This document shows positions 1 through 43,439 of a stretch of DNA of 43,439 nucleotides, one piece after another. How positions within the stretch are numbered: the first letter of the stretch is position 1; the number at the start of each line of letters is the position of its first letter. The position numbers and the translations under genes were made by a program. The notes beneath the pieces are model-generated. The model saw only the letters and a program-made list of their open reading frames with translations, was not told the origin of the DNA and searched no databases. This DNA comes from an uncultured bacterium (GTDB taxonomy: Bacteria; Verrucomicrobiota; Kiritimatiellia; RFP12; UBA1067). The stretch is taken from NCBI GenBank assembly GCA_903935195.1, contig CAIZQW010000240.1, forward strand, positions 1 through 43,439, read 5' to 3'.

Positions 1-94
1 CGACTGTCACATCTTGAAGATTCAAATTCTCAACCAACAGCTCCTTCAGTCGTTGCCGAATCTCTGCTAATTTAGTCTCACGTGCATCCATCAT
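1..94 (-). CDS. Acyl carrier protein, N-terminal part (runs off the window)
   Basis: Reading leftward from an ATG at 94 (a second ATG follows directly at 91), the frame stays open to the window edge for about 31 codons. The encoded start, with KLAEIRQRLKELLVE followed by NLNLQDVTV, has the amphipathic first helix and the 'L-x-LxDVT' turn typical of acyl carrier protein helix I. The Ser that would carry phosphopantetheine lies beyond the edge, so this is a family guess from about 30 residues. It is too short to tell a fatty-acid ACP from a specialised one. Confidence 0.55.
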   Translation of the reverse strand, partial: MMDARETKLAEIRQRLKELLVENLNLQDVTV

Positions 95-373
95 GGTACG
101 TTTCCTTGTTTTAAGACTGCAAATGTTCTGCTGTAAAACCACTCAACTCGGGGCCAAGTCATCCTTTTGTAGAAAAGGTCTGCACATTATCCTTTTTTTA
201 CCCCCTAAAGTCAAGAATCAGCACCCGATAGGCGTGATTTTGTTCACCTGGTGGATATACGCCATTCCCATTGGCATCATCTGATGTCATCGGCAAGCCC
301 ACGCGAGGTCTGGCTAACCGCGCAGGATGGAAACACAAACTCATCCCCGTGAATGATATTTATGCCTGCCGGT
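95..373. other. Intergenic stretch with one short possible ORF
   Basis: No convincing gene is seen between the ACP start and the DUF4143 gene. On the minus strand, 344 to 198 is open for 48 codons and includes the protein-like run DDANGNGVYPPGEQNHAYR, ending in VLILDFRG and a stop. This could be the decayed end of a larger secreted protein, but I do not recognise it. No clear ribosome binding site or terminator was seen. Confidence 0.25.
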
Positions 374-1708
374 TTAAACGGTAGCCTGTCGTCCTAAACT
401 ACAACCCGCGAGATAAAGTGGAGCGTGAAGAAGACCATGATCTTTCTGATTAGTGCCTTGTCCTGAGAAAAGAATAGCGGTTTCGGGAGTATACTTTTCC
501 CGATAAACCTTCATACTTTTCGCCTTGGTATTAATCCCCGCCTTCACCTCGATCGGGATAACTTGCTCGCCGGAGCAGAGCAGAAATTCAATTTCAGACG
601 TTCCACTTCGCCAGGTAAAAACAGTGTCTGCCCCGGCATTCACTAATTCAGAGAGAACAACCGTCTCAGCCAAGTATCCTTTGAATTGTCCAAAGTCATA
701 CTGGTGGATAATCGAAGGTTCAAGCTTCAACATGGCCCCGAGCAATCCGACATCAAAGAGGTAGAGCATAAATGCATTCTTCTCCGCATAAGCAGTAAGA
801 GGTTGCTGGATCGTACGGCAGATGGGGATCCTATGAATAAGGCCGGCTCTCAACAGCCACTCGATGGGACCTTCAAGTTCGTCGTACGTGGAACGTCCCG
901 GCAGAACATCCTTGAAGAGGAACTTTCGGCTACCCGTAACCTCTTTGGCAAGTTGCTGGGGAATATTCTTAAGGACTGATGCGATACGAATCGCCTTCAG
1001 AGCTCCAGAATGTTTGGAAATGTCATCCAAATAGGAGTCCAGAAGGTCACGTTGGAGACGACGGACAGCATCAAAGGCTGCCACACGGGTTTCCCGGCGA
1101 TCGAGATAACAACGGATGACTTCCGGCATGCCTCCTGTGATCAGATATTCTTTAAAAAGATTGAAGGTCTTTATATGAATGGCTGGTGAGATCGCCGTCG
1201 TCATGCGAGCAGCCTCAGAGAGTGACTCGCACAGGGAGAACTCCCCGAGCGCCTGGAGAAACTCAAAGAAGGACATGGGCCTCAGCCATTCGCGTTGGAC
1301 TTTACCTACCGGAAAGTTTTGTTCTGACAGGCCAAGCCCCAGCAAGGAGCCCGAGGCGCATATCCACGCAGTTGGGAATGCTTCATAGAAATACTTCAGC
1401 GAGGTCAGAGCCTCTGGGCAGAGCTGAACCTCATCAAAAATGAGTAACGTTTTTTCCAGCTTGATATCCTGATTCAAATAGACGCCAAGATCCGTCAGGA
1501 TTCGTTCCGGCTTGAGATTAGGAGTAAAGAGCCCGCACAGATCCTTATTCTCGGCAAAGTCCAACAAGATGCAATTTTCGAATTCTTGCCGTCCGAACTC
1601 CCTTAAAATCCACGTCTTACCCACCTGCCGGGCACCTTGCACCAGAAGCGGCTTGCGCTCAGGAGCTGCCTTCCATGCCATCAAAGTATTCCAAAAAGTC
1701 CTTTTCAT
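374..1708 (-). CDS. AAA-family ATPase with DUF4143 C-terminal domain
   Basis: This 444-residue protein belongs to the AAA_14/DUF4143 group of stand-alone P-loop ATPases, whose cellular role is poorly known. Walker A (GARQVGKT) lies at residues 25-32 and Walker B (LLIFDEVQ) around 88-95. The C-terminal third carries EIEFLL and PIEVKAG, the nuclease-fold-like core usual in DUF4143. I chose the ATG at 1708. A TTG twelve codons upstream (1744) is also open, but the family usually starts a few residues before 'LLVQGARQVGKT' and an AGGG lies about 12 nt before the ATG. Such genes are often scattered singly and are thought to move horizontally; its neighbours are unrelated. It runs codirectional with the glycosyltransferase gene upstream. 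Confidence 0.85.
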   Translation of the reverse strand: MKRTFWNTLMAWKAAPERKPLLVQGARQVGKTWILREFGRQEFENCILLDFAENKDLCGLFTPNLKPERILTDLGVYLNQDIKLEKTLLIFDEVQLCPEALTSLKYFYEAFPTAWICASGSLLGLGLSEQNFPVGKVQREWLRPMSFFEFLQALGEFSLCESLSEAARMTTAISPAIHIKTFNLFKEYLITGGMPEVIRCYLDRRETRVAAFDAVRRLQRDLLDSYLDDISKHSGALKAIRIASVLKNIPQQLAKEVTGSRKFLFKDVLPGRSTYDELEGPIEWLLRAGLIHRIPICRTIQQPLTAYAEKNAFMLYLFDVGLLGAMLKLEPSIIHQYDFGQFKGYLAETVVLSELVNAGADTVFTWRSGTSEIEFLLCSGEQVIPIEVKAGINTKAKSMKVYREKYTPETAILFSGQGTNQKDHGLLHAPLYLAGCSLGRQATV

Positions 1709-1755
1709 GCCAATATCATACCCTAAAAAAAGACCCTCTCGCAATATTATTCGTG

Positions 1756-1786
1756 TGAAAAAAAGAATATTCAGGACTTTTTTTCA
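1756..1786. promoter_or_regulatory. AT-rich inverted repeat upstream of the DUF4143 gene
   Basis: A perfect 10-bp inverted repeat (TGAAAAAAAG at 1756-1765 and CTTTTTTTCA at 1777-1786) with an 11-nt spacer sits about 50 bp upstream of the ATG at 1708. With one G-C pair per arm it is weak as a hairpin, so an operator for the downstream gene is as likely as a terminator for the glycosyltransferase gene ending at 1845. Confidence 0.4.
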
Positions 1787-1844
1787 TATAAATAAAAGAG
1801 TAACCGTCAAACAGGGCGAGGTCTCGTGCTCATAAACAAGGGGT

Positions 1845-3035
1845 CTACGACTGGACGCCGAGGAGGGTTTCGAGGATCGTATAGGCCGCCCGCGGTTGCG
1901 CCAATTGTTTCATCCGTTCCCTCATTTCACTCAGGCGATGGGGATCTTGTAACAGCACGTCCACCTTGTACGGAAGAGTGACAACATCAATAGGGCTCAC
2001 GGCCACCCCTTCTTCGAGCATACTGGCGGCATTGATCTCTTCCTGCCCCGGGATCGGATTAAGAAGGATCATAGGCAAGGCACTCGCCATCGTCTCTGAA
2101 ATCGTAAGTCCACCCGGTTTTCCGATAAAGAGGTCGGCGATTGCCATCCATTCATGCATCTCCTCAGTGTAAGAAATCGCCTTGAACGTCAGATGCGCCG
2201 GTGCATCTTTCGTCGTTTGCACGATTTCGGTAAGAAGTTCCTCGTTCCTTCCGCAGAGGGCCACGATTTGCGCGGGCCTTTCCATTTGCATGAGGGCGCG
2301 AATGGCCACGATGCTCGATTCCATGCCGAAAGTTCCCGCAGAGAGAAGAACAACAGGCACGGAGGGGGCGACCTCGAGTTTTCTCTTAAGGGCATCTTGA
2401 TCCATGCTCTCTGAAAACAGTGGATGAATCGGAATGCCCGTCACCGTGACGCGATCGTCCGGGAACCCAATCTGTCGCAGGTAATAAGCCGATTCATCCG
2501 TGGGGACAAAATAGTGTTCAAACTGATGGCACAACCACATGGCATGAACATGTAAATCGGTCACGACTACGGCATGCCGCGTGGAGAGCTGCTCGTGTTG
2601 AAGCATATAAGAGACAATATCGGAGGCCAGAAAGTGCGTGCAGATCGTAATGTCGGGGTCCTCGGCTTTTAGGCACTCCATGAGTGGCTTCATCTGGAAA
2701 CGTTCTATGGCAACACGAAACGTTTCCCCTTTCCAAGGTGTATCGCTTTTGTCATACCACCATCCCCAAAGGGAAGGTGTTTTACTAACCATCTGCTTAT
2801 AAAGATCAGAATAGACTTCTCCGAGCAAGGCGGAACCATACTCCAGCACATCGATGTGCCGAACCGAAGCGATGCCAGGAAAGTTCTTCGCAGCAACCTC
2901 CAGCGCTTCGCCTGCACGTGTGTGCCCGCTTCCGGAACTGGCCGAGAGAATTAGAACTTTGGCACCTCGGGTCGGGGGTGTCATTGTTAAGGCATCGGGC
3001 GTTGAAGCCTGTTGCTGAGTTGTGTCACTGTTCAT
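1845..3035 (-). CDS. Glycosyltransferase, MGDG synthase / processive diacylglycerol glucosyltransferase family
   Basis: This 396-residue protein matches the GT28-type enzymes that move a sugar from a UDP-sugar to diacylglycerol on the inner face of the membrane (plant MGDG synthase, Bacillus UgtP). The N-terminal motif ILSASSGSGHTRAGEAL (about 29-45) is the acceptor-side Gly-rich loop of this family, and FIGKPGGLTISE (about 303-314) is the UDP-sugar binding loop. Between them lie typical linkers such as VVTDLHVHAMW and VTGIPIHPLF. Its 5' end overlaps the glycosidase gene by 11 nt, so the two are probably co-transcribed. The cardiolipin-synthase-like gene across the divergent promoter suggests a membrane-lipid theme. 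Substrate specificity cannot be read from sequence. Confidence 0.85.
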   Translation of the reverse strand: MNSDTTQQQASTPDALTMTPPTRGAKVLILSASSGSGHTRAGEALEVAAKNFPGIASVRHIDVLEYGSALLGEVYSDLYKQMVSKTPSLWGWWYDKSDTPWKGETFRVAIERFQMKPLMECLKAEDPDITICTHFLASDIVSYMLQHEQLSTRHAVVVTDLHVHAMWLCHQFEHYFVPTDESAYYLRQIGFPDDRVTVTGIPIHPLFSESMDQDALKRKLEVAPSVPVVLLSAGTFGMESSIVAIRALMQMERPAQIVALCGRNEELLTEIVQTTKDAPAHLTFKAISYTEEMHEWMAIADLFIGKPGGLTISETMASALPMILLNPIPGQEEINAASMLEEGVAVSPIDVVTLPYKVDVLLQDPHRLSEMRERMKQLAQPRAAYTILETLLGVQS

Positions 3036-4422
3036 ACGTGCTTCCTTTCAAATGTTTAGTTTCCTCTACTCCAAAGATCGTTGTCATGGCTTCGGGCGCA
3101 TATTCCTCGACAATCTCTTTCGTTAACGCATTCTTCTGCGCGATTTCCGAGTATAGATACGCACTGCGGCGGGGAGCGCGGACGAGATCTGGATCATTGT
3201 GTTGAACGGCGATAAGACCGAACCGCTTCGAAAAACCTTCCCGCCACTCAAAATTATCCAAAAATGACCAGTGAAAGTACCCGAGTATCGGAATACCTTC
3301 CTGAAGGGCCCGATGAACCTGCGCGAGATGTTCGACAATGTAACACGGTCGCTGTTTATCCGTATCATCCGCAATGCCATTTTCGGTGATCAGGATCGGC
3401 TTTCCAAAGCGTTTCCATACAGAGCAAATCGTTCGATATAACCCCTCAGGATAGATCTGCCAACCCATTTGGGTTATCTTTACTCCCTCAGGTGCTTGGC
3501 TGTTATCAATCCAGTACTGGCTACGTTTGCGCCGATCAACCTTCAGGGACGCTCGCGTGTAATAATTAATGCCACAATAGTCGTAGGAGTTTTGGATGCC
3601 GGCAATAGCGGGACCACCATGAATCCAGTGTGGCTTACCAGTTTGAATCGTATAATCCCACCCTTCTGAAGAGAGGCGCCGAGCGATGAAGGCAGCGAAG
3701 TGCTCATACCACCCTGCGAGCCCTCTTGAATTCCAGGCCTCGATCCAAGGATATGCCATGGCTACACCCACCTTTGATTGGGTATTGTCGGGTGCCAACG
3801 GATGTAGCGTGTGGATCAACTGATAGGCTCCTGCATGGGCTCTTAGCAAGGACCTCGATACGGTGCGAAAGGCCCAGATGGAGTGACGTTGCGGCGGAAA
3901 GTGCCCCAAAAGATTACCCATGACCGCTGGCACCATTGGCTCGTTCAATGTCACCCAGTAATCGGGGAAATCCCCCAGCTCGTCGATTACGAACTTCACG
4001 TACCGCAGGAATTGGCTCACCGTATCCGGATTCAGCCAGTCGCCTTGCTCAGCAACCCAGTGCGGGATCACCCAGTGGTGCAAGGTGAGGCAAATCTTAA
4101 ATCCGTGTTGACGAAGCGACTGAAGCATGCGGCGATAATGTTCAATTGCCTCACGATCGAAATGATCTTTCTGTGGTTCGATGCGCGCCCATTCAATGCC
4201 CAGACGGAACCCTTTGTAAGCTAATTTCGCCATGAGGTCGTGATCCTCTTCGTGGCGGTTCCAATAGTCCATGGCACGTCCCGAGACCGTCCGATCTTCG
4301 ATGAAGCCCTTCTGCTCCCAAGCCCACCAGTCAGAATAGGTATTGCCACCCTCGACCTGGTGGCCGCCGGTTGATGTGCCCCAGATGAAATTATCTGGGA
4401 AATCTAGTCTGTCTTTAGGCAA
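3025..4422 (-). CDS. Glycoside hydrolase family 1 (beta-glucosidase type)
   Basis: This 465-residue protein is a full-length retaining GH1 enzyme that cleaves terminal beta-glycosides. The N-terminal FIWGTSTGGHQVEGG (12-26) holds the sugar-binding Gln and His. The acid/base is E161 in the TLNEP motif, and the nucleophile is E347 in the ITENG motif. The start is a TTG at 4422: no ATG is suitably placed, but AGGAGG lies 7 nt upstream, one of the best ribosome binding sites in the window. There is no signal peptide, so it is cytoplasmic. Its coupling to a lipid glycosyltransferase raises the possibility that it acts on glycolipid or on imported oligosaccharides; that is inference. Confidence 0.92.
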   Translation of the reverse strand: MPKDRLDFPDNFIWGTSTGGHQVEGGNTYSDWWAWEQKGFIEDRTVSGRAMDYWNRHEEDHDLMAKLAYKGFRLGIEWARIEPQKDHFDREAIEHYRRMLQSLRQHGFKICLTLHHWVIPHWVAEQGDWLNPDTVSQFLRYVKFVIDELGDFPDYWVTLNEPMVPAVMGNLLGHFPPQRHSIWAFRTVSRSLLRAHAGAYQLIHTLHPLAPDNTQSKVGVAMAYPWIEAWNSRGLAGWYEHFAAFIARRLSSEGWDYTIQTGKPHWIHGGPAIAGIQNSYDYCGINYYTRASLKVDRRKRSQYWIDNSQAPEGVKITQMGWQIYPEGLYRTICSVWKRFGKPILITENGIADDTDKQRPCYIVEHLAQVHRALQEGIPILGYFHWSFLDNFEWREGFSKRFGLIAVQHNDPDLVRAPRRSAYLYSEIAQKNALTKEIVEEYAPEAMTTIFGVEETKHLKGSTYEQ

Positions 4423-4473
4423 CGTACGTCCTCCTGTGAAACTTCAAACTGGAAGTTGATAATAGATTACTGC

Positions 4474-4552
4474 GCGAAGCGTCTCTTCGCTATGGGGTGT
4501 AACCCTGCGGTAACATAGGCCTCCCGAACGTCAATGTAGGGTTTGACCCCAT
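4474..4552. repeat. Palindromic repeat in the divergent promoter region
   Basis: Two nested structures lie between the glycosidase and the cardiolipin-synthase-like gene. The first is a hairpin, GCGAAG/CTTCGC (4474-4479, 4485-4490). The second is a 15-bp inverted repeat, ATGGGGTGTAACCCT (4492-4506) with AGGGTTTGACCCCAT (4538-4552), with two mismatches and a 31-nt centre. The layout suggests a small dispersed palindromic element rather than a simple operator. Confidence 0.55.
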
Positions 4553-4579
4553 CGTGTATCAACAGGACTTTGAAGTAAT

Positions 4580-5827
4580 ATGTGTCACTACCTTATGTCA
4601 CCGAATAGAAAACATCGTCTGAGGTTGCGGCGGATCGATCGTTCCGCCAGTGGGTGTGGCTTTATCCCAGGCAACCGGATCACTTTGTTGCAAAACGGAG
4701 AAGCCTATTTCCCTGCCATCGAAACAGCCATCGACCAAGCGCAGTATGAAATATTTCTTGAAACGTATATCTACGAGGACGACGCTATCGGGCAACGGAT
4801 TGCTAGCGCATTGGAACGAGCTGCGCGACGCGGCGTGACGGCCCATCTGCTGATTGATGGTTATGGCTCCCAAGATCTGGCGCAAAGCATGCAGAACCGC
4901 TTACGAGCGAGTGGCGTGAATGCGCTTATTTTTCGCCCCAAAGTTTCGCCCTGGACGTTTCGGCGCAGGCGTCTGCGCCGCATGCACAGAAAAATCGTAG
5001 TGGTGGACCGAAAGATCGCCTTTGTGGGAGGGATCAATATTATCGCCGATCGTACGACACCTGACATGCCTCCCCGCTACGACTTCGCCGTGGCGGTGGA
5101 AGGACCCCTAGTCGACGTGATCCGCCATTCCTCTCAGCGACTCTGGTCAGCGGTGTCGTGGCGGCATTGTCGCAAAAGAGGGATCAGCGCAAAGACACTG
5201 CCGGCTTCGACATTCACAGGAGGGGAGATGCGCGCCGCTTTCCTCATGCGAGACAATTTTCATCATCGCCGGGGCATTGAGGCAGAATATTTGCAGGCGA
5301 TCGAAGAGGCTAAAGATGAAATCATTCTTGCCCATGCCTATTTTTTGCCGGGGCGTCATTTCCGTCACGCGCTGAAGCGTGCGGCCGAGCGTGGCGTGCG
5401 AGTGGTTTTGCTGTTGCAAGGCAAGATGGAATATCTGCTCGAGTATTATGCATCACGGGCGCTCTACGGCAATCTGCTCACTGCGGGAATCGAGATTTAT
5501 GAGTATCGCACAACTTTTCTCCACGCCAAAGTGGCCGTGATTGACGGACATTGGGCTACAGTGGGATCTTCGAATATCGATCCCTTTAGCCTGTTGCTTT
5601 CCAATGAGGCGAATGTGGTCATTGAAGACGAAACATTCGGTGCGGCCTTATCGGAGAGTCTCAAAGGAATAATGGCGACGGATGGATATCGGATCATGCC
5701 AGACAGTTGGAAAAAGCACCCCCTGAGATTAAGGTTTTTCAGTTGGCTCTGTTACAGTTTGCTGCGATGGATGCAGGGAATCAGTGGGTATGCCCCCAGC
5801 GCGGACAGACGAGTTGAAAACGAATAA
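4580..5827 (+). CDS. Cardiolipin synthase-like phospholipase D family protein
   Basis: This 415-residue protein has the two HKD motifs of the phospholipase D superfamily: HRKIVVVD (H136, K138, D143) and HAKVAVID (H315, K317, D322). The second is followed by GSSNIDPFS, as in bacterial cardiolipin synthases. The length and the lack of N-terminal membrane helices fit the ClsB type rather than ClsA. Such enzymes join phosphatidylglycerol with a second phospholipid at the inner membrane. Starts at 4580 or 4595 are both possible; AGGA lies about 13 nt before the first. The gene is divergent from the glycosidase/glycosyltransferase pair. Confidence 0.85.
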   Translation: MCHYLMSPNRKHRLRLRRIDRSASGCGFIPGNRITLLQNGEAYFPAIETAIDQAQYEIFLETYIYEDDAIGQRIASALERAARRGVTAHLLIDGYGSQDLAQSMQNRLRASGVNALIFRPKVSPWTFRRRRLRRMHRKIVVVDRKIAFVGGINIIADRTTPDMPPRYDFAVAVEGPLVDVIRHSSQRLWSAVSWRHCRKRGISAKTLPASTFTGGEMRAAFLMRDNFHHRRGIEAEYLQAIEEAKDEIILAHAYFLPGRHFRHALKRAAERGVRVVLLLQGKMEYLLEYYASRALYGNLLTAGIEIYEYRTTFLHAKVAVIDGHWATVGSSNIDPFSLLLSNEANVVIEDETFGAALSESLKGIMATDGYRIMPDSWKKHPLRLRFFSWLCYSLLRWMQGISGYAPSADRRVENE

Positions 5828-5885
5828 GCTCCTAATCAATCATGTCGCAGGGTTATTCAAAATATAAGGAATTCCGTCCCAAATA

Positions 5886-5998
5886 GAGGGAGAAGGGTCT
5901 CAATTAGACATGGGGTACTCGCATCCTTTCGGTTTTTAAATTCTCTAGCTCAGGCTATTAACCGCTTATTGTCTTATGTCAAATTACGACTCTTTGCG
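5886..5998. repeat. 113-bp relic of a RAYT element (MITE-like)
   Basis: The left end (about 5886-5917) and right end (about 5969-5998) are degenerate copies of the terminal inverted repeats of the complete RAYT elements at 7277 and 10148. They share AGAAGGGTC, AATTAGACAT and, inverted, ATGTCAAATTACGAC. The CATCCTTTC inside the left end is also found just inside the left end of the 7277 element. Only about 50 bp remain between the ends, so this is an internally deleted, non-autonomous copy. It ends 22 bp from the stop of the next gene. Confidence 0.65.
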
Positions 5999-6020
5999 TT
6001 TCGGATATAGCATTAGCGCA

Positions 6021-7229
6021 CTATGGCAGGGTCATAGCAAGGCGGAAGCCGAAAAAGTCGTTCCGTTCATCTGGAGTGTAGTCGCTCCAATGCGCTGAAT
6101 AACAGCTTTGCGCGCTGCTACCCCAAAACCCGCCCCGAATCACACGATATCTCCCCTCAAATCCAGGATAATTATACCAGTCGAGGCACCACTCCCAGAC
6201 GTTGCCGTGCATATCATACAACCCCCAGGCATTAGGCAAATAAGAACCGGCTTTTGCCGTACCTTCCAAAATATACGCAGATTGATCAGAGTCGTATATT
6301 TCAGGAACGTTATACCAGTACCGTCCAGCCAAGTCCAAGCAAGAGTCACTTTGCGTATTTGTAAGATTATACCCCGTGTTCAACGCCGTAGTGGTACCCG
6401 CACGGCAGGCATACTCCCACTGCGAGTCGGTCGGCAAATCGAAGGTCGAAAGACCGGTCTTCGCCCGCAACTTGCCCATAAACGATGCGGCGTTCACAGC
6501 GCTGTTGTTAGGCCATTCCACCGCTGGGTCATCGCTATTACTCATCGCATTTTCTCGAATATCGTAATAACTTACATGCTCGACCGGATGGGTGGCGTAG
6601 TAACTCGAGTTATTAAAAAAGCTAGGATTATTTCCCATCACAAGCTCCCACTGCCGCTGCGTCACCTCGAAGACCCCCATGTAGAAGTCCTTGGACAGCA
6701 CACCCGTGGTCAGCCCCGAATCCGAGGCTCCGGGATAATCTGTAGACCTCCTTCCCGCCGTGAAGCTCCCCTTTGGAATTAGGCGTAGAAGGATCTTGTC
6801 CGTTTTATAAATGTCGCTGTTAGCGCTACCTGGAACACCCGATTTCGTCGAATAGTATATTACGGGGTAGTTCACCGCGTTCGTGCCGCCCGAGATGTCG
6901 ACCGACATATAGGGTCCGTCCACAAAGGTTGCAGAATTCGACGTAGCAACCACCCGATAGAACATCGACGGCGCATTTGTCGTCATCGAGTTGGTCACGC
7001 TTACTGCTGCCCCGATCCCAACGACAGTCCTCTGCATCGACCATGCCGCCGCCACCAAGGAAGTGGCCGCCTCAACACGATAGTTATGGTGGACCGTCCC
7101 GGAATCCGCCGTCCTGAAGACAAGTTCGTCGTTGCCCGGAGTGAACGATATTATCTTCAGTTCTTCCGCGCCCGCAACCAATCCCGTCCCGACAAACAAT
7201 AAACACAACCTCCATCTCAACATTTTCAT
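6021..7229 (-). CDS. Secreted SUMF1/formylglycine-enzyme-fold protein
   Basis: This 402-residue protein has a signal peptide (basic start, then LCLLFVGTGLVAGA, cut near residue 21), a roughly 120-residue beta-rich region, and a C-terminal SUMF1/FGE-sulfatase domain from about residue 150. Family signatures are present: FEVTQRQWELVMG, LPTDSQWEYACRAG, MHGNVWEWCLDW, VIRGGFWG and FGFRLA. In true formylglycine-generating enzymes a Cys pair near the C-terminus is catalytic. Here only one Cys (QSCYSAHW) lies in that area, so a binding or structural role is as likely as sulfatase maturation. It sits between a RAYT relic and a complete RAYT element. Confidence 0.85.
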   Translation of the reverse strand: MKMLRWRLCLLFVGTGLVAGAEELKIISFTPGNDELVFRTADSGTVHHNYRVEAATSLVAAAWSMQRTVVGIGAAVSVTNSMTTNAPSMFYRVVATSNSATFVDGPYMSVDISGGTNAVNYPVIYYSTKSGVPGSANSDIYKTDKILLRLIPKGSFTAGRRSTDYPGASDSGLTTGVLSKDFYMGVFEVTQRQWELVMGNNPSFFNNSSYYATHPVEHVSYYDIRENAMSNSDDPAVEWPNNSAVNAASFMGKLRAKTGLSTFDLPTDSQWEYACRAGTTTALNTGYNLTNTQSDSCLDLAGRYWYNVPEIYDSDQSAYILEGTAKAGSYLPNAWGLYDMHGNVWEWCLDWYNYPGFEGRYRVIRGGFWGSSAQSCYSAHWSDYTPDERNDFFGFRLAMTLP

Positions 7230-7276
7230 GTACTCACTTTCATTCTGAGCTCAATAAGTCTGCAAAATTAATAAAG

Positions 7277-8435
7277 GCAGAAGGGTCGTAATTAGACATA
7301 GGACATTTCTCATCCTTTCTCCTTAAGCGCAAGCATCACCTTGCGGAGGGAACGGCTCAGTTTCTTCTCTTCGGACAGGCGCACGGATATCCGCTGGACG
7401 GCTTTTGAGACACCGTGGATGCTCATCCCCGACAGTTCACCGAGTTCGGCGAGCGTCCGTCCTGAACGGGTGCGGGCCACGTAAAGGGCGAGATCGCGTC
7501 CCCAGTCACCGCGCCGGTCAGCAAAGTCCTGCCACGGTTCGCCCTTCACCTGCTCGACAGCCTTGACGACTGCGTCAAAGGACAGCAGCTTGCGCCACGC
7601 CCTGGCATTCGTCTCCGACCCCGCTTTGAGCGGTACCTTGCGCCTCAGCCCTTCGATGAAGGATGTCCCGCCGATGGCCAAGGCTGCCGTCAGCCGCTCG
7701 AAGACTCCTTCCTCCACGCCCTGGCGCAGGTAGTCCTCGATGTAACGGCGGTAGTCCGCTTTCGGGTCGGCGTCCTTCTTCTGCCCTGCGTGCCACCAGA
7801 GCCTCTCGCAGTTCAGCCAGTCCGGCTTCGGCGCATACCCCGCATACGCGTGATAGGAACTCCACGGATGGTTGCGCAGTACAGCGAGACGCGCCTTCAC
7901 CTGTTCCGCCGTCGGACCCTCCTGCATGAATCCCGCCTTTTCCATGGCACGGTCTTCCTTGCCCTGCCCGAGGCTTTGGATGCGCACGGGATTCAGGTGG
8001 ATATAGATGCTGCAAGTCAGCGCCCACGACCCCTGGTTGTCCACGGGGATGCTCTTGAAGCGCGCCTGAAAGAGCGGCCCGGAGCGTCCATGCTTGGCGT
8101 TGAACCAGGCGGCATAGCTCAAATTGAGCCACTGCAGCGCCCGGCTGGCGTTCCCTTCGGGGGTCTCGATCAGCAGATGGTAATGATTGTCCATGAGCAC
8201 GTAGGCGTGCAGCACGACGCAGTAGCGCTCGACCATCGTGGACAGCAGTTCCACGAAATGCTCCCTGTCACGGTCATTCTCGAAAATGTCCTTTCGGAAC
8301 ATTCCGCGCGTGGTGATGTGATACCAGCCGCCTTCCACATTGTGTCTGAGTTGTCTTGGCATGGTCGCACTATATCAAAATCCGCCTAACTTCGCAACAC
8401 CTCATTTGTCCTATGTCTAATTACGACCCCTCTGC
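7277..8435 (-). mobile_element. RAYT element A (IS200-like Y1 transposase with 29-bp inverted ends)
   Basis: The boundaries come from a 29-bp terminal inverted repeat at 7277-7305 and 8407-8435 with one mismatch. It contains the core GGGTCGTAATTAGACAT (inverted at the right end). One transposase gene fills the interior. No target duplication is visible, as expected for Y1-type elements. The right end lies inside the reading frame of the secreted gene starting at 8655, which it truncates. Confidence 0.8.
7310..8362 (-). CDS. REP-associated tyrosine transposase (RAYT, Y1_Tnp family)
   Basis: This 350-residue protein starts with the family signature WYHITTRGMFRKDIF. It has the HUH metal motif in DNHYHLLIET and the nucleophile region LNLSYAAWFNAKHGRSG, followed by FQARFKSIPVD and CSIYIHLNPVR. 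It is the single-strand DNA transposase/nuclease of the IS200/IS605 superfamily. The C-terminal 100 residues (LAELGELSGMSIHGVSKAVQ) look like a helix-turn-helix of DnaA-C type, common in this RAYT subgroup. It is complete and closely similar to the copy at 10172-11239, so both may be recently active. Confidence 0.92.
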   Translation of the reverse strand: MPRQLRHNVEGGWYHITTRGMFRKDIFENDRDREHFVELLSTMVERYCVVLHAYVLMDNHYHLLIETPEGNASRALQWLNLSYAAWFNAKHGRSGPLFQARFKSIPVDNQGSWALTCSIYIHLNPVRIQSLGQGKEDRAMEKAGFMQEGPTAEQVKARLAVLRNHPWSSYHAYAGYAPKPDWLNCERLWWHAGQKKDADPKADYRRYIEDYLRQGVEEGVFERLTAALAIGGTSFIEGLRRKVPLKAGSETNARAWRKLLSFDAVVKAVEQVKGEPWQDFADRRGDWGRDLALYVARTRSGRTLAELGELSGMSIHGVSKAVQRISVRLSEEKKLSRSLRKVMLALKEKG

Positions 8436-8655
8436 GTTTTAATTCATCTTTAAACATCAATAGATCAGGGTAATCAGCAGCCAAATTAAGGGTCTGATCG
8501 GCTAATTTGTTATCCAGGACATCTTTTGTGATGTCCCCGTGAGTGTCTGCGACAGCCTCGAGAGTCGACCACCATGCAAAGGCTCCTCTCGGTGTCGTAC
8601 AGAGAAGGAAAGCAACAATATTTAAGGAAAGAATAAACCGTTGCGACAACTTCAT
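8386..8655 (-). pseudogene. Small secreted protein truncated by RAYT element A
   Basis: The frame begins with a signal peptide (MKLSQRFILSLNIVAFLLCT, then AFA) and continues with AWWSTLEAVADTHGDITKDVL. That run loosely resembles the mature start of secreted zinc-dependent phospholipase C/S1-P1-type proteins (Trp at the mature N-terminus, HG-x-IT motif). From residue 74 on, the frame is encoded by the terminal inverted repeat of the element (8435 downward), so the last 16 residues are not original. No convincing continuation lies on the far side of the element (below 7277). The start overlaps the stop of the HEAT gene by one base (TAATG), so it was translationally coupled to it. Confidence 0.6.
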
Positions 8656-10097
8656 TATTTAGCTCCTGTCTCTTCCGTATTACCTTTGACCCATTTCTTT
8701 ACCATCTTCTTGGTTGCCTCCTCGGCTAATTTCATGTGTTGTTCATAAGGATATTTCCCATAAATGTTATGTAAATACTCTTCCCTGAAGACATCCCTCA
8801 CTCTATATGTCATTCGTTTCAATTGCTCATCGTCCTCATACGCCAACGTCAGCGGATATTTTGTCTTTGTAGCATTATAAAGTAAACCCCAAATCACTAC
8901 GCGAGCTTCGTTGAGTGGTTCCCCTTTTCCGTCCGCCACATTGAGGCAGGCCTCAAGGGTCGCCACATGTTTCCTATACTTACTGCTACCCATTACTCCA
9001 ATATCACGACAAAGCCGTATCTTCTCCGCATCGGAGGTTGTTGGTGAAAGAATGGTATCCACCATATCTTTAACCTTGTTATCAAAGTCGTAGATGTTCA
9101 CCATAAAATCAATATGCTGAACCAACTCGTTGCCTCCCTTGCCCGGAGCATTGCGCAGATCGAGCAGAGTCTTGAAGCCTTTTTCAGTTCCAAATTGAGC
9201 TACACAACTCACAGCGGATAATCTCAAAGTGGACTTTTCGTCTTTCATCAAGATGTCCATGATAAGCTGCTCTGCTTGCGGCACCTTGTCACGCATACTC
9301 GAAATAGCCGACAATGCCGCACCTCCTACCCTTTCAGAATACTTGGGATCCAGACAGGCTGTAGACAAAACGCCGAATAGCGCGGGATCGCTTACCTCCC
9401 GGATAGCCTTGCACACATATTCGTACTTTACGCCCTCCGCCGTCAAGGATTCTTCGAGAAGTCGGCGCAAGCCAGGAGCACCCTTCTTAGCTAAGGCTGA
9501 ATGCGCCACCCCGCCACCCCATTCTTTACCCATGTCATTTTTCAGCATATTACCGAGAAATTTCACGGATACGTCGGAATCGTCATCAATCTCCCCCAGC
9601 GTCTCCATCGCCACACCGAGTGAAAGCTGAAGCATCACGGACTCCTCCCGTGAGAGCAAGCCACCCTTCAGCCTCCGCTGGGCGGCCTTGGCGGGTTCTT
9701 TCGATTCTTCCTCGTGGGATATCGTACCTTCCTGCATCCGATGATTGGCAGATACGATGAATTTCTGAAGCGGCTCGACACTGGACTTGTCCTTCAAACG
9801 ACCAATGGCCGCGACCGCGAAAAACTGAACCCGTGGGTTTTCATTAGTCCCTAGACGCTCGTAATACTTGGGAAGATTTTTCTTCTCTGGCTTCCAGGAT
9901 GACTTTGGCTTGGCCTTAGACGTCAGCCGCATCAAATCCGCTTCCTCTCCCTTACGCACCTTTTCGATAGCCGCAGAGATCTCCGGGTCGCCCCAGATAT
10001 CGCTGTCCGATTCCTGAGCGGCGGATACCTTGCCAGCACAGGTAACAAATGTGGCCAAACAAATCGTCATCATCCATCGTAATTTCTGAGTCATCAT
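8655..10097 (-). CDS. Secreted HEAT-repeat protein
   Basis: This 480-residue protein has a signal peptide (MMTQKLRWMMTICLATFVTC, cut near KVSA-AQE), then a helical solenoid. HEAT-like units recur with the pattern 'x-A-x-x-x-I-G-x-L-x-D/K': FFAVAAIGRLKDKSSVEPL, LGVAMETLGEIDDDSDV and LRLSAVSCVAQFGTEKG. Such proteins are usually scaffolds; no catalytic motif is visible. AGGAGAG lies about 5 nt before the first ATG. The gene is flanked by RAYT element B upstream and the truncated secreted gene downstream, with which it shares a TAATG junction. Confidence 0.75.
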   Translation of the reverse strand: MMTQKLRWMMTICLATFVTCAGKVSAAQESDSDIWGDPEISAAIEKVRKGEEADLMRLTSKAKPKSSWKPEKKNLPKYYERLGTNENPRVQFFAVAAIGRLKDKSSVEPLQKFIVSANHRMQEGTISHEEESKEPAKAAQRRLKGGLLSREESVMLQLSLGVAMETLGEIDDDSDVSVKFLGNMLKNDMGKEWGGGVAHSALAKKGAPGLRRLLEESLTAEGVKYEYVCKAIREVSDPALFGVLSTACLDPKYSERVGGAALSAISSMRDKVPQAEQLIMDILMKDEKSTLRLSAVSCVAQFGTEKGFKTLLDLRNAPGKGGNELVQHIDFMVNIYDFDNKVKDMVDTILSPTTSDAEKIRLCRDIGVMGSSKYRKHVATLEACLNVADGKGEPLNEARVVIWGLLYNATKTKYPLTLAYEDDEQLKRMTYRVRDVFREEYLHNIYGKYPYEQHMKLAEEATKKMVKKWVKGNTEETGAK

Positions 10098-10147
10098 TTT
10101 TCTCTCCTTTTTTTGTAATCTTACTTGATTTGGAAACTTTTAAGAAC

Positions 10148-11313
10148 AGGCATAGGGGTCGTAATTTGACATTAGACATTTAGCTCTCCATTCTGAATGA
10201 GTTTCTTCAGGATCTTCGCGGATACCCTCTGCATTTTCCGGTCGGTCTTCAGTCTTTTAACCATCCGCTCGCAGGCCTTTGCGACACAGGGGACGGTCAT
10301 TCCTCCCGCCTCTTTGCCCAGTTCCCTCAGCGTCAGTCCGCACTTCAGACGCCCGATATGCAGCGCAAGGTCACGCCCATAATCGCCATGGCGACCGATG
10401 AAGTCATCCCAGCGTTCACCCCTGACGGATTCAATCGCCCGAACCACTTCCGCAAATGGGAGCAGCCTGCGCCAGGAACGCGCATTCGTCTCCCCTGCCG
10501 CGCGCTTGGGAACCTTCCGGCGCAGGTTCTCGATAAACGTCGTCCCGCCGATGGCCAGAGCCGCCGTCAGGCGCGCGAAGACGCCTTCCTCGACGCCCTG
10601 ACGCACGTAGTCCTCGAGATAACGCCGGTAATCCGCTTTCGGATCGACCCCCTTCTCCTGCCCGGCGTGCCACCAGAGCCTGTCGCAGGTCAGCCAGTCC
10701 GGTTTGGGCGCATAACCCGCATACGCGTGATAGGAACTCCAAAGATGCTTGCGCAACACGGCGAGCCGCGCCTTCACCTGTTCCGCTGTCGGCCCCTCCT
10801 GCATGAATCCGGCCTTCTCGCGGGAGCGCTCCTCCTTACCCTGCCCGAGGCTCCGGATGCGTATGGGGTTCAGATGGATATAGATGCTACACGTCAGCGC
10901 CCACGACCCCTCTCCGTCCACGGGGATGCTCTTGAAACGTGCTTGGAAGACCGGCCCCGAACGTTCATGCTTGGCGTTGAACCACGCGGCATAGCTCAGG
11001 TTTAACCACTGTAGCGCGCGGCTGGCGTTTGCCTCAGGGGTCTCTATCAGCAAGTGGTAATGGTTGTCCATCAGCACATAGGCATGTAGCACCACATCAT
11101 ATCTTTCAACCATTTCCTCCAGCAACTCGACGAAATGTTCACGGTCGCGGTCGGTCTCGAAAATCTCTTTTCGCCACATGCCCCGCGTGGTGATATGGTA
11201 CCACCCGCCTGCAAAATGATGCCTCAATTGTCTTGCCATGCCGATACAATACCAAAGTTAACTCCGAATATCCAGCCCTAAATGTCTAATGTCAAATTAC
11301 GACCCCTTTGCCT
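10148..11313 (-). mobile_element. RAYT element B (IS200-like, 36-bp inverted ends)
   Basis: A 36-bp terminal inverted repeat lies at 10148-10183 and 11278-11313 with a single mismatch. The core GGGGTCGTAATTTGACAT differs from element A at few bases (AATTTGAC against AATTAGAC). The element is 1166 bp long, nearly the same as element A (1159 bp). The transposase stop codon lies inside the left repeat. Confidence 0.8.
10172..11239 (-). CDS. REP-associated tyrosine transposase (RAYT), second copy
   Basis: This 355-residue protein is collinear with the 7310-8362 copy and identical over long stretches in the catalytic half (YHITTRGM, DNHYHLLIET, LNLSYAAWFNAKH, CSIYIHLNP, GFMQEGPTAEQVKARLAVLR). The C-terminal DNA-binding part diverges more (LTLRELGKEAGGMTVPCVAK). 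This matches the differences in the two elements' end sequences, so each protein probably recognises its own ends. The frame is complete. Confidence 0.92.
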   Translation of the reverse strand: MARQLRHHFAGGWYHITTRGMWRKEIFETDRDREHFVELLEEMVERYDVVLHAYVLMDNHYHLLIETPEANASRALQWLNLSYAAWFNAKHERSGPVFQARFKSIPVDGEGSWALTCSIYIHLNPIRIRSLGQGKEERSREKAGFMQEGPTAEQVKARLAVLRKHLWSSYHAYAGYAPKPDWLTCDRLWWHAGQEKGVDPKADYRRYLEDYVRQGVEEGVFARLTAALAIGGTTFIENLRRKVPKRAAGETNARSWRRLLPFAEVVRAIESVRGERWDDFIGRHGDYGRDLALHIGRLKCGLTLRELGKEAGGMTVPCVAKACERMVKRLKTDRKMQRVSAKILKKLIQNGELNV

Positions 11314-11350
11314 TTCACATGGTCTATTATGAATGACTGTGGTAGCCAAG

Positions 11351-12751
11351 TTACAGATGTTTGATGTCAACCATCAGTTCGGTGTTGGCATCCCAGCCGT
11401 CAAGTAAGAAGGCGTTCTCTTTGCGATCTGCAATCAGGCGCAAGGCGTAACGGACCTGTTCTTCATAGAGTTCACAAAAAGCCCCTGGCTGGTTCATTCC
11501 TCCATTCATCTCGTGCGCTTCAGCCGGACACGGCGAGCCACAGAAATGGCGTACGGCACAGCGACTGCAACCGTCAATATTCTCGACTTTGCGTTGGGTG
11601 CACCCTTCAAAGGCACTGCTCTTGAGCGCCTGCTTCAGTTCGCCGTCAAAGAGGTTGCCGCCTTTAAAGGTTGAAACACCGACGAATTCACTGCAGGGGA
11701 AGAGGTCGCCACTTGCCGAAACTGCAAAGAATGCCCTCCCTCCGCCACACGGTGAAATATCGCACATCAACTTGCGAGCCGTCGGGGCGACAATGCCAAG
11801 AATGATATTCGCAAAATTAGCCACAACGATTTTTCGGCCTGTCTTTTCAAAGAGTTCGTATGTACGATCGAGGGCTTTTAGATAGTGCGGAACCAATTCG
11901 TGATCCTTGGGTTTGACATCGCGAGCCCCTTGCCGTGTGCAACGCACAGGGTTTAGCATACAGACAGGCACCTCGTTCGCATGAAAGTAGTCTATGGTCT
12001 GCGAGAGGGTCGACATGTTTTTTTGGGTCACGGTTGAGATCACATTGTAGTTCGGATACCCCTTCAGCTTTTGAAGCAGTGCGGAGACCTCGGCAAACAC
12101 ACCCTTGCCATCCCATGTTTTCCGGTTCTGGTCGGCTACAGTCGCGTCCGGACCATCAATGGAGATACCAATGCCGATATTTCGCTCCATCAGGAAGGCC
12201 AATGTTTCGTCGTCGAGCAACGTACCGTTTGTCTGGACACCAAACCGAAAATCATTTTTATAGGCCTCAATTCCCGCAAAGACCGCCTCCTTGTTCGTCA
12301 GTGGCTCCGCACCATGAAAAATGACCTGCGCTTTACGCCCTTCAGGAAGGGTTTGACCGAAATATTCCTTGAGTATTCCAAGTGCCTCGCAGAGTCGCTC
12401 GGGGGTCATGTGAACCCCCTGCTGTCTCATCTCTTCAGGAATATAACAGTAGGTGCAGTTCAGATTACAGCGATCCGTTGGATTGAAATAGACAGCAGAA
12501 GGCACAAGGCCGAAACGGAGCTTCTGCATCTCTTTTGCGAAGAGCTCCGCCTTTGAATTAAACTGGGCGAGTAACTTACCGTCGCACAGGGCATCTCCTA
12601 GTTTATCCTTCTCAATCAGCGACCAAAATGCCGTGTCCGGCTCTAGGAGCCCGATATACTTCGTGTGCCCAATATCAATGGGCAAAAGAGCTGGCCCAGC
12701 GCCTGTATTAAAATGGGATCCCGTGGATGAGAGATTCTTTATTTTGTTCAT
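11351..12751 (-). CDS. cbpB: Radical SAM/SPASM peptide maturase, CbpB-like
   Basis: This 466-residue protein contains the radical SAM cluster motif CNLNCTYC (C95, C99, C102) and a C-terminal SPASM region with many Cys (CGGG, FPCSEF, CTQRKVENIDGCSRC, FCGSPCPAE, FCELYEEQ) for two auxiliary Fe-S clusters. Such enzymes modify ribosomally made peptides. The overall sequence resembles the family I remember as 'peptide-modifying radical SAM enzyme CbpB' (TIGR04163); that name needs a profile search. A 69-codon upstream extension of the frame runs through a palindromic repeat, so I chose the ATG at 12751, which is preceded by AAGGA. The likely substrate is the 30-residue peptide gene at 12951-13043, and the whole unit lies behind a cobalamin riboswitch. 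Confidence 0.8.
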   Translation of the reverse strand: MNKIKNLSSTGSHFNTGAGPALLPIDIGHTKYIGLLEPDTAFWSLIEKDKLGDALCDGKLLAQFNSKAELFAKEMQKLRFGLVPSAVYFNPTDRCNLNCTYCYIPEEMRQQGVHMTPERLCEALGILKEYFGQTLPEGRKAQVIFHGAEPLTNKEAVFAGIEAYKNDFRFGVQTNGTLLDDETLAFLMERNIGIGISIDGPDATVADQNRKTWDGKGVFAEVSALLQKLKGYPNYNVISTVTQKNMSTLSQTIDYFHANEVPVCMLNPVRCTRQGARDVKPKDHELVPHYLKALDRTYELFEKTGRKIVVANFANIILGIVAPTARKLMCDISPCGGGRAFFAVSASGDLFPCSEFVGVSTFKGGNLFDGELKQALKSSAFEGCTQRKVENIDGCSRCAVRHFCGSPCPAEAHEMNGGMNQPGAFCELYEEQVRYALRLIADRKENAFLLDGWDANTELMVDIKHL

Positions 12752-12790
12752 CTTGTTGTGTTCCTTGACTATAGCTTCAAACTGGCATGA

Positions 12791-12935
12791 TGGAATATGG
12801 GAATGTTGGAATGGTGGGTGGAGACGGACTATCGGCCTCGGGAGGGGTACGCGTCTGCGTACCTTGGACGAGCAGACGCTCGTCCCTCCCAATCGCGAAT
12901 TCTTCCAATATTCCAGTATTCCACCATTCCAACAA
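12791..12935. repeat. Cloverleaf-like palindromic repeat between the peptide gene and its maturase
   Basis: The outer arms are a perfect 14-bp inverted repeat: TGTTGGAATGGTGG (12804-12817) with CCACCATTCCAACA (12921-12934). Inside lie GGGAGGG/CCCTCCC (12840-12846, 12884-12890) and two tight hairpins. These are GGTACGC-GTCT-GCGTACC (12846-12863) and GGACGAGC-AGAC-GCTCGTCC (12866-12885), each with a 4-nt loop. The flanks carry ATTCCA-type short repeats, and a 15-nt stretch (12909-12923) recurs exactly at 34623-34637. It looks like a dispersed, folding repeat element. Confidence 0.8.
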
Positions 12936-12950
12936 AGCCACATCGTGGCG

Positions 12951-13043
12951 TTATTCATTTTCCATCAGGATAAAGTGTGATAATCCCGTGCCGTCAATGG
13001 AACAACACCGCCGATAAGCAATAATGCTTGTTTCTTCGTTCAT
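12951..13043 (-). CDS. cbpA: 30-residue precursor peptide of a radical-SAM-modified product (CbpA-like)
   Basis: The ATG at 13043 is preceded by AAGAGGAG, 7-8 nt away, a strong ribosome binding site. The frame encodes 30 residues and ends with TAA at 12951. After a short acidic leader the peptide has IIAYRRCCSIDGTGLSHFIL, with paired Cys and a Gly/Thr/Gly/Ser/His core, then MENE. The placement fits a precursor for the radical SAM/SPASM enzyme encoded next on the same strand. It is the first gene after the cobalamin riboswitch and terminator. The resemblance to the family called CbpA is from memory. Which residues are modified, and whether a leader is cut off, cannot be seen. Confidence 0.75.
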   Translation of the reverse strand: MNEETSIIAYRRCCSIDGTGLSHFILMENE

Positions 13044-13113
13044 CTCATCTCTCCTCTTAATACTGAGCACTACTTTTTTAGTGTTTAAAGAGGATGTGCC
13101 CTATCCCCTAGAA

Positions 13114-13160
13114 ACAAAAAAACGAAACCCCCTGACACATTTTCATGTGTCAGGGGATTC
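13114..13160 (-). terminator. Intrinsic terminator between riboswitch and peptide gene
   Basis: A perfect 12-bp stem, CCCCTGACACAT (minus strand, 13156-13145) with ATGTGTCAGGGG (13140-13129), closes a GAAA tetraloop. It is followed on the minus strand by GTTTCGTTTTTTT (to about 13116). It lies downstream of the riboswitch aptamer and upstream of the peptide start, the position of a regulated transcription stop. Confidence 0.9.
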
Positions 13161-13164
13161 CGTT

Positions 13165-13381
13165 TTCAATCCCAAAAGACAAAGCTATAATGTCATGTTC
13201 CCTTTCCACGAGGAACATAGCATTTATAACGCGAAAAGCAAGTATTCCGACTTCCAGATCACCCTACTCACTGCGACTTCCCATCCTCTCGGACAGTGTC
13301 TCTTGCAGTTTTCGTCCCTGGTTACGGCGGCGGGACCGTGACGGACTTTCACCGTGCTTCCAATACTCTTCGTCTTGGCCG
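13165..13381 (-). ncRNA. Cobalamin riboswitch
   Basis: On the minus strand the conserved B12 aptamer core is seen at 13357-13320: GCACGGTGAAAGTCC, then CGGTCCCGCCGCCGTAA. The B12 box follows at about 13255-13238 (GGAAGTCGGAATACTTGC). Order and spacing match the cobalamin riboswitch family. The aptamer is followed at once by an intrinsic terminator, so high cobalamin is expected to stop transcription before the peptide and maturase genes. The 5' end is set from the promoter at 13414-13387; the 3' limit is approximate. Confidence 0.9.
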
Positions 13382-13386
13382 CTAAC

Positions 13387-13414
13387 TTTACACTAATTCT
13401 TTAGCTCTTGTCAA
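13387..13414 (-). promoter_or_regulatory. Promoter of the riboswitch unit
   Basis: Minus strand: -35 TTGACA (13414-13409), 16-nt spacer, -10 TGTAAA (13392-13387). Transcription would begin near 13381, immediately before the aptamer. It lies just past the 3' end of the outer-membrane gene, giving the riboswitch unit its own transcript. Confidence 0.6.
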
Positions 13415-13424
13415 TTCAGGATTT

Positions 13425-14177
13425 TTAAAAATCAAAACCGACAATCAAGCGGATCTGATGATCAGCTTCGCCTTCGTCCTGGCTGAGCTGGGTGAGTCCG
13501 GCAACCACACCAAAGAAACGGTCATACCGATAGGCCAGATTAGGGCCGGCATAGAAGAGGTGCTTGTCCGTACCCTTCCATTCCGCGAACTCCTGTTCAT
13601 GCAATGCCTCAAGACCGACGGATAAGCCCGTCGCGCCAAGGGCCGTGCTGATGCCGAGCGAGTTCCCCCAGACACCAGTATTCTCATCCAGCTGCTTCAG
13701 ATTTTCACCCTCCCACTCGGCTTCAAGGATAAGGTTATAGACCAGTGTGACTGGGCCGATATTTTTCTGAAGCAAGAACTTCCCTTCCAGCTCGACCTTC
13801 TCGTCTCCCACCTGGACTTCTCCGTAGAGTGCGCTCCCTAGAAAGAACTCATTAGGATCACTGAGCTGATAGATCAATTCCACGGCTGTATCCCGGTAAT
13901 CAACCTTATCTTTCGCTTTTTCGATCTTATCATACCGCCAGTCCGCGACATAGAGCGCGATTTGAAAACGGTCTGTCAACCCATATTCAATCTCATGGCG
14001 GAATTCATAGCGATTCTTGGTTGAATAAAGCTTCCACGATGCCCATTGTTCACACTCCCACGTGTCGGTGGGTAGCGTTTCGGTGTCATAGAGATAGGCA
14101 AAGCGCCGTTCCCCGGCAAACGCCGCAGAAACCATGCTCATGCTCAGGATTATGCTGATCCAAGGTGTTGTCTTCAT
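13425..14177 (-). CDS. Outer-membrane beta-barrel protein of unknown function
   Basis: This 250-residue protein has a signal peptide (MKTTPWISIILSMSMVSAAF, cut after AFA-GE). The rest is alternating hydrophobic and polar residues rich in Tyr, Trp and Phe, as in transmembrane beta strands (RFQIALYVADWRYD, GPVTLVYNLILEAEWEG, IRLIVGFDF). The C-terminal Phe is the usual signal for outer-membrane barrel assembly. I do not recognise a specific family beyond this; proteins annotated DUF6662 look similar from memory. AAAGGA precedes the ATG. It lies directly upstream of the riboswitch-controlled peptide unit but ends before that unit's promoter, so a shared role is only suggested by position. Confidence 0.7.
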   Translation of the reverse strand: MKTTPWISIILSMSMVSAAFAGERRFAYLYDTETLPTDTWECEQWASWKLYSTKNRYEFRHEIEYGLTDRFQIALYVADWRYDKIEKAKDKVDYRDTAVELIYQLSDPNEFFLGSALYGEVQVGDEKVELEGKFLLQKNIGPVTLVYNLILEAEWEGENLKQLDENTGVWGNSLGISTALGATGLSVGLEALHEQEFAEWKGTDKHLFYAGPNLAYRYDRFFGVVAGLTQLSQDEGEADHQIRLIVGFDF

Positions 14178-14344
14178 CGGGTGTATCCTTTCTGTTTCTT
14201 ATGGAGACCGTGCGCTTCATACCCTTACGAAGGCCCATGCGGTCTTTGAATGGCGCAGTAGCTTGCCAGAAGAATAGGAGGGAGTCAAGAGAAATGTTAG
14301 GCTCAACTAACTTGTTAGACAATCGGTACTTTTACAAAACTAAC

Positions 14345-14510
14345 GAAATCAGATGGGGTGAGCTTTTTACACCCAGTTGCTCTGTTTTCGGAAGAGACTC
14401 TCACCTTCACGGAGAAGCCTTCGGTAGCCCAGCAAGACTAGGCTTGAGTGCCAAACAGTTTCAAATGGCTACCTGCCCCAGCCCCCTCGGAACGGTCCGG
14501 CTCGAATAAG
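14345..14510. other. Possible structured RNA or leader in a 400-bp gene-free region
   Basis: The gap 14178-14544 has no convincing gene. Its central part is GC-rich and full of complementary segments. Read on the minus strand, these are GGTAGCC/GGGCTACC (near 14474-14468 and 14430-14423), CAAG/CTTG between them, AACTGTTT/AAAACAG enclosing a wider domain, and GGGTG/CACCC near 14350-14375. It lies upstream of the outer-membrane gene on that strand. A weak TTGACT box near 14279 could be a separate promoter, in which case this segment would not be its leader. I could not assign it to a known RNA family. Confidence 0.35.
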
Positions 14511-14544
14511 CGCGCATAAAGCTCAATTATTTACAAGTTTCTCG

Positions 14545-14572
14545 TTGACAAACAGAACCCCGCTTTGATAAT
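14545..14572 (+). promoter_or_regulatory. Strong promoter of the small basic peptide / tRNA-Cys unit
   Basis: -35 TTGACA (14545-14550), 16-nt spacer, -10 GATAAT (14567-14572). The expected start, near 14579, is only about 7 nt before the ATG at 14586, so the mRNA would be nearly leaderless. Confidence 0.7.
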
Positions 14573-14585
14573 GTATGCGCCTCTT

Positions 14586-14681
14586 ATGGGACAACAATTA
14601 CGCAAACGTCTGAAACGTCAACGCCGCGAGGCGCGCAACAAGCGCGTTCAAGCTCGTTTACGTGCAGGCATGAAGAAATAG
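14586..14681 (+). CDS. 31-residue Arg/Lys-rich protein, possibly ribosome-associated
   Basis: The frame MGQQLRKRLKRQRREARNKR continues with VQARLRAGMKK and then TAG. Over 40 percent of the residues are Arg or Lys. Very small basic proteins of this kind are typical of ribosomal extras (THX- or COX24/AURKAIP1-like), and 'MGQQ-basic' proteins recur in PVC bacteria as far as I remember. No Shine-Dalgarno is seen, and the promoter places the transcript start about 7 nt upstream, so translation may be leaderless. An ATG five codons earlier (14571) overlaps the -10 box and is unlikely. The stop is 8 nt before tRNA-Cys, and a shared terminator follows, so both are on one transcript. Confidence 0.65.
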   Translation: MGQQLRKRLKRQRREARNKRVQARLRAGMKK

Positions 14682-14689
14682 CTTTTTAA

Positions 14690-14763
14690 GGCGCGATGGC
14701 CGAATGGTTAGGCAGAGCTCTGCAAAAGCTTGTATAGCGGTTCGATTCCGCTTCGTGCCTCCA
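14690..14763 (+). tRNA. tRNA-Cys (anticodon GCA)
   Basis: The acceptor stem GGCGCGA pairs with TCGTGCC (one G-U). The discriminator base is T, and CCA is encoded (14761-14763). The anticodon stem GAGCT/AGCTT holds a 7-nt loop, CTGCAAA, with anticodon GCA. The T arm contains GGTTCGATTCC. U73 and GCA are the main cysteine identity elements. Confidence 0.95.
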
Positions 14764-14771
14764 ATATTGCA

Positions 14772-14810
14772 CCAATGATTTGAACTTCGGTTCAGATCAT
14801 TGGTTTTTTT
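14772..14810 (+). terminator. Strong intrinsic terminator after tRNA-Cys
   Basis: A 14-bp stem (14772-14785 with 14790-14803, one G-T pair) is closed by a TTCG tetraloop and followed by seven T. It ends the small-peptide/tRNA transcript and separates it from mcsA. Confidence 0.92.
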
Positions 14811-14880
14811 ATGCTTTCGCTCGCATCACTGGGAGACGTTTGGTACACTATAACTTTTAAACCACTTTTGAAAGTTGCAG

Positions 14881-15438
14881 ATGAAGTGTGAAATTTGCCA
14901 TCAAGCTGACGCCCAGCAAGCAATCAAAAAAATTGTGGGTAGCGGAGAGCAGGAGCTGTATGTTTGTAAGGCCTGCGCTGTGGCTCAACACCCAAAGAAG
15001 GAGAAGGTTGCTGGACACCTCGAACCGCCACCTGAAGTCCTGGAGGTTATCAAGGAGACCTTGCCAGAGCTCATGGGCATGATCCTTGGAGCGACTGTAG
15101 AGTTTACAGGACGCATGCCCTCTTTTAAAGAGCTGGTCTGTCCCCTTTGTGGGCTCTCGCGTTCCGAATATAAGAAGGCGGCTCGCCTCGGTTGTGCACA
15201 GTGCTACGAAACCTTCATCAAGGATTTAGATGGCGTTGTCGGTGAAATGCATCGCATCCCCCTCCACATAGGAAAGAAACCCAAACAACCACACCCTTCT
15301 AAATATGCCGTTTCACTTCTTGAACGACTGCGTGTTGCGGAAGAGGGAAAACGCGTACCCGAAGCAGAGGAGCTACGGTCGCGCATCCGTCAATTGGGAT
15401 GGGATCCCGAAAAGATGAAGGGACCCCCAGCACCATGA
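14881..15438 (+). CDS. mcsA: McsA, zinc-binding activator of the arginine kinase McsB
   Basis: This 185-residue protein has four CxxC pairs, CEIC near residue 2, CKAC near 31, CPLC near 79 and CAQC near 100, that bind zinc. A C-terminal UVR-like helix (EEGKRVPEAEELRSRIRQL) follows. This is the standard McsA layout. In Firmicutes McsA activates McsB, and the pair marks proteins with phospho-arginine for ClpC-ClpP degradation. ATG 14881 is chosen because MKCEIC is the usual family start; a TTG two codons upstream is also in frame. The stop overlaps the mcsB start (ATGA). No ctsR or clpC lies beside it, unlike in Bacillus. Confidence 0.92.
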   Translation: MKCEICHQADAQQAIKKIVGSGEQELYVCKACAVAQHPKKEKVAGHLEPPPEVLEVIKETLPELMGMILGATVEFTGRMPSFKELVCPLCGLSRSEYKKAARLGCAQCYETFIKDLDGVVGEMHRIPLHIGKKPKQPHPSKYAVSLLERLRVAEEGKRVPEAEELRSRIRQLGWDPEKMKGPPAP

Positions 15439-16529
15439 ACGATTTAGTCTCCCTGATCCGCAAGCGTCCGAAGCGCTTAAGTATCCCCCGAATCCCAGCC
15501 GAAGACGTTCCAATGGGATGTCGTGTTCGAATCGCACGTAACGTACAAGAGCATGTTTTTCCAGACCGGGCAACACCCCTTCAGTCCACAGAGGTGTTAA
15601 ACGCTGTCATGAACGCGATTGCTAGCTCTCAGCAAAAAATCTTGTTGGCATCCATTAAGGATTTTAGCGAACAAGAACGCCTGAACCTTTTTGAAGCTCG
15701 CATCATCAGCAAGGAACTGGCTAACCGTGAAACAGGGGGCGTCGCGATCTCCCTGGACAAGAAGATGGTAGTGATGGTGAATGAAGAAGATCATCTGCGC
15801 ATTCAAGGCTTTGCACAGGGTATGGATATTGAGAGCGCATGGCAGCGAGCTGACGAGATGGACGCCTTACTGGATGAGAAACTCACCTACGCCTGGACAC
15901 CCCGCTTTGGTTATCTGACTGCCTGCCCCACCAACCTGGGAACCGGCATGCGCGCCAGCGTCATGCTTCACCTCATGGGACTTCGTATGACGGGTGATCT
16001 CGATGCCGTACTCAGAAGCCTTGAACGTTTGCGTCTGCTCGTGAGAGGCCTCTACGGAGAAGGTTCTGAATCCTCCGGCCACATCTATCAAATTTCCAAC
16101 ATGGAGACCTTGGGCATGGATGAAGCAACCATCCTCGCGCGCCTAAGGCGTATCTGTGAAGAGGTCGTGCGACAAGAGTGTCACGCCCGCGCACGCATGA
16201 TTCAAGACTCGCCACGCGTGGTCCAAGATTTCTTTATGCGCTCGCTCTGCTTATTGCAAAATGTACTCATGATGCCCTCTGGCGAAGCGATCGAACTGCT
16301 ATCCGCTTTGCGCTTTGGTGTCTCAGTCGGCATGGTCACAGGATTAACAATTGCCGATATCGATGAGTTGATGCTCAAGGTCCAGCCAGGACATCTGATG
16401 TTGGAATGCCACGAAGTCCTGACCCCAGAGCAACGTGATGAGTTTAGAGCGATTTACTTAAACCAGCGCCTCGTAAAGGCCAAACTCAAACAGTCTTCTT
16501 TTCAAACTAAGCTAGAAATACGCAGATGA
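15435..16529 (+). CDS. mcsB: McsB, protein arginine kinase
   Basis: This 364-residue protein of the ATP:guanido phosphotransferase family phosphorylates arginine residues of proteins. Visible signatures are CRVRIARNV near residue 29 (nucleotide binding), VMVNEEDHLRIQ (active-site loop with catalytic Glu), LTACPTNLGTGMRASVMLHL (substrate/nucleotide loop) and RGLYGEGSESSGHIYQISN. The start at 15435 forms an ATGA overlap with mcsA, so the two are translationally coupled; an open 12-codon extension upstream lies inside mcsA and is ignored. The stop in turn overlaps the ATG of a short ORF at 16526. Confidence 0.93.
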   Translation: MNDLVSLIRKRPKRLSIPRIPAEDVPMGCRVRIARNVQEHVFPDRATPLQSTEVLNAVMNAIASSQQKILLASIKDFSEQERLNLFEARIISKELANRETGGVAISLDKKMVVMVNEEDHLRIQGFAQGMDIESAWQRADEMDALLDEKLTYAWTPRFGYLTACPTNLGTGMRASVMLHLMGLRMTGDLDAVLRSLERLRLLVRGLYGEGSESSGHIYQISNMETLGMDEATILARLRRICEEVVRQECHARARMIQDSPRVVQDFFMRSLCLLQNVLMMPSGEAIELLSALRFGVSVGMVTGLTIADIDELMLKVQPGHLMLECHEVLTPEQRDEFRAIYLNQRLVKAKLKQSSFQTKLEIRR

Positions 16530-16633
16530 AACGACTCGATGAGTACTTGATCATGGACATCACCCAGCGCTCACACTGGAGAGGTTTTAATCACTCCTTT
16601 GTGACCACTGAGTGGTCACAAAAAAGGTTTTAA
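16526..16633 (+). CDS. Possible 35-residue coupled small protein
   Basis: The ATG overlaps the mcsB stop (ATGA), and the frame stays open for 35 codons to TAA at 16631, 6 nt before the next gene. The product (MKRLDEYLIMDITQRSHWRG, then FNHSF) has no family I know. The same ATGA overlap is used by mcsA-mcsB, which makes translation plausible. The last third, however, is laid over a perfect palindrome, so it may be chance. Confidence 0.35.
   Translation: MKRLDEYLIMDITQRSHWRGFNHSFVTTEWSQKRF
16598..16622. promoter_or_regulatory. Perfect 25-bp palindrome upstream of the mraY-like gene
   Basis: TTTGTGACCACT (16598-16609) and AGTGGTCACAAA (16611-16622) are exact inverted copies with one central G. 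A 1-nt centre is poor for an RNA hairpin and typical of an operator for a dimeric repressor. No T-run follows on the plus strand. It ends 17 nt before the ATG of the next gene. Confidence 0.6.
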
Positions 16634-16639
16634 ACGATT

Positions 16640-17761
16640 ATGCTATACTGGATTGCACCTTACCTGACAAAAATATGGGGGCCCTTCCGGCTGATGTCAT
16701 CCCATATCATGTTGTTGGCCATCGGCACCCTGGCTGCTGGTCTGCTCACCTGGCTACTCCTTCCCAAACTATGGAAACTCTTGCCGACAGATAAGGGCAA
16801 GATTCTCGCCTCAGACGGAGGACTCAAATCGATTGGCAAACCAACAGGGGCGGGCATGCCCATCGCGTTGTTGCTTCTGCCAATCACGCTTTTGTTTGCA
16901 CCCTTACGCCTACCCGAATTGGGCGTGGTGGGTTGCCTCTATTTCTGCATGGCCTTTGGTTATTTTGATGATCGTAGTCAGATACCATGGGGTGAACTTA
17001 AAAAGGGCATCCTCGACATGGTTGTCGCCGTATTAGCTGCAATCTGCATCTACGCGGCACAAGGCGCGCACCTCTGGATGCCCTTTGTAAAGGATGCCAT
17101 TGATATTCCGCTCTGGCTGTATTTGCCCTGCGCGGCAATGTTGCTCTGGTTCACCATGAATGCGACTAATTGCTCGGACGGCGTGGATGGCCTTGCTGGC
17201 ACGTTGACCCTCTTCTCGTTGTTTGCCTTGGTGGCCTTGCTCTACGGTGTTGTCGGCTATTATCCCATTGCGAACTACTTGTTGATCCCCCATAATGCGG
17301 CAGGTGCGCGCTGGGCTATTCTGGTGGCCATTCATGCGGGTGCACTCGCGGGTTATTTATGGTTTAATGCGGAACCCAGCCGCGTCTTGATGGGCGATGC
17401 GGGATCTCGTCTCCTGGGTATGCTGGTCGGTGTGGCGGTCTTGGTGGCCGGCAACCCCTTTCTCATTTTTGTCGTCTCTCCTGTTGTGCTGGTCAACGGA
17501 GGGACAGGACTCTTCAAACTCGTCCTGCTCCGTTCCTTGCGTCGTATCGGTTTTGATGTACGTCCTACCCATACGCTCCATCCAGACGAAGCAACACAAC
17601 AGCATGTCTTCGTTAAGGCCCTGCATAGCATCCGCTTCCCACTCCACGATCACTGCCGAAAAAATTTAAACTGGAGCAATGCACAGGTCTTGATGCGTTT
17701 TGCGCTCTTGCAAGCCTTCCTGATCCCCCTACTCTTTGTGATTCTCATCAAGATCCGTTAA
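16640..17761 (+). CDS. mraY: MraY-like phospho-N-acetylmuramoyl-pentapeptide transferase
   Basis: This 373-residue polytopic membrane protein has about ten hydrophobic helices. It belongs to the polyprenyl-phosphate N-acetylhexosamine-1-phosphate transferase family. Family motifs: FDDRSQ (Mg/substrate Asp pair, near 115), NCSDGVDGL (near 174), MGDAGS (near 252) and the C-terminal PLHDHCRKNLNWSNAQVLMRF. That last run matches the MraY 'HxH...W...Q...RF' signature better than WecA. MraY makes lipid I of peptidoglycan. The gene is not in a dcw cluster; it precedes a ferredoxin-like gene and a CapD-like dehydratase. A paralogue acting on another sugar cannot be excluded. Confidence 0.78.
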   Translation: MLYWIAPYLTKIWGPFRLMSSHIMLLAIGTLAAGLLTWLLLPKLWKLLPTDKGKILASDGGLKSIGKPTGAGMPIALLLLPITLLFAPLRLPELGVVGCLYFCMAFGYFDDRSQIPWGELKKGILDMVVAVLAAICIYAAQGAHLWMPFVKDAIDIPLWLYLPCAAMLLWFTMNATNCSDGVDGLAGTLTLFSLFALVALLYGVVGYYPIANYLLIPHNAAGARWAILVAIHAGALAGYLWFNAEPSRVLMGDAGSRLLGMLVGVAVLVAGNPFLIFVVSPVVLVNGGTGLFKLVLLRSLRRIGFDVRPTHTLHPDEATQQHVFVKALHSIRFPLHDHCRKNLNWSNAQVLMRFALLQAFLIPLLFVILIKIR

Positions 17762-17768
17762 TCACGCT

Positions 17769-18467
17769 ATGCACGCTTATCTCTTTATCCTTGGCCCCCG
17801 CGACCAGCTCTTAGAGGGAGCCCTCCAAAAACTGGCCAAGGAGGCTGGCATTCCGGAGACCGCCGTCTACGTCATCGACAACCTTGCTGAACGGGCCATG
17901 TCGCGTGATCCTGCCCTTGCAAACCTCTTCCCGCTGTCAGAACCCGTTCTCGCAGGCGCCTCGCGTCCGCGCGCAGCACAAGCTCTACTTGCCTCTGCTG
18001 GTATTGACGTAACGACAAAACCAATCAGCTGGAGGACCTTGCCTTACAACGAGAAGGCCTTAAAAGATGAGTTTGGCGTGCCGTGGTATCCAACGATCGA
18101 CCGCTCGCGCTGCACAGGGTGCGGCACCTGTGAAGACTACTGTCTTTTCTCTGTCTACACGCTTGAGCAAGAGCGTCCACTCAACGAGCGTGTACGCGTT
18201 TCAGCCCCACTGAACTGCAAGACAGGCTGCCCAGCCTGTTCTCGGCTCTGTCCGACAGGCGCACTGATCTTTCCATTCTGTGCAGAAGACGCGTTGAATG
18301 GAAGTATCGAAAACCCTCAACCTCGTGCAGCGGAAGACGTGCTTGCAACCTTGGGCGCTGACCCGCTCAAGGTGCTTGCCGAGCGAAGAAACAAAAAACG
18401 CCTGCTCGCTTCTGAGACGTTCCAACAAGCGGAGCAGGATCGCATTCTCTATTCGGGAGTCTTGTGA
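17769..18467 (+). CDS. Two-cluster 4Fe-4S protein
   Basis: This 232-residue protein has two Cys quartets: C115-x2-C118-x2-C121-x3-C125, and C150-x3-C154-x2-C157-x3-C161-P. These are two 4Fe-4S sites of the bacterial ferredoxin type. The N-terminal 110 residues have no recognised motif. There are no membrane helices or signal peptide. It starts 7 nt after the mraY-like gene and is followed closely by the dehydratase gene, so all three are probably one operon. Why an electron carrier should sit with two cell-envelope sugar enzymes is unclear; it may serve an unknown redox step. Confidence 0.75.
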   Translation: MHAYLFILGPRDQLLEGALQKLAKEAGIPETAVYVIDNLAERAMSRDPALANLFPLSEPVLAGASRPRAAQALLASAGIDVTTKPISWRTLPYNEKALKDEFGVPWYPTIDRSRCTGCGTCEDYCLFSVYTLEQERPLNERVRVSAPLNCKTGCPACSRLCPTGALIFPFCAEDALNGSIENPQPRAAEDVLATLGADPLKVLAERRNKKRLLASETFQQAEQDRILYSGVL

Positions 18468-18486
18468 TCAACCCCAAGGAGTAACC

Positions 18487-19716
18487 ATGGACATGAACTT
18501 TGATCTCAATCGCTTCATCCAGCAAAAAGTAACACGTCGCACGAAGAGCCTGCTGGCGGATGATTTTGCACGTTATGATACAGAGCTTCGCCTTCGGCTG
18601 GAAAACAAGCGAGTACTCGTCATCGGGGGCGCAGGGTCGATTGGCTCACACTATATCAAGGCGCTCTTGCGTTTTAACATTGCCTCGCTCTGCGTTGTTG
18701 ACATCAATGAGAATGGACTAACCGAATTGGTGCGCGACCTGCGCAGTGCTGAGGGGTATCACATTCCAACCGACTTTATCACCTACCCCATCAGCTTTGG
18801 AGATCGTGTCTTTGAAAAGCTCTTTCGTACAAAAGGCCCCTTTGACATCGTCGCCAATTTTGCAGCCCACAAGCATGTGCGAAGCGAGAAAGATGTCTTT
18901 TCCATCGAGGCGATGATTGAAAACAATCTCCTGAGGGCACGCGGTCTACTCGATCTGTTGATGGAAAAACCACCGCAACACTTCTTTTGTGTCTCGACGG
19001 ACAAAGCCGCGAATCCCGTGAACATCATGGGGGCGAGTAAGAAACTCATGGAAGAGCTCATTATGGCCTACGCGGATGCCCTGCCTGTAAAAACTGCGCG
19101 CTTCGCAAACGTCGCCTTCTCAAACGGCAGCTTGCCGCTAGGCTTTTTAGAACGCCTGAACAAACGCCAGCCCTGGTCCTGTCCGCTCGGCATCCGGCGC
19201 TTCTTTGTCTCGCCGCTCGAATCCGGGGAACTCTGCCTGATGGCGTCGATCATGGGTCAGAGCGGGGACATTGTCTATCCGAAATTGGATGAAGCACGCG
19301 ACATGATCCCCTTTGACCAGGTGGCCATTGACTTGCTTCATGCGTTGGGTATGGAAGCAGACCCTTGTTCCTCCGAAGAGGAAGCCCGTGAAAAATGCCA
19401 TGCAATGGAGGGCTCGTCCGCCGCACCTAAAAAATGGCCCGTCTACTTCTTTACCTCCGATACCAGCGGGGAGAAAACCTTTGAAGAGTTCTTCGTGCCC
19501 GGCGAGACATTGGATACCACAACCTTTGTTAATCTTGGTGTGATCAAGAATGCGCCACGCCGAAAACGAGCTGAGATTGACACCCTCTTTAGCGCTTTAC
19601 GTTCCGTCTTTGAAAAGCCTCAGGTTAACAAGGCCGACATTGTCGAGATACTCAAGGACTACCTCCCCTCCTTCTCCCACATCGAGACCGGAAAATCACT
19701 CGACCAAAAGATGTAA
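18487..19716 (+). CDS. CapD/PglF-type nucleotide-sugar dehydratase (SDR family)
   Basis: This 409-residue protein has the Rossmann NAD(P) loop VLVIGGAGSIGSHYI near residues 41-55 and the family motif CVSTDKAANPVNIMGASK near 168-185. In the UDP-N-acetylglucosamine 4,6-dehydratase group, Met replaces the usual SDR Tyr next to the Lys, as here. It lacks the membrane part of long PglF/CapD proteins. It probably makes a 4-keto-6-deoxy sugar nucleotide for surface glycans. The ATG at 18487 is preceded by AAGGAG 5 nt away; an open 63-codon extension lies inside the upstream gene and is ignored. Residues 290-409 include an insert and tail I cannot match. Confidence 0.8.
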   Translation: MDMNFDLNRFIQQKVTRRTKSLLADDFARYDTELRLRLENKRVLVIGGAGSIGSHYIKALLRFNIASLCVVDINENGLTELVRDLRSAEGYHIPTDFITYPISFGDRVFEKLFRTKGPFDIVANFAAHKHVRSEKDVFSIEAMIENNLLRARGLLDLLMEKPPQHFFCVSTDKAANPVNIMGASKKLMEELIMAYADALPVKTARFANVAFSNGSLPLGFLERLNKRQPWSCPLGIRRFFVSPLESGELCLMASIMGQSGDIVYPKLDEARDMIPFDQVAIDLLHALGMEADPCSSEEEAREKCHAMEGSSAAPKKWPVYFFTSDTSGEKTFEEFFVPGETLDTTTFVNLGVIKNAPRRKRAEIDTLFSALRSVFEKPQVNKADIVEILKDYLPSFSHIETGKSLDQKM

Positions 19717-19917
19717 TCGTGGCGTAAGCACCCCCTCCTTCCCTTATTTGATGGTGACACGATTCTTTGCCTAGAACTCAAGCCATCTAATAAGTAACTT
19801 CATTATCGACATTCACATGGTGATCATGGTATAAATAAACAGTTTTAGTGTTATGCGCGGATAAATATAAACAGGATTGACGATTGCCAATTCTGGACAA
19901 CAGTAAGGATTTATCTG
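19717..19917 (+). promoter_or_regulatory. 200-bp intergenic region with a possible promoter
   Basis: No gene is seen here. TCGACA (about 19818), an 18-nt gap and TATAAA (about 19842) form a fair sigma-70-like promoter. A second, weaker pair lies around 19852-19880. AAGGA precedes the next ATG by about 9 nt. Confidence 0.35.
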
Positions 19918-20493
19918 ATGAAGTGTACAATGTTACTCAGCTCCTGTGTACTCCTGTTGACAGCAGGAGGTGTTCTGGCTCAGCAGAACAGCAAGTCCAC
20001 GACTAACGCTCCTGCTCCTAAACTAAGCGTGCTGTCCACATCTTCAAGCGCAGGCAAGGGTATTCCTACAGACGAAGAGATTAAAGCGTTTGTATCGGAA
20101 TACAAAGAAACGGAAAACAGCAAGGAGTCTTTGTCATTAAGCGTCCGTTGTGGTGTCCAAAAGCTCTTGCCCGAACAGCGTAAAAAGTATGAACGCAGCA
20201 AAAAAGTGCCTTATCAGCTCCTCGTTGACGTTGTTAAAACAAAAGAACTCAACGGAAAAAAGATATCCACGCGTGAAACAGACGGGAAATGCAATTATGC
20301 AATTCTGGATGACAAAGGAAAGGTCACTAAGCAATCCGCTGAAAACCTCATCAAGCTCTGCGCTTCCTGAGGAGGCGGAGGCGGCCTCTTCGGTGAAGTG
20401 GCCCAATCAGGAGATTACAAGATCATCGTCTGGATCCGTAAGCCTAAAGGCGTTATTCTAGGCAAGGTTATCGAAACAAAGCTCAGCCTCTAG
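19918..20493 (+). CDS. Small secreted protein with in-frame UGA: candidate selenoprotein or nonsense mutant
   Basis: The first part encodes 150 residues with a signal peptide (TMLLSSCVLLLTAGGVLAQQ). The TGA at 20368-20370 is followed in frame by 40 more codons (GGGGGLFGEVAQSGDYKIIV, then WIRKPKGVIL and so on) to TAG at 20491. An intrinsic terminator lies only about 20 nt past that TAG, so the gene appears to have evolved with the longer end. The codon falls in the context LCAS-TGA-GGGGG, giving a CxxU redox motif if read as selenocysteine. A SECIS-like hairpin starts 13 nt after the TGA. The alternative is a single GGA-to-TGA change in a Gly run, making this a pseudogene. The family is not recognised. 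Confidence 0.55.
20383..20403 (+). promoter_or_regulatory. SECIS-like hairpin just after the in-frame UGA
   Basis: GGCC-T-CTTC-GGT-GAAG-T-GGCC folds into two 4-bp stems separated by a T-T mismatch, with a 3-nt GGT loop. The loop begins 22 nt after the TGA. As I recall, bacterial SECIS elements have an apical loop with an early G some 16-37 nt after the UGA, and in E. coli fdhF a GU in the loop and an unpaired U in the stem. This hairpin meets those points, but short hairpins are common by chance. Confidence 0.4.
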
Positions 20494-20514
20494 AACGACT
20501 CTTGTACCTTTTAG

Positions 20515-20560
20515 AAAGTCCTTTCAGAACGCGTTACGTTTTGAAAGGACTTTTTGTTTT
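20515..20560 (+). terminator. Strong intrinsic terminator after the secreted protein gene
   Basis: A 16-bp stem, AAAGTCCTTTCAGAAC (20515-20530) with GTTTTGAAAGGACTTT (20538-20553, one G-T pair), has a 7-nt loop and then a T-rich tail (TTTTTGTTTT). Confidence 0.9.
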
Positions 20561-20613
20561 CGGTACAAGCCAGGCTACAGCATACAACCGAGAAAAAAAA
20601 CTGCACTTTAGGG

Positions 20614-20642
20614 TTGCCGACAAGGATGTTTCTTCGTATGCT
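20614..20642 (+). promoter_or_regulatory. Candidate promoter of the purF-like gene
   Basis: TTGCCG (20614-20619), 17-nt spacer, TATGCT (20637-20642). The start codon follows at 20681 with GAGGAC about 2-5 nt before it. Confidence 0.45.
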
Positions 20643-20680
20643 ATTCAACTTACGAAACTGTAAAAACGAAAAGAGGACTT

Positions 20681-22162
20681 ATGGGCGGATTTTTTGGTGT
20701 TGTCTCTAAGCAGGATTGTGTTGCGGATCTCTTTTTTGGAACAGATTATCATTCGCATCTCGGGACCATGCGCGGGGGGTTGGCGGTTTTGTCACCCAAA
20801 GGATTTCAACGCGCCATCCATGACATTTCAAACTCTCAATTTCGGACCAAATTCGAGAACGATTTTAAACGTTTTGACGGCAATGCGGGTATCGGCGTCA
20901 TCAGTGACAATGAAGACCAACCTTTACTCATCGCCTCGCATTTAGGGGTCTATGCCATTGTCACGGTTGGCGTCATCACCAATCTCAACGAACTCGTCCA
21001 GGAGATGTTCTCCTCCCACTCCGCCCATTTTTCAGAGATGAGCCAAAGCGGGGTCAATCCGACCGAACTCGTCGCGATGTTAATCAATACGCAGGAGACC
21101 TTTGAACAAGGCGTTCAGTATGCCCAATTAAAGATTGCAGGTTCCTGCTCCATGCTGATCCTCACCACGAAAGGCACCCTTTATGCGGTCCGGGATCGTT
21201 ATGGACGCACACCTATTGTAATTGGCGAGAAAGAGGATGCCTTCGCCTTTGCGATGGAATCCAGCAGTTTTCCGAATCTGGGATACCGATACAGCCGTGA
21301 CATTGGCCCAGGAGAGATGGTCCGATGCGATGCTGACGGATTGACGACAGTGATTCGTCCAGGCAAAGAGATGGCGATCTGCGCCTTCTTATGGGTCTAC
21401 TTTGGCTATCCCGCTTCCTCGTATGAAGGAAAGAATGTCGAGCTCTCCCGTTATAACTGCGGTGCCGCCTTGGCGCGAGCTAACCCCGTTGATGCAGACT
21501 CCGTTGGCGGAGTCCCTGATTCCGGCGTAGGACATGCATTAGGGTATGCAGCAGAGGCTGGCATCCGCTATGCGAGACCCTTTGTCAAATATACGCCGAC
21601 CTGGCCCCGCAGCTTCATGCCGCCAGATCAGAAACAACGTGAATTGATTGCACTCATGAAGCTTATTCCTATTCCTGACTTAATTAAAGGCAAGCGTCTG
21701 ATTTTTTGCGACGATTCGATTGTGAGAGGTACACAACTTCGTGACCAAGTCAAACGGCTTTATGATGACGGTGCCAAGGAGATTCATATGCGGATCGCCT
21801 GTCCACCCCTGCTCTATCAATGCAAGTTCCTGAACTTCTCGCGCTCACGAAGCGAAATGGACCTAGCAACCCGCCGTACCATCCGAGAAATCGAAGGCGA
21901 CCATGCGGATGTATCTTCGTATCGTGATCCTTCTGGCGCGCCCTACCAAGAGATGGTCGGACGCATTCAAAAGCGCCTGGGACTTTCCTCACTTGCCTAT
22001 CAGAAGCTCGATGATCTGACCCAAGCTATTCAGATGCCCAAGGATCGGCTCTGTACCTATTGTTTCACCGGCGAAGACATCGCCAAGCCTAACGGGTGCC
22101 AGCAAGGATGTTCGCGCTGCGCAGCCCCCTGCACCTCCACCGCCACACCCGTCAGAAGCTAG
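20681..22162 (+). CDS. Amidophosphoribosyltransferase-like protein without the Cys2 nucleophile
   Basis: This 493-residue protein has the PurF layout: an N-terminal Ntn-type glutaminase fold (GTDYHSHLGTMRGGLAV, FEQGVQYAQLKIAGSCSMLI, VRDRYGRTPIVIG) and a C-terminal phosphoribosyltransferase with the PRPP loop RLIFCDDSIVRGTQL (339-353). PurF makes phosphoribosylamine, the first purine step. The classical start is Met-Cys-Gly, the processed Cys being the glutaminase nucleophile. Here it is MGGFFGV, so Gly takes that place. Proteins starting this way occur in other anaerobes as I recall, so this is a subfamily and not a local mutation. The Cys-rich tail (CTYC, GCQQGCSRCAAPC) could bind a metal or Fe-S cluster. 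Confidence 0.82.
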   Translation: MGGFFGVVSKQDCVADLFFGTDYHSHLGTMRGGLAVLSPKGFQRAIHDISNSQFRTKFENDFKRFDGNAGIGVISDNEDQPLLIASHLGVYAIVTVGVITNLNELVQEMFSSHSAHFSEMSQSGVNPTELVAMLINTQETFEQGVQYAQLKIAGSCSMLILTTKGTLYAVRDRYGRTPIVIGEKEDAFAFAMESSSFPNLGYRYSRDIGPGEMVRCDADGLTTVIRPGKEMAICAFLWVYFGYPASSYEGKNVELSRYNCGAALARANPVDADSVGGVPDSGVGHALGYAAEAGIRYARPFVKYTPTWPRSFMPPDQKQRELIALMKLIPIPDLIKGKRLIFCDDSIVRGTQLRDQVKRLYDDGAKEIHMRIACPPLLYQCKFLNFSRSRSEMDLATRRTIREIEGDHADVSSYRDPSGAPYQEMVGRIQKRLGLSSLAYQKLDDLTQAIQMPKDRLCTYCFTGEDIAKPNGCQQGCSRCAAPCTSTATPVRS

Positions 22163-22175
22163 ACTATTCTATTAC

Positions 22176-23897
22176 ATGGATAAGAAGCAACTAGAGCGCT
22201 GCTCTTCCGCCGTAACGCTCTCTGACATGGAGGTATTTGTCTTCCCGGAGCTGATGTACAGCCTCGTCCTGGCGAATATCATGTCGCCTCGACTCTGGCT
22301 CTGGCGGGAGGATCCGTGGTTTCATGGGATCCGGAAACTGAAGCCTTATCGCAGACTTCAGCGCTTAAAGCAATACATTATGGAGCACTACGTCTTCAAT
22401 CTCGATCTCGAGACATGGGGACTCACAAACCAAGCCCGGGAACTTGCCCGCTTTGAAAGTTTTCTCACCCCAGAAGTCATCGCCCAATCGAATGCCCTCT
22501 TTGGTTATACTGGAGATGCTTACTACTTTGACATGGATATCCGGACACACTTCGGACTCGACAAGTACACCTCAGATATCATCCCTTATTGGAAAACCGA
22601 AACTATCGAAGCGATGGATGCATTCCGACATCGAGAAGGTTTTTCAGCAGGAGCTGGCGAATGTGTCTCCCTTGCAGCACTCTATGCCTCGGCTCTCTTT
22701 GTGGTTGCCGGCATCCCGCTTGAAAAGATCTTCCTGATGGCTACCCCGCTCCACTCGCAAAACTTCATTGATGAGGGCGAAGGCATCCTGATCAACAACC
22801 GTCGTCTCGTGACGAAGGCTATGTGGTTCAATGGCACTCAAATTTCCGGGCAAGCACGACGCGCCCTTGAGAATGAGCGCGTCACGATTGTTGCCCATCA
22901 TACGGGATTCATTCACACCCTCTATCCGCGCGCGACCATCCAGCAACACGCGTTTGAACGGTTTGCCAAGCAGTTGCGGTCTTATCTTAAGACAAATCTC
23001 ACCCCGGAAATTCTTGGTAACTTCCTGCGTCAAAACCCGAAAGTCAGAGATTGTTTTGTCTTGCGTTGGCCCATTAATGGTATCAACCGTTACTTACTTC
23101 TTGAGCAGGCTTTCCGTTTCGAGCAGGACAGTACCTACAAGGTGACGGACGAGACGCGCGAGCGACTGATGGAGACAATTCCCATCGAGACCTTCTCTGC
23201 TGGCTACCTGCCCTGTAAGGTCGTCCTCAACGACATCGAAGCGTTTGTCAGAACGCGCGATGTCAATCTTGAAAACGCGGAGGACGTGGAGGACCTGAAG
23301 CAAGCGATTGGCAATGTATGTATGAGTGCCTCTGAGATCGTCGGTCAATTAAGCCTCTTCTGCCACACCGAACCGAGACTTCCTGATGCCACATCGGCAA
23401 CCTTTGACACCAGCGAACCCGCGATTCCCCTAACTACCTCCATGACACGTGAAGAGATCATTGCCTGTATTGAAGCGCTGCGCGCGAAAAATATGACCGC
23501 AGATATGGCCTTCTATGCGTGGCGTGACTTGTCTCGCACGAGCCTAGAACCCTTTATGCTAGCCGCGTTGGAACGCAACCCTGTTTCACAAAATGGTTCC
23601 ACCGCGTTAAGCCAGCATGAACTTCTTGCGCTTGTTACGTCCTGGCCGGACGAATCACTCTATGATGGCGAGACGCGGCTCGCACAGCCGGATGAAGTCT
23701 GGAACTTTAAGCGCGGTGACGGACTTGAGAAGGCCATCCTCATTGCAGCGCTTCTGCATGCACGAGGTGCGGGCCCATTGCTGGTGGTGCGCAAAGCAGA
23801 CCAAGCACAGATTGAAAACGCCGAGGGCGTTGTAATCGGTTCCTGGGCCTCCAAGAAAATGCACGAAGGGTTCTCGATAAACATCGAACCGCTTTAG
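22176..23897 (+). CDS. Uncharacterised protein with a transglutaminase-like core
   Basis: This 573-residue protein is not recognised as a named family. Residues 155-210 (SAGAGECVSLAALYASALFV, then PLHSQNFID and ILINNRR) look like a transglutaminase/cysteine-protease core, with C163 on a helix start, H193, and an acidic or Asn partner around 196-199. This assignment is inference. There is no signal peptide or membrane helix. It begins 13 nt after the purF-like gene and is probably co-transcribed with it, which could mean a linked role (amide or amine chemistry). Its stop is 3 nt from the stop of the convergent kinase gene. Confidence 0.5.
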   Translation: MDKKQLERCSSAVTLSDMEVFVFPELMYSLVLANIMSPRLWLWREDPWFHGIRKLKPYRRLQRLKQYIMEHYVFNLDLETWGLTNQARELARFESFLTPEVIAQSNALFGYTGDAYYFDMDIRTHFGLDKYTSDIIPYWKTETIEAMDAFRHREGFSAGAGECVSLAALYASALFVVAGIPLEKIFLMATPLHSQNFIDEGEGILINNRRLVTKAMWFNGTQISGQARRALENERVTIVAHHTGFIHTLYPRATIQQHAFERFAKQLRSYLKTNLTPEILGNFLRQNPKVRDCFVLRWPINGINRYLLLEQAFRFEQDSTYKVTDETRERLMETIPIETFSAGYLPCKVVLNDIEAFVRTRDVNLENAEDVEDLKQAIGNVCMSASEIVGQLSLFCHTEPRLPDATSATFDTSEPAIPLTTSMTREEIIACIEALRAKNMTADMAFYAWRDLSRTSLEPFMLAALERNPVSQNGSTALSQHELLALVTSWPDESLYDGETRLAQPDEVWNFKRGDGLEKAILIAALLHARGAGPLLVVRKADQAQIENAEGVVIGSWASKKMHEGFSINIEPL

Positions 23898-23900
23898 AAC

Positions 23901-24800
23901 CTAACCTTTTTGCAAGGAGCTACCAAAGGGCGGAAGGGCGACCCAGTCGATGGGTTGGTTATTGTGAATCAGCTGGAGATCACGAAGAACCTCTTTCCAG
24001 TCTTGATAACGGTTCTCAGGGGCTTTGGCCAGCATTCGCTCCAGCAAAGTCACCACAGACATCTTGATGTGGGGAACAAAGATGCGTGGATCAGGGGCTT
24101 GGTTCTGTCCAACATGAGCTCGCATCATGTTCTCGTCATCCAGACCAATAAAGAGCATACGGCCTGTGATCAAGTGATAGAGCGTTGCACCCAGCGAATA
24201 GATATCCGAACGGCAATCCAAACGGGTGGTCCCGTAGATTTGCTCTGGCGACATGTAAGCAGGCGTCCCCCAGATATCATCGCTGATCTGGGTTGTCTCC
24301 TTCATGCGTGAAAAAGTCTTACAAAGCCCAAGGTCCGTAACCTTCACCGTGCCATCGGAATCCACCATGATATTGTCGGGCTTGATATCACAATGCACCA
24401 CCTCATGAAAATTCCAAGCGTAATCCAAAGCAACAGCCACACTCTCAGCTATAATGAGCGCATCCTCGACGGGGAGGGTCTTTTTACGCTGGACCAAGTC
24501 ACCCATCGTGTAGCCTTCAACAAGCTCCATCACAAAATAACAAGAACCGTTTGAAAAATTGGCATCATAGACCTGCACAATATTGGGATGCTTAAGCTGT
24601 GCAGCGGTACGGGCCTCCTGTCGGAACTGCTTCATATCCTCTTCAGTTCCGACAAAGGTTGCCGCGAGCACCTTGACAGCGACCATCCGATCAAGGGAGA
24701 TTTGGCGAGCCTTCCAGACTGCGGCCATGCCGCCCTTTCCCAGCAAACTAATGATCTCAAAATTCGGCAGATTAACACCCGGTTGATTCATTTCACTCAT
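23901..24800 (-). CDS. Ser/Thr protein kinase, single-domain and soluble
   Basis: This 299-residue protein is essentially one Hanks-type kinase domain. It has the Gly loop LLGKGGMAAVWKA (19-31), K43 in AVKVL, the catalytic loop HCDIKPDN (136-143, with Cys in place of Arg of HRD) and D156 in DLG (in place of DFG). The activation segment continues to WGTPAYMSPEQI. Catalytic Lys and Asp are present, so it should be active. The missing HRD Arg suggests it does not need activation-loop phosphorylation. No transmembrane segment or sensor domain is seen. The start overlaps the stop of the zinc-finger gene (ATGA) and it is the last gene of a six-gene operon. Confidence 0.9.
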   Translation of the reverse strand: MSEMNQPGVNLPNFEIISLLGKGGMAAVWKARQISLDRMVAVKVLAATFVGTEEDMKQFRQEARTAAQLKHPNIVQVYDANFSNGSCYFVMELVEGYTMGDLVQRKKTLPVEDALIIAESVAVALDYAWNFHEVVHCDIKPDNIMVDSDGTVKVTDLGLCKTFSRMKETTQISDDIWGTPAYMSPEQIYGTTRLDCRSDIYSLGATLYHLITGRMLFIGLDDENMMRAHVGQNQAPDPRIFVPHIKMSVVTLLERMLAKAPENRYQDWKEVLRDLQLIHNNQPIDWVALPPFGSSLQKG

Positions 24801-25957
24801 CGTGTTCGAGCCCCTTCACCACGACAATTTGCACACAAGACCTTGCCTTCTCCCTTGCAGTCCGCACAAGGGGAAGCATCCTTCATTTTGCCCAGTCCTT
24901 TACAACGGGTACAATCAGCGATACCGACACCCATGCAACGGGTACAGCGTACAGCTTGTCCGCTGCCTGAACAGGTCTTACAAGCAATACTGCCATCGGC
25001 ATCACATTTCGGACAACGGATCTCCCCGACGCCATTGCAACGGGGGCAGATACTCATGTCCTCGGGTGTGTCATTCAAACGAATTTCTTTACGCGCATTC
25101 GTCTGTGACTTCGGCAAATCAATACGTCCGCTCTTGCACCCTGTTCGAGGGCATTTGATCCAACGCTCCCCTCTACAGGTGGTACAGGACATCACACAAA
25201 GTCCTTGGCAGGCGTCGCAGGGAGATGAGAACCCGGTCATGAGCAGGGCACGTTGCTGTGCCGTCAATAATTTTTCTAGCTCAGGGGCAACAAAGAGCCG
25301 TCCTAAACGGGATTCGCCTGCCAACATCCGTCGTTGCTCAAATTCGGTGCGTCCTCTCAACAGTTCCGCCTTAATCCGCTCCACATCAGCCATGCCGGTA
25401 AAAAAGCCGCGTCCATTGCAGGTGGTACAGACTGGCTCAACCAGACGATTCCCTGACTCAAGCTTGGTCTTGTTCACGCCGTCAATGCGAATGGTACTCT
25501 GGGATTTCGCCAACTTTCCACGACCTTGACAGATTTTGCATCTGATCTCGCCTCTCTTAAGCTGGGCCATGGTCCGCTCGGTCCCTTTCAAGAGCATCGT
25601 ATGGGACTCTTTGGAAAAACGTTCATTCTCGAGAAGACGTGATAAGGCCATCGCGTTCTTATAATAACAATAGGCAATCGAAGGATGCCCATTGGTCTCC
25701 GCTTTAGTCGCGAGTCGAAAATCTTCCTTTATGCTGGCGACCGTCAACTTTGAGACCTCTCCTGCAACATCCATCGCCGGCAATTCGTTAGTCCCGGTGG
25801 GTTCCTTTTTGGGCTTGGGCAATTCAGAACTGCAGCGCGAACAGGCAGTCTCACCAGGCTTGGCTTCACGCCCGCATGAGGTACAGATCACGAGCCCCTG
25901 TGCGTAGATGACACAGGCAAGACAGAGCCCGATGAAAGAGACGATCCATGCTTTCAT
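24797..25957 (-). CDS. Exported Cys-rich protein with DnaJ-type zinc fingers
   Basis: This 386-residue protein has a signal peptide (MKAWIVSFIGLCLACVIYAQ). A small zinc ribbon follows (CTSCGREAKPGETACSRC), then a helical stretch, then many CxxCxGxG-type units (CKICQGRG, CTTCNGRG, CDACQG, CPRCNGVG, CKTCSGSG, CTRCMGVG, CTRCKGLG, CADCKGEG, CANCRGEG) as in the DnaJ central domain. There is no J domain. Such repeats bind zinc and unfolded or partner proteins. The cell location fits the periplasm or a lipoprotein (Cys in the signal region). Overlaps of 4 nt with both rlmB and the kinase gene indicate one polycistronic message and a possible kinase-partner link. Confidence 0.75.
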   Translation of the reverse strand: MKAWIVSFIGLCLACVIYAQGLVICTSCGREAKPGETACSRCSSELPKPKKEPTGTNELPAMDVAGEVSKLTVASIKEDFRLATKAETNGHPSIAYCYYKNAMALSRLLENERFSKESHTMLLKGTERTMAQLKRGEIRCKICQGRGKLAKSQSTIRIDGVNKTKLESGNRLVEPVCTTCNGRGFFTGMADVERIKAELLRGRTEFEQRRMLAGESRLGRLFVAPELEKLLTAQQRALLMTGFSSPCDACQGLCVMSCTTCRGERWIKCPRTGCKSGRIDLPKSQTNARKEIRLNDTPEDMSICPRCNGVGEIRCPKCDADGSIACKTCSGSGQAVRCTRCMGVGIADCTRCKGLGKMKDASPCADCKGEGKVLCANCRGEGARTR

Positions 25958-26781
25958 TCCTTGCGCCCCTTCTTGGTTTGTTGCTGACGCACAATCTCAT
26001 ATAAGGCGATTCCACCTGCCACGCCCGCATTTAACGAGGCAATCTTACCCCTCATCGGCAGACAGGCAATAAAGTCGCAGGACTCCCGTACCAGCCTTGA
26101 AAGACCAGCGCCCTCGCTCCCCACGACCAAACCAACACGGCCTGTAAAGTCAACGTGGTTATAGGGCTTTGCATCATCACCAAAATCGAGTCCCGTCAGC
26201 CACGCACCTGCCTCTTGGATCTCCTTCATCGCTCGCACAAGATTAACAACCTTGGCCACACAAATATGCTCGGAGGCTCCAGCGGAGGCGCGAACCACGC
26301 CGGGCGTCACGCCAGAGGCGCGATCTTCAGGAAGGATGACCGCACAGACGCCGGCCGCTTCTGCCGTCCTTAACATCGAACCCACATTCTGAGGATCTTC
26401 GATATGATCCAAAAAAAGGACAATGGCATTCGGATCCTCTTTCACAATTGAAAGAACGACCGTCATATCGCTGTAAGGGAAGCCCCCTGTCCTCAACGCA
26501 ACGCCTTGATGGTTCCCTCCCTCACAAAGCGTATCCAACACATCACGTTCGACTGTCTTGAAGGGGACGCCACGCGTGAGAAGTATCCCTCGAATCTCAG
26601 CGACATCTGGAGCATCCCGCCCCTCTGCTGGCAGCACGGCTTCATAAAGATGGCGACGTTCAGCTTTGACCACCTCAAGCACAGGACGCCGCCCATAGAT
26701 CCATTCACCCCTTTCTGCTAAGGGGATTGAACGCGGAGCGCCTGCCTGGAAATCCTTATAGTGTTTGTTACGCGTTTTCAC
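25954..26781 (-). CDS. rlmB: 23S rRNA (guanosine-2'-O-)-methyltransferase RlmB / TrmH family
   Basis: This 275-residue SPOUT-class methyltransferase has an N-terminal L30e-like substrate domain (EWIYGRRPVLEVV, near 27) and the three SPOUT motifs. These are FLDHIEDPQNVGSMLRTAEA (near 133), VVGSEGAGLSRLV (near 217) and LPMRGKIASLNAGVAGGIAL (near 239), which form the S-adenosylmethionine knot. RlmB methylates G2251 of 23S rRNA in E. coli. Motif 3 has SLNAG where SLNVS is usual. It overlaps lpxC and the zinc-finger gene by 4 nt each. Confidence 0.88.
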   Translation of the reverse strand: MKTRNKHYKDFQAGAPRSIPLAERGEWIYGRRPVLEVVKAERRHLYEAVLPAEGRDAPDVAEIRGILLTRGVPFKTVERDVLDTLCEGGNHQGVALRTGGFPYSDMTVVLSIVKEDPNAIVLFLDHIEDPQNVGSMLRTAEAAGVCAVILPEDRASGVTPGVVRASAGASEHICVAKVVNLVRAMKEIQEAGAWLTGLDFGDDAKPYNHVDFTGRVGLVVGSEGAGLSRLVRESCDFIACLPMRGKIASLNAGVAGGIALYEIVRQQQTKKGRKE

Positions 26782-27812
26782 TTCACGGTCTCCAGTAAGT
26801 CATGCATATAGAGCTGAGTGACTGCACGAACATCCAACGTGTGTCCAGCACAGTAGGAGACCACCCGTCCGACAAAGCGTCCCGTATCAATCAGCGCAAG
26901 GGCCGCCAAGAGATCCAAGGTCGCACGGTGCCAAACAGGTTCCAACGCCTTCCCGCTTCCCTCTTGCACAAACCGAGGCTCACCATAGAACTTCTTTTTG
27001 CCATGAATCAGAATATTGTCGGTCGTATAACCTAGGTTGCGGGTATCGGCAAAGATAAAGCCAAAGGCTTTGACCATCAACATTTGGCGATGCGCTGCAT
27101 TGGTACGCGCCAAGGCGCCATAACGGAAGGTTTCTGGGGTCACATCAAAGACGATACGTTGCTGACCGATAATCGAATTAAAGTTGATCGCGCAATCGAT
27201 GCGCAACTTCTTTTCACCATTCTCAGGCGGAAGAAAGGTCAGGAAGTCGCCTCGGTCTCCACCAAAGGTAACAGGCTCCTTGACGGTCACATAGCGGGCC
27301 GGCTCATCGAGTTCGATAATCTTCGCTTGATCAATCGCCTCGATCAAATCCATACTGCTCCGATCGAATAGAGGCGGATCACCGGAGTCCACACGCAAGG
27401 TCAGATCATCAATCCCCATACCCAGACGCAAAGCGACAATGTGTTCCACCATGCGCAGATAGTTGCGCGGATTACCACTCCGCAAAACAATGTTACGAGC
27501 AGAGGTCCAGACATTGCGAATCGACACCAACGTGTCCAACTGCTCTTTCAAATCCGTCCGCTCAATCCACCAACCAGCGGATCCATGTTTCGCTGGGGCA
27601 AAGGTCACCGTTCGCTGCTTATGAACATAAAAGGTGCCTGGCCCCGTGACCGATGCTTCGCCTGCGATCCCTGTTCGACGTTCCGAGAACCCCGTCTTTC
27701 CTGTACACAGCTTAACATCATCCACGGGTTGGTTATGAAACTTCTCATACCCTCCCCATACCGCATGCTCGCCACCTGATAAAATTTTTCCAACTGGATA
27801 TCTAAAATCCAT
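26778..27812 (-). CDS. lpxC: LpxC-like UDP-3-O-acyl-N-acetylglucosamine deacetylase
   Basis: This 344-residue protein carries the committed step of lipid A synthesis in Gram-negative cells. Seen are CTGKTGFSERRTGIAGEA (substrate entry, near 36), MVEHIVALRLGMGIDD (H124, the first zinc ligand), DFNH-equivalent INFNSI, the helix WHRATLDLLAAL (H295 and D300) and AGHTLD (H324, catalytic). In canonical LpxC the second zinc pair is H-x3-D; here the spacing is H-x4-D. The protein is also longer than the roughly 300-residue standard. It is therefore a divergent LpxC. AGGA lies 5 nt before the ATG. Placement between murC and rlmB supports an envelope role. Confidence 0.8.
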   Translation of the reverse strand: MDFRYPVGKILSGGEHAVWGGYEKFHNQPVDDVKLCTGKTGFSERRTGIAGEASVTGPGTFYVHKQRTVTFAPAKHGSAGWWIERTDLKEQLDTLVSIRNVWTSARNIVLRSGNPRNYLRMVEHIVALRLGMGIDDLTLRVDSGDPPLFDRSSMDLIEAIDQAKIIELDEPARYVTVKEPVTFGGDRGDFLTFLPPENGEKKLRIDCAINFNSIIGQQRIVFDVTPETFRYGALARTNAAHRQMLMVKAFGFIFADTRNLGYTTDNILIHGKKKFYGEPRFVQEGSGKALEPVWHRATLDLLAALALIDTGRFVGRVVSYCAGHTLDVRAVTQLYMHDLLETVK

Positions 27813-27832
27813 AAGTTCCTCACCCCTTCGCG

Positions 27833-29137
27833 TTATCCTCTGCCTGCCAACCGTTTTGCTAAGCGAGGCAAGTCAGGATCGCGCGCACCAAACGTCACTA
27901 AAGCACCTTTTCCTGCATGAGCGGCTTCGCGCATGTGAGACTCCACATCATCCCAAGAAATAAAGTTCAATACTTTAACATGTTTACCCTCCAAACGTGA
28001 AGCTAAATCCGTACTTGAAACGCTTCTATCTGCAGTGCCACCCGCATCGTAAACAGGCATCAATAAAAGTTCATCACAGGGACGGCAAACCCGTGCAAAC
28101 ATAAGGGTCAAGTCATCAAACAGCTTTCGTAAAGGTGCGAACCCATGTGGTCGCCAAACAGCACAAATACCTTGAGGGAAAGCAGTTGTAAGTGTCGTCC
28201 AAGCTGCGGCCAGCTTTTCAGGATTGTGGGCATAGTCATCGATGACGACCGCCTTCCCGCACGTGCCCAGCTTCTGCAAACGGCGCTCGATGCCGCCAAA
28301 ACGTGCCAGTGCCTCCGCCACGGATGTTGCCGCAACTCCGAGCGCACGCGCCATCCTGACTGCGTGCCAGGCGTTGTGGATGTTATGGAGCCCTGGCATC
28401 GGGACGCAGTACCGGACACCCTCGTAGGTGAAAAAGCCATTCCACCCCTCTTGCAGAACCTCTTGAAGGGAGTCAGGCTCATCCTGTTCATTAATAATAA
28501 TACCTGGTACCTTACTTCGGAAACTGGCAAAGAGGTCAAGCGTCTCATTCAAACCGAAATGGTCAGCTGAAGCGTTTGTGATAATGGCGTGCTCAGGCGC
28601 GAAGGTCATCAGCGAGCGATCCGACTCATCAGCCTCGATCACAGCCCACTCGCCCGTGCCGTTACGGACGGAACCCATCCGCGTCCCTCCTTTATCCCAT
28701 CCTGTCACAGCTGCACCGTTAACAACAAAGGGATCCAGGCCTGCACCTTCCAAAATCCACCCCAGCATTCCGGTCACCGTACTCTTACCGCAGGTTCCAG
28801 TCACAGCAATCAGGCGGCGGCTTTGAAGGAGGTTTGCAAGTTCTGCAGCACGATGAACCACGGGAATTCCCAATGCCTTTGCTCGAACAACCTCCGGGTT
28901 GTCGGATTCAATGGCCGTGCTCACCACAAGGCGTTTTGTCGCCTGGGTGACCCCACTGCCATCCTGGGTATAAAGCACAACTCCCTGTTTTTTAAGGCAG
29001 GCTAACGTGCCTGTTAAATCACCTGCATCCAGAAGGCGGTCAGATCCTGTCACGGCATAACCGCAATCGAGTAGTGCCTGTGCCAGCGCACTCATGCCGA
29101 CCCCACCTATTCCAGAAATATGGACCATCTCGTTCAT
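27833..29137 (-). CDS. murC: MurC-like UDP-N-acetylmuramate ligase
   Basis: This 434-residue Mur ligase has the MurC-type N-terminal Rossmann motif VHISGIGGVGMSALAQAL (5-22). It also has the ATP loop VTGTCGKSTVTG (112-123), IEADESDRSL, the Mg-binding region ITNASADHFGLN, and the C-terminal IDDYAHNPEKLAA. MurC joins L-Ala to UDP-MurNAc in peptidoglycan synthesis. The ATP loop is usually GTHGKTTT; here it is GTCGKST, with Cys for His and Ser for Thr. A recycling ligase of the Mpl type is possible but less likely by length. GAGGAGC precedes the ATG by about 5 nt. Confidence 0.82.
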   Translation of the reverse strand: MNEMVHISGIGGVGMSALAQALLDCGYAVTGSDRLLDAGDLTGTLACLKKQGVVLYTQDGSGVTQATKRLVVSTAIESDNPEVVRAKALGIPVVHRAAELANLLQSRRLIAVTGTCGKSTVTGMLGWILEGAGLDPFVVNGAAVTGWDKGGTRMGSVRNGTGEWAVIEADESDRSLMTFAPEHAIITNASADHFGLNETLDLFASFRSKVPGIIINEQDEPDSLQEVLQEGWNGFFTYEGVRYCVPMPGLHNIHNAWHAVRMARALGVAATSVAEALARFGGIERRLQKLGTCGKAVVIDDYAHNPEKLAAAWTTLTTAFPQGICAVWRPHGFAPLRKLFDDLTLMFARVCRPCDELLLMPVYDAGGTADRSVSSTDLASRLEGKHVKVLNFISWDDVESHMREAAHAGKGALVTFGARDPDLPRLAKRLAGRG

Positions 29138-29144
29138 AAGCTCC

Positions 29145-30833
29145 TCACTTTATTGCTTCGTCTGTTTTCAGCCACGCTAAACCATCTTTCGGCTGGCCCC
29201 GCCAATATATCCAGCTCCCCAAAAGTACCAATCCAATCAGCCAGACGAACACCTGCCAGACTGCCCATTTCCCAGTATCAACACCAAGCCCTGGACAGGC
29301 TGCTGTCACTTCGGCGGTCTTGACCATGATCGACGTCAAGAAACTCGCTGCGTGATTGAAGGTAATGGCAACCCATTCACTGATATAACTCGTCACCAAT
29401 CCTAATGTCGCAGCGATGACAATAAGCCCCGAACAGGGAGTGATAATCAGATTTGCCAATAGCCCCCCTGGCGTAAAACGCCCAAAATAATAACCTGTCA
29501 GCGGTACAGAAGCAAGCCAAGCAGCAAGGGAAATCGCAATCAAATCCGCAAGGAAACGCAAACCAATCCTGATTTTGCGAACCCACGCTGCTTTTTGTAC
29601 ACAACCTGCGGCAAGCAATAGCTCCTCCTGCCCCCGAAGCCGCTCGCAACCGAAGAGCGTTTGGAAGAACAAGCAGAAGGGACCCATAAAAGCGATCAGG
29701 CCCAGGACAACCGTAAAGGAAAGGACACTTCCGATGTTGAACACATAATCGGGACACCACGCGTGAACAATAACGGCGGTGGCCACCAAGGCTGACATGA
29801 GCGTCGGTTTACGTCCAGCCAGCGGGGCCAGAAAATAGAAGAACGCCATGAGGCAGGCGCGTATAGCACTGGGGCACGAACCCGTAATACATGTATAGCC
29901 GACCAAGAGTGGGCCGATGATAAAAATCCAATAGATCCGATTAATCCCTGTCATTCCGACAAGCAACACCAACAGTCCGGCGACAAAAGCAATGTGCGTA
30001 CCCGAGACGGCAAAGACATGGATCGTTCCGGAATCTGAGAAGATCTTCCGCATGGCCTTGGGCATTTCGCTATTGTACCCCAGAAGCATCGCTTGATTTA
30101 ACCCTGGTATGGGCCCCCACCCCTCTAAGCCAAGACCGAGGCGATTTATCGCTTCGCGCCGCATGGAAGCAAGTCGAAGAGGCCAGCCTCCTTCTTGATA
30201 ATTTTCTAGATGAAAGGAACGTTTCTCGTTCTTGCCCGTGTTCATTGTCAACACCGCAAGCTGACTCCTTCGCGACTGAGCCAGCGTAACACGTCCTCGG
30301 AAACGCCACGTCTCTCCAGGCTTTGGAGCGACTGCTTTATCTTCGTCGCTTGCATACCAATTAACCGTCAAGGGGAGATAACGCAAACGGATGTCTCCCT
30401 TCACCGTGTGCATGAGCGGGTCGCTTGCCTGAAACGAATAACGCACGCTATGTCCTCGGAAAGGGGTCTCTTTCACATCTGGCCCGACCCGACAGGAGAC
30501 AGAACAGGTCACCTTCCCGTCATCCGCCATCAGCCAAGTCGCCTCCTGTGCTCGCCCAGCTTGATCCCATGCCGCACGGCCAGTTCCCAAAATAAAAAAG
30601 GCAAGGGAGATCAACACTAAATCACAAACCTTAAGCCCCTCATTTTTCCAACTCCTTCTACGGAGGAGCGCAACGACTCCACACAGACAGAACCCAACGA
30701 GTAACCCACTACCGTCAAGCGAAGACGTCGTCAGATAACCACAACAAATCCCCAAAATAAAGAATGCCCCTCCAATCAAGAGAGGCTGGCGCTGATGGAA
30801 AGTTAATAAACTCTGTCCAAACGTTGAAAACAT
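29145..30833 (-). CDS. comEC: ComEC/Rec2-family DNA uptake channel, without the C-terminal nuclease-like domain
   Basis: This 562-residue polytopic membrane protein has early helices, a soluble DUF4131-like domain (about 80-230) and the competence domain with its signature region MLLGYNSEMPKAM, FAVSGTHIAFVAG and TGSCPSAIRACLMAF. It would form the inner-membrane channel for single-stranded DNA entry. Full ComEC proteins (about 750 residues) end in a metallo-beta-lactamase-like domain; this one stops after the last helices. The gene heads the murC-lpxC-rlmB operon, 7 nt from murC. With dprA at 42283 it suggests natural competence. Confidence 0.85.
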   Translation of the reverse strand: MFSTFGQSLLTFHQRQPLLIGGAFFILGICCGYLTTSSLDGSGLLVGFCLCGVVALLRRRSWKNEGLKVCDLVLISLAFFILGTGRAAWDQAGRAQEATWLMADDGKVTCSVSCRVGPDVKETPFRGHSVRYSFQASDPLMHTVKGDIRLRYLPLTVNWYASDEDKAVAPKPGETWRFRGRVTLAQSRRSQLAVLTMNTGKNEKRSFHLENYQEGGWPLRLASMRREAINRLGLGLEGWGPIPGLNQAMLLGYNSEMPKAMRKIFSDSGTIHVFAVSGTHIAFVAGLLVLLVGMTGINRIYWIFIIGPLLVGYTCITGSCPSAIRACLMAFFYFLAPLAGRKPTLMSALVATAVIVHAWCPDYVFNIGSVLSFTVVLGLIAFMGPFCLFFQTLFGCERLRGQEELLLAAGCVQKAAWVRKIRIGLRFLADLIAISLAAWLASVPLTGYYFGRFTPGGLLANLIITPCSGLIVIAATLGLVTSYISEWVAITFNHAASFLTSIMVKTAEVTAACPGLGVDTGKWAVWQVFVWLIGLVLLGSWIYWRGQPKDGLAWLKTDEAIK

Positions 30834-30903
30834 GGAAGTAGTGTACGTTTTTTAATTCGTGAGTGCAAGCTTAGGAAACACGCGAAAAGGGGGCGTTGTT
30901 TTA

Positions 30904-30932
30904 TTGATTAATGTGCCGAAAACCAGTAAACT
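30904..30932 (+). promoter_or_regulatory. Promoter of the V-ATPase operon
   Basis: TTGATT (30904-30909), 17-nt spacer, TAAACT (30927-30932), in the divergent gap between comEC and atpE. AAGGGA precedes the atpE start by 5-6 nt. Confidence 0.55.
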
Positions 30933-30961
30933 AATTTCTACTAAAACATAAAAGGGATCTT

Positions 30962-31549
30962 ATGACACAGGATTTGCAACAGCTTTTGGAAAAGATCAAC
31001 ACCGATGGAGTCGAGAAGGCCAAGACCGAAGCAACCAAAATCATCAGTAAAGCGGAAGCCCAGGCAAAGGAAACTATCGAAACAGCCCAGCGCGAGGCCG
31101 CTCTGCTCGTTACCCAAGCCAAGCAAGAGGCCACCTCCTACGAACGTCGAGCCGAGGAGAGTATCCGCCAAGCCGCACGTGACACCCTGCTCAACCTTGA
31201 AAAATCGATCACAACCCTGCTGACCAACGTGCTTATCAAGGAAGTCAAAGCCACACTCCAAACCGAGGCCGTGGTCACCCAACTCGTTTGCGATGCCGTG
31301 CATGCCTATCTCCACAACAAAGGAGGCATGGAGGTCATCGTCTCTCAAACATGGGCCCAGTCGCTACAGGCAAAACTCGCCGCCGAAGCATCCCAAGGTG
31401 TGAAAATCATCACCGACGCCCAAACAGGTGCTGGATTTAAGATTCGCCTGGCCAATGGACGGATCGAGCATGATTTTTCAGCGGCAGCCATCGCCGAGGC
31501 ACTCGCGAAACAGCTTCGTCCACAACTCGCCGCGTTGTTGAAAGGGTAG
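30962..31549 (+). CDS. atpE: V/A-type ATPase subunit E
   Basis: This 195-residue protein has a long charged N-terminal coiled coil (KAKTEATKIISKAEAQAKET, on to about residue 75) and a compact C-terminal domain (VKIITDAQTGAGFKIRLANG). It is the peripheral-stalk subunit E of a bacterial V/A-type ATPase. Identity is supported by length and by the following DUF2764, A and B genes. It acts at the inner membrane, coupling ATP hydrolysis or synthesis to H+ or Na+ movement. Confidence 0.85.
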   Translation: MTQDLQQLLEKINTDGVEKAKTEATKIISKAEAQAKETIETAQREAALLVTQAKQEATSYERRAEESIRQAARDTLLNLEKSITTLLTNVLIKEVKATLQTEAVVTQLVCDAVHAYLHNKGGMEVIVSQTWAQSLQAKLAAEASQGVKIITDAQTGAGFKIRLANGRIEHDFSAAAIAEALAKQLRPQLAALLKG

Positions 31550-31591
31550 GTTAAAGAGTCAAAGACTCGCGTTCTCTTTTTAATTTAATTC

Positions 31592-32107
31592 ATGAGCACC
31601 TACTACCTCATCTCCTCACTTCCAGTCATAAACCTCGAACAGCGCCCCTCGCTTACACGAGAGGACTATCTTTCGCAGTGCCGCTCGCAACTACGTGCGG
31701 CGGATGCAGATGCGAGTGAAGCCTTGCTGTTCGACCTCCCCTCTTCACATCCTTTTGTCGTCGCCTGGCGTGACAAGGAGACGATCCTCAAGAATGCCAT
31801 TGCATATGCACGTGCGACGAAAGCAAATGCGGATGTGGAACCTTGGATAAGACCTACCCAAGGATGTGATATTTCGTATGAAGTCCTTGTGGATGAGGTT
31901 TTCCAACTGACAGATCCCTTGCAACGCGAGCGTGGACTCGACAAGATCCGCTGGATGATTGCCGAATCATTGCAAGCGTATGATCCTATGGATGTGACCG
32001 TTGCCCTTGCGTATGCGATCAAACTCAAACTCGCCTTGCGTTGGGCTACCCTGGATGAAGCCAAGGGGCAAGCCACCTTTGAACAACTGACCACCAGTAA
32101 ATTTTAA
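31592..32107 (+). CDS. DUF2764 protein of the V-ATPase operon
   Basis: This 171-residue protein starts with STYYLISSLPVINLEQRPSL, the typical DUF2764 opening. It is the second gene of V/A-type ATPase operons in Bacteroidota, spirochaetes and PVC bacteria and may stand in for subunit C or d. No catalytic motif is seen. The start has no strong ribosome binding site. Confidence 0.8.
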   Translation: MSTYYLISSLPVINLEQRPSLTREDYLSQCRSQLRAADADASEALLFDLPSSHPFVVAWRDKETILKNAIAYARATKANADVEPWIRPTQGCDISYEVLVDEVFQLTDPLQRERGLDKIRWMIAESLQAYDPMDVTVALAYAIKLKLALRWATLDEAKGQATFEQLTTSKF

Positions 32108-32160
32108 ACCATTGGATCGGACCGATCAAGCGGAACAGACCGATCACAAGGAGCATCAGC

Positions 32161-33903
32161 ATGACAACAGGAAAAATAGTCGGCGTAAACGGAAATATGA
32201 TCACCGTCGCTTTTGAAGGCGCAGTGGCTCAAAATGAAGTGGGCTATGCCTGCCTCCACACAGAGGATGGGAAGGTGCAACGCCTCATGAGTGAGATTGT
32301 CCGTATCCGTGGCAGAGTCGCTGACTTGCAAGTGTTCGAAGATACCCGTGATCTGCGCGTCCATGACACCGTCGAATTCACCGGCAATATGCTTGCTGCT
32401 GAACTTGGACCTGGTTTGCTGAAACAGATCTATGATGGACTCCAAAATCCCCTGCCCCAACTTGCAGCGCAGTGCGGCTTTTTTCTCCAGCGCGGAACCT
32501 ATCTCGATGCGCTCGACCGCAAGGCGCTATGGGAATTCACCCCAACCGCCAAACTGGGTGACCGCGTCACCGCCGGCGAAAAGCTTGGCACAGTACCGGA
32601 AGGTATCTTTCAACACTGGATCATGGTCCCCTTTAACTTCCGGGGCATCTACACGGTCAAGAGTATGGCCGTCGCCGGCAACTATACCGTCGAGCAAGAC
32701 ATCGCCATTCTGACGGATGAAGAGGGCGCGGATCATACTGTGCAGATGATGCAACGCTGGCCCGTGAAGCTTCCCATCACCTGTTTCGCTGAACGCCTGA
32801 AGCCTGTGGACACCATGACCACGCGCATCCGCCCTGTGGATACGTTCTTCCCGGTTGCCTTAGGCGGAACGTACTGCATTCCAGGCCCCTTCGGTGCAGG
32901 CAAGACCGTCTTGCAGCAGATTACCTCGCGTTACGCAGATGTGGACATTGTGGTTCTCGCAGCGTGCGGTGAACGCGCAGGCGAAGTCGTGGAAACGCTT
33001 CGCGAATTTCCTGAGCTTTCAGATCCTCGGACGGGTAAGACGCTGATGGACCGGACCGTCATCATCTGTAACACCTCCTCCATGCCTGTCGCCGCACGTG
33101 AAGCTTCGGTCTATACTGCCGTGACCCTGGCCAGTTACTACCGCCAAATGGGGCTGAACGTCCTCTTGCTCGCAGATTCCACCTCACGCTGGGCGCAAGC
33201 CCTGCGCGAACTTTCAGGGCGCCTCGAAGAGATCCCTGGCGAAGAGGCCTTCCCTGCCTATCTCGAATCTCTGATTGCAAACTTCTACGAACGTGCAGGA
33301 CTGGTTCGTTTAAAAGACGGCTCCACGGGTTCCGTGACCATTGGCGGCACTGTCTCTCCCGCCGGCGGAAACTTTGATGAACCGGTGACCCAGGCGACGC
33401 TGAAGGTGGTTGGCGCGTTTCATGGTCTCTCCCGAGCCCGTTCGGATGCCCGCCGTTTCCCGGCGATTGACCCGCTCGAAAGCTGGAGTAAATACAAGAG
33501 CGTCATTGAAAACGACCGCGTCGAACGTCTACGTAAACTATTGCAAACCGGTAACAACGTCGCCCAGATGATGAAAGTCGTCGGCGAAGAGGGAACAAGC
33601 CCAAAGGACTTTCTGATCTACTTGAAAGCTGAACTGCTTGACGCGGTCTATCTGCAGCAAAACGCCTTTAACGAGGTTGATGCCGCCACACCCGCGGATC
33701 GCCAACGCGAGATGTTCGGTGTCGTTGAAAACGCCATGCTGGCTGACTACCCCTTCGAAAATAAAGCCTCAGCCCGTAAGTTCTTTCAACAGGTCACCCA
33801 AGCTTTCATTGACTGGAATCAGACACCCTCAGACTCACCCGACTTCGCCCCTCGCCGTGATGGCATTCTCAAAATGGTCAGCGACAACACCATTCAAAAG
33901 TAA
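32161..33903 (+). CDS. atpA: V/A-type ATPase catalytic subunit A
   Basis: This 580-residue subunit has the beta-barrel start (KIVGVNGNMITVAFEG), the long non-homologous insert of A subunits (about 115-190) and the P-loop GPFGAGKT (242-249). The Walker B region LLLADSTSRWAQALRE and the catalytic stretch RLEEIPGEEAFPAYL follow. These are the ATP-binding and hydrolysing features of the V1/A1 head. AAGGAG lies 7-8 nt before the ATG. A small 6-bp palindrome (GATCGG/CCGATC) lies just upstream near 32114. The next gene is normally subunit B, but here an ORF6N gene comes first, 6 nt downstream. Confidence 0.95.
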   Translation: MTTGKIVGVNGNMITVAFEGAVAQNEVGYACLHTEDGKVQRLMSEIVRIRGRVADLQVFEDTRDLRVHDTVEFTGNMLAAELGPGLLKQIYDGLQNPLPQLAAQCGFFLQRGTYLDALDRKALWEFTPTAKLGDRVTAGEKLGTVPEGIFQHWIMVPFNFRGIYTVKSMAVAGNYTVEQDIAILTDEEGADHTVQMMQRWPVKLPITCFAERLKPVDTMTTRIRPVDTFFPVALGGTYCIPGPFGAGKTVLQQITSRYADVDIVVLAACGERAGEVVETLREFPELSDPRTGKTLMDRTVIICNTSSMPVAAREASVYTAVTLASYYRQMGLNVLLLADSTSRWAQALRELSGRLEEIPGEEAFPAYLESLIANFYERAGLVRLKDGSTGSVTIGGTVSPAGGNFDEPVTQATLKVVGAFHGLSRARSDARRFPAIDPLESWSKYKSVIENDRVERLRKLLQTGNNVAQMMKVVGEEGTSPKDFLIYLKAELLDAVYLQQNAFNEVDAATPADRQREMFGVVENAMLADYPFENKASARKFFQQVTQAFIDWNQTPSDSPDFAPRRDGILKMVSDNTIQK

Positions 33904-33909
33904 CCTATT

Positions 33910-34596
33910 ATGAGCGAAACTACTAAACTCTATGAGGTCAAAAGTGTGATCCGAATCATTCGGAATCAACGTGTCATTCTAGACTCTGACTTGGCTAAGT
34001 TATATGGCGTGACGGCAAAGCGCCTGAATGAGGCTGTAAAGCGTAATTTGAAACGTTTTCCCCCTGACTTTATGTTCCAGCTGGCTGCTCAAGAATACGC
34101 AAATCAACGCGCACTCCTTACGAACTCAAAAAACCAACATGTTGAAAATGAAGGGGTTACGCCGAACTGGTCGCAAATTGCGACCAGTTCATCCAAGTCT
34201 TTAAGGTCGCAAAAAGCGACCTTAAAGACTGACGAAAACGAATCTAAACGAGGAAAGCATCGCAAGTATCTCCCTAATGCATTCACAGAGCATGGCATTA
34301 TTATGGTAGCTTCTGTGCTCAATAGTGACTGTGCCATTGAAATGAGCGTCTTTATTGCGCGTACCTTTGTCCGCATGCGTGAACAACTCATGGCTAATGT
34401 CGCTAATGCCAAACGTTTGGCGGAGATCGAGAAGACACTCTTGACGCATGACTCCGCCATTGTCGACCTCTATGAGCATCTCCAGCCGCTCCTGCTTCCC
34501 CCTCCCACACCGGCCCCAAAACGAATCGGTTTCGGAGTCAAGGAGAAGAGCACCCGTTATCGAGTCCGACCGAGCGCCAAAAGAAAGGGAGTCTAA
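33910..34596 (+). CDS. ORF6N-domain protein inserted in the V-ATPase operon
   Basis: This 228-residue protein has the ORF6N DNA-binding domain at the N-terminus (VIRIIRNQRVILDSDLAKLY and VTAKRLNEAVKRNLKRFP, about 8-60). The usual second part follows (KYLPNAFTEHGIIMVASVLN, then IEMSVFIARTFVRMREQ) and ends in a basic tail. ORF6N genes come from phages and move widely between bacteria. Between the two halves lies a 35-residue stretch (WSQIATSSSKSLRSQKATLK) encoded by two perfect palindromes. It sits between atpA and atpB, an order normally unbroken, so it is a recent guest. It keeps an open frame and the operon's direction. Confidence 0.85.
   Translation: MSETTKLYEVKSVIRIIRNQRVILDSDLAKLYGVTAKRLNEAVKRNLKRFPPDFMFQLAAQEYANQRALLTNSKNQHVENEGVTPNWSQIATSSSKSLRSQKATLKTDENESKRGKHRKYLPNAFTEHGIIMVASVLNSDCAIEMSVFIARTFVRMREQLMANVANAKRLAEIEKTLLTHDSAIVDLYEHLQPLLLPPPTPAPKRIGFGVKEKSTRYRVRPSAKRKGV
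34165..34229. repeat. Two adjacent perfect palindromes inside the ORF6N gene
   Basis: First: AACTGGTCGCAA (34165-34176) and its inverse (34178-34189) with a 1-nt centre. Second: GTCTTTAAGGTCGC (34197-34210) and its inverse (34216-34229) with an AAAAA loop. Both contain GGTCGCAA. They encode the linker between the two ORF6N protein halves and keep the frame. Confidence 0.8.
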
Positions 34597-34615
34597 AATG
34601 AGCGAAGCCAGCACC

Positions 34616-34665
34616 CTTTCATTATTCCAGTATTCCATCATCCCATGACTCCACTATTCCACTCT
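34616..34665. repeat. ATTCCA-type short repeats between the ORF6N gene and atpB
   Basis: A run of near-repeats (ATTCCAG, ATTCCATC, TCCCATGAC, TCCACT, ATTCCACT) fills most of the gap. TATTCCAGTATTCCA (34623-34637) is shared exactly with the cloverleaf repeat at 12909-12923. It marks the downstream edge of the inserted ORF6N gene. Confidence 0.6.
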
Positions 34666-34681
34666 TATCCAGGAGAACCCC

Positions 34682-35974
34682 ATGCATAAAATCTATCATT
34701 CGATTGACAAACTCGCCGGAAGCGTCATCACGCTTCGGGCGGATGATGTCCGTTATCGCGAACTCGCGCAGGTGACTTCGCGGACAGGCACGTCGCTCGC
34801 ACAGGTCATCAAGTTGGATGGCAACAACGTGACACTTCAAGTCTTTGCTGGTGCACGTGGTATTGCCACGGACGCCAAGGTGCATTTCCTAGGCCATCCC
34901 ATGCGCGTCCCCTTTTCCGATGCCCTGCTCGGGCGTTCCTTCACAGGCAGCGCCCAGCCCCGCGATAAGGGGCCTCTGCTAACCGACAACCTGATTGATA
35001 TCGGTACGCCCTCGGTTAATCCCTCCAAGCGTATCATGCCTCGCAACATGGTCCGCACCAACATCCCGATGATTGATGTCTTTAACTCGCTCGTCGAATC
35101 GCAGAAGCTACCGATCTTTGCCCGTGCCGGCGAACCCTACAACGTGCTCCTCGCACGCATTGCTCTCCAGGCGGAAGTGGACATCATCATCCTGGGTGGC
35201 ATGGGGCTTAAATATGATGACTACCTCTATTTCCGTGACACACTCGATGAATCAGGTGCACTCTCGCGTACCGTCATGTTTGTCCACACCGCCTCTGACC
35301 CAATCGTCGAGTGCATGCTCGTACCGGACATCGCCCTGGCGACTGCCGAGCAATTTGCCTTGCAGGGCAAGAAGGTGCTTGTTCTTCTGACCGACATGAC
35401 CAGCTTTGCTGACGCCATGAAGGAGATCGCGATCACCATGGAACAGATTCCCTCGAACCGCGGCTATCCAGGCGACCTCTACTCCCAGTTGGCCTCACGC
35501 TATGAGAAGGCCGTTGACTTCGAAGGCGCAGGCTCCATTACCATCCTCGCGGTGACCACGATGCCCGGTGATGACGTGACCCATCCAGTGCCTGACAATA
35601 CGGGGTATATCACCGAAGGCCAATTCTACCTGCGCAATGGCCGCATCGAACCCTTCGGCTCACTGAGCCGTTTGAAACAGCAAGTCAACAAAGACACCCG
35701 TGATGATCATCGCACCATCATGGACGCTATGATCAAGCTCTATGCTTCATTCAAAGAGACACAAGAAAAGCAATCCATGGGCTTCCGCATGAGCGAATGG
35801 GATGGCAAGCTCCTCAAGTACGGCGTACGTTTCGAACAGGAGATGATGGAACTCTCTGTCAATATCCCCTTGGAAAAAGCCTTGGACCTCGGGTGGCAAA
35901 TTTTAGCAGACTGCTTCAGCCCCGACGAAGCAGGGATCCCGACCAAACTCATCAGCAAGTATTGGCCCAAGTAA
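34682..35974 (+). CDS. atpB: V/A-type ATPase regulatory subunit B
   Basis: This 430-residue non-catalytic subunit B alternates with A in the V1/A1 head. Typical stretches are [68 protein letters not shown] and [19 protein letters not shown]. No intact P-loop is present, as expected for B. AGGAG lies about 8 nt upstream of the ATG. In related operons D, I and K follow directly; here the next gene is an unrelated outer-membrane protein after a palindromic repeat. Confidence 0.95.
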
Positions 35975-36041
35975 ACTTAGTTGCAGTAGGCAGTAGCAGT
36001 TGGCAGTGAAAACTCAGGGACAAAAGAATGAACAACTGTAA

Positions 36042-36120
36042 CGCACAAAGCCACAAGGCCACAAAGAAGAAAATCATTTTTAATTTCTTGAATTCCTTTG
36101 TGGCGTCGTGGCTTTGTGCG
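36042..36120. repeat. Long imperfect inverted repeat after atpB
   Basis: The arms of 25 bp at 36042-36066 (CGCACAAAGCCACAAGG and on) and 36096-36120 (ending CGTGGCTTTGTGCG) match at all but a few positions, with a 29-nt AT-rich centre. It could act as a terminator-like fold for the ATPase message, but no T-run follows. Size and shape suggest a dispersed palindromic repeat. Just upstream (35979-36008) are short GGCAGT/GCAGTAG direct repeats. Confidence 0.7.
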
Positions 36121-36161
36121 ATACATATTGGAATAGCTATAAACAAACCCCGTTCCTAAAT

Positions 36162-37001
36162 ATGAAAAAACAATCTCTTCATAATGCCTTCGTTTGTTTA
36201 CTCGTGATCGGCTTCATCTTCACGGCCTCTGCCCAAACAGCCCAACCCGCTGACGAGAAACTGCTTCAAAAGGAGAAGGACGAAAATCTCTTTTCGTTTG
36301 AATGCTATGTAGACCTCTACTCAGCCTACGTCTGGCGAGGACTCGTCCTCACAGAAAACCCTGTATGGCAACCCAATGCAAATCTCGGCCTGAATCTTGA
36401 TGAGTACGGAAAACTCTACACAGCATTCTTTGCAAATTTCAACACCTCAACACGTCCTGGGCACAATCACTGCGGGGGTCTCGATGAAATCGACTATACC
36501 CTTGGCTACGAATTCGACGTCAGCTTTCTGAAACTCGGCATTGCTCACACGTGGTGGACCTACCCCAGCGTGACAGACAGTGCCTACGAAGCGAGTACAC
36601 GCGATATCAATCTGAACGCAGAGATTGACAATGACTATGTGATTCCCTTTGTCGAAGTGGACATCGACTATGCACGAGCCGATGGCATCTACGGACTTAT
36701 GGGACTCCGCAAGGAAGTGCAGATTGTGGATCAGTTGATGGTAGGTGCAGAGGCGACCTTAGGTGCAGGAACAAACCCCTACACCGACTATTACTTTGGC
36801 AACAACAGTAAGAGCGGCCTTGTGGACGGCAACCTTGCACTCTACAGCCAGTTCGACATCACCGACCATATTTATCTTGGGGCAAAGATCGTTTACACCG
36901 CTGTTCTCGACAACGACATTCAGGGTGTCTATCCTGAATATGCCAACAACCCCAAGGATCATATGATCTGGGGAGGCATCACCTTTGGCGTGACCTTCTA
37001 A
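36162..37001 (+). CDS. Outer-membrane barrel protein (TorF-type putative porin)
   Basis: This 279-residue protein has a signal peptide (FVCLLVIGFIFTASAQ). Amphipathic beta strands rich in Tyr, Trp and Phe follow: FECYVDLYSAYVWRGLVLTE, FLKLGIAHTWWTYP and MIWGGITFGVTF, ending with the C-terminal Phe typical of barrels. The 'YxAYVWRG' start and 'W..Y' strands recall the TorF/Gcw_chp porin family. ATG 36162 is used; an upstream extension has no signal-like sequence and overlaps the palindromic repeat. No functional link to the ATPase genes is visible. Confidence 0.75.
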   Translation: MKKQSLHNAFVCLLVIGFIFTASAQTAQPADEKLLQKEKDENLFSFECYVDLYSAYVWRGLVLTENPVWQPNANLGLNLDEYGKLYTAFFANFNTSTRPGHNHCGGLDEIDYTLGYEFDVSFLKLGIAHTWWTYPSVTDSAYEASTRDINLNAEIDNDYVIPFVEVDIDYARADGIYGLMGLRKEVQIVDQLMVGAEATLGAGTNPYTDYYFGNNSKSGLVDGNLALYSQFDITDHIYLGAKIVYTAVLDNDIQGVYPEYANNPKDHMIWGGITFGVTF

Positions 37002-37167
37002 TGGACACCTTCATACCCCAATGTCCCACGTGCGCATCGACAACCCCCTGCCCCCGACTGCCACAGCGGAAGAGGTGCAGCAAGCTGTCACTGCACTCAG
37101 TCCATACTCATTATCCATTTTTGAGAGTATACTTATTTTGGTGTTCCGTTTAATCGCTAAAAAGCGC
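37002..37167. other. Convergent gap with a possible broken ORF
   Basis: On the plus strand, ATG 37021 opens a protein-like frame (MSHVRIDNPLPPTATAEEVQ, then QAVTAL) for about 45 codons before it runs into the antisense of the oxidoreductase gene. It may be the start of a gene cut off when that gene arrived. No clear terminator was seen for either flanking gene. Confidence 0.25.
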
Positions 37168-38544
37168 TTACACCAGATCTTTCGTCCTCCAGCCTTCGCG
37201 GGCCTCGACATTGATCAGCTTGGCCGCTTCTGGGTTGTTGTCGATCTGCATCTTCTCCGCGTTCCATTTGACGGTCTTGCCGGTGCGGATGGCCAGCGTG
37301 CCCAGCAGGATCGCCTCGGTCAGCGGGCCGGAGTAGGCGAAGTCGGAACAGGCCTTCTTGCCATTCTTGATCGACTCGACCCAATCGAGGCGGATGCCGC
37401 GCGGACGGGGGATCGTCTTCGGCACGCGCTGGGCCCCGGGAGCGCGATAGTCCTCCCACCTGGCCTTGGGATAGAGCATGGGGCTGTCGGGGCGCATGCC
37501 CTTGTAGCAGATGCCACCCTTCTCGCCGATCATGATCATACCGCCTTCGGCATCGAGCGGACCGTAATCGTAGCCCTCAGGCACCGGAGGCATGCTGGGA
37601 CCTTCGTACCACTTGATTTTAACGGGTGGCTGCTTGGCACGCGCCGGGAAGTTGAAGGTGACAACTGAACCATTCGGCGTGTGGATCGGGTTGACCGGCT
37701 CCTTCAGCTCCACCTCTACACTCTCGGGTGCGCCGAGGTCCAGCGCATAGAAGGGCGTGTCGATCGTATGGCAGCCGATATCACCCAGGCCTCCGCAACC
37801 GAACGCCCACCACGGCCGCCAGGTCGTGGGATGGAAGGCACGGTTGAAACCGACCTTCTCCGAACACGGCCCCAGCCAGAGATCCCAGTCCATGCCCGGC
37901 CGCGGCTCCTCAGGCGTGGGATATTCCGTCTTCACATTGCCATTGAAGCCCCAGCCTCCTTTAGGCCGGTCCGTCCAGGTGATGACCTCCCTGACCTCGC
38001 CGATCAAGCCGGCCTGATACCACTCCTTCACCAGGTATGCGCCTTCAAACGCATGGCCCTGGTTTCCCATCTGCGTGACCAAATTTTTCTTCACCGCCAG
38101 CTGCTGCAACGTGCGCGCCTCCCACAGGGAGTGAACCAGCGGCTTCTCAACGAAGACATGCTTGCCCATGCTCATGGCCAGGTAGGCGACGGCGAAGTGG
38201 GTGTGGTCCGGCGTGCCGATGCCCACGGCGTCGATCTTGTCGCCCATCTCAGCCAGCATCTTCCGGAAATCCAGATAGAACTTCGCCTCAGGGAAGCGCT
38301 GCTTCGCACGCTCCCAGATGGTCGGATCGCAGTCACAGAGCGCCACCACATTGTTGTCGCGGGAACAGGCGACAAGGTCGCCCCAGCCCTGATTGCCGAA
38401 ACCGACCCACGCTAGGTTCAGCTTCCCGTTGGCCCCCTTGGCCGACTGCGCGAGGATCAGGGGTGCCGCCAGCGAGACCCCCAGCGTCGCGGAAGATTGC
38501 TTGAGGAAAGAACGCCTTGACGTATTGAAACCTGTCTGATGCAT
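37168..38544 (-). CDS. Tat-exported Gfo/Idh/MocA-family oxidoreductase
   Basis: This 458-residue protein has a twin-arginine signal (NTSRRSFLKQSSATLG), an NAD(P)-binding Rossmann domain (LNLAWVGFGNQGWGDLVACS) and the family motif VFVEKPLVHSLWEA with its catalytic-region EKP. A C-terminal alpha/beta domain follows (WWAFGCGGLGDIGCHTIDTP). Such enzymes oxidise or epimerise sugars and cyclitols with NAD(P); Tat-exported versions are abundant in Planctomycetes and Verrucomicrobia. ATG 38544 has GGAG 7 nt upstream; a 50-codon upstream extension overlaps rdgC and is ignored. Base composition is clearly richer in G+C than the neighbouring genes, hinting at a different origin. Confidence 0.9.
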   Translation of the reverse strand: MHQTGFNTSRRSFLKQSSATLGVSLAAPLILAQSAKGANGKLNLAWVGFGNQGWGDLVACSRDNNVVALCDCDPTIWERAKQRFPEAKFYLDFRKMLAEMGDKIDAVGIGTPDHTHFAVAYLAMSMGKHVFVEKPLVHSLWEARTLQQLAVKKNLVTQMGNQGHAFEGAYLVKEWYQAGLIGEVREVITWTDRPKGGWGFNGNVKTEYPTPEEPRPGMDWDLWLGPCSEKVGFNRAFHPTTWRPWWAFGCGGLGDIGCHTIDTPFYALDLGAPESVEVELKEPVNPIHTPNGSVVTFNFPARAKQPPVKIKWYEGPSMPPVPEGYDYGPLDAEGGMIMIGEKGGICYKGMRPDSPMLYPKARWEDYRAPGAQRVPKTIPRPRGIRLDWVESIKNGKKACSDFAYSGPLTEAILLGTLAIRTGKTVKWNAEKMQIDNNPEAAKLINVEAREGWRTKDLV

Positions 38545-38599
38545 GATGATGCTCCTTTGTAGTTTAGAGATCAGAAAAAGACGAAAACTAGGATGAAAG

Positions 38600-39697
38600 C
38601 TATTTCGTTGCGAGCGTTCCGATCCAGTCGCGCATGCTGGCGAGTGTTTTCTGCCATTTGCGGGGATCGGTGCGAAGGTCGAGGAAGGTGTCAAAGAGGT
38701 GTAGCCAGGCGCTCCAGAAGAACTCGACGAACATCATGCGCTCTTCAATTTTGCCTGAGTCTTCCACCTGCTCGCCCTTGGGCAACTTGAGTCCGCGGAA
38801 GCCGAAATCGGAATCCATATTTGCGGTATAGGACGCACCAGCATGAGCGAGCGTCACTTTTGCGCGCTTCAATTTCTTACCGCAGATCAAGGCTGTACCC
38901 GCTTCGCGGCTGTTCAGCGGCAACCCTTTCCGCAAGGCGACTTCGTGGGCGCCCTGGCCTTCGCGGAAGAAGGTGACAGGTCCTTCCAGCATGATGCCGA
39001 ATTCGCGTCCGTCAGGCAAGTGATAGACACCGCCCTCCTTCTCCCAGGCGAACCAGAGCCACGTCATGAAGTCCATTCCCAGCGTACCTTCAATCGGCGG
39101 ATCGATGGTGTCATCCGGCGTAAACATCACAGGATCGAGATCCTTAGCATTCACCTGCTTCCGGCTCATCGCAGCAGTTTCGGCGGTCAGGAGGATCGGC
39201 AGGGTGTCCAGCGTCTCTTTCGCATAGAGCACAAAGGCATCAATCTGCTGATCGCTGAGCGCACCTGCGATCAGCAGGTCATTTCGAAAATCAAGCACAG
39301 TCGGAATGCTCTGCAAGGTCGGCGGCATCTTGGGCTGAAGCATCGCGATCACGCGCGCCTTCACCTCTGCCTTGGCCTTCCGAGAAAGGGTTTCAATACC
39401 CCGCGCCTTCATCTCGATATCCTCTTCAAGCTTCTGATAAGCGCGTAGTAAGGAGGAGGGAATCTTCTTCTCTGCCTTCAACAACTGAACACTCAAGAAG
39501 GGTCCAGCAACACACTTTTCATCTGTAATTTCACGGTCGAAAAGATGTCGGGGACCGACCCACCCGGAGATGGGATCGCGGTCCAATTTCTCAATCGGAG
39601 GGGCGAGTCGCTTGGCAAACTCCTCAACCACGGCGGAGGTAAATTGCTGCGTCAAATAGAAGAGACGGAAACTGACATTACCTGATTCAAAACCCAT
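38600..39697 (-). CDS. rdgC: RdgC-like recombination-associated protein
   Basis: This 365-residue protein resembles RdgC, a ring-shaped DNA-binding protein that modulates RecA. Features are the long basic helical segment AEVKARVIAMLQPKMPP, TVLDFRNDLLIAGALSDQQI, and the conserved GMDFMTWLWFAWEKEGG. The N-terminus (GNVSFRLFYLTQ) fits the family's first strand. It is longer than E. coli RdgC (about 300 residues). It ends 55 nt from the oxidoreductase start and is 14 nt downstream of topA, with which it is probably co-transcribed. Confidence 0.72.
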   Translation of the reverse strand: MGFESGNVSFRLFYLTQQFTSAVVEEFAKRLAPPIEKLDRDPISGWVGPRHLFDREITDEKCVAGPFLSVQLLKAEKKIPSSLLRAYQKLEEDIEMKARGIETLSRKAKAEVKARVIAMLQPKMPPTLQSIPTVLDFRNDLLIAGALSDQQIDAFVLYAKETLDTLPILLTAETAAMSRKQVNAKDLDPVMFTPDDTIDPPIEGTLGMDFMTWLWFAWEKEGGVYHLPDGREFGIMLEGPVTFFREGQGAHEVALRKGLPLNSREAGTALICGKKLKRAKVTLAHAGASYTANMDSDFGFRGLKLPKGEQVEDSGKIEERMMFVEFFWSAWLHLFDTFLDLRTDPRKWQKTLASMRDWIGTLATK

Positions 39698-39711
39698 AAT
39701 ACTCCTTAGCT

Positions 39712-42237
39712 CTATTCGTCCTTCTTATCCGTCGCCTTCTTATTCAACCCCAACTGTGCAGCATAATCTTCAAACTTTGGAATCTGTCCCTTGTAACGGA
39801 AGACCAATCGCTTCATTGCCGCACGCTGACGGAAGGTCAGAGACTGCTGGCGAGAGAATTGACCTGCGAGGCTATCGTAGAAATCCTTATCATTAAAGAC
39901 CATCTTGCCACGTTTCACAGGCTCCTGCCACTCCGTGACTTGTCCGAGCATCTCTAAGAGAAGCGGACTTTCATTGTCCTGTTCGGGCTTTGCTTGTTCA
40001 GCAGAGAGGCCTAATTGCTCAGTGACAACTTGAAAATCTTTAAACTGGGAGGCATTCTGAACAATGATACGTTCCAGCGCAGCCATCTGTTTGTCGCTGA
40101 GTTTACGCCCATTCATCATCTGACTCCGCAACGATTCCACAAACTCGGTTTGCGATTCAGAGAGCTTCACCTGGGACAGCAGGTCGAAGCGTGTCATGGA
40201 AGACTCTGTCGTGGCCATGGACTGATCAGAGACGACCAAGTCATTGTACCCAAGGGCCATCAATTGAGCATCCAGATCTGGGATCTGCGAACGGTAACGC
40301 ATTGCGATCTTCACGAGCGCCTCAACCTGCTTATCGGTAATCGGCTTCTCCTTGGTTTCAATCTGTTCAACGATCGAGGTGACAAAGCGCGCATCGCTGT
40401 ACTTGCGTTTCCCGCGTTGAACTTCAGGTCCCCATTCCTTAATAAGGCTGACCAGAGCCATGACCCCCTCAACCTTTGCCATTTCTGCTGGCGGTTCCTT
40501 GGCCAACTCCATCCACGTTGAGAAACGTTGATAGAAATCAGCCATCATCTGGGTCCACTCCGTACGCCCCTCCTCAACGCGGTCCAATTCCTCCTCCATC
40601 GCGGCGGTGAAGCCAACATTAAACAGAGAATCAAGTTTTGCCACGAGGAGATCATTCACCTTCAACCCTAACTCGGTGGGTGTCAACTGACGCTTCTCGC
40701 GGGTCGTGTATTCGCGTGAATTCAATGTTTCGATGATGGCCGCATATGTCGAGGGACGTCCCACGCCATTCGCTTCGAGCGCCCTGATGAGCGACGCTTC
40801 ACTATACCGTGCAGGTGGCTTGGTCTCTTTGCGGTCACTTAACCAGTTGAGCACATCGAGCAGGTCGCCTGTCGCTAATGGCGGCAGATGATCCACCTCT
40901 TCAACTTCCTCCTCCTCATCATCCTCTTTTTTCTTGTGAATATTGATGGCCATCACCTTCAGGAAGCCATCGAACAACACCTCCGAAGCCGAGGCAAAGA
41001 ATGTATAGATATGGGAGAGCCCCTCTTTACTGGGTTGAATCTCGACCGTCTTTTGCTGGAGTTTCGCAGCAGACATCTGACTGGAGACAAAACGCTTCCA
41101 GATCAGGTCATACAGCTTAAGGGACTGTGCGTCCAGAACCCCTTTCAAGCTTTCCGGCGTACGCAGAATATCCGTTGGACGGATCGCCTCATGGGCCTCC
41201 TGCGCATTGCTACGGCTCTTGTAGAAATTAGGAGTCTCTGGATAGTATTCGGAACCATAAGAGGACGTAATAAAATCTTTCGCGGAGGCCTGAGCGTCAC
41301 GCGCGATATTGAACGAATCCGTACGCATATAGGTGATCAGACCCACTGCGCCAGCATTGCCAATCTCGATACCTTCGTAGAGCTTCTGTGCAAGACTCAT
41401 CGTGCGATTGGGAGAGAACCCACAAAAACTAGAGGCCGCCTGCTGAAGCGTCGAGGTGATGAAGGGAGGCAAAGGCCTGCGGGAGGTCTCGCGGATGCGG
41501 ACATCCTTGACCGACATCCGGCTTCCCTCGATCTCCGAGAGCAGTGCACGGGCAGCGCCTTCCGAGTTGATGGCAGGCTTCTCGCCATCAATCTTCACCA
41601 GCTTAATTGAAAAGGGATCTTTCGGCGGGGTCTGACGGGAAACATTAGCTCCCATAACCCAGTATTCCTCAATTTTGAAAGCCTGAATCTCGCGCTCACG
41701 TTCTGAGACTAAGCGCAAGGCTACAGACTGTACGCGGCCCGCACTTAAACCGCGCTTGATGCGACTCCAGAGCATCGGACTGACTTTATAGCCCACAATC
41801 CGATCCAAAACGCGGCGTGCCTGCTGGGCATTGACCCGATTCATATCAATAACGCCTGGATTATCAAAAGCTGCCTTGACTGCCCGCGACGTGATTTCAT
41901 TGTACTGAACGCGATAGAAAGGAGTCTCTTTTGCCTCACCCAAAAGCGTCTCCTTCAAATGCCAAGCGATCGCCTCTCCTTCACGGTCAGGATCGGGTGC
42001 CAGATAGATCACGTCAGCCGTCTTCGCGGCCTTCTTGAGCTCTGCAACCGTCTTAGTCTTATCTGAGGAGACGACATACTTAGGTGTAAACCCATGTTCA
42101 ATATCAACGCCCAACGTACGTTCCGGCAAGTCGCGGATGTGCCCCACGGACGACTTAACCACATAGTCAGAACCTAAAATTTTTCCGATTGTCTTGGCCT
42201 TCGCGGGCGATTCGACAATGACAAGCTTCTTTCCCAT
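39712..42237 (-). CDS. topA: DNA topoisomerase I with a three-repeat C-terminal region in place of zinc fingers
   Basis: This 841-residue type IA topoisomerase relaxes negative supercoils. The TOPRIM domain starts at KLVIVESPAKAKTIGKILG and includes APDPDREGEAIAWHL. The active-site Tyr lies in GLITYMRTDSFN, and TPTELGLKVNDLL and EEELDRVEEG are also present. After about residue 590 there are no Cys residues, so the usual zinc ribbons are absent. Instead three related units occur at about 593-665, 681-744 and 759-831. Each has the pattern 'F..SL..Q...(8) LT/SDKQ..AL..I..R/N..QI/F..F'; the first and third also share RGK..Y/FSD..F. The function of these units is unknown to me. The gene is followed by rdgC and preceded by dprA. 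Confidence 0.95.
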   Translation of the reverse strand: MGKKLVIVESPAKAKTIGKILGSDYVVKSSVGHIRDLPERTLGVDIEHGFTPKYVVSSDKTKTVAELKKAAKTADVIYLAPDPDREGEAIAWHLKETLLGEAKETPFYRVQYNEITSRAVKAAFDNPGVIDMNRVNAQQARRVLDRIVGYKVSPMLWSRIKRGLSAGRVQSVALRLVSEREREIQAFKIEEYWVMGANVSRQTPPKDPFSIKLVKIDGEKPAINSEGAARALLSEIEGSRMSVKDVRIRETSRRPLPPFITSTLQQAASSFCGFSPNRTMSLAQKLYEGIEIGNAGAVGLITYMRTDSFNIARDAQASAKDFITSSYGSEYYPETPNFYKSRSNAQEAHEAIRPTDILRTPESLKGVLDAQSLKLYDLIWKRFVSSQMSAAKLQQKTVEIQPSKEGLSHIYTFFASASEVLFDGFLKVMAINIHKKKEDDEEEEVEEVDHLPPLATGDLLDVLNWLSDRKETKPPARYSEASLIRALEANGVGRPSTYAAIIETLNSREYTTREKRQLTPTELGLKVNDLLVAKLDSLFNVGFTAAMEEELDRVEEGRTEWTQMMADFYQRFSTWMELAKEPPAEMAKVEGVMALVSLIKEWGPEVQRGKRKYSDARFVTSIVEQIETKEKPITDKQVEALVKIAMRYRSQIPDLDAQLMALGYNDLVVSDQSMATTESSMTRFDLLSQVKLSESQTEFVESLRSQMMNGRKLSDKQMAALERIIVQNASQFKDFQVVTEQLGLSAEQAKPEQDNESPLLLEMLGQVTEWQEPVKRGKMVFNDKDFYDSLAGQFSRQQSLTFRQRAAMKRLVFRYKGQIPKFEDYAAQLGLNKKATDKKDE

Positions 42238-42282
42238 TTCTTCTCTTCCTTTCTAAAAACGTTGTTTCAGCCTTGTGAACCT

Positions 42283-43419
42283 TTACGACGCCCGCATGAC
42301 CGAACCACCGGGCATCAACTTCACAAGCCGTTTAATCTGCAAACTCACCAAAAGCGCATTCACACGTCCAGCTGGCAGCTCCGTTTTGCGAATAATCACA
42401 TCAATCAGGGTTCCCCCCTCTTCGATATTCGCCATCACAGACCGTTCCTCTGCCATCAAAACAGGTGCTGGACGCTCTTCCTTTAAGACCGCCTTTTTTA
42501 AGGGTTTGGCCAAGCCAGCGGAGATGCGTGCACTTTTCCCGACAAACAAATCTTGAACTTCTTCAATAACCTCTTCTGGCGAAGTCACCAAGCGAGCCCC
42601 CTGCTTCAGCAAGGCATGACACCCTTGGGAGGCCGCAGAGTCAATCCGCCCCGGAATCGCCATCACCGACCGGTTTTGCTCCATCCCCTGCCTCGCCGTG
42701 ATCAACGTACCACTATTCATCGGGGCTTCCACAACCAACACCCCCTTAGAGAGCCCGCTCACAATGCGGTTTCGCATCGGAAACGTCTGCCGATCGGGTT
42801 GTCGACCAAACGGATACTCCGAGACAACCGCACCCCCTTGAGTCGCAATCTCTCGCGCCAAGGTCGTGTTTGACTTTGGATAAAGACAGTCCAAAGCACC
42901 ACCCAAAACAGCGATTGTCCGACCCTTTGCCTTCAACGCGCCTGCATGCGCCTCGGTGTCCACCCCTTCAGCAAGACCACTTGTAATGGTATACCCTGCC
43001 CCTGCAAGCTGATAAGCAAACCGTCGCGCAGTCTCACGTCCATACATCGACGGATGGCGCGTTCCCACCAGGGCGATTGCCGGCGTATCCAATACCGCGA
43101 CCTCACCTGCTACATAGAGAACGAGCGGCGGATCGGCGATCTCCTTCAACAAGGCAGGATAGCCTTCATCATCCCACGTGATAATCTTAACACCCGTCTT
43201 TGAAGCCCGTTCCAGCTCCTCTTCGGCTGAAACCTCCTTTAATTCGCGTGTCAGCAAAAGCGCACGTTCACTACCAATCCCTGGAATTTCCATCAATCGC
43301 TCTGCCGAGGTCTCAAAAACAGCTACCAGCGACCCCAGCGCTTCAATAATCTGACGCGCCGTTACAGGGCCGAGTCCTTGAACCCGGTTAAACGCTATCA
43401 ATGCTTCTCGTTCCGTCAC
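42283..43419 (-). CDS. dprA: DNA-processing protein DprA
   Basis: This 378-residue protein loads RecA on incoming single-stranded DNA during transformation. An N-terminal HhH/SAM-like part (VQGLGPVTARQIIEALGSL, then LMEIPGIG) precedes the Rossmann-like core. The core contains ALVGTRHPSMYGRETARRFA, SGLAEGVDTEAHAGAL, TIAVLGGALDCLYPKSN, MRNRIVSGLSKGVLVVEA and SGTLITARQGMEQ. A C-terminal winged-helix (GGTLIDVIIRKTELPAGRVN) ends the protein. All core motifs are intact. It lies 45 nt upstream of topA, a common pairing in bacteria. Confidence 0.95.
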   Translation of the reverse strand: MTEREALIAFNRVQGLGPVTARQIIEALGSLVAVFETSAERLMEIPGIGSERALLLTRELKEVSAEEELERASKTGVKIITWDDEGYPALLKEIADPPLVLYVAGEVAVLDTPAIALVGTRHPSMYGRETARRFAYQLAGAGYTITSGLAEGVDTEAHAGALKAKGRTIAVLGGALDCLYPKSNTTLAREIATQGGAVVSEYPFGRQPDRQTFPMRNRIVSGLSKGVLVVEAPMNSGTLITARQGMEQNRSVMAIPGRIDSAASQGCHALLKQGARLVTSPEEVIEEVQDLFVGKSARISAGLAKPLKKAVLKEERPAPVLMAEERSVMANIEEGGTLIDVIIRKTELPAGRVNALLVSLQIKRLVKLMPGGSVMRAS

Positions 43420-43439
43420 GCTTTCCTTTTCCTCTGAAA

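Follow-up and report, generated by a model that had tools for sequence, protein, structure and literature searches.

A cobalamin riboswitch in front of a CbpA/CbpB peptide and radical SAM/SPASM maturase pair, and a B12 link that runs through the family

The window analysed here, a 43,439-nucleotide stretch from an uncultured bacterium of the Kiritimatiellia (contig CAIZQW010000240.1), carries on its minus strand, in this order, a promoter-like site, a cobalamin riboswitch, an intrinsic terminator, the precursor peptide gene cbpA and the maturase gene cbpB, laid out as follows.

13385..13414, minus strand: sigma-70-like promoter-like site, TTGACA/18 nt/TAAAGT (consensus scan, 10/12 matches)
13220..13405, minus strand: cobalamin riboswitch aptamer, RF00174 (cmscan 75.5 bits, model positions 1-189)
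about 13121..13164, minus strand: intrinsic terminator, the expression platform (hairpin and T tract, shuffle test)
12951..13043, minus strand: cbpA, 30-aa precursor peptide MNEETSIIAYRRCCSIDGTGLSHFILMENE (TIGR04164 match)
12770..12945, minus strand: dispersed palindromic repeat between cbpA and cbpB (51 matches in the genome; folded spacer z = -5.8)
11351..12751, minus strand: cbpB, radical SAM/SPASM peptide maturase, 466 aa (TIGR04163; Pfam Radical_SAM and SPASM)

An initial annotation, made from the sequence alone, had read this region as a promoter, a B12 riboswitch, a perfect intrinsic terminator and a 30-codon gene with its ribosome binding site, followed by a radical SAM/SPASM enzyme, and had mentioned CbpA/CbpB as a name; nearly all of this was confirmed. 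The aptamer matches RF00174 over the full length of the covariance model (75.5 bits against a gathering score of 31.5, E = 5.7e-17), and its B12 box reads GACACUG. The terminator is indeed a perfect hairpin, of 23 bp with a GAAA loop and a T tract after it, and none of 200 shuffled sequences folded equally well (z = -8.5 for the leader segment, -9.2 for the terminator alone). When the leader is folded without the 3' half of the terminator, the 5' half pairs upstream, GGGAUU with AAUCCC, forming a candidate antiterminator in this model. The promoter held up only in part: a TTGACA/18/TAAAGT site is present where expected, but such sites are no more numerous in the region than in shuffles, and position is what backs the one at 13385-13414. 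With a terminator between the aptamer and the first gene, the architecture points to an off switch of the terminator type, and we consider it nearly certain that cbpAB is regulated by cobamide, the direction of the switch being read from the same layout. Aptamer family and off-switch architecture are shared with the terminator-type cobalamin riboswitches of btuB, cbiM and the cob genes; unlike those, the switch in the window has as its first controlled gene a 30-codon peptide gene rather than one for a transporter or biosynthetic enzyme.

Both window proteins score above curated cut-offs, and the gene order is identical to that of known CbpA/CbpB pairs. CbpA, whose reading frame has AGGAGA just upstream of its ATG, matches TIGR04164 with 37.9 bits (cut-off 35, residues 8-30), and CbpB matches TIGR04163 with 708.7 bits (cut-off 375, residues 23-449). 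The locus is therefore a further member of the existing, functionally uncharacterised NCBIfam families CbpA (TIGR04164) and CbpB (TIGR04163). Their short names, cobo_pep and rSAM_cobopep, suggest that the curators had already seen a connection with cobalt or cobalamin. Our literature search found no paper naming TIGR04163, TIGR04164 or cobopep, no paper joining a cobalamin riboswitch with a radical SAM/SPASM peptide system, and no experiment on the CbpA/CbpB family; what is new here is the strength of the family-wide B12 link, drawn from a survey of the best 80 of 420 relatives. At 30 aa the window precursor is shorter than other CbpA peptides; it has no Lys-rich flanks, a second Cys adjoins the invariant one, and Phe takes the place of Tyr. 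Apart from the dispersed repeat that separates its two genes, the window locus shows no essential difference from other CbpA/CbpB loci.

The cluster-binding cysteines of CbpB are C95, C99 and C102 (CX3CX2C), C335-X12-G-X4-C353, C395, C398, C404 and C408, and C426; the CX3CX2C motif and the full SPASM cysteine set are invariant across 60 sequences. The predicted structure (mean pLDDT 88.5) has CteB as its closest fold (5WGG, E = 2.2e-22, TM 0.69), with the anaerobic sulfatase-maturating enzyme and ChlB next, and the nearest curated family after CbpB's own is PapB. CbpB thus shares its radical SAM/SPASM architecture with the thioether-forming PapA/PapB and CteA/CteB systems of the ranthipeptide/SCIFF type, PapB being nearest in sequence and CteB in fold. 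It nevertheless scores far below the cut-offs for both the PapB ranthipeptide maturase (NF047865, 161.1 bits against 340) and the SCIFF maturase (TIGR03974, 125.8 bits against 425), and CbpA has a single invariant Cys, with neither a CX3D motif nor six cysteines. PapB acts on CX3D motifs, in which it links the Cys with the Asp (PMC9413430). In the model, the N-terminal domain of CbpB has three strands and two helices (pLDDT 82); it gave no significant PDB match, peptide-recognition domains included. That CbpB acts on CbpA is very likely, and the modification is predicted from family membership. By analogy with these relatives, the likeliest modification would be a thioether joining the invariant CbpA Cys with a residue that lies 4-7 positions downstream, a guess against which the low scores of CbpB in the PapB and SCIFF families do count. 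The proposal of the initial annotation that a modified peptide is made only when B12 is short accordingly divides into parts: the off-switch layout and the CbpA/CbpB identity agree with it, while the modification itself is taken from family membership.

To place the locus in its family, CbpB relatives were collected by a GTDB genome scan, which returned 420, of which the best 80 were kept, so that the closer part of the family is what was sampled. These 80 come from bins labelled Chloroflexota, desulfobacterial and other deltaproteobacterial groups, Verrucomicrobiota, Kiritimatiellota, Lentisphaerota, Planctomycetota, Nitrospirota, Omnitrophota, Acidobacteriota, Elusimicrobiota, Nitrospinota, Pseudomonadota and Bacillota; some are near copies of one another (e.g. 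L029/L030/L039, L009/L070 and L073/L082), and the counts below are not fully independent. A short CbpA precursor gene lies directly upstream of the maturase in the window and in all 76 loci with enough contig, the remaining four being cut by a contig start, and the short frame is thus conserved beside homologous maturases, as the initial annotation had expected.

The conserved core of the precursors reads R-K-x-C-x-x-x-G-[T/A/V]-G-L-S-H-[Y/F]-I-L. Among 72 unique core strings, one of which (from L028) is a spurious match, six positions are invariant in the genuine cores (Arg -3, Cys 0, Gly +4, Gly +6, Leu +7 and His +9) and four are nearly so (Ile/Val -6, Lys/Arg -2, Ser +8 and Tyr/Phe +10), the middle residue of the GTG stretch being Thr, Ala, Val or Ile. 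One precursor reading frame (L081:1124-1354) holds two tandem copies of the whole core, which marks the conserved stretch as the functional unit. Conservation of this kind would be easier to explain for a product whose structure is fixed than for an antibiotic or an immunity-matched signal. PQQ and mycofactocin are peptide-derived redox cofactors, and cbpAB resembles them in combining a near-invariant precursor core with a radical SAM/SPASM enzyme, as expected for a product of fixed structure; it differs from them in that the family as a whole has no further tailoring enzymes and no partner dehydrogenases that recur next to cbpAB.

A survey of homologous loci for B12 riboswitches, as the initial annotation had advised, found RF00174 on the same strand, no more than 1.3 kb upstream, in 52 of the 73 loci whose upstream sequence extends to 600 nt or more, where about 0.035 would be expected from the 88 riboswitches in 119.8 Mb of such genomes. 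In 30 of these 52 a terminator stands between riboswitch and cbpA, compared with 2.7% of mononucleotide shuffles. A proximal riboswitch is missing from the other 21 loci, 18 of which are embedded in cbi/cob/btu genes for cobalamin synthesis, salvage or uptake (L003, L004, L006, L007, L013, L014, L016, L018, L022, L026, L028, L032, L034, L035, L049, L051, L052 and L072), and a riboswitch stands at the head of some of these operons, such as the sole one of genome G230 (L049), at 212805-213010, directly before the operon stretch. The other three (L019, L073 and L082) showed no B12 link within the stretch seen. On the CbpB tree, loci change between the riboswitch and the operon arrangement nine times or more, which means that the B12 link was kept or regained by two routes. 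Among the best 80 of 420 relatives, then, cbpAB is tied to B12 genes or B12 switches in more than ten bacterial phyla, and the link is general to the family and no local accident. The commonest arrangement is a stand-alone riboswitch unit, and in genomes G233, G237 and G242 no cobalamin riboswitch other than that of cbpAB was found. Three further loci (L037, L040 and L042) have two divergent, back-to-back cobalamin riboswitches, one facing cbpAB and the other cobC-cobU-cobT-cobS.

Further bioinformatics analysis of B12 gene content showed that the 54 CbpB-bearing genomes include both makers and non-makers of the corrin ring, with cobS in 48, cobQ in 43, a clear or weak cbiM in 37 and cbiD in 33. 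Where the genomes were reached through the loci, 18 of 50 have no detectable cbiD, a gene of corrin-ring synthesis. The complete chromosome CP070837.1 (L049, G230) lacks cbiD, cbiM and cobQ and brings together in one stretch cobU, cobT, cobS, cbiB, cobD, an AsnB-like synthetase, cbpA, cbpB, btuF, btuC, a transport ATPase and a BtuB-like receptor. The common denominator is corrinoid salvage or late assembly, not cobalt insertion. In clusters of the Omnitrophota type, cbpAB occurs with BtuF, BtuC, BtuB and a DUF71 PP-loop ATPase (PF01902), joined in L052 by CbiZ. Gene clustering had independently led to the prediction that a bacterial DUF71-B12 subgroup acts in B12 salvage (PMC3541065), and some cbpAB copies lie within such DUF71-B12/BtuFCD salvage clusters, whereas no DUF71 gene was seen beside the window locus; a search of the text of that paper found mention of neither radical SAM nor riboswitch. 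Six loci (L026, L032, L034, L049, L052 and L072) place an AsnB-like synthetase next to cbpA or cbpB, and in several of them the DUF71 PP-loop ATPase is present too, as is a second small radical SAM protein; we would guess that the synthetase may serve there as a second tailoring enzyme.

Several narrower assignments were tried and rejected. CbpA as a substitute for CobD in supplying the aminopropanol donor is ruled out by the presence of CobD in most CbpB-bearing genomes; the stand-alone CobD proteins of Omnitrophota loci group with CobQ by way of CobD-CobQ fusions. A tie to de novo ring synthesis does not hold as a general rule, with cbiD in 33/54, even though cbiD is enriched relative to a background of 26/195 (Fisher p = 1.6e-12) in a comparison of unmatched samples from different phyla. 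A tie to CbiM is ruled out by several genomes with no match, G230 having none, and a tie to CbiZ corrinoid remodelling by the finding of CbiZ in 3/54, its rarity leaving a remodelling role specifically with little support. CbpB is itself patchy, above cut-off in 4 of 195 genomes sampled from the phylum of the window, and is thus dispensable to users of B12. The window genome encodes cbiD, cobQ, a CobD-like protein, cobS and cbiM, and the organism is for that reason probably a B12 maker. It has two cobalamin riboswitches only, the second of which precedes cbiM; beside that cbiM (L083:837-2698) lies a gene for a 372-aa protein with a CbiN-like N-terminus and a beta-barrel-looking C-terminus, without a match to any Pfam family.

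We suggest that cbpAB is a cobalamin-repressed operon whose product acts intracellularly, in the salvage, handling or late assembly of corrinoids, a reading to which we give a probability of about 0.5. With enough cobamide, the aptamer would bind it and the terminator would halt transcription; when cobamide is short, cbpA and cbpB would be transcribed, and CbpB would modify the conserved CbpA core, the most likely change being a thioether cross-link that starts at its one invariant Cys. The product would stay in the cell and aid a step common to B12 makers and salvagers, whether corrinoid uptake, handling or late assembly (the nucleotide-loop steps), as a small cofactor or a corrinoid-binding peptide with the invariant Cys/His region as its working end. 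That the CbpA product serves B12 metabolism in some way we regard as likely; the intracellular corrinoid role, the modification together with its position, and the sense in which the switch works are what we infer from the pattern. More tentatively, and with the odds leaning against so specific a form, CbpA may give rise to a peptide-derived cofactor or corrinoid-binding metallopeptide for B12 economy in makers and salvagers of more than ten phyla.

The modified peptide could instead spare B12, as a cofactor or regulator that enables B12-independent metabolism or adjusts B12-dependent enzymes when the vitamin is scarce. An architecture that is off when B12 is present, the prevalence of stand-alone riboswitch units and the genomes in which cbpAB is the only riboswitch-controlled gene found would all suit such a role, yet 18 loci lie inside synthesis, salvage or uptake clusters, the wrong place for a sparing factor, and no B12-independent isozyme was recognised among the recurring neighbour families; we think it unlikely. 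A peptide that binds cobalt and hands it on, either to CbiM transport or to the cobaltochelatase, would explain why cbpAB adjoins cbiM in L003, L011, L014, L018 and L022, why the sole other cobalamin riboswitch of the window genome precedes cbiM, and why Cys and His of CbpA are invariant. CbpB occurs, however, in genomes without cbiD, in one complete chromosome (G230, L049) without either cbiD or cbiM, and in cbiD-bearing genomes (G198, G199, G211 and G214) without a clear cbiM, and we hold cobalt handling to be quite improbable. The cobalt capture offered by the initial annotation is likewise unlikely as a general role: it would confine cbpAB to genomes with cobalt uptake and corrin-ring synthesis, and the lack of a detectable cbiD in 18 of 50 genomes, and of both cbiD and cbiM in a complete chromosome, tells against it.

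The same annotation had also raised cobalamin capture or signalling, and a secreted corrinoid-binding peptide or signal, a B12 counterpart of methanobactin, might be expected near the BtuB, BtuF, BtuC and transport ATPase genes found in about eight loci. No positive evidence for capture outside the cell or for signalling emerged: CbpA is short and has no evident signal sequence, the neighbourhoods show no recurring exporter or leader protease family, the core is nearly constant from phylum to phylum, in contrast to secreted competition peptides, and cbpAB is also present in Chloroflexota and in a Bacillota bin, all of which makes secretion a very doubtful reading. That cbpAB was merely swept along with the switch and has no B12 function would agree with the patchy distribution and the mixing of phyla on the CbpB tree, both of which fit horizontal transfer; it is extremely hard to reconcile with a B12 link kept through at least nine changes between riboswitch and operon and with near-perfect conservation of the peptide core.

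If CbpA does give rise to a peptide-derived cofactor or corrinoid-binding metallopeptide for B12 economy, a ribosomally made peptide would have a part in B12 metabolism, and the literature searched describes no component of that kind. The parts lists of B12 pathways are commonly taken to be all but complete, and a peptide with a near-invariant core, under B12 control or within B12 clusters in many phyla, suggests that a component of cobamide uptake, handling or assembly is missing from them. The regulatory survey across phyla turns the function of the family into a sharp question, and one that is directly testable, as peptide and enzyme are small and defined by sequence.

The palindromic repeat between cbpA and cbpB in the window is incidental and outside the architecture of the family, although it could lower the expression of cbpB relative to that of cbpA. 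It is about 160 bp long, and the longer of its 51 matches in the genome are about 70-87% identical. Close downstream of cbpB lie two related genes for REP-type (Y1) transposases (window positions 7310-8362 and 10172-11239), and these enzymes may mobilise the repeat.
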